Positions 1-32,311 of a DNA stretch of 32,311 nt are shown piece after piece. How positions within the stretch are numbered: the stretch's first letter is position 1; every line of letters begins with the position of its first letter. Below the pieces are notes generated by a model. It worked only from the letters and a program-made list of their open reading frames with translations, was not told the DNA's origin and did no database searches. A program made the position numbers and the translations under genes. Source of the stretch: a virus; the IMG/VR virus record IMGVR_UViG_3300047476_000586, positions 1 to 32,311 of that record, one strand, 5' to 3'.

Positions 1-127
1 GTATCTCAATAAACGGCGATAATGAGCATTGCAGTAGCCCTTAGCACAATGCTTACGCTGACAGCCCTCAACAACGCAACCCTCATGAGCATAAAAATGA
101 CCAATGGGGCTGGCCTCTGGGTCTCCA
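1..127. repeat. Terminal direct repeat, left copy (circular overlap)
   Basis: The first 127 bases are identical, base for base, to the last 127 (32185-32311). The repeat lies inside one open reading frame that continues intact when the ends are joined, so the record is a closed circle of 32,184 bp cut inside a gene. A length of 127 is a common maximum k-mer of short-read assemblers, so this is most likely an assembly overlap and not a packaged terminal repeat. Confidence 0.97.
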
Positions 128-342
128 TGTTTTATTAGTCTTTTATAGTGAGGGTCGCAATAGTTTCTAGCAAAGAGTTTGCGTTGGCATCTAGCGACTA
201 AGCAGGTAGGGCTTTTAGCCTCAGCCTTTATCATGCGAATTGTTTTGGTTGGATCGCCACTCTTGCGAAAGCGGTCATAGTGAAGCTTACAAAAACCTTT
301 GCAATACTTGTCTTTATCGCAGTTTTCTACTGAACATTTCAC
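1..342 (-). CDS. HNH endonuclease with three Cys-rich repeats, N-terminal part (continues at 32184)
   Basis: This is the 5' part of a 209-codon gene that crosses the circular join and continues at 32184 down to 31897. The part here encodes 114 residues made of three similar units of the form C-x4-C ... C-x3-C-x2-HY-x-R ... GDP, probably small zinc-binding repeats that help bind DNA. The catalytic HNH domain is in the other part. The start is a GTG at 342: no ATG exists in frame upstream, and the ATG at 347 runs at once into TGA. There is no Shine-Dalgarno sequence, but a TATAAT box ends six bases before the GTG, which suits a leaderless message. It is a free-standing homing-type nuclease inserted between the fibre genes and the lysis genes. 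Confidence 0.9.
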   Translation of the reverse strand, partial: MKCSVENCDKDKYCKGFCKLHYDRFRKSGDPTKTIRMIKAEAKSPTCLVARCQRKLFARNYCDPHYKRLIKHGDPEASPIGHFYAHEGCVVEGCQRKHCAKGYCNAHYRRLLRY

Positions 343-348
343 ACCATA

Positions 349-354
349 ATTATA
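349..354 (-). promoter_or_regulatory. -10 box TATAAT of a probable leaderless promoter
   Basis: A perfect TATAAT on the minus strand ends six bases before the GTG at 342, so transcription would start at or next to the start codon. Leaderless messages with this spacing are frequent in Actinobacteria. No convincing -35 hexamer is visible about 17 bases upstream. Confidence 0.5.
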
Positions 355-377
355 GCGTGATTTGTTACTGATCCTAT

Positions 378-887
378 CTAAGAGATGATGTATAACGAAG
401 CTGAACTGTATTGCTGTATGTCCACGATGGCAGGAAAAATGGCTAAAGACGTAATCGCAGATGTCACAGGAATTTCTCCAGCCACCAATGTCTGGTAGGC
501 AGTAGTGGCATTATTTTCGCTAACCAAATCAACGCTTACTGACTTATTAGAGCTTGATGTGTAGTTACTAATGTAGACAGCAGTATTGGCAAAAGTGCTT
601 GCAGTTGAATTTACTGTTGCAGAAAATTGAAGTTCAATTTCCGAATCAGCCGCATTTGTTCCAGAACTAGCCGCAGCACCATTACCTTGAAGTTGTAGCC
701 ATTTATAACTTGAACCGCTTACTCCATTAGCTCTCAACCACATAGTTTCGGCAGGTAGGTTAGTTCGACCCGTTCTAGTAGATAGTAAGAGCAGCAAGTC
801 TTTCCCTGTTCCAGCTATCCCAGTAAATTCAATCGAAGCAGCACCGCCCGATCCGACTGTTACTTCGGACACTTTTGTCATCGCCAT
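378..887 (-). CDS. Putative tail fibre/receptor-binding protein, paralogue 3
   Basis: A 169-residue protein, rich in Ser, Thr, Ala and Gly, with alternating beta-strand character and no obvious membrane segment. Its plan matches the two proteins encoded just upstream (905-1390 and 1409-1981): an N-terminal strand followed by a phrase like ASxxFTGI, a central Gly/Ser-rich WLQLQGNG segment, and a short hydrophobic C-terminus (SASLYIIS, compared with SLYGIK and FYLYGIVS). This suggests tandem copies of one beta-sandwich fold used as fibre or receptor-binding domains at the tail tip. The ATG at 887 follows an AGGGG sequence 11 bases upstream. It is the last gene of the tail operon before the HNH gene. 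Role inferred from position and resemblance. Confidence 0.72.
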   Translation of the reverse strand: MAMTKVSEVTVGSGGAASIEFTGIAGTGKDLLLLLSTRTGRTNLPAETMWLRANGVSGSSYKWLQLQGNGAAASSGTNAADSEIELQFSATVNSTASTFANTAVYISNYTSSSNKSVSVDLVSENNATTAYQTLVAGEIPVTSAITSLAIFPAIVDIQQYSSASLYIIS

Positions 888-904
888 TTTATTTTTCCCC
901 TGTC

Positions 905-1390
905 CTACGAGACTATTCCGTATAGGTAAAACGAACTGCCGGCAGCAAAAGTAACCGATTCAATTTTTATCGTATTTATCGCAGATGTGCTTGCCCATCT
1001 ATTTGCCGACATTGCAACATAACCAGAAGCAATGTTGGTTCGACTTAGAACTGTTTTATGCTTATCTGTTGCTGAATAATCTAAAAATTGCAAAATGTTA
1101 GTGCTAATAGTTGTGTTATTGAAAATCATAAATGCGTCTATTAAGTTATTGCCTGCTGCTGAGCCAGAAGTCGCAGTAGAACCATTGCCATAAGCCTGTA
1201 CATAAGAATAATTTGCACCTGCATCGGAATTTAGAACTATTGTTGCTCCTGCATCTCCAGAAGTAGTTTTTGTTCCGGTAACAACCAAAATCAAATCCCG
1301 ATAGGTCGCAGGGATAGAAGAAAAAGTTACGCTTGCAGCACTAGAGCCTAGAACATTAGAAGCTATCAGGTCGTAAGTCGGGGTCGGCAT
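905..1390 (-). CDS. Putative tail fibre/receptor-binding protein, paralogue 2
   Basis: A 161-residue beta-rich protein with the pattern of its neighbours: an early ASVTFSSIP phrase and then YRDLILVVTG, a central YSYVQAYGNGSTATSG segment, a DYSATDKHKTVLSR segment, RWASTSAINTIKIES, and a final YLYGIVS. The same phrases occur in the 190-residue protein upstream (ASVTFSNLG, SDYKHLQIRG, FANTNKFKTTRS, LWRSTNAITSLTL, SLYGIK), so the two are clear paralogues. The start at 1390 has a strong GGAAAGGA site. It is probably a tail-tip fibre or receptor-binding domain. It is more AT-rich than the tape measure region. Confidence 0.76.
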   Translation of the reverse strand: MPTPTYDLIASNVLGSSAASVTFSSIPATYRDLILVVTGTKTTSGDAGATIVLNSDAGANYSYVQAYGNGSTATSGSAAGNNLIDAFMIFNNTTISTNILQFLDYSATDKHKTVLSRTNIASGYVAMSANRWASTSAINTIKIESVTFAAGSSFYLYGIVS

Positions 1391-1408
1391 AGTTTTTCCT
1401 TTCCCTGC

Positions 1409-1981
1409 CTACTTGATTCCGTAAAGCGAGACACGACAACCTGAAACTAGGTCTTGTGCATTCACCAATAAGGTTAGTGAAGTTATTGCATTAGTCGAAC
1501 GCCATAGACCAGAACCAAGATAAATCTGCGTTTCTGTGCTTGTGTGTGAACCTGCGAAGCTGCGTGTGGTCTTGAATTTATTTGTGTTTGCAAAATCAAG
1601 AATGTCAGTAATAAAAGCACCAAAAGAACTTGCAGTTGAGCTTGATTGAGGCACTACTTCGTTGATTGTAATAAACGGAAAGTTAATTTGATTTTCTGAA
1701 ACTACCGAACTTCCGGCGGCTCCAAGCTGATGAGAAGCATAATTATTTGCTGTATCTGAATTGAATGTCAGTCGTAAATCTACTGTTGGAGTAAGAGCAT
1801 CGCTCGACCTAACTAAGCCCCTAATTTGTAAATGCTTGTAATCCGAATAATTGCCAAGATTGCTGAAAGTAACGCTGGCCGTATTGGTGCTAATCAGCGT
1901 AGTTTCAAGCAGGTCAAAAGAATTACCCCCTCCTGCTGCACCTGCTCCTGCAACAGCAAGAACTCCTAAAGGAATAGGCAT
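1409..1981 (-). CDS. Putative tail fibre/receptor-binding protein, paralogue 1
   Basis: 190 residues. A short hydrophobic Ala/Gly-rich N-terminus (about residues 5-20) precedes a beta-sandwich-like domain with ASVTFSNLG near residue 35 and a closing RVSLYGIK. The start ATG shares its first base with the stop codon of the upstream minor tail gene (TAATG), so translation is probably coupled. The order hub protein, short minor tail protein, then several beta-rich proteins is normal for siphovirus tail tips. I infer attachment to the host surface. The Ala/Gly-rich start could be a flexible anchor and does not look like a secretion signal. Confidence 0.76.
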   Translation of the reverse strand: MPIPLGVLAVAGAGAAGGGNSFDLLETTLISTNTASVTFSNLGNYSDYKHLQIRGLVRSSDALTPTVDLRLTFNSDTANNYASHQLGAAGSSVVSENQINFPFITINEVVPQSSSTASSFGAFITDILDFANTNKFKTTRSFAGSHTSTETQIYLGSGLWRSTNAITSLTLLVNAQDLVSGCRVSLYGIK

Positions 1982-2550
1982 TAGACAGTTATCTTTCCAA
2001 CTACTCGGTAAGTGTTAGCAGCAACCTTTTGAACAGTTGCGGCGTTGTAGGTTTGGTCAATCTTGAAAGTGACGGCAGTTCCGGCGGTTCCGCCACCTGC
2101 CCAGTCAGTCACGCCGGTTCCCGGTGCGATAGTTACAGTTCCGCCAGCGTTGCGCCAGATCGTGATGGTGTCCCAAGTCTGCAAGACATCAGGAACAGTA
2201 ATCGTTACAGCGGCAGTTCCGTTCACCCAAATCGTTCCGTTTTCGAGTGCGGCAGTAGCGGTCATTGAGGTGGTGGTAGTAGTTCCGCCGAATAAAACCT
2301 GCGAGCCTGCTACTGAGCTGATTGAGGCAGGATAAACCTGTTGCCAAGCAGAGCCGTCATAAACAGTAATCGTGTTGGTGTCGGTCTGGTAGGTAACCAT
2401 TCCCTCGCTGACTACCGAACCCGGCAGGGCTGAGCCTCTTGCGGCGGTTCCGGCAAAGACCATAACGGCTTGGTCTTGTAGATAGTCCTGAACATTCGCA
2501 GCGGTTAGAACCTCGCCTGCGGTAAAAACCTTGCGGCCTAATCCTGACAT
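1981..2550 (-). CDS. Minor tail protein (GRKVFTAGEVLTAANVQDYL family)
   Basis: 189 residues. The N-terminal phrase RKVFTAGEVLTAANVQDYL followed by DQAVMVFAGTAAR is very common in short minor tail/fibre-anchor proteins of actinobacteriophages. The middle holds a YQTDTNTITVYDGSAWQ segment of the type seen in tail fibre trimerisation or attachment modules, and the C-terminal third is beta-rich with Thr/Gly repeats. It begins 7 bases after the end of the hub gene and overlaps the next gene by one base, so it belongs to the same tail operon. It probably links the hub to the variable fibre proteins downstream. Confidence 0.85.
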   Translation of the reverse strand: MSGLGRKVFTAGEVLTAANVQDYLQDQAVMVFAGTAARGSALPGSVVSEGMVTYQTDTNTITVYDGSAWQQVYPASISSVAGSQVLFGGTTTTTSMTATAALENGTIWVNGTAAVTITVPDVLQTWDTITIWRNAGGTVTIAPGTGVTDWAGGGTAGTAVTFKIDQTYNAATVQKVAANTYRVVGKITV

Positions 2551-2557
2551 TTTTCTC

Positions 2558-3790
2558 CTAGAAGGCTAAAGCGTTGCCTGAGTCTAGCTTACCAAATTGA
2601 GCGTCATCCAAGACAAAGAGGGCAAAGTCTAGGGTAGAGAAGCCAAGTGATAAGACATGGTTGTTCAGGTCAATGTTGTGGTCGATGCGGATAATCTCTG
2701 CGTATTTTGTGATGGCAGGGGGTATCTGGTTGGGGGTGAATTTGATTTCTACGACATCACCTAGCTCTAGGGCTAGTAGGGCATTTTGTTGCCCTGCGCT
2801 CAACTCATCAAGCAGGATGTCTACTGACTCAAAGCGGTATTCAGGCTGTGAGTATTTCTGTGCGTAGAAGTCGGCTAAGTCCTCTAGGTCAGAGTCGTTG
2901 CCGATCAGAAGGCCAGTTCGGGTCAGGTTGAAGATTCCGTATTCCTCAACTGAGTCAAGGTCGGTCTGGGTGACTTGGGTATTTGTTATCCCTGACTCCA
3001 ACACAATCTCGTTAGCTAGTAGCTCAGAGCCGTATTGCACCCTCAAAGACTGATAGGGGATTCCTGTGTTGTCATCGGCTAGGGTCACGCCGTTAGACAT
3101 CGGAGCGGCGGTTCTGTCTTTGAAAGTTACCGAGCCGTCTTTACCGATAAAGAACGAGCCGGGTTCTGATTGCTCGATTAGGCGGAAATAGGACAGAGCG
3201 TTGGTGTTGTCTGGAATAGTGTCTGCGCCGAGCGTCATCTGCCCGGTGTCGATGTTTCTCAGAGATAGAGGCCAGTCAATCTCAGGTAAAGAAAGAATTT
3301 CATTTACTCTTTCCCCTGACTTCTGGACTGTGTTTGTTCTACCAATAAGAGTCTGAGTCGCAAAGGCGGCAGTAGCGTCAGAGCAAGCGGCAGCAGCTAC
3401 TGAATCGCCGTTAGGTTCATAAGACAGATTCCAGTCATCGACCAAACCAAAGAACTGAATTTCTGTGCCTGATGAAATCCTGATTTGTCGCTTAGGGATA
3501 ATCTGCCCTGCGTAAGGGCTAAGGGTGTATTCAGGGTCAAAGGTGCGGTCATTGTTGTTGAACACAACATTCGCTAGTCCCTGATCGTATTGGTCAAGCT
3601 CTCGGTTCTTGCCTCGGCGGATAGAGATGGCCTGAACTAAGTTTGTGACATCGTAGAACAGCGTTCCACCCAAGACGAATTCGGTATTGTCTAGGACACC
3701 CTGAATAGGGTCATCTAGTCGAAAGAATGGCCCTGTCCCGGTATCGGTCAGGTCGAATCCGATTTCTACTTTCTGAGTTGGCTGAGACAT
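2558..3790 (-). CDS. Minor tail protein, tail-tip hub
   Basis: 410 residues directly downstream of the tape measure gene, its start sharing a base with that gene's stop (TAATG). The sequence is beta-rich with a segment reading RRGKNRELDQYDQGLANVVF and then NNNDRTFDPEY, typical of hub/minor tail proteins of actinophages, which define directions and reference frames in the tail tip. The C-terminal half contains ELGDVVEIKF and IDHNIDLNNHVLSLGFS, a pattern also usual for these hubs. The role is assigned from this family resemblance and from gene order (tape measure, hub, fibres). A separate distal tail protein of the Dit type is not apparent, so this protein may combine the two roles. Confidence 0.82.
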   Translation of the reverse strand: MSQPTQKVEIGFDLTDTGTGPFFRLDDPIQGVLDNTEFVLGGTLFYDVTNLVQAISIRRGKNRELDQYDQGLANVVFNNNDRTFDPEYTLSPYAGQIIPKRQIRISSGTEIQFFGLVDDWNLSYEPNGDSVAAAACSDATAAFATQTLIGRTNTVQKSGERVNEILSLPEIDWPLSLRNIDTGQMTLGADTIPDNTNALSYFRLIEQSEPGSFFIGKDGSVTFKDRTAAPMSNGVTLADDNTGIPYQSLRVQYGSELLANEIVLESGITNTQVTQTDLDSVEEYGIFNLTRTGLLIGNDSDLEDLADFYAQKYSQPEYRFESVDILLDELSAGQQNALLALELGDVVEIKFTPNQIPPAITKYAEIIRIDHNIDLNNHVLSLGFSTLDFALFVLDDAQFGKLDSGNALAF

Positions 3791-6045
3791 TAGAGGGCTA
3801 TAAATCCTGTTCTAACTCCGCCACCGCCGCCTGTGTATTTGTTGATGGACTTGGAGACAGCAGCACCGACCATCGCAGGAGACTGAGTTGCGTCAGTCTT
3901 GACATTGACATTTATGACATTGCCACGCATAGCAGTTAGCGCACCGGGTCTAGGTAGTGTTTCGATAATCGGAGCGCCGCCACCTGTTCCTGTTCCTGTC
4001 GATGGGAATGTCGAAAGGCTTGGGGTTGGAATCTTTACCTGAGTTCCAGACAGGCTGTTTAGCAGGTCAAGGAATCTCCTGACAGTTCCCTCTAGTCCAC
4101 CTAGGTTGCCTTCGAGCGCCTTGATTTGTTCTTGGAACGCCTCTTTGATTGACTCGATGGTTTCTAGGTATTGGTCACGAGCATCGTTCAGAGCTTCTTG
4201 TAGTCGCTCATTAGCCTTAGCAAAAGCTTCATCACGAGATGCAGTTGCCTGTGCCATCGCCTCGTCAAAGGTCTTTAGGATTTCTGCCTGCGCTGTTGTG
4301 TAATCAGTCTGAGCTTGTCCGAGTGCCTCAACTAAATCAGCCTGAGTCTGAGCAAACAGTTTCTTTAGCTCAGTCGTGGCGAGTCCTGTCTTGTCGAAGA
4401 TTGTCTTGGCTAGAGAATCCATGCCAGTCTCGGACTCGATTTCCAAAGCTCCGAACAGGGATTGGAGTTCTTTCTGGGTCTCAGGAGTGGCCTCTAGAAT
4501 CGCCTTAGCCAGCTCATTGCCAGTCTCTAGTCCCGAACCCACTATCTGCTCTAGGAAGGTCTGAGAGAAGCCCCTAGAGGCTAATAGAGCGGTGTTAGCG
4601 ACAAGGGTGCGAGAAGCTGTCAGGCGGTCTTTCAAACCAGCGATTAGGTTGTCTATTGACTTGCCAACTGCCTCAGTTCCAAACAGGTCTACAACATTGG
4701 TTCTGACCGCTGATTGGTAAGCATCACGCAGGCGGTCAATGCTTGTCTGAATGATGTCTGCTTGACGCTTGGCAAAGTCTTTCTGAATACCTGCAATGTT
4801 CTTATTGTGTTCGACAAGAGCCTGAGCAAGTGACTGATCACGAGCGGTTGTAGCCTCAGCGATAGCCGATGAGTAAGTCTTTTCAGCTTCCTGAATTGAC
4901 TTTGCGTAGGCGGCGTTAGCATCGGCGATAGCTTTGTTGTAACGCTCGGTAGCCTCACGAAGTTTCTTCTGAGCGTCTTTGACAATCTTCTGGACTTTTT
5001 CAAAGGCAGACTCTTTAGCTCCCCCTGCCCCACCGCCACCGATGTCAGGGATTGTTCCAGTAAAGATTCCGCTAGCAGTCGAGCTGGCTCGTCTCGTTGC
5101 GGCATCTTGCGCTCTGTAAATGTCCTGAACGAATCTGTTGTAGCGGTTTAGGAATGTAGAGAACTGTCTGCCTGCCCCGGCGAAGTCTCCTGTGAAAATC
5201 ATTCCTAGAGTTTTAGCTGCGTCACCTGCAACAAAGGCAATCTGAGCCAAACCGACAGCGGCAGCGTCTACTAGGTTGATGAAGAAGGTCAGAGCATTAG
5301 AACCTGTCAGCTGTCTAAATAGTCCGTCAATCTGCTTTACAGCCTCGCCGATAGAAACGCCCATGCGAGTAAAGGCTGACTGGAAGTCGGCGCTCGCAAA
5401 ATAGTCGGCAATTTCGTTTAGGTAAGGCAGGAAGATTTGACCGATTTGTTCTTGAAGCTCGCCGAAAATAACTGTCAGGCGTTGGAACGGATCATTACGA
5501 GCGGCGGTCTCAGCGGCTCCAGCGAACTGTTCTTCTAACTGAGCAAAAACATCTACGCCCTCTTGCGCCTTGATACCCAAGCGAGACAGGGCTGTGGTGT
5601 TTCCTTGATAAGCCTTAGATAGTGCAATAGCTACCGCATTGACATCTCGACCAGTTCCAGCCGAAACATCTAGGGCAATGTTCATTAGTCGCTGTGAGGT
5701 TGCGACATCGCCAGTTGCTCGGACTAGCTGTCCAAAGGCAGGTCTAAGAACATCGTCAGCCACGCCAGCCGAAAGCTGCATCTGCTTGATTGACTCCTCG
5801 ACAGAGGCAATCATTTCGTCATTAGCGCCGACTGTGTTTCTGAGCTGTTGCTCTAGTAGGGCAGCACTCTTGGCATCCTCGGCAGCGGCCTTTGTGAAAT
5901 CAACCAAAGCGGCAACAGAGAAAGCTCCGGCAATCAGTCCACCGATTTTGGCAACAGACTTACCGATGCCGTCAAAGGCTTTGTTAGCGTCTTTGATTCC
6001 CTTGTCATCCCAGAGGGATTTGAGGATTACTCTTACCTGTGACAT
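3790..6045 (-). CDS. Tape measure protein
   Basis: 751 residues, the longest protein in the genome and placed directly after the tail chaperones. The N-terminal region has ANKAFDGIGKSVAKIGGLIAG and LSKAYQGNTTALSRLGI, characteristic of phage tape measures. The middle to C-terminal part is a long charged coiled coil rich in Ala, Glu, Lys and Gln, with recurring phrases such as AIADANAAYAKSIQEAEKTY. The end is Gly-rich. At about 0.15 nm per residue, the usual scaling, the tail would be roughly 110 nm long. The start overlaps the preceding gene by one base. No lytic domain is visible in the protein. Confidence 0.93.
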   Translation of the reverse strand: MSQVRVILKSLWDDKGIKDANKAFDGIGKSVAKIGGLIAGAFSVAALVDFTKAAAEDAKSAALLEQQLRNTVGANDEMIASVEESIKQMQLSAGVADDVLRPAFGQLVRATGDVATSQRLMNIALDVSAGTGRDVNAVAIALSKAYQGNTTALSRLGIKAQEGVDVFAQLEEQFAGAAETAARNDPFQRLTVIFGELQEQIGQIFLPYLNEIADYFASADFQSAFTRMGVSIGEAVKQIDGLFRQLTGSNALTFFINLVDAAAVGLAQIAFVAGDAAKTLGMIFTGDFAGAGRQFSTFLNRYNRFVQDIYRAQDAATRRASSTASGIFTGTIPDIGGGGAGGAKESAFEKVQKIVKDAQKKLREATERYNKAIADANAAYAKSIQEAEKTYSSAIAEATTARDQSLAQALVEHNKNIAGIQKDFAKRQADIIQTSIDRLRDAYQSAVRTNVVDLFGTEAVGKSIDNLIAGLKDRLTASRTLVANTALLASRGFSQTFLEQIVGSGLETGNELAKAILEATPETQKELQSLFGALEIESETGMDSLAKTIFDKTGLATTELKKLFAQTQADLVEALGQAQTDYTTAQAEILKTFDEAMAQATASRDEAFAKANERLQEALNDARDQYLETIESIKEAFQEQIKALEGNLGGLEGTVRRFLDLLNSLSGTQVKIPTPSLSTFPSTGTGTGGGAPIIETLPRPGALTAMRGNVINVNVKTDATQSPAMVGAAVSKSINKYTGGGGGVRTGFIAL

Positions 6046-6707
6046 TACTTATTCCTAAAGGCTTTGTCGAAATACTTTTGTAAAACTTTGTCTATTTGTA
6101 AGCCGACCTCATCGACTCTTTTCTCTAGGGCAGGCCATCCAAACCTAGAGGCACTTCCGTATTTAGAGCGTAGTTCCTCGATCATCTTTTGACCCTGCCC
6201 TGCTAGGCGGTGTCTGCGAGTGATGACAGTTCCGTCTTTTAGGCGATAGGAGTAAGACCGAGAGACTCCTGCCATTCTTCCATTTCCTTTTCGACCTGCC
6301 ATGTCAGCCATCGAAACGGCAGGGCTTTGGAGAATAATCTTGGCGATTGGAGTGGTGAGGCTTCTGCTCGATGGTCGAACTGCGCTAGAGATTGACAAAG
6401 ACTTAGGGCCTTTAGCTTTGCCCTTTAGTGATTGTCCATGCTTGCCAGTTCCCTGCCAGTTCAAGCGACCCTCGTTGGTGTAGTAGCTGATGTTTCCAGT
6501 TACCGGGTTTGTGCGGCGAACTGTAAAGCCCATACCTGAGAGCGGTGGCTGTGCTGGAATTTTGCGTTGGATTTCGTCAGCGACAGGTTTAGCAATGGTG
6601 CGGATTTCTCGTTTGTATAGCTTGACTGCATCAGGCTCGATGTCTTTGAGCTTCTTCAGCATCAGCTTCACATCAGCCGAATTTAGCTCTAGTAACTGTC
6701 TTAGCAT
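6045..6707 (-). CDS. HK97 gp10-like/minor tail protein, function uncertain
   Basis: 220 residues, basic (many Arg and Lys), beginning with a helical segment (NSADVKLMLKKLKDIEPDAVKLYKREI) that resembles the start of HK97 gp10-family tail completion proteins. The middle is rich in Gly, Ser and Arg. The ATG at 6707 has an AGAGGTG Shine-Dalgarno five bases upstream. It lies between a terminator-like hairpin and the tape measure gene, which is later than the usual place of a gp10-like protein; the position would also suit a minor tail protein. It is probably part of tail or neck assembly. The specific role is not resolved. Confidence 0.68.
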   Translation of the reverse strand: MLRQLLELNSADVKLMLKKLKDIEPDAVKLYKREIRTIAKPVADEIQRKIPAQPPLSGMGFTVRRTNPVTGNISYYTNEGRLNWQGTGKHGQSLKGKAKGPKSLSISSAVRPSSRSLTTPIAKIILQSPAVSMADMAGRKGNGRMAGVSRSYSYRLKDGTVITRRHRLAGQGQKMIEELRSKYGSASRFGWPALEKRVDEVGLQIDKVLQKYFDKAFRNK

Positions 6708-6734
6708 CGCACACCTCTAGTCAATTCTACCTAA

Positions 6735-6760
6735 TAGAAAACCGCCCTTTCAGGCGGCTT
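6735..6760 (-). terminator. Intrinsic terminator-like hairpin after the tail chaperones
   Basis: On the minus strand a CCGCC/GGCGG stem with a six-base loop is followed by TTTTCTATT. It starts immediately after the stop of the frameshifted chaperone at 6761 and precedes the gp10-like/tape measure genes. Partial termination here would lower tape measure expression relative to tube and chaperone. Confidence 0.72.
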
Positions 6761-7164
6761 CTATTTCTTGTTCATCTCTTGCGCTCGCCAGACCAAGTAT
6801 CTGCCCATTGTCCAGAGCATCCGCTCGTCTAGCTTCATAAGTTCTGCCGGGCTGATTTTGTATTCGTAGGCCAGACCGACTAGATACCAATGCGCTGAGC
6901 TATCTCCTAGCCCTTTGATGCTTTTGGGTCAGTCGCTCCAATGGCAGCAACAGTCTCTACCCAACTGTCAAAGTCGGTCGTGACTAGCTTCTGTCTAGTT
7001 AGCGATGACCAAGCAAGCCAGAGCAGGTGAGTTACTTTCATCTCCTGCCCTAGCTTGGCGATGCTTAGTGAAAACTCGCTCTCAAACTTCACCATGTCAG
7101 ACATCACTACTGCGACATCTTTCTTGGTTCCGTCTAGGAACTCGACTTCTAACTGCATTCTCAT
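6761..7164 (-). CDS. Tail assembly chaperone, -1 frameshift fusion (gpG-T type)
   Basis: The 85-codon frame that starts at 7164 contains the heptamer C CCA AAA at 6928-6922, in the correct phase for a simultaneous -1 slip, six codons before its stop. The -1 frame then stays open for 53 codons to a TAG at 6761, giving a 134-residue fusion. The extension (HWYLVGLAYEYKISPAELMK and then LDERMLWTMGRYL) looks like the T part of lambda gpG-T chaperones. Position between the major tail protein and the tape measure is where this pair is expected. The fusion binds the tape measure during tail tube assembly in characterised phages; that role is transferred by family and position. Confidence 0.9.
6907..7164 (-). 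CDS. Tail assembly chaperone, short (unshifted) product
   Basis: 85 residues read without frameshift and ending at TAG 6909-6907. The protein is small and soluble, with a beta-like N-terminus (MQLEVEFLDGTKKDVAVVMSD) and a helical body (HLLWLAWSSLTRQ). It is the equivalent of lambda gpG. It starts with ATG at 7164, with a second in-frame ATG two codons later; a GAAAGGA site lies upstream. The short form is expected to be the more abundant product. Confidence 0.9.
   Translation of the reverse strand: MRMQLEVEFLDGTKKDVAVVMSDMVKFESEFSLSIAKLGQEMKVTHLLWLAWSSLTRQKLVTTDFDSWVETVAAIGATDPKASKG
6922..6928 (-). promoter_or_regulatory. Programmed -1 frameshift slippery site CCCAAAA
   Basis: Minus-strand heptamer C CCA AAA, of the form X XXY YYZ, in the zero frame of the short chaperone. 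After a -1 slip the two codons would be CCC and AAA, preserving most anticodon pairing. It joins the two open frames of the tail chaperone exactly. Confidence 0.9.
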
Positions 7165-7194
7165 AGCTTGGTTTCCTTTCTGCTATTTAGTTAT

Positions 7195-7605
7195 TTAGTT
7201 TGTGCCTCTGGTTACTGCACCTGTGATTGTCCAAGTTAGGTTCTGAACAGCTAGGTCTCCAACAGCGCCCGATACAGGTGCGGTGTTGTCTACCAGAGCT
7301 GTGAACTCATACTTTGGAGTTGAGGTTCCAACAGGGGTTCCAGCAGGGAAGATGGTGACTGTTGCGATCGTGTTGAACAGGCTGTAAAGGATGCTGTCCA
7401 AAGCGGTCGAAGCGTAGTCGTTGTGGAAGCTCAGGGTTACTGAACCGCTCTTTAGACCGCCCTTGTAGGTTCTCCAGCCGGAGTCACCGAAAGAGGTGGT
7501 CTCGATTGCGTCTGCTGTGGTGGTCAGTTCAACGGAGTTTACATTCTGGGAGACAGAAGTTCCGTTTAGCTGAACTACAACATCCGTAAGGATTTGCTTT
7601 GCCAT
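7195..7605 (-). CDS. Major tail protein (tail tube)
   Basis: 136 residues, beta-rich, with the phrases SVELTTTADAIETTSFGDSG and YKGGLKSGSVTLSFHNDY, typical of tail tube subunits of actinophage siphoviruses. It is followed immediately by the chaperone pair and tape measure, the standard order. It is short for the family (often 180-250 residues), so it is a minimal tube protein without the extra Ig-like C-terminal domain. A GGAGAATAAATAA leader precedes the ATG. It assembles into hexameric rings around the tape measure in known siphoviruses. Confidence 0.88.
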   Translation of the reverse strand: MAKQILTDVVVQLNGTSVSQNVNSVELTTTADAIETTSFGDSGWRTYKGGLKSGSVTLSFHNDYASTALDSILYSLFNTIATVTIFPAGTPVGTSTPKYEFTALVDNTAPVSGAVGDLAVQNLTWTITGAVTRGTN

Positions 7606-7621
7606 TTATTTATTCTCCTAA

Positions 7622-8029
7622 TTAGTTAGCTAACACACGAACATTGAACTCAGCTGCCAGATAGGTTACATCTGAAATCAGAACAGAGCCATAGTTCGTC
7701 ATTTCGGTCACTATGCAGTCAAAGGCCTTTCCGCCTAGTGTCCTATCTGATTCTACCGCAAGCCCAATGGCATAGTCTCCTGTGCTTGAACAGTAGGAAT
7801 CGAGATTTCTTTGAGCAGTTCTTTCATCTACCCTGCCAACAATAACCTGAACTGAAAAGTCATACTCAGTCATCCCACGCTTGAAGTCTTGGTGATACTG
7901 AACTCGATTGAGCTGAACTATCGCAATTGGCGGCGATGGGTTGTCTGGGATTGTGGCAGAAACCCTAAGACCGGGGATGGTCGCAAGGTTGTTAGCAATT
8001 CCTTGCCGAAGCTCGGAGATGTCTGCCAT
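7622..8029 (-). CDS. Tail terminator/completion protein
   Basis: 135 residues. The N-terminus (LRQGIANNLATIPGLRVSATIPDNPSPPIAI, with the predicted helix first) and the later strand QVIVGRVDERTAQRNLDSY match the mixed alpha/beta pattern of tail terminator or neck proteins encoded just before the tail tube in actinophages. The start shares one base with the connector gene's stop (TAATG), and 16 bases separate its stop from the tail tube start. It should cap the tail tube and join it to the head. The assignment rests on gene order and general resemblance. Confidence 0.72.
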   Translation of the reverse strand: MADISELRQGIANNLATIPGLRVSATIPDNPSPPIAIVQLNRVQYHQDFKRGMTEYDFSVQVIVGRVDERTAQRNLDSYCSSTGDYAIGLAVESDRTLGGKAFDCIVTEMTNYGSVLISDVTYLAAEFNVRVLAN

Positions 8030-8622
8030 TAGGCTGCCTGAATCTTTCGGTAAGGACTGATTAGGTGTTCGACATCAGGATCAAGGCGGAAGCCGATTCT
8101 CATTGAGCCAAGCTCGCCAGAGATGATTCCAAGTGGAGAGTCCAGACGCTTGAAGATTCTTGACGCAAGAATGACAGTTGCCTGAGTGATAGCGATAGGC
8201 ACAGCCGACCAGCCCCAAGTTCCAGTCAGGCGAACAGTTGCGTCACCGCCAGAGACAGGGAAGAAATAATCTTTGACAGCTCTGATTTGAGTGTAAGAAG
8301 TCACAAGTCCACCTGCTCGACCATTGAGCGGCTCAGCCTGCCAGTCATCGGCAGCCCACTCGGTGTCGTAGGTCTCGCCATCCTCTGAGGTCTCAACCTT
8401 AGTTAGAGTGATGAAATCCTCGGTAGCACAGACATAGTTGTCAAGCGGTGCGAAAATCTTTACAGCCGACCCGGCGTTGTAGAAGTAACGCTCGGTATAA
8501 GAGTCAATTTGGCGAGAGGCTGCTTCAATAGCCATCTCGATAGCAGCATCATCTAGTCCGTCTTGGATTCCAATTGCTGATTTGACCTGTTGCAGAGTTG
8601 CGTATCCATTAGAAATTGCCAT
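8029..8622 (-). CDS. Head-tail connector (gp6-like adaptor)
   Basis: 197 residues. An early helical part (ATLQQVKSAIGIQDGLDDAAIEMAIEAASRQIDSYTERYF, residues about 7-46) is characteristic of HK97 gp6/SPP1 gp15-like adaptor proteins, which form a ring beneath the portal. A middle beta region and a C-terminal helix (AITQATVILASRIFKRLDSP) complete the family pattern. It is the first gene after the glycosylation cassette and is overlapped by the tail terminator gene. A separate stopper protein is not obvious in this genome. Confidence 0.85.
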   Translation of the reverse strand: MAISNGYATLQQVKSAIGIQDGLDDAAIEMAIEAASRQIDSYTERYFYNAGSAVKIFAPLDNYVCATEDFITLTKVETSEDGETYDTEWAADDWQAEPLNGRAGGLVTSYTQIRAVKDYFFPVSGGDATVRLTGTWGWSAVPIAITQATVILASRIFKRLDSPLGIISGELGSMRIGFRLDPDVEHLISPYRKIQAA

Positions 8623-8636
8623 GAGTTCTCCTGCCT

Positions 8637-9062
8637 CTATTCTAGCCCTCGGACTCTAGCCTTTAGTTTTGTTGTGCTTATCCCCTGTGTATAGGGAATG
8701 TAGAGCAACGAGATTCCTCGCTCATCTAGCCAGTCTTGGTCGAAGCCCATTTGTGCGTAGTAGTCACGCCTAGCCCAGTCTGATCCAATAGCAATTATGT
8801 CTGGCAAAGCCGTCTCAATAGCCAGCTTGCTGTCTGACCCCCCTATGTTAGGTATAACCTCATCGACATAGCGACAGGCTAATAAAACTGCCTCTCGCTC
8901 GTGATAGCAGGCAATAGGAGCTTTCCCTTTGTAGCTCTCAATAAACTCGTCAGTATTTAGGCTGACAATCACTCGCCCAAGCTCTGAGCATTTCTTTAGA
9001 AAATTGACATGACCTGAATGGAACAGGTCAAAAGTTCCGCCTGTATAGATAGTTAGTCCCAT
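8637..9062 (-). CDS. TagD-like cytidylyltransferase
   Basis: 141 residues. It has the nucleotidyltransferase core GGTFDLFHSGH with the HxGH motif at residues 15-18, the segment CRYVDEVIP, GSDW, and a C-terminal GISTTKLKAR (the ISTT motif). These match glycerol-3-phosphate cytidylyltransferase (TagD) and related enzymes that make CDP-glycerol, CDP-ribitol or sugar nucleotides from a phosphorylated precursor and CTP. The true substrate cannot be told from sequence. It overlaps the preceding glycosyltransferase by 10 bases, so the cassette is translated together and this enzyme probably supplies an activated donor for one of the transferases or diverts a wall precursor. Confidence 0.88.
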   Translation of the reverse strand: MGLTIYTGGTFDLFHSGHVNFLKKCSELGRVIVSLNTDEFIESYKGKAPIACYHEREAVLLACRYVDEVIPNIGGSDSKLAIETALPDIIAIGSDWARRDYYAQMGFDQDWLDERGISLLYIPYTQGISTTKLKARVRGLE

Positions 9063-9700
9063 CGGTTCTCTCGCCGTCTGTCTAAGCTCCAGCCCCTAAC
9101 TCTAAAGTCGTTTGTGTCTTTCTTTTGCTGAAATAGTGCTTGATTGCGGTTAAAAGTAAAGTCGTTTCGGACTTCATTATTGTGATACTTAGTCGCTGAA
9201 TTGTGGTGATGGACTTTGGCAGGGATGTTGATTTTCTTTATACCTGCGTTGTCCGCTCGGCGCTCGTAGTCGTTGTCGCAGAAGTAAAGCGGATAATACG
9301 CCTCGTCAAATAGTCCTACTCTTTTGATTACTTCCTCGCCCAAAACAAAAGCTGACCAGACCGGAGCGCAGTCGGTAAAGGTTAGGGCATCGGGCTTTGC
9401 TGACCTGTCTATAACTTCTAACGCTCCCGGCTCAAAGCGGCAGTCATCATTGACCAACAGCCAGCGTGGTGCGTAAGGCGTTGATTTGATTACTAAGTTC
9501 CAAGCACCTTGCAAGCCAAGCCCATAGGGGACTTCAATGTGCCATAGCCGCTCGACTTTTTCAGGCTTAGTCGGTGTCCAGCTTTTCTTGCCTGAGTTGT
9601 TTACGATAACTAAGTTCTCGACAGGGTAGTCAATAGAGGCCAACAACTGCTCAGCTAGGTCGAACCTGCTAAGAGTTGGAAACCCTAAGACCTCAATCAA
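9053..9700 (-). CDS. GT-A (GT2-like) glycosyltransferase
   Basis: 215 residues. The N-terminus (GFPTLSRFDLAEQLLASID, then LVIVNNSG) and the acidic WLLVNDDCRFEPGAL motif are those of inverting GT-A enzymes, with NDD near residues 82-84 in the place of the metal-binding DXD. Later LGEEVIKRVGLFDEAYYPLY and FCDNDYERRA match the acceptor-side loop of rhamnosyl- and related transferases, and CDNDYERR gives the probable catalytic acid. The start is an unusual TTG at 9700 that overlaps the stop of the upstream GT4 gene (TTGA). The C-terminal tail is basic. The acceptor is unknown: a capsid or tail protein, or a host wall polymer. Confidence 0.87.
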   Translation of the reverse strand: MIEVLGFPTLSRFDLAEQLLASIDYPVENLVIVNNSGKKSWTPTKPEKVERLWHIEVPYGLGLQGAWNLVIKSTPYAPRWLLVNDDCRFEPGALEVIDRSAKPDALTFTDCAPVWSAFVLGEEVIKRVGLFDEAYYPLYFCDNDYERRADNAGIKKINIPAKVHHHNSATKYHNNEVRNDFTFNRNQALFQQKKDTNDFRVRGWSLDRRRENRWD

Positions 9701-10899
9701 ACTAAGCCCTTTAGGAATGGCAACCAGTAGTGATTCCAGACTTTCTGAGAATCATAATCCTGAGCAAACTTGCGTGACTTCTCTGAGTAAGAACCCTCGG
9801 CTTTCCAAACCTCGTAAGCGTTCTCTAGCTGAGTTGCGATTGAGGCGATGCTTGGAGTTTTCCACCACGCTGCCTGAGCCTCATCCCAGAACAACTGTCC
9901 GGTGACCTTGAAGCCATCCTCTGCCACTAGGTCTCTAGGGCCAGTCCAGTCAGTAGCGATCACACGAGTTCCGCAGGCTTGCGCCTCGATAATCGGAATC
10001 TCAAAGCCACCACCGAGCGAGAGTTGCAGAGCAACATCGGCAGTCGAGTAGAAGCCAGCTAGGTCTTTCGGATCAAGTCCCAGTCTGTAATCGATAGCGT
10101 CAGGGAAGATAACAGCATCCATTGGAATCCCACAGGCTTGAACGAGTCTTGGCAGGTTGAATCCACCATAGATTCCTTTTGGCTCTGTGTGAATGTAGAG
10201 ATAGGCGTTGGGAACTTTCTGGCGGAATACTGCAAAAGCCATTAGGCCCTCAGCGAAAGCCTTGCGGTGGATTGACTTATTTGCCTTGTTAGCAGAGTTC
10301 ATCATCACTAGGAAATCTGTGTCTTTCAGTCCTAAGAATTCTCTAGCGTCTTGCTTGCCAATTTTGTCGGTTGGCTTGAAAGTCGAAACTGTGTCAATCG
10401 AGTGAGGGATGTAGTGACCTTGAATGTCGTTCTCTGCTAATTGCTCAACTCCAAATGGAGCCATTGCAATGGGTGTGACATTCTCTTTGACGAGCCATTG
10501 CTTGACAGCAGGTGGCATAGAGATGTGGTCGAGTGGAACCCAACTGAGGATTCTTGGGAATTCTTCGGTAGGCCACGCTTCAGGCTTTAGAGTCCAAACA
10601 TCCCCAAGCGTCAGGATGTAATCTTTGTAATCTTTTTTAGCTGCCTGCATCTTGTGAGCGATTGCGAGAGCGTCTTGGCTCATTGGCTCGTAACCTCTGG
10701 CGTAGTGAGGGATTTCTCCAAAGGCAGTCTTGTAAGTGGAGTTGCTTCCCTCTAGTCCCCAGTTGGATTGGTGAGCGGCATTGACTCCATGCTTTACTAA
10801 ATAATCAAGCAGAATCCCAACCTGCATCCCATAGCCTGTCGGCTGATAAGGGGAGTTCGACCAAGTGGTTATGGTCAGGTCTAATTTCTCTGGCTTCAT
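9697..10899 (-). CDS. GT-B (GT4-like) glycosyltransferase
   Basis: 400 residues. The N-terminal half shows the Gly-rich start of a GT-B fold (SNSPYQPTGYGMQVGILLDY, residues 15-34), and the C-terminal nucleotide-sugar domain has SLGGGFEIPIIEAQACG (294-310) followed by TRVIATDWTGPRDLV. In the usual E-x7-E motif the first Glu is replaced by Gly297, while Glu305 is kept. The gene has its own AGAAAGGA ribosome site, follows a terminator behind the capsid gene, and is coupled to the GT2-like gene. It probably transfers a hexose from a nucleotide sugar. It lacks membrane segments, so it is cytoplasmic. Confidence 0.9.
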   Translation of the reverse strand: MKPEKLDLTITTWSNSPYQPTGYGMQVGILLDYLVKHGVNAAHQSNWGLEGSNSTYKTAFGEIPHYARGYEPMSQDALAIAHKMQAAKKDYKDYILTLGDVWTLKPEAWPTEEFPRILSWVPLDHISMPPAVKQWLVKENVTPIAMAPFGVEQLAENDIQGHYIPHSIDTVSTFKPTDKIGKQDAREFLGLKDTDFLVMMNSANKANKSIHRKAFAEGLMAFAVFRQKVPNAYLYIHTEPKGIYGGFNLPRLVQACGIPMDAVIFPDAIDYRLGLDPKDLAGFYSTADVALQLSLGGGFEIPIIEAQACGTRVIATDWTGPRDLVAEDGFKVTGQLFWDEAQAAWWKTPSIASIATQLENAYEVWKAEGSYSEKSRKFAQDYDSQKVWNHYWLPFLKGLV

Positions 10900-10925
10900 G
10901 ATTTCCTTTCTAGCTCCACCATAGC

Positions 10926-10954
10926 AAAAACCCCCACCAAATTGGTGAGGGTTT
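10926..10954 (-). terminator. Rho-independent terminator downstream of the capsid gene
   Basis: On the minus strand a stem AACCCTCACC/GGTGGGGGTT with one mismatch and an AATTT-like loop is followed by a run of T residues. It lies 22 bases after the capsid stop codon and ahead of the glycosylation cassette, so it should separate very high capsid expression from the transferases. Confidence 0.9.
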
Positions 10955-10975
10955 CGCCAGAGTTTCTAGGAAAGA

Positions 10976-12151
10976 CTAAGCAGCCGATCCCTTGAAAATC
11001 TTGAAGTGGTCTTGGTGTGACAGGTTTCCATCAACACGAATCAAGAAGCGGAATACTGCAAGGTCGTTAGCGAACTTGTAGTCATCGCTTCTGTCTACTC
11101 GTAGACCGCCTGCGACACGAACCTTGTAGCTTGGCAGGTATCCGAAACCAACTGAAGCAGCAGCAGAACCTACTGCTGGAGCTGCTGGGTTCTCGTGAAC
11201 TGTGTATCCAAGAAGGGTGTCAGAGGTAGCGCCGTTTAGACCTGGCTCGAATAGGTAGTAACCATCGGTGGTCTTTAGCTTACGAGCGTTGCGGATTGCG
11301 GTTGGGGACATTAGCCAGCCGGTTCCGTTCAGTCTGCGAACTGCGCCGTCTACTGAGTAGACAAGGTCAATTAGCTGGTCTGCGGTGAATAGACCGCCAG
11401 CGATGGTTCCAGAAACTCCGGTTCCTGCTGCGGTGAAGATACCAGTTGGAGCGTTAGCGCCACCTGCACCATTGGTTAGAGCCTCGTTCACAGCGTAACC
11501 GATTGAGTTACCTGCTGCACGAGCTAGAACCTCAGCGACATCCACTCCACCATCTTCGATCAGTTCACGAGCTACTGGCACCAAGAAGGCATACTTTTTT
11601 GCGCCGAGTGTGATGCTTGAAAAAGTTGGTTCGGACTCGTTGATCTCTGCACCTGGGGCTTCGTAACCAGCGGTTCCGTAAGCGGTAAGGGTTGGAATCT
11701 TTAGGTCTTCACCAGACTGGGTGTTGAATACCTCAGAAACATCTAGCATTGGGCCAACCTGACGAGCAAGGTCATAGACACGAGCTACGAAGGACTGTGG
11801 CACAACTCCACCAGAGTTGCTTGGGGTTAGGGTTCCACGAGTCTCAAAGTTGTGAGAACGAATCTCACCCTTTGCTAGGGAACGGACATAGTCGTAGTCA
11901 GACTTTGCAGTCTCAGCTACAACAAAGTCAGAAGCAGCAGCGATAGCCTTAGCCTCACGCTCTTCTGCCTTGCGGATTGTTTCGATTGCTTCAGCTCGCT
12001 TGTCTAGGTCTGCGTTGATGCGGTCGAACTTCTCGTTCTCCTCAGCAGTTAGATCACGCTTTTCAGCAGCAGCGGTGTCAAGAAGGGCCTTTGCTTCTTC
12101 CCACGCCTTTGCACGAGCCTCTGCCTGTGCCTTGATAAAGGACTGTGACAT
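10976..12151 (-). CDS. Major capsid protein (HK97 fold)
   Basis: 391 residues. An N-terminal charged coiled coil (about residues 1-75, Ala/Glu/Lys-rich, with DLTAEENEKFDRINADLDKR) is the delta-type scaffolding region. It is followed near residues 105-125 by RGTLTPSNSGG and VVPQSFVARVYDLARQ, where the mature HK97-fold domain starts; cleavage by the upstream protease probably occurs near the RSHNFETRG segment. Later TGIFTAAGTG, GTGWLMSPTAIRNARKLKT and LLGYTVHENP are family hallmarks. It has a clear AGGAGAAA site before ATG 12151, its own leader and terminator on either side, and thus independent control. Confidence 0.95.
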   Translation of the reverse strand: MSQSFIKAQAEARAKAWEEAKALLDTAAAEKRDLTAEENEKFDRINADLDKRAEAIETIRKAEEREAKAIAAASDFVVAETAKSDYDYVRSLAKGEIRSHNFETRGTLTPSNSGGVVPQSFVARVYDLARQVGPMLDVSEVFNTQSGEDLKIPTLTAYGTAGYEAPGAEINESEPTFSSITLGAKKYAFLVPVARELIEDGGVDVAEVLARAAGNSIGYAVNEALTNGAGGANAPTGIFTAAGTGVSGTIAGGLFTADQLIDLVYSVDGAVRRLNGTGWLMSPTAIRNARKLKTTDGYYLFEPGLNGATSDTLLGYTVHENPAAPAVGSAAASVGFGYLPSYKVRVAGGLRVDRSDDYKFANDLAVFRFLIRVDGNLSHQDHFKIFKGSAA

Positions 12152-12328
12152 TGGGTTTCTCCTATTAGTTATTTGACATCAGCCGAGCTTACTCAGAACT
12201 GAAAACAGGCGGCGCTAACGCTCAGCCATGTTTTTATTCTATCGCACAGGGTAGGGGAAACCCCGTAGGTAGAAAGGAAAAGACCCTACGGGGTGGAACT
12301 CGCTCTTGGCAACTATCGCTGAAGGGGG
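12152..12328 (-). promoter_or_regulatory. Capsid gene leader with stem-loop and possible promoter
   Basis: The 177 bases between the small gene at 12329 and the capsid gene hold no open frame I can support. They contain a 10-bp perfect stem ACCCCGTAGG/CCTACGGGGT (12260-12269 and 12285-12294, 15-base loop), followed on the minus strand by TTCCCC, and then a TAGAAT box as a possible -10 element about 80 bases before the capsid ATG. No good -35 is visible. The arrangement suggests termination or RNA processing of the upstream message and separate capsid transcription. Confidence 0.5.
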
Positions 12329-12547
12329 TTAGCGAATTTCTGTTGGCTTGGTTATGCGAGTTTCCCTTGTGGCAGCGCTCGCCGATTGGCTGCCGTTGTT
12401 TTCGCTGTCATCTTTGACTGCGAAGTTTGGATTGTCGAGTTTCCAAATTGCATCTGCCCACTTGTCAGCTAGAGAATAAATCTCTCCGACTGATGGGTCT
12501 CCTGCGATTTTGAGAATCGTGTCTTTGATTTCTTGCTTGGTAGCCAT
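12329..12547 (-). CDS. Small head-module protein, unknown function
   Basis: 72 residues, helical N-terminal half (QEIKDTILKIAGDPSVGEIY, then ADKWADAIWKLDN) and a polar, probably disordered C-terminus rich in Ser, Asn and Thr. The start shares one base with the stop of the protease gene (TAATG). Its place between protease and capsid would suit a scaffold, head-completion or decoration protein, but there is no motif to decide. Not recognised by sequence. Confidence 0.7.
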   Translation of the reverse strand: MATKQEIKDTILKIAGDPSVGEIYSLADKWADAIWKLDNPNFAVKDDSENNGSQSASAATRETRITKPTEIR

Positions 12548-14010
12548 TAGTTCCTCTTTAGCAATAGGTCGAGCTGCTTGCGCTTTAGCTCTAACAAATT
12601 GACTTCTTCTTCGGTTGGCTCTTGTGTTACCTGCGTTGGAGTCAGGGAATTGACAACAGTCTTGATTAGCTCTGCTTGCTCGTCAGTTAGGTCAGCACCT
12701 TCTTCTAGCTTGAATACGGCATCAGCCAACTGGTCAGGGTCTACTGAAGCTCGCTTAGCTGCCTTATCCAGCGAGCGAACATTCGCCTCGGTTGCGGCGT
12801 AGGCAGGGAAAGCAACGATTGAAACCTCAAACAGACGAACGGACTTTAGAGTGCGCTCGGTCATCTCGTTGTTCCAAGCATCTTTCTGGACTGCAAAGCC
12901 AAATGACATTTTGTTTAGGTCTCCACGCTTTAGAAGCTCTGCCATGTCTCTGCCGTCAGAAGTGTTTGGCAGGGATGCTTCTACCCTGAGTCCAACTTCA
13001 TCCTCATAGAGCTTCATGGTTCCAGAGCGAGATGATGCCAAGACTCTGCCTGTGTCGTGATTGACCAATAGCTTGACATCGTTGCGTGAGCGTAGAGAAC
13101 GGCGGAAAGCACCGGGTTCGATTGTCTCAACAAATCCACCCAAGTCCTCGGATGGTGAGTTGAACTTAGCAGCATAACCAACAAAGGTCATGCCATCGCC
13201 TTCTTCTCTTAGCTCAAACTGAGCGTCAAAGTTTCTGGTTTCGTGTTTCATCTTTCCTCGTTCTTGTTCTGCTTCTAGTCTAGCGACTACGCCTTCTGCA
13301 TAAGTTCTTGCTCGCTCTGCTGATCTGCGAGTTGTTCCGCCACCCCATAGAGCCATCGCAACGACTCCGGGTGATGGGTAGTTTTCTGATTCTGGGTTTG
13401 CGTCAGGTGAATCTAAATCAACTAAGTGCCTTGCAATCCAAGCCTGAATTCTTACCCACTTGTCGGTAGATACTCGACCCTCTGCCATCTCACGAGCTTC
13501 TCGAATTGTGCGGTCTACAAGTCCGTCTCCACCGAGTCCTTCGGAATACCATTCCAAACCTCTGCGAGCTGATGCTCTCATGTAGGCAGGTGGGGTTAGG
13601 TCTACTTGCCTAAGCTCATCGTCAATCTCATCCTCGTAGGTTGGCAGGTCGGTTATCTTTTCTACCCTGCCTGCATCTACTAGAACGATGACCTCGGTTT
13701 CCATCCAAACGCCATCTTCTTCATCGTAAAGTTTGACCTCTAGCTGAGTGCCTCGGATTGCGTAGATTTCGCCAACTAAAACATCATCGCTCTCGATCCA
13801 GCGAACATAGTCACCGATTGCTAGGTCAGCGACATCAGCTCTCTTGCCACGCTCTCCACCCGGCTCCATGCCCTCGGCGATTGAGACAGCTACCATCTGG
13901 TCAATGGCTGACTGCTTAGTCGTGTGGCAGCCGATTGACTCGCCATCTTCTTTCTCAACAGCCCAACCATTAGGGCAATCTGGATTAGTTTTTGAAATGT
14001 AGTAGGGCAT
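12547..14010 (-). CDS. Prohead protease fused to N-terminal accessory domains
   Basis: 487 residues. The C-terminal part (about 262-410) is a U35/HK97-type prohead protease: FVGYAAKFNSPSEDLGGFVE, the catalytic His318 in LLVNHDTGR, and Ser369 in NKMSFGF, then LFEVSIVAFPAYAATE. In front lie a small Cys-containing segment (residues 1-50), a beta-rich SH3/KOW-like domain (about 62-120, AIGDYVRWIESDDVLVGEIY), and a helical domain (about 140-245). The C-terminus (440-487) is charged and scaffold-like. Typical proteases of this group are near 200 residues, so the accessory half is large. An internal ATG at 13251 with GAGGAAAG just upstream could give the protease alone. Confidence 0.9.
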   Translation of the reverse strand: MPYYISKTNPDCPNGWAVEKEDGESIGCHTTKQSAIDQMVAVSIAEGMEPGGERGKRADVADLAIGDYVRWIESDDVLVGEIYAIRGTQLEVKLYDEEDGVWMETEVIVLVDAGRVEKITDLPTYEDEIDDELRQVDLTPPAYMRASARRGLEWYSEGLGGDGLVDRTIREAREMAEGRVSTDKWVRIQAWIARHLVDLDSPDANPESENYPSPGVVAMALWGGGTTRRSAERARTYAEGVVARLEAEQERGKMKHETRNFDAQFELREEGDGMTFVGYAAKFNSPSEDLGGFVETIEPGAFRRSLRSRNDVKLLVNHDTGRVLASSRSGTMKLYEDEVGLRVEASLPNTSDGRDMAELLKRGDLNKMSFGFAVQKDAWNNEMTERTLKSVRLFEVSIVAFPAYAATEANVRSLDKAAKRASVDPDQLADAVFKLEEGADLTDEQAELIKTVVNSLTPTQVTQEPTEEEVNLLELKRKQLDLLLKRN

Positions 14011-15455
14011 TATCCCAACCTCGCTGATACAACAATCGTTCCGCCTAGTGCGACTGCTGTTCCGTTTATCGTTATACCTGCGGCGGTGGTATTTATAGCA
14101 ACTGTTTGAGTCGGTGCGTCATAGGTCAGGGGAGCGGTTGCGTTGATTACTCCGCTTGGGCCTTGTGGGCCTTGTGGCCCTGTCGCTCCTGTTAGCCCCT
14201 GAATACCTTGCGGCCCCTGTGGCCCAGTATCGCCTTGCGGCCCTTGTGGCCCGGTAGCTCCTGTAAGACCTTGAATACCCTGCGGCCCCTGATCACCAGT
14301 ATCTCCCTTTAGACCTTGTGGCCCTTGAGGGCCAGTCTCTCCCTGAATTCCTTGTGGGCCTTGTGGGCCAGTCGGCCCAGTAGCACCAGTCGCACCAGTA
14401 AGTCCAGTATCCCCTTTGTCACCCTTGTCACCCTTCTCACCTTGAATACCTTGAATTCCTTGCGGCCCAGTCGCTCCGGTTGCACCAGTTAGACCTGTGT
14501 CACCCTTATCGCCTTTGTCACCTTTGAGACCTTGAACGCCCTGTGGCCCTTGTGCGCCTGTGGCTCCGGTGTCACCTTTGTCACCTTTTGGCAAAACAAA
14601 GTTCAAAGTCTGAGATGGTGCTGTTCCTGTAACCGAGACGGCAGCAACTGTTCCGCTCGTGACCGTTCCAACCGATAGAACTGTCGGCTGACCTAAAACT
14701 GTTTCATTGACCCAAAGCCCAGTCGTAGAGTCATAGACCAAAGATTGTCCGTCAGTCGGGGTAGTGAGTCTGACATTGTGCAGTTCATCTAGCTCGTAGC
14801 CGTTTTGGATGTTTACATAAAGAACGCCATTGTTTTGGTTTGCTCTGATGCAATAACCAATAAAGACAGCATTGTTTGGAGCAGCAGGTCGAGTTGAAGT
14901 CAGGCCGCCGGGAACTGTTGGGGATAGCCAGACAGCAGCCCCTTCGGTTAGTCCGTTGGTGTTTATGTTTCTAACAAGTCCAAAACTTGCCGCAAAGCCT
15001 TTACTACCCCCACTAATTGTTTCGGCCATAACTGCGATGGTCTTTGAGCTTGATGCCTCGCTACTAGCTGAGGCATAAGAGACAAGCTTGTTGTTTCCAT
15101 CTGACCCTGAGACATAGACAGCCTTGCCCTTAGTGCGCTCTGATCCGTCAGAAGATTTGCAGAGGATAAAAAGCTCTTGCCCGACATTCTGTCTAACAGT
15201 CGGAGTCATGCCCAACTCTAAAGTCTTGTCTGCGTCATTCCAGCCAATTCTTCCGACCTGAATTGAGGGAACGGAATTGACATTGAACTGAATGTAGGCA
15301 GGCTCGGCGATTGCAGTTGCGCCGATGATGTTGTCAATTAGGGTTGCTTGATTCTCGTTTATCGTGGCTGAGAATGTGCCGCTTGTAGTAATAGTGGCGG
15401 TGTTAGGTGCTGTGACCTGAACAACCGCCGTTCCAGTATTTACGACAATGCTCAA
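14010..15455 (-). CDS. Collagen-like fibre protein in the head module
   Basis: 481 residues. Residues 1-290 form a beta-rich N-terminal region ([33 protein letters not shown]) of a kind seen in phage fibres. Residues 291-434 are 48 uninterrupted Gly-X-Y triplets ([15 protein letters not shown]), a collagen-like triple-helix shaft. A 47-residue beta-like cap ([17 protein letters not shown]) could trimerise it. It starts with an overlap of the BppU-like gene upstream (4 bases) and overlaps the protease gene by one base. Its place between portal and protease suggests a head-associated fibre, though attachment to the tail cannot be excluded. Confidence 0.9.
14154..14585 (-). repeat. Nine-base-periodic collagen-coding repeat (48 Gly-X-Y triplets)
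   Basis: The segment encodes 48 consecutive Gly-X-Y triplets. Larger blocks recur, notably the phrases [19 protein letters not shown] and [19 protein letters not shown]. Such repeats expand and contract by recombination, so fibre length probably varies between related phages. Confidence 0.9.
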
Positions 15456-15799
15456 CGAGTTACCTCTGGGTCTACTGTGAAATTACCTTCGAGTAAGCGA
15501 GTGACATAACCACCGCCAGTTACAAGCTCTAGGTCGTAGACATACTGACCCGATGGAACGCCTGCGGTTGTGGTTGCGGATGCCTCTAAAAGAATTGAGC
15601 CAGCAGTTCCGCCAAGAGTGATACCAGTTCCACTTGTCAGACTTAGAACTGCGGTGGAAGCATCGTAGGTTTCTCTTACCTGCATCCGAGCTGAGTAGCC
15701 AGTTAGATTTACGGCTGTGCCGTTTAGCAACCATGTCAGGTTGTAGTCAAAGGATGCCCCTTGCCAGCAGTTCAGGTTGAGCGTTGCAGGTGCTTGCAT
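15452..15799 (-). CDS. BppU-like fibre anchor protein
   Basis: 115 residues, all beta: [20 protein letters not shown], then [40 protein letters not shown], and the closing [13 protein letters not shown]. This is a widespread small phage protein resembling the N-terminal domain of baseplate upper proteins (BppU). Its stop overlaps the start of the collagen-like fibre gene by four bases (ATGA type), so the two are made together and probably form one appendage, this one as the anchor. It starts with ATG at 15799, next to the portal stop. Confidence 0.8.
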
Positions 15800-17155
15800 T
15801 TAGTTCTCCGGGTAGACAGACGATGGGTTGATTGGGTCAATCTGTGAGACAGGCTGAAGCTGTGTGCTTGGTAGTCCTGTGTGTGGGATGGCAGGAAGTC
15901 CCATTGCGGTAAGGACATCGGCAGGTGCGAAACCAACTTGGACAAGTCTCTGAGCCATTGCGACTCGCTTGTCGGTTGCCACTAGATCAGCTGCGTCAAT
16001 GTTCACATTCGAGAGCGGAACTCTTAGCACATCGCCGCCGTCAATCTTTGACAAACCCTCTGCGACACGAGCGTCATTGGCGGTCAAGATTCCAGCTTGA
16101 ATACCCTGCGAGTAAGCCGAGAAGCGTGAGGCAACATCGCCTCGGAGCAGGCTGTTCATGTTGAACTCAACAAAAGCTCCCTGTCCGTTTGGATAAATCT
16201 GAAGCAGGGTCGAGAGTGCGTTCTCGATAATTGCGACATAAGGTCTGAGAGTGTGAGTCACGAACTCGATTTGAGTTGCTTCGACTGAGGAATAAGTGTT
16301 GGTTCCGGGCAGGTTCATCATGTGGCTTGGGATGTTCCAGATTCGGCACAAGTCCTCGATAAACATTCTGCGAGAATCGAGAAGCTGTGAGTCCTCTGGG
16401 TTCACGCCGATGTCTTTGATGTCTAGCCCTGAGTGCAGAACCAAAGTCTTGTGAGCTTTTCTCCAACCGCCATGACGAGCATCTACTGACTTAGCAAGTC
16501 CCTTAGCCTGTTCCTCAGTCAAGGTGGCAGGAGTGACAAGAGCATAATTTCCTGATGCACCCTGCCCAAAGAATCTCTGAGCATAAGAGTCAAGAGCAAG
16601 TCCGAGTCCGAGAGCGTCTTTCATCTCATCGACACGAGAAACACCACGAACTGCACCGGGTCGCATTACCGACTCGACAATGTGCAGGATGTCATCTGAG
16701 GTATAAGTTTTCTGATCCTCTTGATAGACAAAGCGAACCTGTCCAACTCGGTTTCGCTTTACCTCAATCTTGGTCGGGTTCAAGACTGTGAGGTTGATTG
16801 GCAGACCTTCCTCGTCTCGGAAGATTCTGATAAAGGCGTTGCCGTCAATCATCAGAGAGGAGATGATTGCACTGATGAATGGAGTGCGGTCTACAAAAGA
16901 AACATCGGGTCTATTTACCCAGTCAGGCTTTGGTCGCATTAGGAGCTTCTGTCCGTCTCTGCGAACCCAAGCATCCATTGGCAGGGTTGAGATTGTTCCT
17001 GCGATTAGCGAGATGGCAGCCGAAACTCCTGCGAGCTTGTAGACATTTTCCTCGTCAATGAAAGTGCCTGAATTGTTCTGAAGCTCAAAGTCGAGTCCAG
17101 CTCCCCATAGCGAGTTAGGTGTTACTGCTCGCCTCTCAAAAATGTTTCCTAGCAT
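15800..17155 (-). CDS. Portal protein (HK97 family)
   Basis: 451 residues from the ATG at 17155. It has the family pattern: AGVSAAISLIAGTISTLPMD near residue 45, then SLMIDGNAFIRIFRDEEGLP, an LNPTKIEVKRNRVGQVRFVY segment, QRFFGQGASGNYALVTP, and SRRMFIEDLCRIWNIPSHMM with LPGTNTYSSVEATQIEF. These mark HK97-type portals, which form the dodecameric DNA gate. The start is set by TGATG overlap with the stop of the small membrane gene upstream; a TTG one codon earlier is a weaker choice. The C-terminal Pro-rich tail is ordinary for the family. Confidence 0.95.
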   Translation of the reverse strand: MLGNIFERRAVTPNSLWGAGLDFELQNNSGTFIDEENVYKLAGVSAAISLIAGTISTLPMDAWVRRDGQKLLMRPKPDWVNRPDVSFVDRTPFISAIISSLMIDGNAFIRIFRDEEGLPINLTVLNPTKIEVKRNRVGQVRFVYQEDQKTYTSDDILHIVESVMRPGAVRGVSRVDEMKDALGLGLALDSYAQRFFGQGASGNYALVTPATLTEEQAKGLAKSVDARHGGWRKAHKTLVLHSGLDIKDIGVNPEDSQLLDSRRMFIEDLCRIWNIPSHMMNLPGTNTYSSVEATQIEFVTHTLRPYVAIIENALSTLLQIYPNGQGAFVEFNMNSLLRGDVASRFSAYSQGIQAGILTANDARVAEGLSKIDGGDVLRVPLSNVNIDAADLVATDKRVAMAQRLVQVGFAPADVLTAMGLPAIPHTGLPSTQLQPVSQIDPINPSSVYPEN

Positions 17156-17298
17156 CAACGCCTCTCTAGGGCAATTCCGAACAGGATAGAAAAGATGCCA
17201 GCAGTTATGATTCCGGCAGGGGTAAAGATAAGACCGACCCCGATACTCACAGCGATTGCACCTGCAACCTGAGTAGCAATTACAACCTTAGAAAACAT
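17155..17298 (-). CDS. Small membrane protein between terminase and portal
   Basis: 47 residues, nearly all hydrophobic: two probable membrane segments (about 5-24 VVIATQVAGAIAVSIGVGLI and 28-43, TPAGIITAGIFSILFG) with a charged end (LERR). The ATG overlaps the end of the terminase gene by 11 bases, and the TGA overlaps the portal ATG, so it is fully embedded in the packaging-head operon. Small membrane proteins at this position recur in actinophages; their role is not known. A holin-like role is possible, but a better holin is present in the lysis cluster. Confidence 0.75.
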   Translation of the reverse strand: MFSKVVIATQVAGAIAVSIGVGLIFTPAGIITAGIFSILFGIALERR

Positions 17299-18793
17299 AG
17301 ACACCCGGCACTTGTTGTTCGGGTTCTATTCTAACCTGTAACGCTCTATCTACAGCAATTACAGCGGCTACTGCTGCGTCAATGCGGCGAGATGATGCTC
17401 TGTTTTCTTTCACTATCCTGACTCCTAGATTGTCGGTTTTGACTACGGCGTTTGAGAGATGGCGAGCCAGTAGTGGGTCTCCATCGTGTTTCAGTTTGTT
17501 TTCTACTACGGCTGAAAAGAACTTCTGGCAGGCAGGAACCATGCGGCGAGCGTTGGTTGAGGGATACTCGACTATTGGGTAACCCTCTTCTGCTAGAACC
17601 TGCATAGACCTCTGCCAGCGGTAAGGGTCGCAGACTATCTCTTTGACATTGGGGTTATCTTTGACAAAATCCCTAATCTTTTTTTCGACAGCTAAAGTGT
17701 CTACTCGCCAAGTATCGTCATGGATGTTTGGGTCTTTCTCCCATGCCTGAATCATAAAGACCTGTGGCTCATCTTCGACAGTCGCTCCGACTAAGACAGT
17801 CGAGTCACCTGAGAACGAGCCGTCAAAGCCGATTATGTATTCCTTGCCCTCTAGGTCGAGCGGTGCTTCACAGGCTTCCCAACTTCCAGTCGGTAGCCAA
17901 GAGATTGCAGAGCTGACCCATTGACCGCAACGCTTCGTGCGAAACTCAGGCTCAGGAGTTCGCCTTACAGCAGACTCAAAGTCCTCAGCAGAACAGATGT
18001 CACCATAGCCGGGGTTAGACATCTTCCAAGTTTCAGGCAGGCGATGATCCGCCTCGGCAGGTGCTTCCCACGCAGCCATGAAGAAAGTTGGGTCGTCTAC
18101 TTCCTTGCGAGCAACTCGCTGTCCGTATTGGTAGAGCGTGTAAGCGATTGAGTCCTGACCTGTCGAGTCTGTCTTGACTCCAGGTGTGGTGATGGCAATT
18201 AGGGTTGCGAGTCTGCCTCTTGCACCCATAGCCAAAGACATAACATCAAACAGCTCTCGGTTGGGCTGTGCGTGAAGCTCGTCAAAGATTACAGCCGATG
18301 GGTTTAGACCTTCTTTGGAGTAAGCCTCGGCTGAGAGGACTCGATAGACCGAACCTTGTGAGGGTAGCTCGATTGCATCTCGGTAGAGCTTGGTTATCTT
18401 TGAGAGTTCCTCGCTTGCCTCAATCATTCGCTTGGCATCTTGGAACACGATGCGAGCTTGTTCCTTTTCTGCGGCTACTGAATAAACTTCTGCTCCCCTG
18501 ACTCCGAGTATCAAAGAGTAAAGTCCGAAGATTGAGCCGAGTGCTGACTTGCCGTTCTTGCGTGGCATCAGGATTAGGTTGATGGCGTGGCGGTAGCCTC
18601 GCTCGTCACCTGCAAAGACATGGCGGATTAGTTCCTTCTGCCAGTCTCTTAGGTGTAGGACTTCTCCTGCCCTGCCTGCAACTGAGTCCTTAGTGACAAC
18701 GCCAAAGGCTTCGGCAAAGTCAATGACAACTTCGCCCTCGCCTGACTCAATCAGATTCGGCGGAACTGGAGTTAGCCATTGTGGAGGCCACAC
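17288..18793 (-). CDS. terL: Terminase large subunit
   Basis: 501 residues. ATPase domain: Walker A MPRKNGKS (76-83), Walker B AVIFDE (167-172), coupling motif ITTPG (201-205). RNase H-like nuclease: Asp324 in IGFDGSFSGDST, Asp389 in VCDPYRWQ, and Asp472 in RRIDAAVAA. This is the motor and headful/cos nuclease that packages DNA into the prohead. The start is GTG at 18793, within the 3' end of the small terminase gene (47-base overlap); the initial MWPPQWLTPVPP phrase is conserved in the family, which supports the GTG. Confidence 0.97.
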   Translation of the reverse strand: MWPPQWLTPVPPNLIESGEGEVVIDFAEAFGVVTKDSVAGRAGEVLHLRDWQKELIRHVFAGDERGYRHAINLILMPRKNGKSALGSIFGLYSLILGVRGAEVYSVAAEKEQARIVFQDAKRMIEASEELSKITKLYRDAIELPSQGSVYRVLSAEAYSKEGLNPSAVIFDELHAQPNRELFDVMSLAMGARGRLATLIAITTPGVKTDSTGQDSIAYTLYQYGQRVARKEVDDPTFFMAAWEAPAEADHRLPETWKMSNPGYGDICSAEDFESAVRRTPEPEFRTKRCGQWVSSAISWLPTGSWEACEAPLDLEGKEYIIGFDGSFSGDSTVLVGATVEDEPQVFMIQAWEKDPNIHDDTWRVDTLAVEKKIRDFVKDNPNVKEIVCDPYRWQRSMQVLAEEGYPIVEYPSTNARRMVPACQKFFSAVVENKLKHDGDPLLARHLSNAVVKTDNLGVRIVKENRASSRRIDAAVAAVIAVDRALQVRIEPEQQVPGVYVF

Positions 18794-19217
18794 GACTTGC
18801 CTTTCTTTGCATTAGTTCTTCGAGCTTGCTCTGGACTTTGACTTCGGCGATTCCTAAGCGAGTTCGGTCTGTTGGGGTAAAGCCAAGCATTGAGAGATTG
18901 GTTGAAATCATTTTCTCTAAATCATGCAAGGCTCGATAAAGTCTCCACTCGCTAGTCTCGTGAATCTTTGCGATGAGTTCCATTCGCCGATCCATCTGCT
19001 CGCAAGTTAGAAGCAAGAGCTGGGTGTCAGAGTTTCGAGCAATCCAATTCTGTCCGAGCGTCATCGCCGCATCCCAAAGCTGCTGACCTGCAAACTCTAG
19101 CGGTCTGGCAGGTGCGACATAGCCACCTTCGACAAAAGCAACCTCTCGAGGCAGAGCCCTTTTCCCCGGGTTGCCTAGTTGTCTCTTTAGCTCTGTTGGT
19201 TTCGGCGGATTCGGCAT
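18747..19217 (-). CDS. terS: Terminase small subunit (P27 family)
   Basis: 156 residues. N-terminus KPTELKRQLGNPGKR is the signature of P27-type small terminases. A helical oligomerisation body follows, ending with LGFTPTDRTRLGIAEV, the conserved C-terminal phrase of this family. It recognises the packaging site and recruits TerL in related phages. The last 47 bases overlap the start of terL. An HNH gene upstream and a noncoding repeat-rich gap between them fit a cos-type packaging locus. Confidence 0.94.
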   Translation of the reverse strand: MPNPPKPTELKRQLGNPGKRALPREVAFVEGGYVAPARPLEFAGQQLWDAAMTLGQNWIARNSDTQLLLLTCEQMDRRMELIAKIHETSEWRLYRALHDLEKMISTNLSMLGFTPTDRTRLGIAEVKVQSKLEELMQRKASRVASTMANSSSAESD

Positions 19218-19372
19218 GAAAACAGTCTAGCCCTGAATTGGTTTGAACTGCGGATGTGTGCAAACAACTGCGGTCGGGGTGTTATACCTGCGATTGTTGT
19301 AGAGATTGGATGGGGGTGGGGGAGAAACCGGTGGGCTATGCGTGAGTTTGCGTTTGTGTTTGCGAGCGAGCG
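19218..19372. other. Noncoding region with repeats, candidate cos/pac site
   Basis: The 155 bases between the HNH gene and terS hold no credible gene. They contain an AACTGCGG direct repeat (19246-19253 and 19266-19273, exactly 20 bases apart), a pure G-rich tract GGATGGGGGTGGGGG (19308-19322), and two GTTTGCG repeats 12 bases apart (19346-19352 and 19358-19364) next to GCGAGCGAGCGC. Periodic TerS-binding-like repeats next to a G-rich tract, in this location, are what a cos site looks like in many actinophages. The cut position cannot be read directly. Confidence 0.5.
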
Positions 19373-19714
19373 CTACTGATTCAGCGGTCGATTGCCTCGC
19401 CCGAAGTTGCAGCGTTTATGAGCTGGCGCTAGGGGACTGGCAGGGTCTCCGGCTATCAGGTGATCAGCGGTTATGTCAGAGCGATTGGTAAAAGGTTCTT
19501 TGCAGATGTGGCAATGAGTGGCGTTGTTCTTGATTATCTCTCTAGCGTTTCTGTAGGCAGAAGAGTAAAGGATTTTCTTTTTGGCCTGCCTTATTGGGTC
19601 AGCCGACCTACGGCGTTCCCTCTCGGCATCGTGAGACTTTCGACACTCGGCACAGTAATCGCCTTTGTCGGTGTGTAGCACCTGACAGGTGAGGCAGGGT
19701 CTAGGGAACCGCAT
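19373..19714 (-). CDS. HNH endonuclease linked to terminase
   Basis: 113 residues with an N-terminal four-Cys zinc knuckle (Cys7, Cys10, Cys21, Cys24) and a C-terminal HNH core: CHICKEPF (68-75), the TADHLIAGDP segment with Asp84-His85, and HKRCNFGRGNR. HNH proteins encoded next to terminase in cos phages such as HK97 take part in cos cleavage together with TerS and TerL, and the position here suits that role. A homing-type role cannot be excluded. It lies 9 bases after the stop of the PD-(D/E)XK-like gene, in the same operon. Confidence 0.88.
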   Translation of the reverse strand: MRFPRPCLTCQVLHTDKGDYCAECRKSHDAERERRRSADPIRQAKKKILYSSAYRNAREIIKNNATHCHICKEPFTNRSDITADHLIAGDPASPLAPAHKRCNFGRGNRPLNQ

Positions 19715-19723
19715 TGGTAAAGA

Positions 19724-20149
19724 TTACCAGCTTTGGTTAGTTGCTCTTATCTGTATCTGGTCGGCAGGTATCTCTATAAAGGCTTCATCGGTTGTGTAAA
19801 TCGTGTTCTTCTTTATTACCTGCGCCGAACTCAGTTGCTCGCCTGACACGATGGCAGCGTAAGTCCATTCCTTATTCAGAGTTACGAATCGCAGGTTGAT
19901 TCCGTCTCTGATGAACTTAGCTTTGCGACCTGCAAAGTGTAGAGACTCATAAGGGAAGCGATGACCTGACCAGCTCTGCTTGACCTCGACTTCAATCTCG
20001 TATTCACCGAGTGGGCCGTTAGCAAGTAGGTCAATGCCATAAGGGTCAGGATTGACTCTGGCTTGAATGTCTAGAGTCTTTAGCCAGTCGATGACAAAGT
20101 ATTTAGCCGCATCGTCTCGGTCATAGAGTTCTTGGTCAAAAGGTTTCAT
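19724..20149 (-). CDS. PD-(D/E)XK-like nuclease, putative
   Basis: 141 residues. The segment PYGIDLLANGPLGEYEIEVE, then VKQSW, has the layout of a restriction-type nuclease core: Asp40 in GIDLL followed by Glu55-x-Lys57 in the strand EVEVK. The rest is a mixed alpha/beta domain with FVTLNKEWTYAAIV and a final short helix. It could be a Holliday junction or DNA repair nuclease, or a self-protective DNA-end nuclease; no family name is certain. The start ATG overlaps the stop of the zinc ribbon gene upstream (ATGA). Confidence 0.68.
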   Translation of the reverse strand: MKPFDQELYDRDDAAKYFVIDWLKTLDIQARVNPDPYGIDLLANGPLGEYEIEVEVKQSWSGHRFPYESLHFAGRKAKFIRDGINLRFVTLNKEWTYAAIVSGEQLSSAQVIKKNTIYTTDEAFIEIPADQIQIRATNQSW

Positions 20150-20319
20150 TTCTCTTTACTTGCCCATCCTGAGCCTTTGAATGTGACAGGTGGTGAGGCG
20201 AACACCTTGTGGGTATCTCCACCACAGTTAGGACACTTAGGCTTCGGCTCTTCGGTAAAGGTAGCCATAACAGTTAGAGTCCCATAACACTCGACACACT
20301 TGAACTGATAGGCAGGCAC
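20146..20319 (-). CDS. FmdB-type zinc ribbon protein
   Basis: A 57-residue protein starting at GTG 20319, which shares a base with the stop of the metallophosphoesterase gene (TAGTG). It begins PAYQFKCVECYGTLTV and has a second CPNCGGDTHKVF knuckle, giving a four-Cys zinc ribbon of the FmdB type (CxxC ... CPxCG). The end GSGWASKEK also resembles FmdB (GSGFY). Small ribbons of this kind are common near phage terminases; their partner is unknown. The stop overlaps the next ATG. Confidence 0.82.
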   Translation of the reverse strand: MPAYQFKCVECYGTLTVMATFTEEPKPKCPNCGGDTHKVFASPPVTFKGSGWASKEK

Positions 20320-21467
20320 TAGAGCTTCCTTACCTCACCTGCGAACGGAACATCTCGCTCTAGCTCTAGCGTGACGATGCCACAAGTTGAGTCAGTTCCA
20401 GATTGTCTGCGGAACCAATCCGACCCAGCGTCAGAGGTTGAGCATTGCACCCAGAACTTAGAACCCTCAAGGTCTGCTCGCTGTCCGAGTTCCATCACAG
20501 ATAAGAAATGGAAGTGACCAGTCAGGAGCAAATCACAGGGCTGAGCCCATTGTGAACCGAAAGAGCTTGCGGCCCACCATTTAGGGATTCCCTCTGGTCG
20601 GTTGGCTTGATGACCATGAACTACTCCGACTGTGTTGATGCCGTATTGGAAGGCAAAGCCCTCATCGTGTGGTTGTGGAATTAGGTATTCGACATCTAGG
20701 TTTAGTTCTTTTGTTACCCTGCGAATTTGTTGCAGTATCACTATTCCCCAGTCATCGAGTCCGGGTCTGCCAACCTGTTGTCCCTTGAAGCGGAACTGAC
20801 AATGGTTAGACGCAACTGAGCCATAGGTGACAGGTGCGTATTTGGCACAGCGCTTCACTAGGTCAAGTAGTAGCGTGATTGCTACATCGACCTGCTGCAT
20901 CGGCGATAAATCGTTGGATTCAAGCTGAGAATACTCAGATCGATTGGACACAGACTCAATGACATCACCCATGTCCATCACAAAGATACGCTCGTATTTG
21001 TTGGCTTTTATCTGCTGCTCAATGTGGTCATAGCTTCTTAAAACTCTGGCGATTGTTTCTTTTGTTCCGCCTCTACTTCCGGTCTTGCCAATTTGAAAAT
21101 CAGCAGGACAGATAACTAGAGCCTTCTCCTGAGTAACCTTGGGCTTTTGTTCTTTGACCTGTTTCCTTGCCTCGCTCATAAGTAGCGGCAGGTCAATGTC
21201 AGGGTTCTTGCGTCTAAAGGTAAAGCGATAGCTAGTTAGCCAATCGCCGCCCTCACGCTGTTGCCAACGAGATGTTCTGATGGGTGGGATGACCTCGATG
21301 TCAGTTGGGTCAATGCCTGCTGATCGCAGGAAGTCATCAAAGTTCTCTGGCTCAGAGGTTAGCCCCGGTGTGGTAGCTGTTCCCTCTAGTCCGTCAAACT
21401 CAATGCCAGGTCGGAAGTTCGGTTGCGCTGTAATCTTCGGCGCAGGTTGTAGGTTGTCTAAATTCAT
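20319..21467 (-). CDS. Calcineurin-like metallophosphoesterase
   Basis: 382 residues. Metal-site motifs in order: ICPADFQIG (Asp123, with Gln125 where His is usual), VMDMGDVIE (Asp165, Asp168), VASNHCQ (Asn221-His222), VVHGHQ (His284, His286) and LLTGHFHF (317-321). The first 100 residues are an extra N-terminal domain with no metal motif. Family members include Mre11/SbcD nucleases and phosphodiesterases; the position just upstream of terminase genes is frequent in actinophages, and a DNA-processing role is likely. The DxQ change at the first motif could affect metal choice. Overlaps its upstream neighbour by 4 bases. Confidence 0.9.
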   Translation of the reverse strand: MNLDNLQPAPKITAQPNFRPGIEFDGLEGTATTPGLTSEPENFDDFLRSAGIDPTDIEVIPPIRTSRWQQREGGDWLTSYRFTFRRKNPDIDLPLLMSEARKQVKEQKPKVTQEKALVICPADFQIGKTGSRGGTKETIARVLRSYDHIEQQIKANKYERIFVMDMGDVIESVSNRSEYSQLESNDLSPMQQVDVAITLLLDLVKRCAKYAPVTYGSVASNHCQFRFKGQQVGRPGLDDWGIVILQQIRRVTKELNLDVEYLIPQPHDEGFAFQYGINTVGVVHGHQANRPEGIPKWWAASSFGSQWAQPCDLLLTGHFHFLSVMELGQRADLEGSKFWVQCSTSDAGSDWFRRQSGTDSTCGIVTLELERDVPFAGEVRKL

Positions 21468-21685
21468 CGGTAACAGGCGCAGAGTTCTCTGCGATGCCTT
21501 CCTATTGCTTCGTTTGAGATTTTTACTCCCCTGCCTGACAGGGCAACAGAAAGTCCTTTATCAGACCACTTGTCGGTGTCAGCGATTGCGGTGAGGAAAA
21601 TCTTTGAGTCTTTATCCTCTAGTGATGCGGCAGTTGTCCTGACCTTGCATCTAAGATTCTTATTCGGCTCCAAGCCCTCTAGCAT
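21464..21685 (-). CDS. Small helix-turn-helix-like DNA-binding protein
   Basis: 73 residues: LRCKVRTTAASLEDKDSKIF, then LTAIADTDKWSDKGLSVALSGRGVKISNEAIGRHRRELCACYR. This is a known actinophage gene type that precedes terminase/nuclease genes; the ISNEAIGRHRR helix looks like the recognition helix of a helix-turn-helix, and the end with Cys residues (CAC) resembles related proteins. It could regulate late transcription, but that is an inference. Its stop overlaps the start of the metallophosphoesterase gene (ATGA). Confidence 0.78.
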   Translation of the reverse strand: MLEGLEPNKNLRCKVRTTAASLEDKDSKIFLTAIADTDKWSDKGLSVALSGRGVKISNEAIGRHRRELCACYR

Positions 21686-21929
21686 TGTTTATCCCCTTCT
21701 CTGCTTCAGCTCTGATTTCAAGTTTGACAGCGTCTATTAGTTTAGTTAGTTCTTCGTATCGGAGTGTCCGATTTCCGTTCACAATTTGAGCGGCAATTAT
21801 GTTGCGAGCTAGGGCTAGTGACCCTAAGTGTGCGCCTGCTGTAATCAGCTCAACGGCAATGCCTCGGAAGTTGTCCTCAAAGCGCCATTGTGCGAATAGC
21901 TCGTCAGGTGTGTCCGGTATTTCGGTCAT
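21660..21929 (-). CDS. Small conserved-type phage protein, unknown function
   Basis: 89 residues from the ATG at 21929, chosen because it overlaps the upstream stop in the ATGA arrangement; a GTG two codons earlier is possible. The protein is helical: AQWRFEDNFRGIAVELITAG, then LALARNIIAAQIVNGNRT and an EELTKLIDAVKLEIRAEAEK helix. No signature motif. It overlaps the HTH-like gene by 26 bases. Probably a soluble regulatory or accessory protein. Confidence 0.75.
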   Translation of the reverse strand: MTEIPDTPDELFAQWRFEDNFRGIAVELITAGAHLGSLALARNIIAAQIVNGNRTLRYEELTKLIDAVKLEIRAEAEKGINNARGLGAE

Positions 21930-22336
21930 TGCCACCCTCTGTCTGGTCGGTGTTTGTTGATGACTGAAATAGCTTCATGGACAGGCACAGACCACTCAAT
22001 GGATCGGGGTCTCAGTTCTCCCTCGATTGCATCAAAAGCAGTTCGATACTTCCAAATGTCGTGAGCAGCAAAGGTTGGAAAAGGTCTGCCCTTCTCAACG
22101 CAGTTGTCAATGACATCCCAGAAGCATCGCTCCCATTCGTCAAGCTCAAACCAGCCTGCTTGTAAAGCATCGCCTTCATACTGAGTGTTTTCAATGGCCT
22201 CATCGTGAGTTGCACCAAAACCGAGTGTCCAATAACCATGACGGCCTCGGAAATAAAAGTGCCTGCCATCGTCTGTGTGTCCAGAAATCTGATTGGCAAC
22301 CATTCCAAAGTTCTCTGTAATTGTGTATTTTGTCAT
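21926..22336 (-). CDS. Protein of unknown function, aromatic-rich
   Basis: 136 residues with many Trp, Phe and Tyr. It starts TITENFGMVANQISGHTDDG, continues RHGYWTLGFGATHDEAIENT (an RNase-H-like or HicB-like beta/alpha start), then GWFELDEWERCFWDVIDNC. The first strands followed by a helix recall HicB-type domains but there is no partner toxin. The start overlaps the preceding gene's stop by four bases. No function assigned. Confidence 0.75.
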   Translation of the reverse strand: MTKYTITENFGMVANQISGHTDDGRHFYFRGRHGYWTLGFGATHDEAIENTQYEGDALQAGWFELDEWERCFWDVIDNCVEKGRPFPTFAAHDIWKYRTAFDAIEGELRPRSIEWSVPVHEAISVINKHRPDRGWQ

Positions 22337-22554
22337 CTCAAGCTCAAATCATTCTCGTCACTAATTAGGGCTTGCACGATCCGTTGCAGGGTCTTGTTCT
22401 GCCAGCGTGAGTCCACTAGAGCAGACTCAATGTAGTCAGCCAAGTCCCCTCGGATTGCGTCTAGGTCTGCTGACCAAACTAGGTTCGGGTCACGCAGTAG
22501 TGATGCAGCTTGCTTGAAGTCTGCGAACGCTCTTACTTCTCGTCTAGTAGCCAT
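22333..22554 (-). CDS. Small helical protein, unknown function
   Basis: 73 residues from ATG 22554, with a GGAG site eight bases upstream; a longer frame beginning at 22629 has no such site and would overlap the previous gene deeply. The product is all helical (VRAFADFKQAASLLRDPNLV, then LDAIRGDLADYIESALVDSR). It overlaps the metalloprotease gene by 22 bases and the next gene by four. Confidence 0.72.
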   Translation of the reverse strand: MATRREVRAFADFKQAASLLRDPNLVWSADLDAIRGDLADYIESALVDSRWQNKTLQRIVQALISDENDLSLR

Positions 22555-22886
22555 GAGGTCAGCTCCGGGTTCTGTTGTAAGACCAAGAGGACTGAGTTCT
22601 CCCAAACACCAATGAAGTGATGCTCCCACTCTTCATAAGAGCCTTTCTTGTCCGGCGGCGAGTTGTCAAAGACAAAACGACAGGCGTGAAGTAGCTCATG
22701 AAAGACTGTGACTCTCTTTTTTGTCTCATCAAGATTTCGGTCAATGACGATGCAATTTCGGGTGTCTTGTGTGTAACCATAATTTGAATCGGAGAGTAGA
22801 GGGTCTTGCTCTTTGGCAAGTTGGACAACCTTGAACTTCTGGATTCCGATAGTGATGACATCAGGACATCCTTGCTTCTTGCTCAT
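22533..22886 (-). CDS. HExxH zinc metalloprotease (ImmA/IrrE- or SprT-like)
   Basis: 117 residues. The zinc motif HELLHACR places His63, Glu64 and His67 as ligand/catalytic residues, with a second helix EEWEHHFIGVWENSVLL that can give the third ligand. The N-terminal half is beta-rich (VITIGIQKFKVVQLAKEQD, YGYTQDTRNCIVIDRNL). This is the small single-domain form often found in actinophages and in ImmA-type proteins that cleave a repressor. Because no repressor was recognised here, its target is unknown; it might act on a host protein. Confidence 0.85.
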   Translation of the reverse strand: MSKKQGCPDVITIGIQKFKVVQLAKEQDPLLSDSNYGYTQDTRNCIVIDRNLDETKKRVTVFHELLHACRFVFDNSPPDKKGSYEEWEHHFIGVWENSVLLVLQQNPELTSWLLDEK

Positions 22887-23085
22887 CTAATTCCCTTATC
22901 CCATCCATAAAGTCATCTAGGTAGACATAGCGGCCTATGTCGTTTGAGGTTGCGTTCAAGTCTAGGGCTTTGAGCAAGTGTTCCCTCTCAGCCTTTCTAC
23001 CCTGTGTCCGACCCTCTTTTAGCCCAACTTCATAGGCAACCATCGTGGCTCGGTGGATGGTGTCGCTCATTTCTGTGTTAGTCAT
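22861..23085 (-). CDS. Small charged protein, unknown function
   Basis: 74 residues, mainly helical: YEVGLKEGRTQGRKAEREHL, then DLNATSNDIGRYVYLDDFMD and a charged end. The ATG at 23085 follows GAAGGGAAA by a normal spacing and overlaps the end of the 53-codon gene upstream. It overlaps the metalloprotease gene by 26 bases. Related-looking proteins occur at 23622-23879 and 26785-26967 (short EG/ER-rich helices), so this may be a small family. No function assigned. Confidence 0.75.
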   Translation of the reverse strand: MTNTEMSDTIHRATMVAYEVGLKEGRTQGRKAEREHLLKALDLNATSNDIGRYVYLDDFMDGIRELDEQEARMS

Positions 23086-23239
23086 TAGTTTTCCCTTCTT
23101 GATTCATAAACCAGTTCAGCTCCTCAAATAGCAGCCTGACCTGAATGTTTGGATAGCCGTAGTGTTTGGTGGCTTCTAGGTGTTTGATGATCCGCTCACG
23201 CTCGTCTTGAACCCCTCGTAGGTAATCTTCGTTATTCAT
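23078..23239 (-). CDS. Very small soluble protein, unknown function
   Basis: 53 codons from ATG 23239, preceded by GGGGAAG. Predicted product starts NNEDYLRGVQDERERIIKHL and then EATKHYGYPNIQVRLLFEEL, amphipathic throughout. It overlaps both neighbours by 8 bases, fills what would otherwise be a 150-base gap in a compact operon, and uses the same codon style. No recognisable motif. Confidence 0.65.
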   Translation of the reverse strand: MNNEDYLRGVQDERERIIKHLEATKHYGYPNIQVRLLFEELNWFMNQEGKTND

Positions 23240-23321
23240 CTTCCCCTGCTTTCATCTTTAGAAGTATTAGCGAATTTAGTAGCGTGTTTATGACTGTCAG
23301 GATGAGTAGGTATTCAAGCAT
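23232..23321 (-). CDS. Tiny single-pass membrane peptide
   Basis: 29 codons from ATG 23321 to TAA 23234-23232; the product is LEYLLILTVINTLLNSLILL and then KMKAGEDE after the start Met, one hydrophobic segment with a charged tail. The end of the upstream gene reads GAGGAAG just before this ATG, a good Shine-Dalgarno, and both ends overlap neighbours. It may be a real membrane peptide, but at this length chance is not excluded. Confidence 0.45.
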   Translation of the reverse strand: MLEYLLILTVINTLLNSLILLKMKAGEDE

Positions 23322-23622
23322 CTTCCTCGACCTCATCTGCGACCTGCTTTAGTGGTTGGAGTGGGACATTTATGCCATGCGCTCGCTCAGACTTTAGGTG
23401 CTGCTCTAGGCTCTTGATTTTGTCTAGGCGGAATCCTGACCAACGGCGATCATCGGTTTCGATAATAGGTGCAGCTAAAAAGCCCATCTCTTTGAATCGC
23501 TCGATGGCTTTGGCTGACTTGTCAAGTCGGCGAGTCTTGTAGATGATGCCTCGCTTGTCAAACTCTCGCTTAGTCTGCATACATTGAACGCATGAGGGCT
23601 TCTCCCAAACGGTTATGGTCAT
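23314..23622 (-). CDS. NrdH-like glutaredoxin/thioredoxin-fold protein
   Basis: 102 residues from ATG 23622. The core TVWEKPSCVQCMQTKREFDK holds the CxxC redox motif (CVQC, residues 11-14), and the later AAPIIETDDRRWSGFRLDKI has the cis-Pro and the GFR phrase of NrdH-redoxins. The last 25 residues are an acidic tail not usual for the family. NrdH reduces ribonucleotide reductase; no reductase gene is present here, so it would act on the host enzyme or another disulfide. Coupled to the gene upstream by TGATG. Confidence 0.88.
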   Translation of the reverse strand: MTITVWEKPSCVQCMQTKREFDKRGIIYKTRRLDKSAKAIERFKEMGFLAAPIIETDDRRWSGFRLDKIKSLEQHLKSERAHGINVPLQPLKQVADEVEEDA

Positions 23623-23879
23623 CACAGCTTTGCCCCGGTTCTGAGAGCTATCTCTTTGCGCTCGTCTTTGATAACCTCTAGGGCTTTCTCATACCCTGCG
23701 ACCTGCGTTTTAGACATCTTGATGCGGTCTTTGTTTATCTCGACCCTCATGGTTATCCAAGTGGTTGCATACTGAGCGCCCTCTTGCATCCCGGCACGAA
23801 ACGCTTCGTCTAGCTCGTAGTTGAACAGCTTGTCTCCGAGCCAGTATTTGACTTCTCGGAACATCTCTCTAATTGTCAT
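23622..23879 (-). CDS. Small helical protein, unknown function
   Basis: 85 residues, helical and basic: IREMFREVKYWLGDKLFNYE, AFRAGMQEGAQYATTWITMR, then a charged coil (KDRIKMSKTQVAGYEKALEV). It sits within a run of overlapping genes, overlapping its upstream gene by 11 bases and sharing a base with the glutaredoxin ATG. No motif is visible. Confidence 0.72.
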   Translation of the reverse strand: MTIREMFREVKYWLGDKLFNYELDEAFRAGMQEGAQYATTWITMRVEINKDRIKMSKTQVAGYEKALEVIKDERKEIALRTGAKL

Positions 23880-24069
23880 CGTTCTCTCCCATTACTTCCT
23901 TGACTGCCCAACGCAGAGCTTCGGCGAGCGCTGGGTTGCCTTTGTTGTGTGCCTGATCCGAGAGCTCTTCGATTGCGTTTAGCGCTCTCTCGAATCCTCG
24001 GCTGAATTGTGTCATCTCTACTAAGTCGAGCTTCATGAATAGCTCGTGTCTAAGTTGTTCGATTGTCAT
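23869..24069 (-). CDS. Small helical protein, unknown function
   Basis: 66 residues, acidic and helical (IEQLRHELFMKLDLVEMTQF, then SRGFERALNAIEELSDQAHN), ending GENDDN. Overlaps both neighbours by a few bases (ATGA with the small membrane peptide upstream). Soluble; no motif. Same operon as the tiny proteins around it. Confidence 0.72.
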   Translation of the reverse strand: MTIEQLRHELFMKLDLVEMTQFSRGFERALNAIEELSDQAHNKGNPALAEALRWAVKEVMGENDDN

Positions 24070-24164
24070 TTCTTACCTGCCTTAGAGGGCCAGCCCATAA
24101 TTCCAACTGCGGCGATGAAAGTGATGGCGGCGATTGCTAGGTCGATGATTAGCTGTCTGTCCAT
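24066..24164 (-). CDS. Tiny membrane peptide
   Basis: 32 codons from ATG 24164 to TGA 24068-24066; after two charged residues the product is LIIDLAIAAITFIAAVGIMG followed by WPSKAGKK, one membrane span with a basic end. Upstream GGGGGAAA is a strong ribosome site. It overlaps the next ATG in the TGA/ATG manner. A real peptide seems more likely than not, as start, ribosome site and coupling all agree. Confidence 0.6.
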   Translation of the reverse strand: MDRQLIIDLAIAAITFIAAVGIMGWPSKAGKK

Positions 24165-24175
24165 TAGTTTCCCCC

Positions 24176-24304
24176 TTATCCGACCACGAAGAATCTGTTG
24201 TCGATTACTTCGATGTTTGCCTTGACTGACCAGCAAGCGATGTAGCTCTCTGCGCCCTTGCGTGTTGCGAATACTTTGTAGATTGTCTTGTCCTTGAAGA
24301 ACAT
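24176..24304 (-). CDS. Small basic protein, first gene of the small-gene operon
   Basis: 42 codons from ATG 24304 to TAA 24178-24176. The product, FFKDKTIYKVFATRKGAESY and then IACWSVKANIEVIDNRFFVVG, looks like a compact beta-alpha-beta unit. AAAGGAA lies 8 bases upstream of the ATG. It is the first gene after a noncoding stretch with a dyad, so it may mark a promoter and operator. Confidence 0.68.
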   Translation of the reverse strand: MFFKDKTIYKVFATRKGAESYIACWSVKANIEVIDNRFFVVG

Positions 24305-24391
24305 TTGAGGGTTCCTTTCTTCCCTGTTGAGAACAGGTTAGAACAGGTAGGGGACGGGGTAAAGGGCGTGTCGGCTGTTGTTATGAAATCG
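24305..24391 (-). promoter_or_regulatory. Operator-like dyad and direct repeats upstream of the small-gene operon
   Basis: The 87 bases between the RusA remnant and the 42-codon gene hold CCTGTT-GAG-AACAGG (24323-24337), a perfect six-base dyad with a 3-base spacer, and a direct repeat of AGAACAGGT at 24330-24338 and 24340-24348, exactly one helical turn apart. The arrangement looks like tandem binding sites of one regulator. It is not an actinobacterial LexA box. No clear -10 or -35 box was found. Confidence 0.5.
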
Positions 24392-24799
24392 TTACCAAAG
24401 TGGAATTATGCGGATTACAGCCCCGGGCTGGCGTGTATCGGCGTAGAACTTGCGAGCAAGAATTTCAACAATCTGGGAGTCATCTGCAAAGATAAGGCCA
24501 GATTGACCTATGCCATCTCCAACGCCCCTGACTAGCTTGTCTGGCGGTCAAAGATCGGGCGGCACTATTGGCAACGCCCGGTCTTTTATCCTCACAGTCT
24601 TAGGTCGCTCTAAATAGAAATCCACCTCAAGCCTTATAGGGCCGAGATGGATGTTCTGATTTGCGTAGGGTTGGCAAGCGGCTTCAATAGCTGCTCGCCA
24701 CTTCTTTAGGCTTGCTGCTTGAGCCTCGACAAGTCTGCCACGATAAATGTTTTTTGACCCCTGTGGGGTTGGCCGACCAACGACATCGAGTTCAATCAC
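24392..24799 (-). pseudogene. rusA: RusA-type Holliday junction resolvase interrupted by in-frame UGA
   Basis: One frame from ATG 24799 to TAA 24394-24392 encodes 135 positions of RusA homology broken only by a TGA (24550-24548) at codon 84. The first 83 residues hold GRPTPQGSKNIYRG and KKWRAAIEAA, RusA hallmarks; after the TGA the frame continues PPDKLVRGVGDGIG and then LIFADDSQIVE, the second catalytic half. The stop falls exactly in the catalytic D-L-D region (PPDL, stop, PPDKL), which should read PDLDKL; nine extra bases appear to be inserted. It may be a dead gene, an assembly artefact, or a readthrough site (UGA followed by C). Without readthrough it would not be active. Confidence 0.82.
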
Positions 24800-24811
24800 C
24801 CCTCAAGTCTA

Positions 24812-25126
24812 TTAGAACGGCGTGTCGGATTTATCTATGGCAGGAGTGACTTTATCTGCCCTGACCTTGATGCTGACCCCGGTTGAGCCGTCACGCTTTG
24901 AGTAAGTGTTCACTCCGGTAATACGACCTTCTACTGTGACTTGCTTTGAGTCAGGGAAAGAAGAATCAAAAGTGACATCATAGATAACCTTGTCTACTGT
25001 CTCCCAAGTTCCTGTTTCTGTTTTCTTCCTGACATCAACCGACACTTTAGCTGCCGAACCCCAGTCAAAACTTTTAGGGTCATTTAGCCAACCTGTCACC
25101 TTGACTGTTGCTTCGTTCTTGATCAT
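24812..25126 (-). CDS. SSB-like single-strand DNA-binding protein
   Basis: 104 residues from ATG 25126, set by an ATGA overlap with the upstream stop and an AGAAAGG site. It is beta-rich like an OB fold: ATVKVTGWLNDPKSFDWGSA, AKVSVDVRKKTETGTWETVD, QVTVEGRITGVNTYSKRDGS, and ends with SDTPF, close to the acidic DDxPF-type tip by which bacterial SSB binds partner proteins. Shorter than host SSBs (about 150-180 residues), as phage versions often are. It follows the replication initiator and zinc protein and should coat single-stranded DNA. Confidence 0.78.
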   Translation of the reverse strand: MIKNEATVKVTGWLNDPKSFDWGSAAKVSVDVRKKTETGTWETVDKVIYDVTFDSSFPDSKQVTVEGRITGVNTYSKRDGSTGVSIKVRADKVTPAIDKSDTPF

Positions 25127-25398
25127 TCTGTTACCTTTCTTCGATGCTCTGCTAGAACGCAATCATTATGCCCACAGGTAGGGACACCTTCAACGACCAA
25201 CTCGCCATCTTCTGTTATCGGGGTGATCATGTCATCGGCATAGTTACCCTGCCAGATTAGACAATCACCTATCTTTGTTTGTTTCCTTGCCCTACACGAA
25301 CTGCACACCTCTGGCGGTTTGCGAGTCGTGTTGACTTGCCAGACTATGCCACATCTAGGGCAGGTTCGGTCTGCGTTTATCTCAGGCATTGTCGGCAT
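25123..25398 (-). CDS. Zinc-ribbon protein, unknown function
   Basis: 91 residues. An N-terminal four-Cys site (CPRCG at about 13-17 and CSSCRARK at about 32-39) and the C-terminal phrase EGVPTCGHNDCVLAEHRRKV, with more Cys/His residues, suggest two metal sites. This is a common small protein of actinophages between replication and SSB genes; the function is unknown. The start overlaps the initiator gene by 22 bases. A second ATG three codons in is an equal candidate start. Confidence 0.75.
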   Translation of the reverse strand: MPTMPEINADRTCPRCGIVWQVNTTRKPPEVCSSCRARKQTKIGDCLIWQGNYADDMITPITEDGELVVEGVPTCGHNDCVLAEHRRKVTE

Positions 25399-26168
25399 AG
25401 TGCAATGTTATTACCATGAGGGCATTTAGGGGCAGGGGCAGCTTGCTTTTCTAGCTCTTGCATTTCGGCTAGAAACTCGTCTGTGAACTTGCGCTCTTTC
25501 TCTTTCTTACCCTGCGCCGAAGCTGAGTTTGATGATCCAAATCGCCAAGGCTGCTCTTTTGCTCGCTGTTGCTCTTGATTCATCCAACGCTGAAACGCCA
25601 GAGACCAGTTTTTGTGCTTAGTGCCTTTGCCCAGATAGTAGAGCTTGAACTGCTCGATGTTGTAGGTAGGGTCAATGTCAGGCCACTTAGTTTTGAACAT
25701 CTCTAAAAGCTCTTGGGTCGGTTCCCAGTCATCAGCCAAAGGCGTTTCTCGGCTAAAGGTTTTCTTTGGGTTATCTAACGGTTCGGGCGGTCTGGACACC
25801 GCACCCCCTGCGGTCTGTACACCGCCCCCTCCTGCGGTCTCTACGCCACCTGCGGTCTGTAGACCGCCCCCCTTCTTTCGGCGATGATTTGTGCTGCCAT
25901 CGCAATCATCGGGGCAGGTGATGGACAATTTATACAAGTTTGTAATTCCATCTCGGCGAACCTCTGTCAGCTCTCCTAGCTCGATTAGCTCGTCAATCGC
26001 CCTCTGAACTGTCCGGCGATTTAGACCTCCTGCAAGCCTGCCAATGGTGTCGTGAGATGGGTAAGCGCCATACTCGCCCTCAAAGTTCGCAATAGCGATC
26101 AGAACGAGTCGGGTGGAGTAAGTTGCTTTTGAGTGATAAAGACTTAAAGTCAATGCTGAGATGCTCAC
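25377..26168 (-). CDS. Replication initiator-like protein (winged helix, zinc tail)
   Basis: 263 residues. The N-terminal winged helix (about 20-80: STRLVLIAIANFEGEYGAYP, then SHDTIGRLAGGLNRRTVQRA, then IDELIELGELTEVRRDG) resembles initiators of actinophages. It is followed by a Gly-rich, repetitive linker (residues 100-127) encoded by DNA repeats (25787-25867), then a helical domain (about 145-200) with WSLAFQRWMNQEQ, a DnaD/replisome-organiser-like feature, and a C-terminal CPHGNNIALCRQC zinc motif. By analogy to lambda O, the gene may carry its own origin. The stop overlaps the next gene, the start the GIY-YIG gene (ATGA). Confidence 0.8.
   Translation of the reverse strand: MSISALTLSLYHSKATYSTRLVLIAIANFEGEYGAYPSHDTIGRLAGGLNRRTVQRAIDELIELGELTEVRRDGITNLYKLSITCPDDCDGSTNHRRKKGGGLQTAGGVETAGGGGVQTAGGAVSRPPEPLDNPKKTFSRETPLADDWEPTQELLEMFKTKWPDIDPTYNIEQFKLYYLGKGTKHKNWSLAFQRWMNQEQQRAKEQPWRFGSSNSASAQGKKEKERKFTDEFLAEMQELEKQAAPAPKCPHGNNIALCRQCLR
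25787..25867. repeat. Four palindromic iterons, candidate replication origin
   Basis: Four copies of a GC-rich dyad lie at about 18-24-base intervals inside the initiator gene: GCGGTCTGGACACCGC (25787-25802), GCGGTCTGTACACCGC (25810-25825), GCGGTCTCTACGCCAC (25834-25849) and GCGGTCTGTAGACCGC (25852-25867). The last has perfect 7-base arms; the third is degenerate. Iterons inside the initiator's own gene are the arrangement of the lambdoid and many other phage origins. Confidence 0.62.
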
Positions 26169-26707
26169 TTTGACCTCGATTCCGCAACCGCTGCTTCATC
26201 ACAGATAAAGTTATTGACCTCAATTAGCAGGTCTTTATACCATTTCGAATCATAGATTTTTTGGCAATTGCAGCAGTCAATCTCCCTTTGCTCGCCAGCT
26301 TCATCGCTTGGCATTGCGTAGTCAAAAGCGAAGAGCAATTTATAGGACTCAGGCGCAACTGAAAACTCATTCATGTCCAGCATAATTTCTGACATCTTGC
26401 CGCTTGCTTTTGCGTGAAACTCGTCATCAAATTCTGAGGTCATCAAACTCAAAAGGTGCAGGCGGCTCTCTTCTGGTAAGACTGCTCCGGCTCTGTTGTA
26501 TTTTGGAAATTCAATTCCGATCATCTTTGCTTCATAGGTAAAGGCTTCATCACGAGTCTCAAAGTGCGTAAAAGTTGCTGTTGAGACTTCTGTCCACCAG
26601 TCCTGAGTGCGCTGATGTGAGTCTTGTCTGTCAAAGAGGTTTTTTGTGATGCCGATGTAGAGTAATCGGCCTTCGCTGTCGTAGTAGCGGTAACAAGTTG
26701 TTTTCAT
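26165..26707 (-). CDS. GIY-YIG endonuclease-like protein
   Basis: 180 residues. The N-terminal 75 residues are a GIY-YIG domain: CYRYYDSEGRLLYIGIT (GIY and YIG motifs), RQDSHQRTQDWWTEV, and the later GIEFPKYN with Glu and Asn as expected. The remaining C-terminal half (Phe/Met-rich, with a CCNCQKIYD segment) is not recognised and could bind DNA. Such proteins are usually free-standing homing endonucleases; here it separates the initiator gene from the small genes upstream. Translation starts at ATG 26707, downstream of nested hairpins. Confidence 0.87.
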   Translation of the reverse strand: MKTTCYRYYDSEGRLLYIGITKNLFDRQDSHQRTQDWWTEVSTATFTHFETRDEAFTYEAKMIGIEFPKYNRAGAVLPEESRLHLLSLMTSEFDDEFHAKASGKMSEIMLDMNEFSVAPESYKLLFAFDYAMPSDEAGEQREIDCCNCQKIYDSKWYKDLLIEVNNFICDEAAVAESRSK

Positions 26708-26812
26708 TAGTTCTCAATTCCTCGGCAATCGCTTAGAATTGAGACTGCCGATAGCTCGATTATCGGTAAATACAGGCAGGCTGTTCATCGCAGTCTGCCT
26801 GTTTCTATTGTA
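26708..26812 (-). promoter_or_regulatory. Hairpin-rich leader with promoter box before the GIY-YIG gene
   Basis: On the minus strand, in order: a TACAAT -10-like box (26812-26807) inside the end of the upstream gene, an AGAAA linker, then three hairpins. The first has an 8-bp stem ACAGGCAG/CTGCCTGT (26772-26802), the second CCGATA/TATCGG (26748-26766), the third 9-bp TCTCAATTC/GAATTGAGA (26712-26744). The third borders the GAGG Shine-Dalgarno (26723-26720) before ATG 26707, so it could gate translation. The first may also end transcription of the upstream message. Confidence 0.58.
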
Positions 26813-26967
26813 TCAGGCTCGTTGTATTTGATTAGCTCAAGAACATCTAGCCATGAGTCTTTGCCGTTATCGTCTATGACTTTGGCGAGCAGTTTGAGGA
26901 TGCGTTGTCTTTCTCTTTCCTCACCCTGTCTGCGATAAAACTCTCTAACAGTCTCTTGATGTTTCAT
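26785..26967 (-). CDS. Small helical protein, unknown function
   Basis: 60 residues from ATG 26967, taken because it overlaps the upstream TGA in the ATGA way; a longer start at 26991 is less likely. The product, KHQETVREFYRRQGEERERQ and then RILKLLAKVIDDNGKDSWLD, is a charged helix. The stop is inside the first hairpin's loop. No motif. Confidence 0.72.
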   Translation of the reverse strand: MKHQETVREFYRRQGEERERQRILKLLAKVIDDNGKDSWLDVLELIKYNEPDTIETGRLR

Positions 26968-27206
26968 GCTATGAGGCTCACTTTCTTCCAAGCCTCAATC
27001 GCTGTTTTATCTCTTGCGCCACCTGCGTAGCGACCAGCGTTGAAGTAGAGCTTTAGCTCGTCGTGCTTTTCCTTTTCTTCTTTTGCCCTGCGCTCTTGCT
27101 CGGCTCGCTCACGCTCGGCTTTCATTTCCTCGACCTTACGAGTCCAATAACTCTCGCTGGCAAGTGCTTCTTCTCGCATCTTTTTTGCGAGTAGCTCGAT
27201 GTCCAT
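26964..27206 (-). CDS. Coiled-coil protein, unknown function
   Basis: 80 residues. A strongly charged Glu/Lys/Arg helix (about 15-50, KVEEMKAERERAEQERRAKE) and then KLYFNAGRYAGGARDKTAIE. It is preceded by 12 bases after the HNH gene's stop, and ends in coupling with the next gene. Probably a DNA- or protein-binding coiled coil. Not recognised. Confidence 0.7.
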   Translation of the reverse strand: MDIELLAKKMREEALASESYWTRKVEEMKAERERAEQERRAKEEKEKHDELKLYFNAGRYAGGARDKTAIEAWKKVSLIA

Positions 27207-27218
27207 TCTGTCCCCTTA

Positions 27219-27566
27219 CTAAATCAGATAACTGGGTGCTTCTGTCTTTACCCTGTCACCATCCTCGGTCAATTTATACCAAGTGAGATTAGGCGTGTCA
27301 AACACAGGGTCAGAGATGTCTCGCCAAGACTGCAGTTTGTGTCCGTATTCCCTCGCCTCGGCAGCGGTATCGGCATCGGCTTCCATTGCGTAGTTATAGG
27401 CAGCGCAGACTGTAATGAGGTTCTGGTAAAGGTCTAGGAGCTTTGATCCGCCAAAACCCTTAGAGCGCCTGTGGTGAATTTGTAAATTTTCGCTAGTTCC
27501 ACAGTGATAGCACCTTGAGCCATCACGCTCTAAAACTATCTTTCTTATACGGTCGCTAATAGCCAT
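27219..27566 (-). CDS. HNH endonuclease
   Basis: 115 residues. CYHCGTSENLQIHHRRSKGF (first zinc pair and the double-His active site), GGSKLLDLYQNLITVCAAYN with the Asn, so a typical HNH core of about residues 5-60; the second zinc pair is VCAAYN, with Tyr instead of the second Cys, as in several actinophage versions. A C-terminal part (YGHKLQSWRDISDPVFDTPN) is typical of the group. It starts within the end of the longer HNH gene upstream (11-base overlap). Probably a homing-type or recombination nuclease. Confidence 0.88.
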   Translation of the reverse strand: MAISDRIRKIVLERDGSRCYHCGTSENLQIHHRRSKGFGGSKLLDLYQNLITVCAAYNYAMEADADTAAEAREYGHKLQSWRDISDPVFDTPNLTWYKLTEDGDRVKTEAPSYLI

Positions 27567-28299
27567 TTTTCTTCCTTCTTAGCTTCCACTCTACGACTAA
27601 AAGACTATTTTTAGACAAATTACAGCTAGCACAACTTTGAATTAGGTTGCCTAAGCCTGTGTATCCGCCCCTTGAAATTGGGATGACATGATCCAAGTGT
27701 TTAGATTTTTTACCACAGTATGCACAATCACGATTCATCAGCCTTCTTATGCTTTTAGGTGGCAGTTTATAAACCTGCAACTCTGCAATTCTTGCTCGCC
27801 TTCTATGGGCAATAGCCCTAGCTATCTCAGGGTTCCGTTTTTGATACTTCCTAGAGCTTTCCTTAGCTTTTTCAGGATTATTTTGCCTATACCTTCGTGA
27901 GGCTTCTCTAACTTTATCTAGATTATTTTTAGCCCATTCTGCATCTTTTATTTTTTTATACTCTGAGTTGCGAAGTCTCCATTGCTTATCTAGTTCTTTG
28001 ATCCGCTCTAGATTTTGAGCTCTATAATTCTTTAGATACACACTAAGTTTTTCTCTATTTTTTGCTTGATAGGTTCTTCCCCATGCTTTGACTTTTTTAG
28101 GATTGCGTCTGTTATAGGCCTTTTTTGTAGCTGCAACCTTTTCAGAATTGCGTAATTTGTATTGTTTATAGGCAATGGCTTCGCAATTTTTACAGGCCGC
28201 CCTCAAGCCAGACTTAGCCGCTTTTTTACCTCGATGAATTGAGAAAGAACTTAGTGGCTTAGATTGCTTGCACTTAGTGCAGGTCTTATACTCAGACAT
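27556..28299 (-). CDS. HNH endonuclease with zinc finger and tandem helical repeats
   Basis: 247 residues. An N-terminal zinc finger (Cys7, Cys10, Cys36, Cys39) is followed by about eight loosely repeated, highly basic 15-residue helical units (44-165, consensus like RNPEKVKxxxRxY) and a C-terminal HNH core: CAYCGKKSKHLDHVIPISRG (192-211) and NLIQSCASCNLSKN (218-231). The repeat region should wrap DNA. AT-rich unlike the surrounding genes, which suggests a recent insertion. ATG 28299 has a textbook AAGGAG site 6 bases upstream and the hairpin leader of 28300-28461 in front. Confidence 0.92.
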   Translation of the reverse strand: MSEYKTCTKCKQSKPLSSFSIHRGKKAAKSGLRAACKNCEAIAYKQYKLRNSEKVAATKKAYNRRNPKKVKAWGRTYQAKNREKLSVYLKNYRAQNLERIKELDKQWRLRNSEYKKIKDAEWAKNNLDKVREASRRYRQNNPEKAKESSRKYQKRNPEIARAIAHRRRARIAELQVYKLPPKSIRRLMNRDCAYCGKKSKHLDHVIPISRGGYTGLGNLIQSCASCNLSKNSLLVVEWKLRRKKNGY

Positions 28300-28461
28300 A
28301 GTGGACTCCTTGTTAGTCTGCTCATGCCCCGGGATGTTTCCGCATCGCCGGGGTTTCTATTATAACAGGCATAAACGCCTCTCTAACGCCCTAAAACCCT
28401 CTGAGACAGGTAGAGATACCCAAAAGACCCCTAATGCCCTCTAATCGCCTCACAGGGCTAA
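28300..28461 (-). promoter_or_regulatory. Noncoding leader: decamer repeats, TATAAT promoter and 5' hairpin
   Basis: On the minus strand: variants of a CTAANNCCCT-like decamer (plus-strand positions 28441-28450, 28431-28440, 28391-28400, 28383-28392) in two tandem pairs, an AGGC-N6-GCCT dyad overlapping the spacer, a perfect TATAAT (28364-28359), AGAAA, then a CCCCGG/CCGGGG hairpin with an inner GATG/CATC stem (28353-28327), and AAGGAG (28311-28306) before the ATG at 28299. The predicted transcript starts essentially at the hairpin. I see no good -35 box. The repeats could be operator sites. Confidence 0.62.
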
Positions 28462-28785
28462 TTAGAGCCTAGATTCCTGTCCTATCAGCTTTGCCTGAGT
28501 CGAGAGGACAACTGATGCAGTCTCGATTGAACGAATCCGCTGCTTGATGCGGTTGAGTTCTGCCTTCTTCAAGTCCCTCTGCAATCTCAGGTCTGCCGAT
28601 TCTAACCTAGCAATCGCTTCTCGATCACGAACTGTTCCTTGTGCTTTTATGTAAGCCTTTTGCTCGGCTAGGTCTAAATCGTATTCAGCTTCGGCAAGAG
28701 CTTTCTCTGCCTCAAATAATGCAGTAGAACCCCTATGGTTCTCTTGTATCAGTTCCGCTAGTTGTTTCTGGATTTCCTGAATCAT
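28462..28785 (-). CDS. Coiled-coil protein of the recombination block
   Basis: 107 residues, all helical, rich in Ala, Glu, Leu, Lys and Arg; the middle LESADLRLQRDLKKAELNRI and then KQRIRSIETASVV is the recognisable part and recurs in actinophage proteins beside YqaJ/annealing genes. The end TQAKLIGQESRL is similar too. Likely a recombination accessory. It starts at ATG 28785, with AGGGG 7 bases upstream, within the end of the 61-codon gene. Confidence 0.75.
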   Translation of the reverse strand: MIQEIQKQLAELIQENHRGSTALFEAEKALAEAEYDLDLAEQKAYIKAQGTVRDREAIARLESADLRLQRDLKKAELNRIKQRIRSIETASVVLSTQAKLIGQESRL

Positions 28786-28918
28786 CTAAGACCCCTAAAA
28801 GTAAGTGCGTGAGTTCGACATTCCAAAACTCAGCCTCTTGATTTTTTCCCCTGTGTCGAGCTATCAGATACGCCTCTTGGAGTTCGTGTATTTTGGCTTT
28901 CTGCAAATCGGTCAGCAT
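28733..28918 (-). CDS. Small protein overlapping both neighbours
   Basis: 61 residues: LTDLQKAKIHELQEAYLIAR, then HRGKNQEAEFWNVELTHLLL and a polar tail. It overlaps 89 bases of the annealing-protein gene (different frame) and 53 bases of the next gene. The helical EAYLIARHRGKNQEAEFW phrase looks like a real protein and a GGAAAGG site is present upstream, so I keep it, but the deep overlaps make it less sure than its neighbours. Confidence 0.6.
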   Translation of the reverse strand: MLTDLQKAKIHELQEAYLIARHRGKNQEAEFWNVELTHLLLGVLDDSGNPETTSGTDTREP

Positions 28919-29381
28919 AACCCTTTAGCCTTTCCAAGACTTCGGCAGGTGCGTTGTTTGCTCTTGCCTGTGTGTATAAATCACGAAGCTCCTCAATAGT
29001 TTCAAGAGTAGCAGCTCGCTCTAGCCAATCGCCTCTGGCAACCTTTGACATTTCTTCTCGGCTTGCTCGCTTGTTTCCTGAGTAGTCAGCGTTAGCTAAA
29101 GCTCGACCTATCGCTGAGGTCTCTGCATTCTCAAGAGCTGAAGTCTGATTTGCACCTGTACCGCCATCAACTTCGAAAGCCAGACCAGTCGCTTTTGGGA
29201 GACTGTTCGCTTGATCCCCGGCGGATAGATAAACCTCTGCACGAACGACCCAAGTTGAAACAGAGCGGTCAGCAGGCGTGGTGAGGTTGTGCGTGACAAT
29301 ACGCCCATCAGGATTATCAGCGTAGAACCTTTTGATTCTTTGTTCGACTGTCTCGTAATCATCTAGGTTGAACCTCGGCAT
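28830..29381 (-). CDS. Putative single-strand annealing protein (Erf/Rad52-like)
   Basis: 183 residues. The N-terminus (PRFNLDDYETVEQRIKRFYA, then DNPDGRIVTHNL) and the central AFEVDGGTGANQTSALENAE followed by TSAIGRALANADYSGNKRAS are the hallmarks of an actinophage family encoded beside YqaJ exonuclease, probably a single-strand annealing or Rad52/Erf-like protein. The C-terminal 60 residues are helical and basic, then a disordered Ser/Thr/Gly tail. With the exonuclease and SSB it makes a recombination system. Start TAATG overlap with the exonuclease stop. Confidence 0.75.
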   Translation of the reverse strand: MPRFNLDDYETVEQRIKRFYADNPDGRIVTHNLTTPADRSVSTWVVRAEVYLSAGDQANSLPKATGLAFEVDGGTGANQTSALENAETSAIGRALANADYSGNKRASREEMSKVARGDWLERAATLETIEELRDLYTQARANNAPAEVLERLKGYADRFAESQNTRTPRGVSDSSTQGKKSRG

Positions 29382-30271
29382 TATTTTCCTTTCCTCTTGT
29401 GAACTATCAAATAAGGTAGTCCATCTCTTTTTGCCTGTCTTGTGGCGATGCGGATTTTCTGTCCGTCAATTTCCATGTAAGCGTGTTTAGCCTTGCCCAT
29501 TGCATCTAGGGTTTGCGACTTGTAGTAACGCAATTCCTCGGCAGCTTTGTCGTAAGCCTCTTGTGCGTTTGCTAGTAGAAACAGCGAGTCAATCTCGACC
29601 TCAGTTTCCTCGATGTCAGGGTGCTGATAACGAACTGCCTCATAAGTAGACTCCGACCCATCCCAAGCAGGTTTCTGATCAGCAAACACGCACTCCATAA
29701 ACTCGATTGCTCTCTGTCGCTGAGTCTCAATCTCAAACTCGTCTCTGTCTACCCAGATGTCATACCAAGTCATTCCTGCGACTGCCACGATGACAGCTCG
29801 CTTTAGGTCAAGGATGTCTAGATAGTGCTGAACTTGTGCGACATAGCCAGCAGGGACACTTTCCCATGTTTGTCTACCTGTCTTGACCTCAATGACAATC
29901 CACTCCCCGGTGTCTCGGTGGCGAGCTAGAGCATCAGGGTTGGCGTGTCTGAATGGCAGGAGATTGTCTTGGTAGGTTCCAGTTTGGAAAACCTCATACT
30001 CAGGATGCTCCTCTTGCCACAGCTTTAGAATCGGTTCCTCAAAAGCCTTGCCGAACCTAATTGCCCAGTTCTCCTCAACAGTGCCGGGTATCTTGCCTGT
30101 CTTGACTGCCCATAGGTGGTAAGGGCTTTGAAAGGGATTGAGTCCACAGATGGTTGAGATGTCCGAACCACCGACAGACTGATTGCGAGCGTTGTGCCAT
30201 TCTTCTGACCCTGCCTCAAAGACTCCGAGTAGGGTTCCGTTTCCTAGTTGTTCTGGTGCGTAGATTTCCAT
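29381..30271 (-). CDS. YqaJ/lambda-type recombination exonuclease
   Basis: 296 residues. PD-(D/E)XK nuclease pattern: GGSDISTICGLNPF (34-47) with the GGSDI phrase, KTG and IRFGKAFEEP (72-80) with Glu79, HANPDALA with Asp113, WIVIEVKTG with Glu128 and Lys130 (metal/catalytic site), and QVQHYLDIL (146-154). Family members degrade DNA ends 5' to 3' to provide single strands for the annealing protein encoded next. It is the first gene leftward of the divergent promoter at 30272-30320, so it probably heads early transcription. Confidence 0.92.
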   Translation of the reverse strand: MEIYAPEQLGNGTLLGVFEAGSEEWHNARNQSVGGSDISTICGLNPFQSPYHLWAVKTGKIPGTVEENWAIRFGKAFEEPILKLWQEEHPEYEVFQTGTYQDNLLPFRHANPDALARHRDTGEWIVIEVKTGRQTWESVPAGYVAQVQHYLDILDLKRAVIVAVAGMTWYDIWVDRDEFEIETQRQRAIEFMECVFADQKPAWDGSESTYEAVRYQHPDIEETEVEIDSLFLLANAQEAYDKAAEELRYYKSQTLDAMGKAKHAYMEIDGQKIRIATRQAKRDGLPYLIVHKRKGK

Positions 30272-30320
30272 AGCGTGAGTTTGTCACAAAGGTCGGACTT
30301 TTATTTTGTAGACTGCCTGA
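30272..30320. promoter_or_regulatory. Divergent promoter between exonuclease and whiB, with palindrome
   Basis: The 49-base gap between the divergent exonuclease and whiB genes holds the perfect 11-base palindrome TTTGTCACAAA (30280-30290), an operator candidate. For whiB, TAGACT (30309-30314) is a TANNNT -10 box six bases before the ATG, giving a leaderless message; TTGTCA (30281-30286) resembles a -35 but the spacing to TAGACT is too long. No comparable leftward -10 stands out. Confidence 0.6.
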
Positions 30321-30572
30321 ATGGGTCATTTTGACGAGAAGCACTACCGCCTGCTCAGGGCTATCCATGAGGCAGGTGGCGTTGCGTGTGAGGACTTCCC
30401 TGAGTTGTTCTTTCCAGAGGATGTCCAAGACCCTATGAAACGCCAGCTCGCCACGCTCATAGCCAAGAGACTATGCAACGAGTGTCCGATAAAGGCAGAG
30501 TGTTTCCGCTATGCGGTGGAGTCAGGTCAAAAACATGGCATTTGGGCTTCCACCCTGCCACACGAGCGCTAA
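30321..30572 (+). CDS. whiB: WhiB-family Fe-S transcription factor
   Basis: 83 residues, the only plus-strand gene. The four cluster ligands are Cys23 (GVACEDF), Cys52 and Cys55 (RLCNECPI) and Cys61 (AECFRYAV), the C...CxxC...C pattern that holds a 4Fe-4S cluster. The following GIWASTLPHER is the G(V/I)WGG-like turn (here GIWAS) and the DNA-binding end. WhiB proteins bind sigma factor and regulate host genes; in mycobacteriophages one (WhiBTM4) hinders septation and can mimic WhiB2. A phage copy could alter host transcription early. The plus orientation and -10 next to ATG suggest leaderless expression. Confidence 0.95.
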   Translation: MGHFDEKHYRLLRAIHEAGGVACEDFPELFFPEDVQDPMKRQLATLIAKRLCNECPIKAECFRYAVESGQKHGIWASTLPHER

Positions 30573-30766
30573 TTCTCTTTGTGATTGACGATTGAGGTCA
30601 GGATAGACAAAAGACCTGCACCCAATGAGACAGACAGTAGACCTGCCCAGTCAGCGGTGAAGAGTCCGATTGAGCCTGATCCTAGAAACGCAATAGCAGC
30701 CTGAGCGACTGTCTTGATTGCTCTTTCCCCTGCGTAGCTCCAAAAGCTGAGGCTAAAGAATTTCAT
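30569..30766 (-). CDS. Holin (r1t-type)
   Basis: 65 residues. SFWSYAGERAIKTVAQAAIA, then FLGSGSIGLFTADWAGLLSV and SLGAGLLSILTSIVNHK match the r1t-type holin pattern of actinophages (a YxxxRxxKTxxQA segment and a W...L repeat), with two probable membrane spans (about 18-35 and 40-58). The stop overlaps the whiB stop (convergent). It is the last gene of the late operon, after the lysin. Confidence 0.88.
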   Translation of the reverse strand: MKFFSLSFWSYAGERAIKTVAQAAIAFLGSGSIGLFTADWAGLLSVSLGAGLLSILTSIVNHKEN

Positions 30767-30974
30767 TTTCTTCCTTTCGTGTTTTTACATCTTCATAAGT
30801 GGCGAACGCTGTGTAGGCGGTCAAGATAATACTAATCAAGGCAACGCCACCGATGATGAGTTCTCTTGATACTGAGCTGTCTGAGGCGAAAGTCGCAGCT
30901 CCAAACATAATCATGAGCGAAGCGAGGAAGAAGCTCATGTAAATAAGCCTGCGTCTATGCTTCCAGCTTGGCAT
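30753..30974 (-). CDS. Membrane protein of the lysis cluster
   Basis: 73 residues with a basic N-terminus (KHRRRLIYMS), a first span about 12-30 (MSFFLASLMIMFGAATFAS), a second about 38-58 (ELIIGGVALISIILTAYTAF), and a charged end. Two-span small membrane proteins next to holins act as second holin or antiholin in many phages; the exact role is not resolved. Overlaps the lysin by 20 bases and the holin by 14. Confidence 0.82.
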   Translation of the reverse strand: MPSWKHRRRLIYMSFFLASLMIMFGAATFASDSSVSRELIIGGVALISIILTAYTAFATYEDVKTRKEENEIL

Positions 30975-31392
30975 GGGCTATCTGTTCGTCAATGAAAATC
31001 TCAGGGTCAAAAACAACCCCCATAAATACCGAGGTAACTCTTGGGCCAATGGTGAGGTGTAAGTGAGCGCCCTTTGAAGCTGACCCGGTGTTTCCTACCT
31101 TGCCGATAGGTTGCCCCTCTTTTACCCTGTCTCCGACTTTTAGCTCAGGCTTGTCTTGTAGGTGGCAGTAGCCGATAAAAACTGTTCTTCCCTTGACGGC
31201 ATCCCAAGCAGACTGAACCAATACCCAGCCGAGAATCTTTGAGAATTTGACTGTTTGAATTGTGCCGTCCGCAACCGCAGGGATTTTAGTTCCCTCTTTA
31301 GGTGCATAGTCCAAACCTCTGTGAGCTGTCAGTCTCCGGGCAGTTGTGCCAAAGCGTGAGGTGATGGTCTTTTTAGGGAAAGGGTGTCTCAT
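30955..31392 (-). CDS. M23 peptidase, endolysin
   Basis: 145 residues from ATG 31392, set by the ATGA overlap with the upstream stop. It is nearly all one M23 peptidase: HRGLDYAPKEG with His24 and Asp28, GYCHLQD with His77, and GAHLHLTIGP with His110 and His112 (zinc and catalytic residues). M23 enzymes cut peptide crosslinks in peptidoglycan. No signal peptide and no separate cell-wall binding domain are seen, so the holin must release it. Confidence 0.92.
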   Translation of the reverse strand: MRHPFPKKTITSRFGTTARRLTAHRGLDYAPKEGTKIPAVADGTIQTVKFSKILGWVLVQSAWDAVKGRTVFIGYCHLQDKPELKVGDRVKEGQPIGKVGNTGSASKGAHLHLTIGPRVTSVFMGVVFDPEIFIDEQIAHAKLEA

Positions 31393-31634
31393 CTGATTAG
31401 TGCCCATAGTGCGGCAACGAAACCGGAAAGACCTGCTCCAATGGCAACGAAAGCTAGTTTCTCAATCCACTCAAAGCGAGCAATAGACTGCTCCACTTTA
31501 TTCATCCTGCTAGGGATTTCCTTTAGCCCTTTTAGCTCCGCAACCATCTGGATTTGAACGGAGTTGATCTCTAGGAGCTTCTCGTAGATTTGAGCTTGCG
31601 TGACTCTAACTGAGCCTGTTGTTTCTTCTGCCAT
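31389..31634 (-). CDS. Coiled-coil protein with C-terminal membrane anchor (lysis cluster)
   Basis: 81 residues: a helical region (about 15-55, AQIYEKLLEINSVQIQMVAE and then LKGLKEIPSRMNKVEQSIAR) and one C-terminal membrane segment (LAFVAIGAGLSGFVAALWAL). This plan is that of small lysis-module proteins (DUF2746-like) in actinophages. It precedes the lysin by a four-base overlap. Probably a holin-like or spanin-type partner; not established. Confidence 0.78.
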   Translation of the reverse strand: MAEETTGSVRVTQAQIYEKLLEINSVQIQMVAELKGLKEIPSRMNKVEQSIARFEWIEKLAFVAIGAGLSGFVAALWALIR

Positions 31635-31654
31635 AGTGAAAGTTTATCGCAGGG

Positions 31655-31900
31655 TTAGATAACGAGAGTGTCTGCTTCTTCGGCGGTCAAAGGTTGTCCG
31701 GCGATGAGCTTTGCCTTAGCAGAGGCTTTGAGTTCTTGTCTTGCCTGCTCGGCAGCCTCACGCTCGGCCTGTTCCTGAGCAGCCTGAATTGCGAGAGCTT
31801 CTCTTTCGGCAATCTCAGCAGGGGTCAAAGGAACAATCTGCTCTCTTTCGCCTTCCGGCTTTGACAAATCCACTATGACCTTGACTGGAACATCGCTCAT
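31655..31900 (-). CDS. Small tail-associated protein, unknown function
   Basis: 81 residues from ATG 31900 (overlap with the HNH stop as ATGA; a longer frame is rejected). It has a short start ([20 protein letters not shown]), a long Ala/Glu/Gln-rich helix (about 28-65) and a closing [17 protein letters not shown]. Small helix proteins of this type follow the fibre genes in several actinophages and may assist fibre assembly; the role here is inferred. The HNH gene separates it from the fibres. Confidence 0.72.
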
Positions 31901-32311
31901 TCTGTAATCCTTAGTTTTTCTGGGGCATACATCTGCAACAATTCTACCGCCCAATTCACCTTATCCTCAACACGCTGGCCGGGCGGCTGATTCCTAGTCC
32001 AAAGCTCTAGGTTCTCAATGCGGTTATCGTTTCTAATTCCGTTTTTGTGATGGACATTTTCAGTTGGGAGCAACCGCCTGCCTAAGTGTTCTTCCATGAC
32101 TATTCGATGCTCTGGCCTTTGACCCCTATAAACATAGCCGTTGTAATCTCTGGTCGGCTTTTTATGAGTAATGCTCGGGTCTCCGTATCTCAATAAACGG
32201 CGATAATGAGCATTGCAGTAGCCCTTAGCACAATGCTTACGCTGACAGCCCTCAACAACGCAACCCTCATGAGCATAAAAATGACCAATGGGGCTGGCCT
32301 CTGGGTCTCCA
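31897..32311 (-). CDS. HNH endonuclease, C-terminal part (continues from 1-342)
   Basis: The 3' part of the 209-residue nuclease that begins at 342. In the window the frame is open past 32311; the overlap with bases 1-127 shows that the upstream sequence is the one at 1-342. The catalytic core lies here: [20 protein letters not shown], then [20 protein letters not shown], with the double His and Asn residues of the HNH motif and the NRIENLELW phrase of many phage HNH enzymes. The stop TGA overlaps the ATG of the next gene. Confidence 0.93.
32185..32311. repeat. Terminal direct repeat, right copy (circular overlap)
   Basis: Exact copy of bases 1-127 at the end of the record. When joined, the two copies give one 32,184-base circle with an uninterrupted HNH gene through the junction. 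Confidence 0.97.

Follow-up and report, generated by a model that had tools for sequence, protein, structure and literature searches.

A probable exchangeable virion-glycan cassette between the capsid and connector genes of an aquatic phage

Glycosyltransferases encoded by environmental phages are usually attributed to protection of DNA or to change of the host surface. Modification of the viral particle itself has been reported for mycobacteriophages Che8, Corndog and Myrna, where phage transferases modify the capsid and the tail tube (Freeman et al. 2023, as cited in PMC12363180), and for chloroviruses, where glycan genes (A064R, A546L and, putatively, B736L), not the capsid sequence, set the capsid glycans and the antigenic class (PMC9614988). 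In the open-access papers searched, we found no description of a fixed capsid–connector slot holding a constant transferase and exchangeable modules, although phage-encoded virion glycosylation as such is already known. Here we describe such a slot, starting from a virus record of 32,311 bases (the window, i.e. the whole stretch of DNA analyzed). Unlike virion glycosylation in the mycobacteriophages, which according to that citing account has been demonstrated, the cassette in the window is known from its gene content, and it differs in having a fixed slot with swappable partners.

In the Pontimonas phage phiPsal1 (MG835450), the order is the same as in the window, with the capsid gene followed by a GT4 (45% identity), a GT2 (38%) and a neck protein; phiPsal1 differs by an opposite-strand methyltransferase gene between GT4 and GT2, and by having no nucleotidyltransferase. 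In the Microcystis phage Mae-JY09, of another lineage, the interval between capsid and head-tail adaptor holds a GT4, a 210-residue gene product and an epimerase, and the Synechococcus phage S-CBS4 carries a GT4, a GT2 and a methyltransferase between portal and capsid.

The two ends of the window carry an identical 127-base direct repeat (positions 1–127 and 32185–32311), so that we probably have a complete genome here, assembled as a circle. The minus-strand genes are arranged in the order terminase, portal, collagen-like protein, protease, capsid, GT4, GT2, nucleotidyltransferase, connector, tail terminator, tail tube and further tail genes. The major capsid protein (10976–12151, minus strand) belongs to the HK97 family (PF05065, 1.5e-52), and the head-tail connector (8029–8622, minus strand; PF05135, PHROG 442) forms the downstream border of the slot. 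As described in the initial annotation, three overlapping open reading frames lie between the capsid terminator and the connector, all on the minus strand: a GT4-like retaining glycosyltransferase of 400 residues (9697–10899), which is the constant first gene of the slot, a GT2-like glycosyltransferase of 215 residues with a TTG start (9053–9700), and a nucleotidyltransferase of 141 residues (8637–9062). The GT2 start overlaps the GT4 stop by 4 nt (TTGA), and the nucleotidyltransferase gene overlaps that of GT2 by 10 nt. The collagen-like protein between portal and protease (481 residues; 14010–15455, minus strand) is encoded in some related loci but not in all, and is a candidate variable surface protein.

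GT4 exceeds the cut-offs of two Pfam group 1 transferase models, PF13692 (38.5 bits) and PF00534 (33.8 bits), and its AF2 model (pLDDT 91) has a GT-B fold. The best PDB match of the model is 3oy2 (E 2.4e-16), the chlorovirus enzyme B736L, which comes from a eukaryotic virus and has a putative role on the capsid; further structural matches include MshA, PimB' and BshA. The E-x7-E motif reads SLGGGFEIPIIE in the window and SYGEGFGIPTVE in phiPsal1: as previously noted, Glu is missing from the first position, where the window has Gly, and a Glu is found three residues further on. Because of the missing Glu, we use the name GT4-like. Among 116 GT4 relatives, the GGFE form seen in the window occurs in 41 and the EGFG form, shared by phiPsal1, in 75, with no mixed form, and a single event on the GT4 tree suffices for the change from EGFG to GGFE. 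The lack of a mixed form and the single tree event indicate that GGFE arose by a coupled substitution that became fixed in one clade rather than by decay of the motif; the shifted Glu may take over the role of the lost one. A link between the missing Glu and the kind of cargo that follows GT4 was considered and ruled out, since on the GT4 tree a single motif change stands against many changes of cargo.

The second transferase matches no Pfam model, including no GT2 model, for which reason we call it GT2-like; it does match PHROG 29879 (‘galactosyl transferase’, 3.7e-35). Its AF2 model (pLDDT 90) has a GT-A fold, with PDB matches to AvpGT, the fucosyltransferase WrtF and 6p61, and an acidic metal-binding motif is present. 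The protein carries an NDD motif and the stretch DNDYERR, and its conserved residues include the second of the two Asp in NDD, D142, D144, R147 and R148 of the DxDxxRR block, and His165. Structure prediction, proposed earlier as a check on both transferases, thus gives confident GT-B and GT-A models; single-sequence phmmer searches of GT4 and GT2 against the PDB gave no match.

The nucleotidyltransferase belongs to the cytidylyltransferase-like superfamily, as judged by an HxGH motif (HSGH) and a PF01467 match above cut-off (5e-14). It shares HxGH, GISTT and full-length profile matches with TagD (1coz, 6e-28) and the Fom1 CyTase (5x3d, 1e-22), and its profile also matches ethanolamine-phosphate cytidylyltransferase (3elb, 6e-32 over two repeats). 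The TagD signature RTEGISTT is absent: the window has YTQGISTT and the IMG/VR relatives have YTxG[IV]S[ST]T, with Tyr in place of the TagD Arg, as in Fom1. TagD proper was rejected on this signature and on the TIGR01518 equivalog score, which at 84 bits falls below the curated cut-off of 165.4, so that of the earlier description as a TagD-like cytidylyltransferase the superfamily assignment stands and the identification with TagD falls. HldE adenylyltransferase was likewise rejected (TIGR02199, 69.6 bits against a cut-off of 181.5), despite the HldE label borne by PHROG 7878, which the protein matches. From these motifs and profiles, we infer that the enzyme would use CTP rather than ATP. Bacterial neighbors were considered as a guide to the substrate and gave no clue; only five loci were available, and in the two opened the nucleotidyltransferase gene follows transferase-like genes. 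In one of these two, a contig labelled as a SAR202 MAG (L093:1-12414), transferase-like genes precede a 62% identical nucleotidyltransferase, which adjoins DNA polymerase III alpha-like and DnaQ-like genes; this may be a phage contig binned with a bacterium.

Upstream of GT4, an intrinsic terminator follows the 3' end of the capsid gene (10926–10954, minus strand), seen as a hairpin and U-run with a z value of -3.5. Relatives also fold far more stably at this spot, with a mean of -28 kcal/mol per 60 nt versus -12 in random contig stretches, in agreement with the terminator proposed earlier; a simple consensus scan does not list it. Directly behind the terminator and 18 nt ahead of the GT4 start lies an extended -10 promoter-like element, TGCTATGGT (10918–10926, minus strand). 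In 74 of 119 loci, the 90 nt behind the capsid stop contain a T-run and then TGNTANNNT, a combination seen in 0.8% of 90-mers drawn at random from these contigs. This pattern suggests that the cassette may head its own transcription unit, and synthesis of the enzymes would then be uncoupled from that of the capsid protein, with its very high abundance.

To analyze the corresponding slot in relatives, we scanned twice with profiles of the capsid and the connector, a search independent of the cassette, and added the earlier loci, giving 119 distinct slots. The frequencies of slot contents are rough, because the earlier loci were picked for their similarity to GT4 or GT2, the best-scoring loci were taken first, near-copies stayed in the set and clustering was automatic; with this reservation, a GT4 homologue is present in 116 of the 119 slots, nearly always as the first gene, and three slots are empty (91–99 bases; L158, L221 and L227). 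The initial statement that siphoviruses normally have no such genes at this place fails for the related lineage. The module behind GT4 is variable and usually comprises one to three genes. By the same rough count, GT4 is followed by GT2 and the nucleotidyltransferase in 51 slots, some with extra genes, so that the three-gene order of the window recurs in related phage genomes; by GT2 and an RmlD-like reductase in 20; by GT2 and/or other genes with an NAD-dependent epimerase in 15; by no further detected cargo gene in five; and by other mixtures in 25, including methyltransferases, a GT17-family enzyme, and an oxidoreductase with a hexapeptide acyltransferase. One slot (L020) adds a nucleotide-sugar dehydrogenase-like gene. 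The cargo families (RmlD_sub_bind, Epimerase, UDPG_MGDP_dh, GT17, GT2 and hexapeptide acyltransferase) are glycan enzymes, and in its common forms the module joins a second transferase to an enzyme that makes a donor or tailors the glycan.

Compound cassettes are seen in L110 and L081, where GT4 is followed by GT2, an RmlD-like reductase and a second GT2, with a nucleotidyltransferase in addition in L110, as if modules were stacked as well as swapped. At the slot border in L016, L019 and L215, an opposite-strand HNH-endonuclease-like gene, possibly a homing element, lies between capsid and GT4.

What the initial annotation missed is that the cassette is exchangeable, with GT4 as its constant part. 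Contigs from three metagenomes (L041, L042 and L166, the last being the same contig as L040) match the window by BLASTN at 92–96% DNA identity on both flanks. The match breaks at position 9695 and resumes at 8644, i.e. at the GT4/GT2 junction and the nucleotidyltransferase/connector junction, with unrelated DNA between; in place of the segment 8644–9695 of the window, which holds GT2 and the nucleotidyltransferase, these contigs carry another GT2 (37% identity), together with an epimerase gene that replaces the nucleotidyltransferase. In the swap pairs compared, the GT4 and connector proteins are 98–99% identical. Other close pairs with differing cargo are L215/L220, L002/L044, L207/L208, L222/L223, L005/L050 and L234/L239. 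Over the GT4 tree, the cargo classes require 24 changes (least possible 4, shuffled mean 50), and the nucleotidyltransferase class alone requires at least 16, as counted by starred branches. The module has thus been swapped many times while its flanks stayed put. Partner labels require three changes on the GT2 tree versus 15 on the GT4 tree for the same rows, from which it follows that GT2 and its partner move as a unit and GT4 stays; this supports a joint function of GT2 and partner and falls short of proof, since linkage between two conserved borders could alone cause them to travel together.

The pairing of a transferase with a nucleotidyltransferase had been regarded as unusual, which no longer holds: relatives of the nucleotidyltransferase are found in 63 Streptomyces phage records, and in the two genomes opened (Jay2Jay and Karp, Stanwilliamsviridae) two overlapping putative transferase genes lie directly upstream of a 54–57% identical nucleotidyltransferase. 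In contrast to the window, these cassettes lie away from the capsid and tail genes, and since they are outside the structural region, we regard the pairing as common and its location as not fixed. A related phage with the same cassette in a non-structural region had been named as grounds for doubting virion decoration; this is found for the nucleotidyltransferase and not for the transferases, as the Streptomyces transferases were rejected as GT2 homologues (profile comparison probability below 1%).

Based on the slot and its contents, we propose that the locus is probably an exchangeable virion-glycan cassette, by which the phage would glycosylate a virion protein, probably the capsid, with a swappable distal glycan. 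Late in infection, GT4 would move a first sugar from a host nucleotide-sugar onto a virion protein, most likely the capsid protein encoded by the adjacent gene, and GT2 would extend this sugar with a distal unit. The nucleotidyltransferase would make the distal donor by joining CMP, or less likely AMP, to a host phosphate or phosphonate metabolite, and relatives with an epimerase or reductase would attach another distal sugar to that first one. The capsid protein is a probable acceptor, for which gene adjacency is circumstantial evidence. Virion decoration, proposed at the outset, is accordingly retained as the leading reading, in the form of a glycan cassette that stays with the structural genes, and the teichoic-acid-like unit suggested with it is dropped: the CDP-glycerol glycerophosphotransferase family PF04464 is absent from the genome by profile search, and the host of phiPsal1 reportedly uses polyrhamnose in place of teichoic acid (PMC6106888). 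More speculatively, and on balance doubtfully, the nucleotidyltransferase could make a CDP-linked non-sugar unit (polyol phosphate or phosphonate) for placement on the virion glycan, and the locus would act in this aquatic lineage as an O-antigen-like serotype locus in which transferase-plus-donor modules switch the chemistry of the particle surface. The layout does resemble an O-antigen-style locus on a small scale, with a constant first transferase and an exchangeable distal module. No enzyme dedicated to transfer of a CDP-linked alcohol phosphate was found in the genome, and a GT-A enzyme taking such a donor would be unusual, which counts against the proposal, as do the departure of GT4 from the usual E-x7-E in its clade and the non-structural location of the nucleotidyltransferase gene in Streptomyces phages.

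A different target is conceivable but rather unlikely: the enzymes might alter host wall glycans, either blocking superinfection or keeping released virions off debris. Modification of the O-chain has been proposed for pelagimyophage transferases (PMC7029224), superinfection exclusion is one option suggested for freshwater actinophages (PMC10202952), frequent swapping would fit as well, and the nucleotidyltransferase cassettes of Streptomyces phages do exist outside structural regions. Against this, the site beside the late capsid genes is constant, and similar cassettes lie among the structural genes of actinobacterial and cyanobacterial phages. Gtr-type serotype conversion, with its membrane-anchored transferase and lysogeny, also finds no counterpart here: none of the three proteins has a transmembrane segment (maximal 19-residue hydropathy of GT2, 1.01), and the integrase and resolvase families PF00589 and PF00239 are absent from the genome. 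It is less likely still that a fibre or tail protein, e.g. the collagen-like protein, is glycosylated in place of the capsid; glycans could plausibly be attached to surface proteins of this kind, and the gene shares a structural block with the cassette, but it was undetected in many cassette-bearing related loci, including phiPsal1. Glycosylation of DNA as a defence against host nucleases, suggested for the transferases of freshwater actinophages E7 and F5 (PMC10202952), is highly improbable, because the genome lacks the thymidylate-synthase-like base modifier PF00303 (control genomes gave matches), and with it the base hydroxymethylase of a T-even-type system, and because epimerases, methyltransferases and nucleotidyltransferases swapping beside a capsid gene misfit a single DNA-base chemistry. 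A Tet/JBP search of the genome gave no match, and its control was silent too. Virion glycosylation fits best, given the location among structural genes in several lineages and the lack of membrane segments, integrase or resolvase, PF00303 and CDP-glycerol polymerase.

A fixed slot beside the capsid gene, in which more than 100 contigs retain the base enzyme and exchange the distal modules, points to the particle as the target of these enzymes. The pattern further points to selection for changing the particle surface in a setting where antibodies do not exist, and the near-identical natural phage pairs that differ in the module would make this idea testable.
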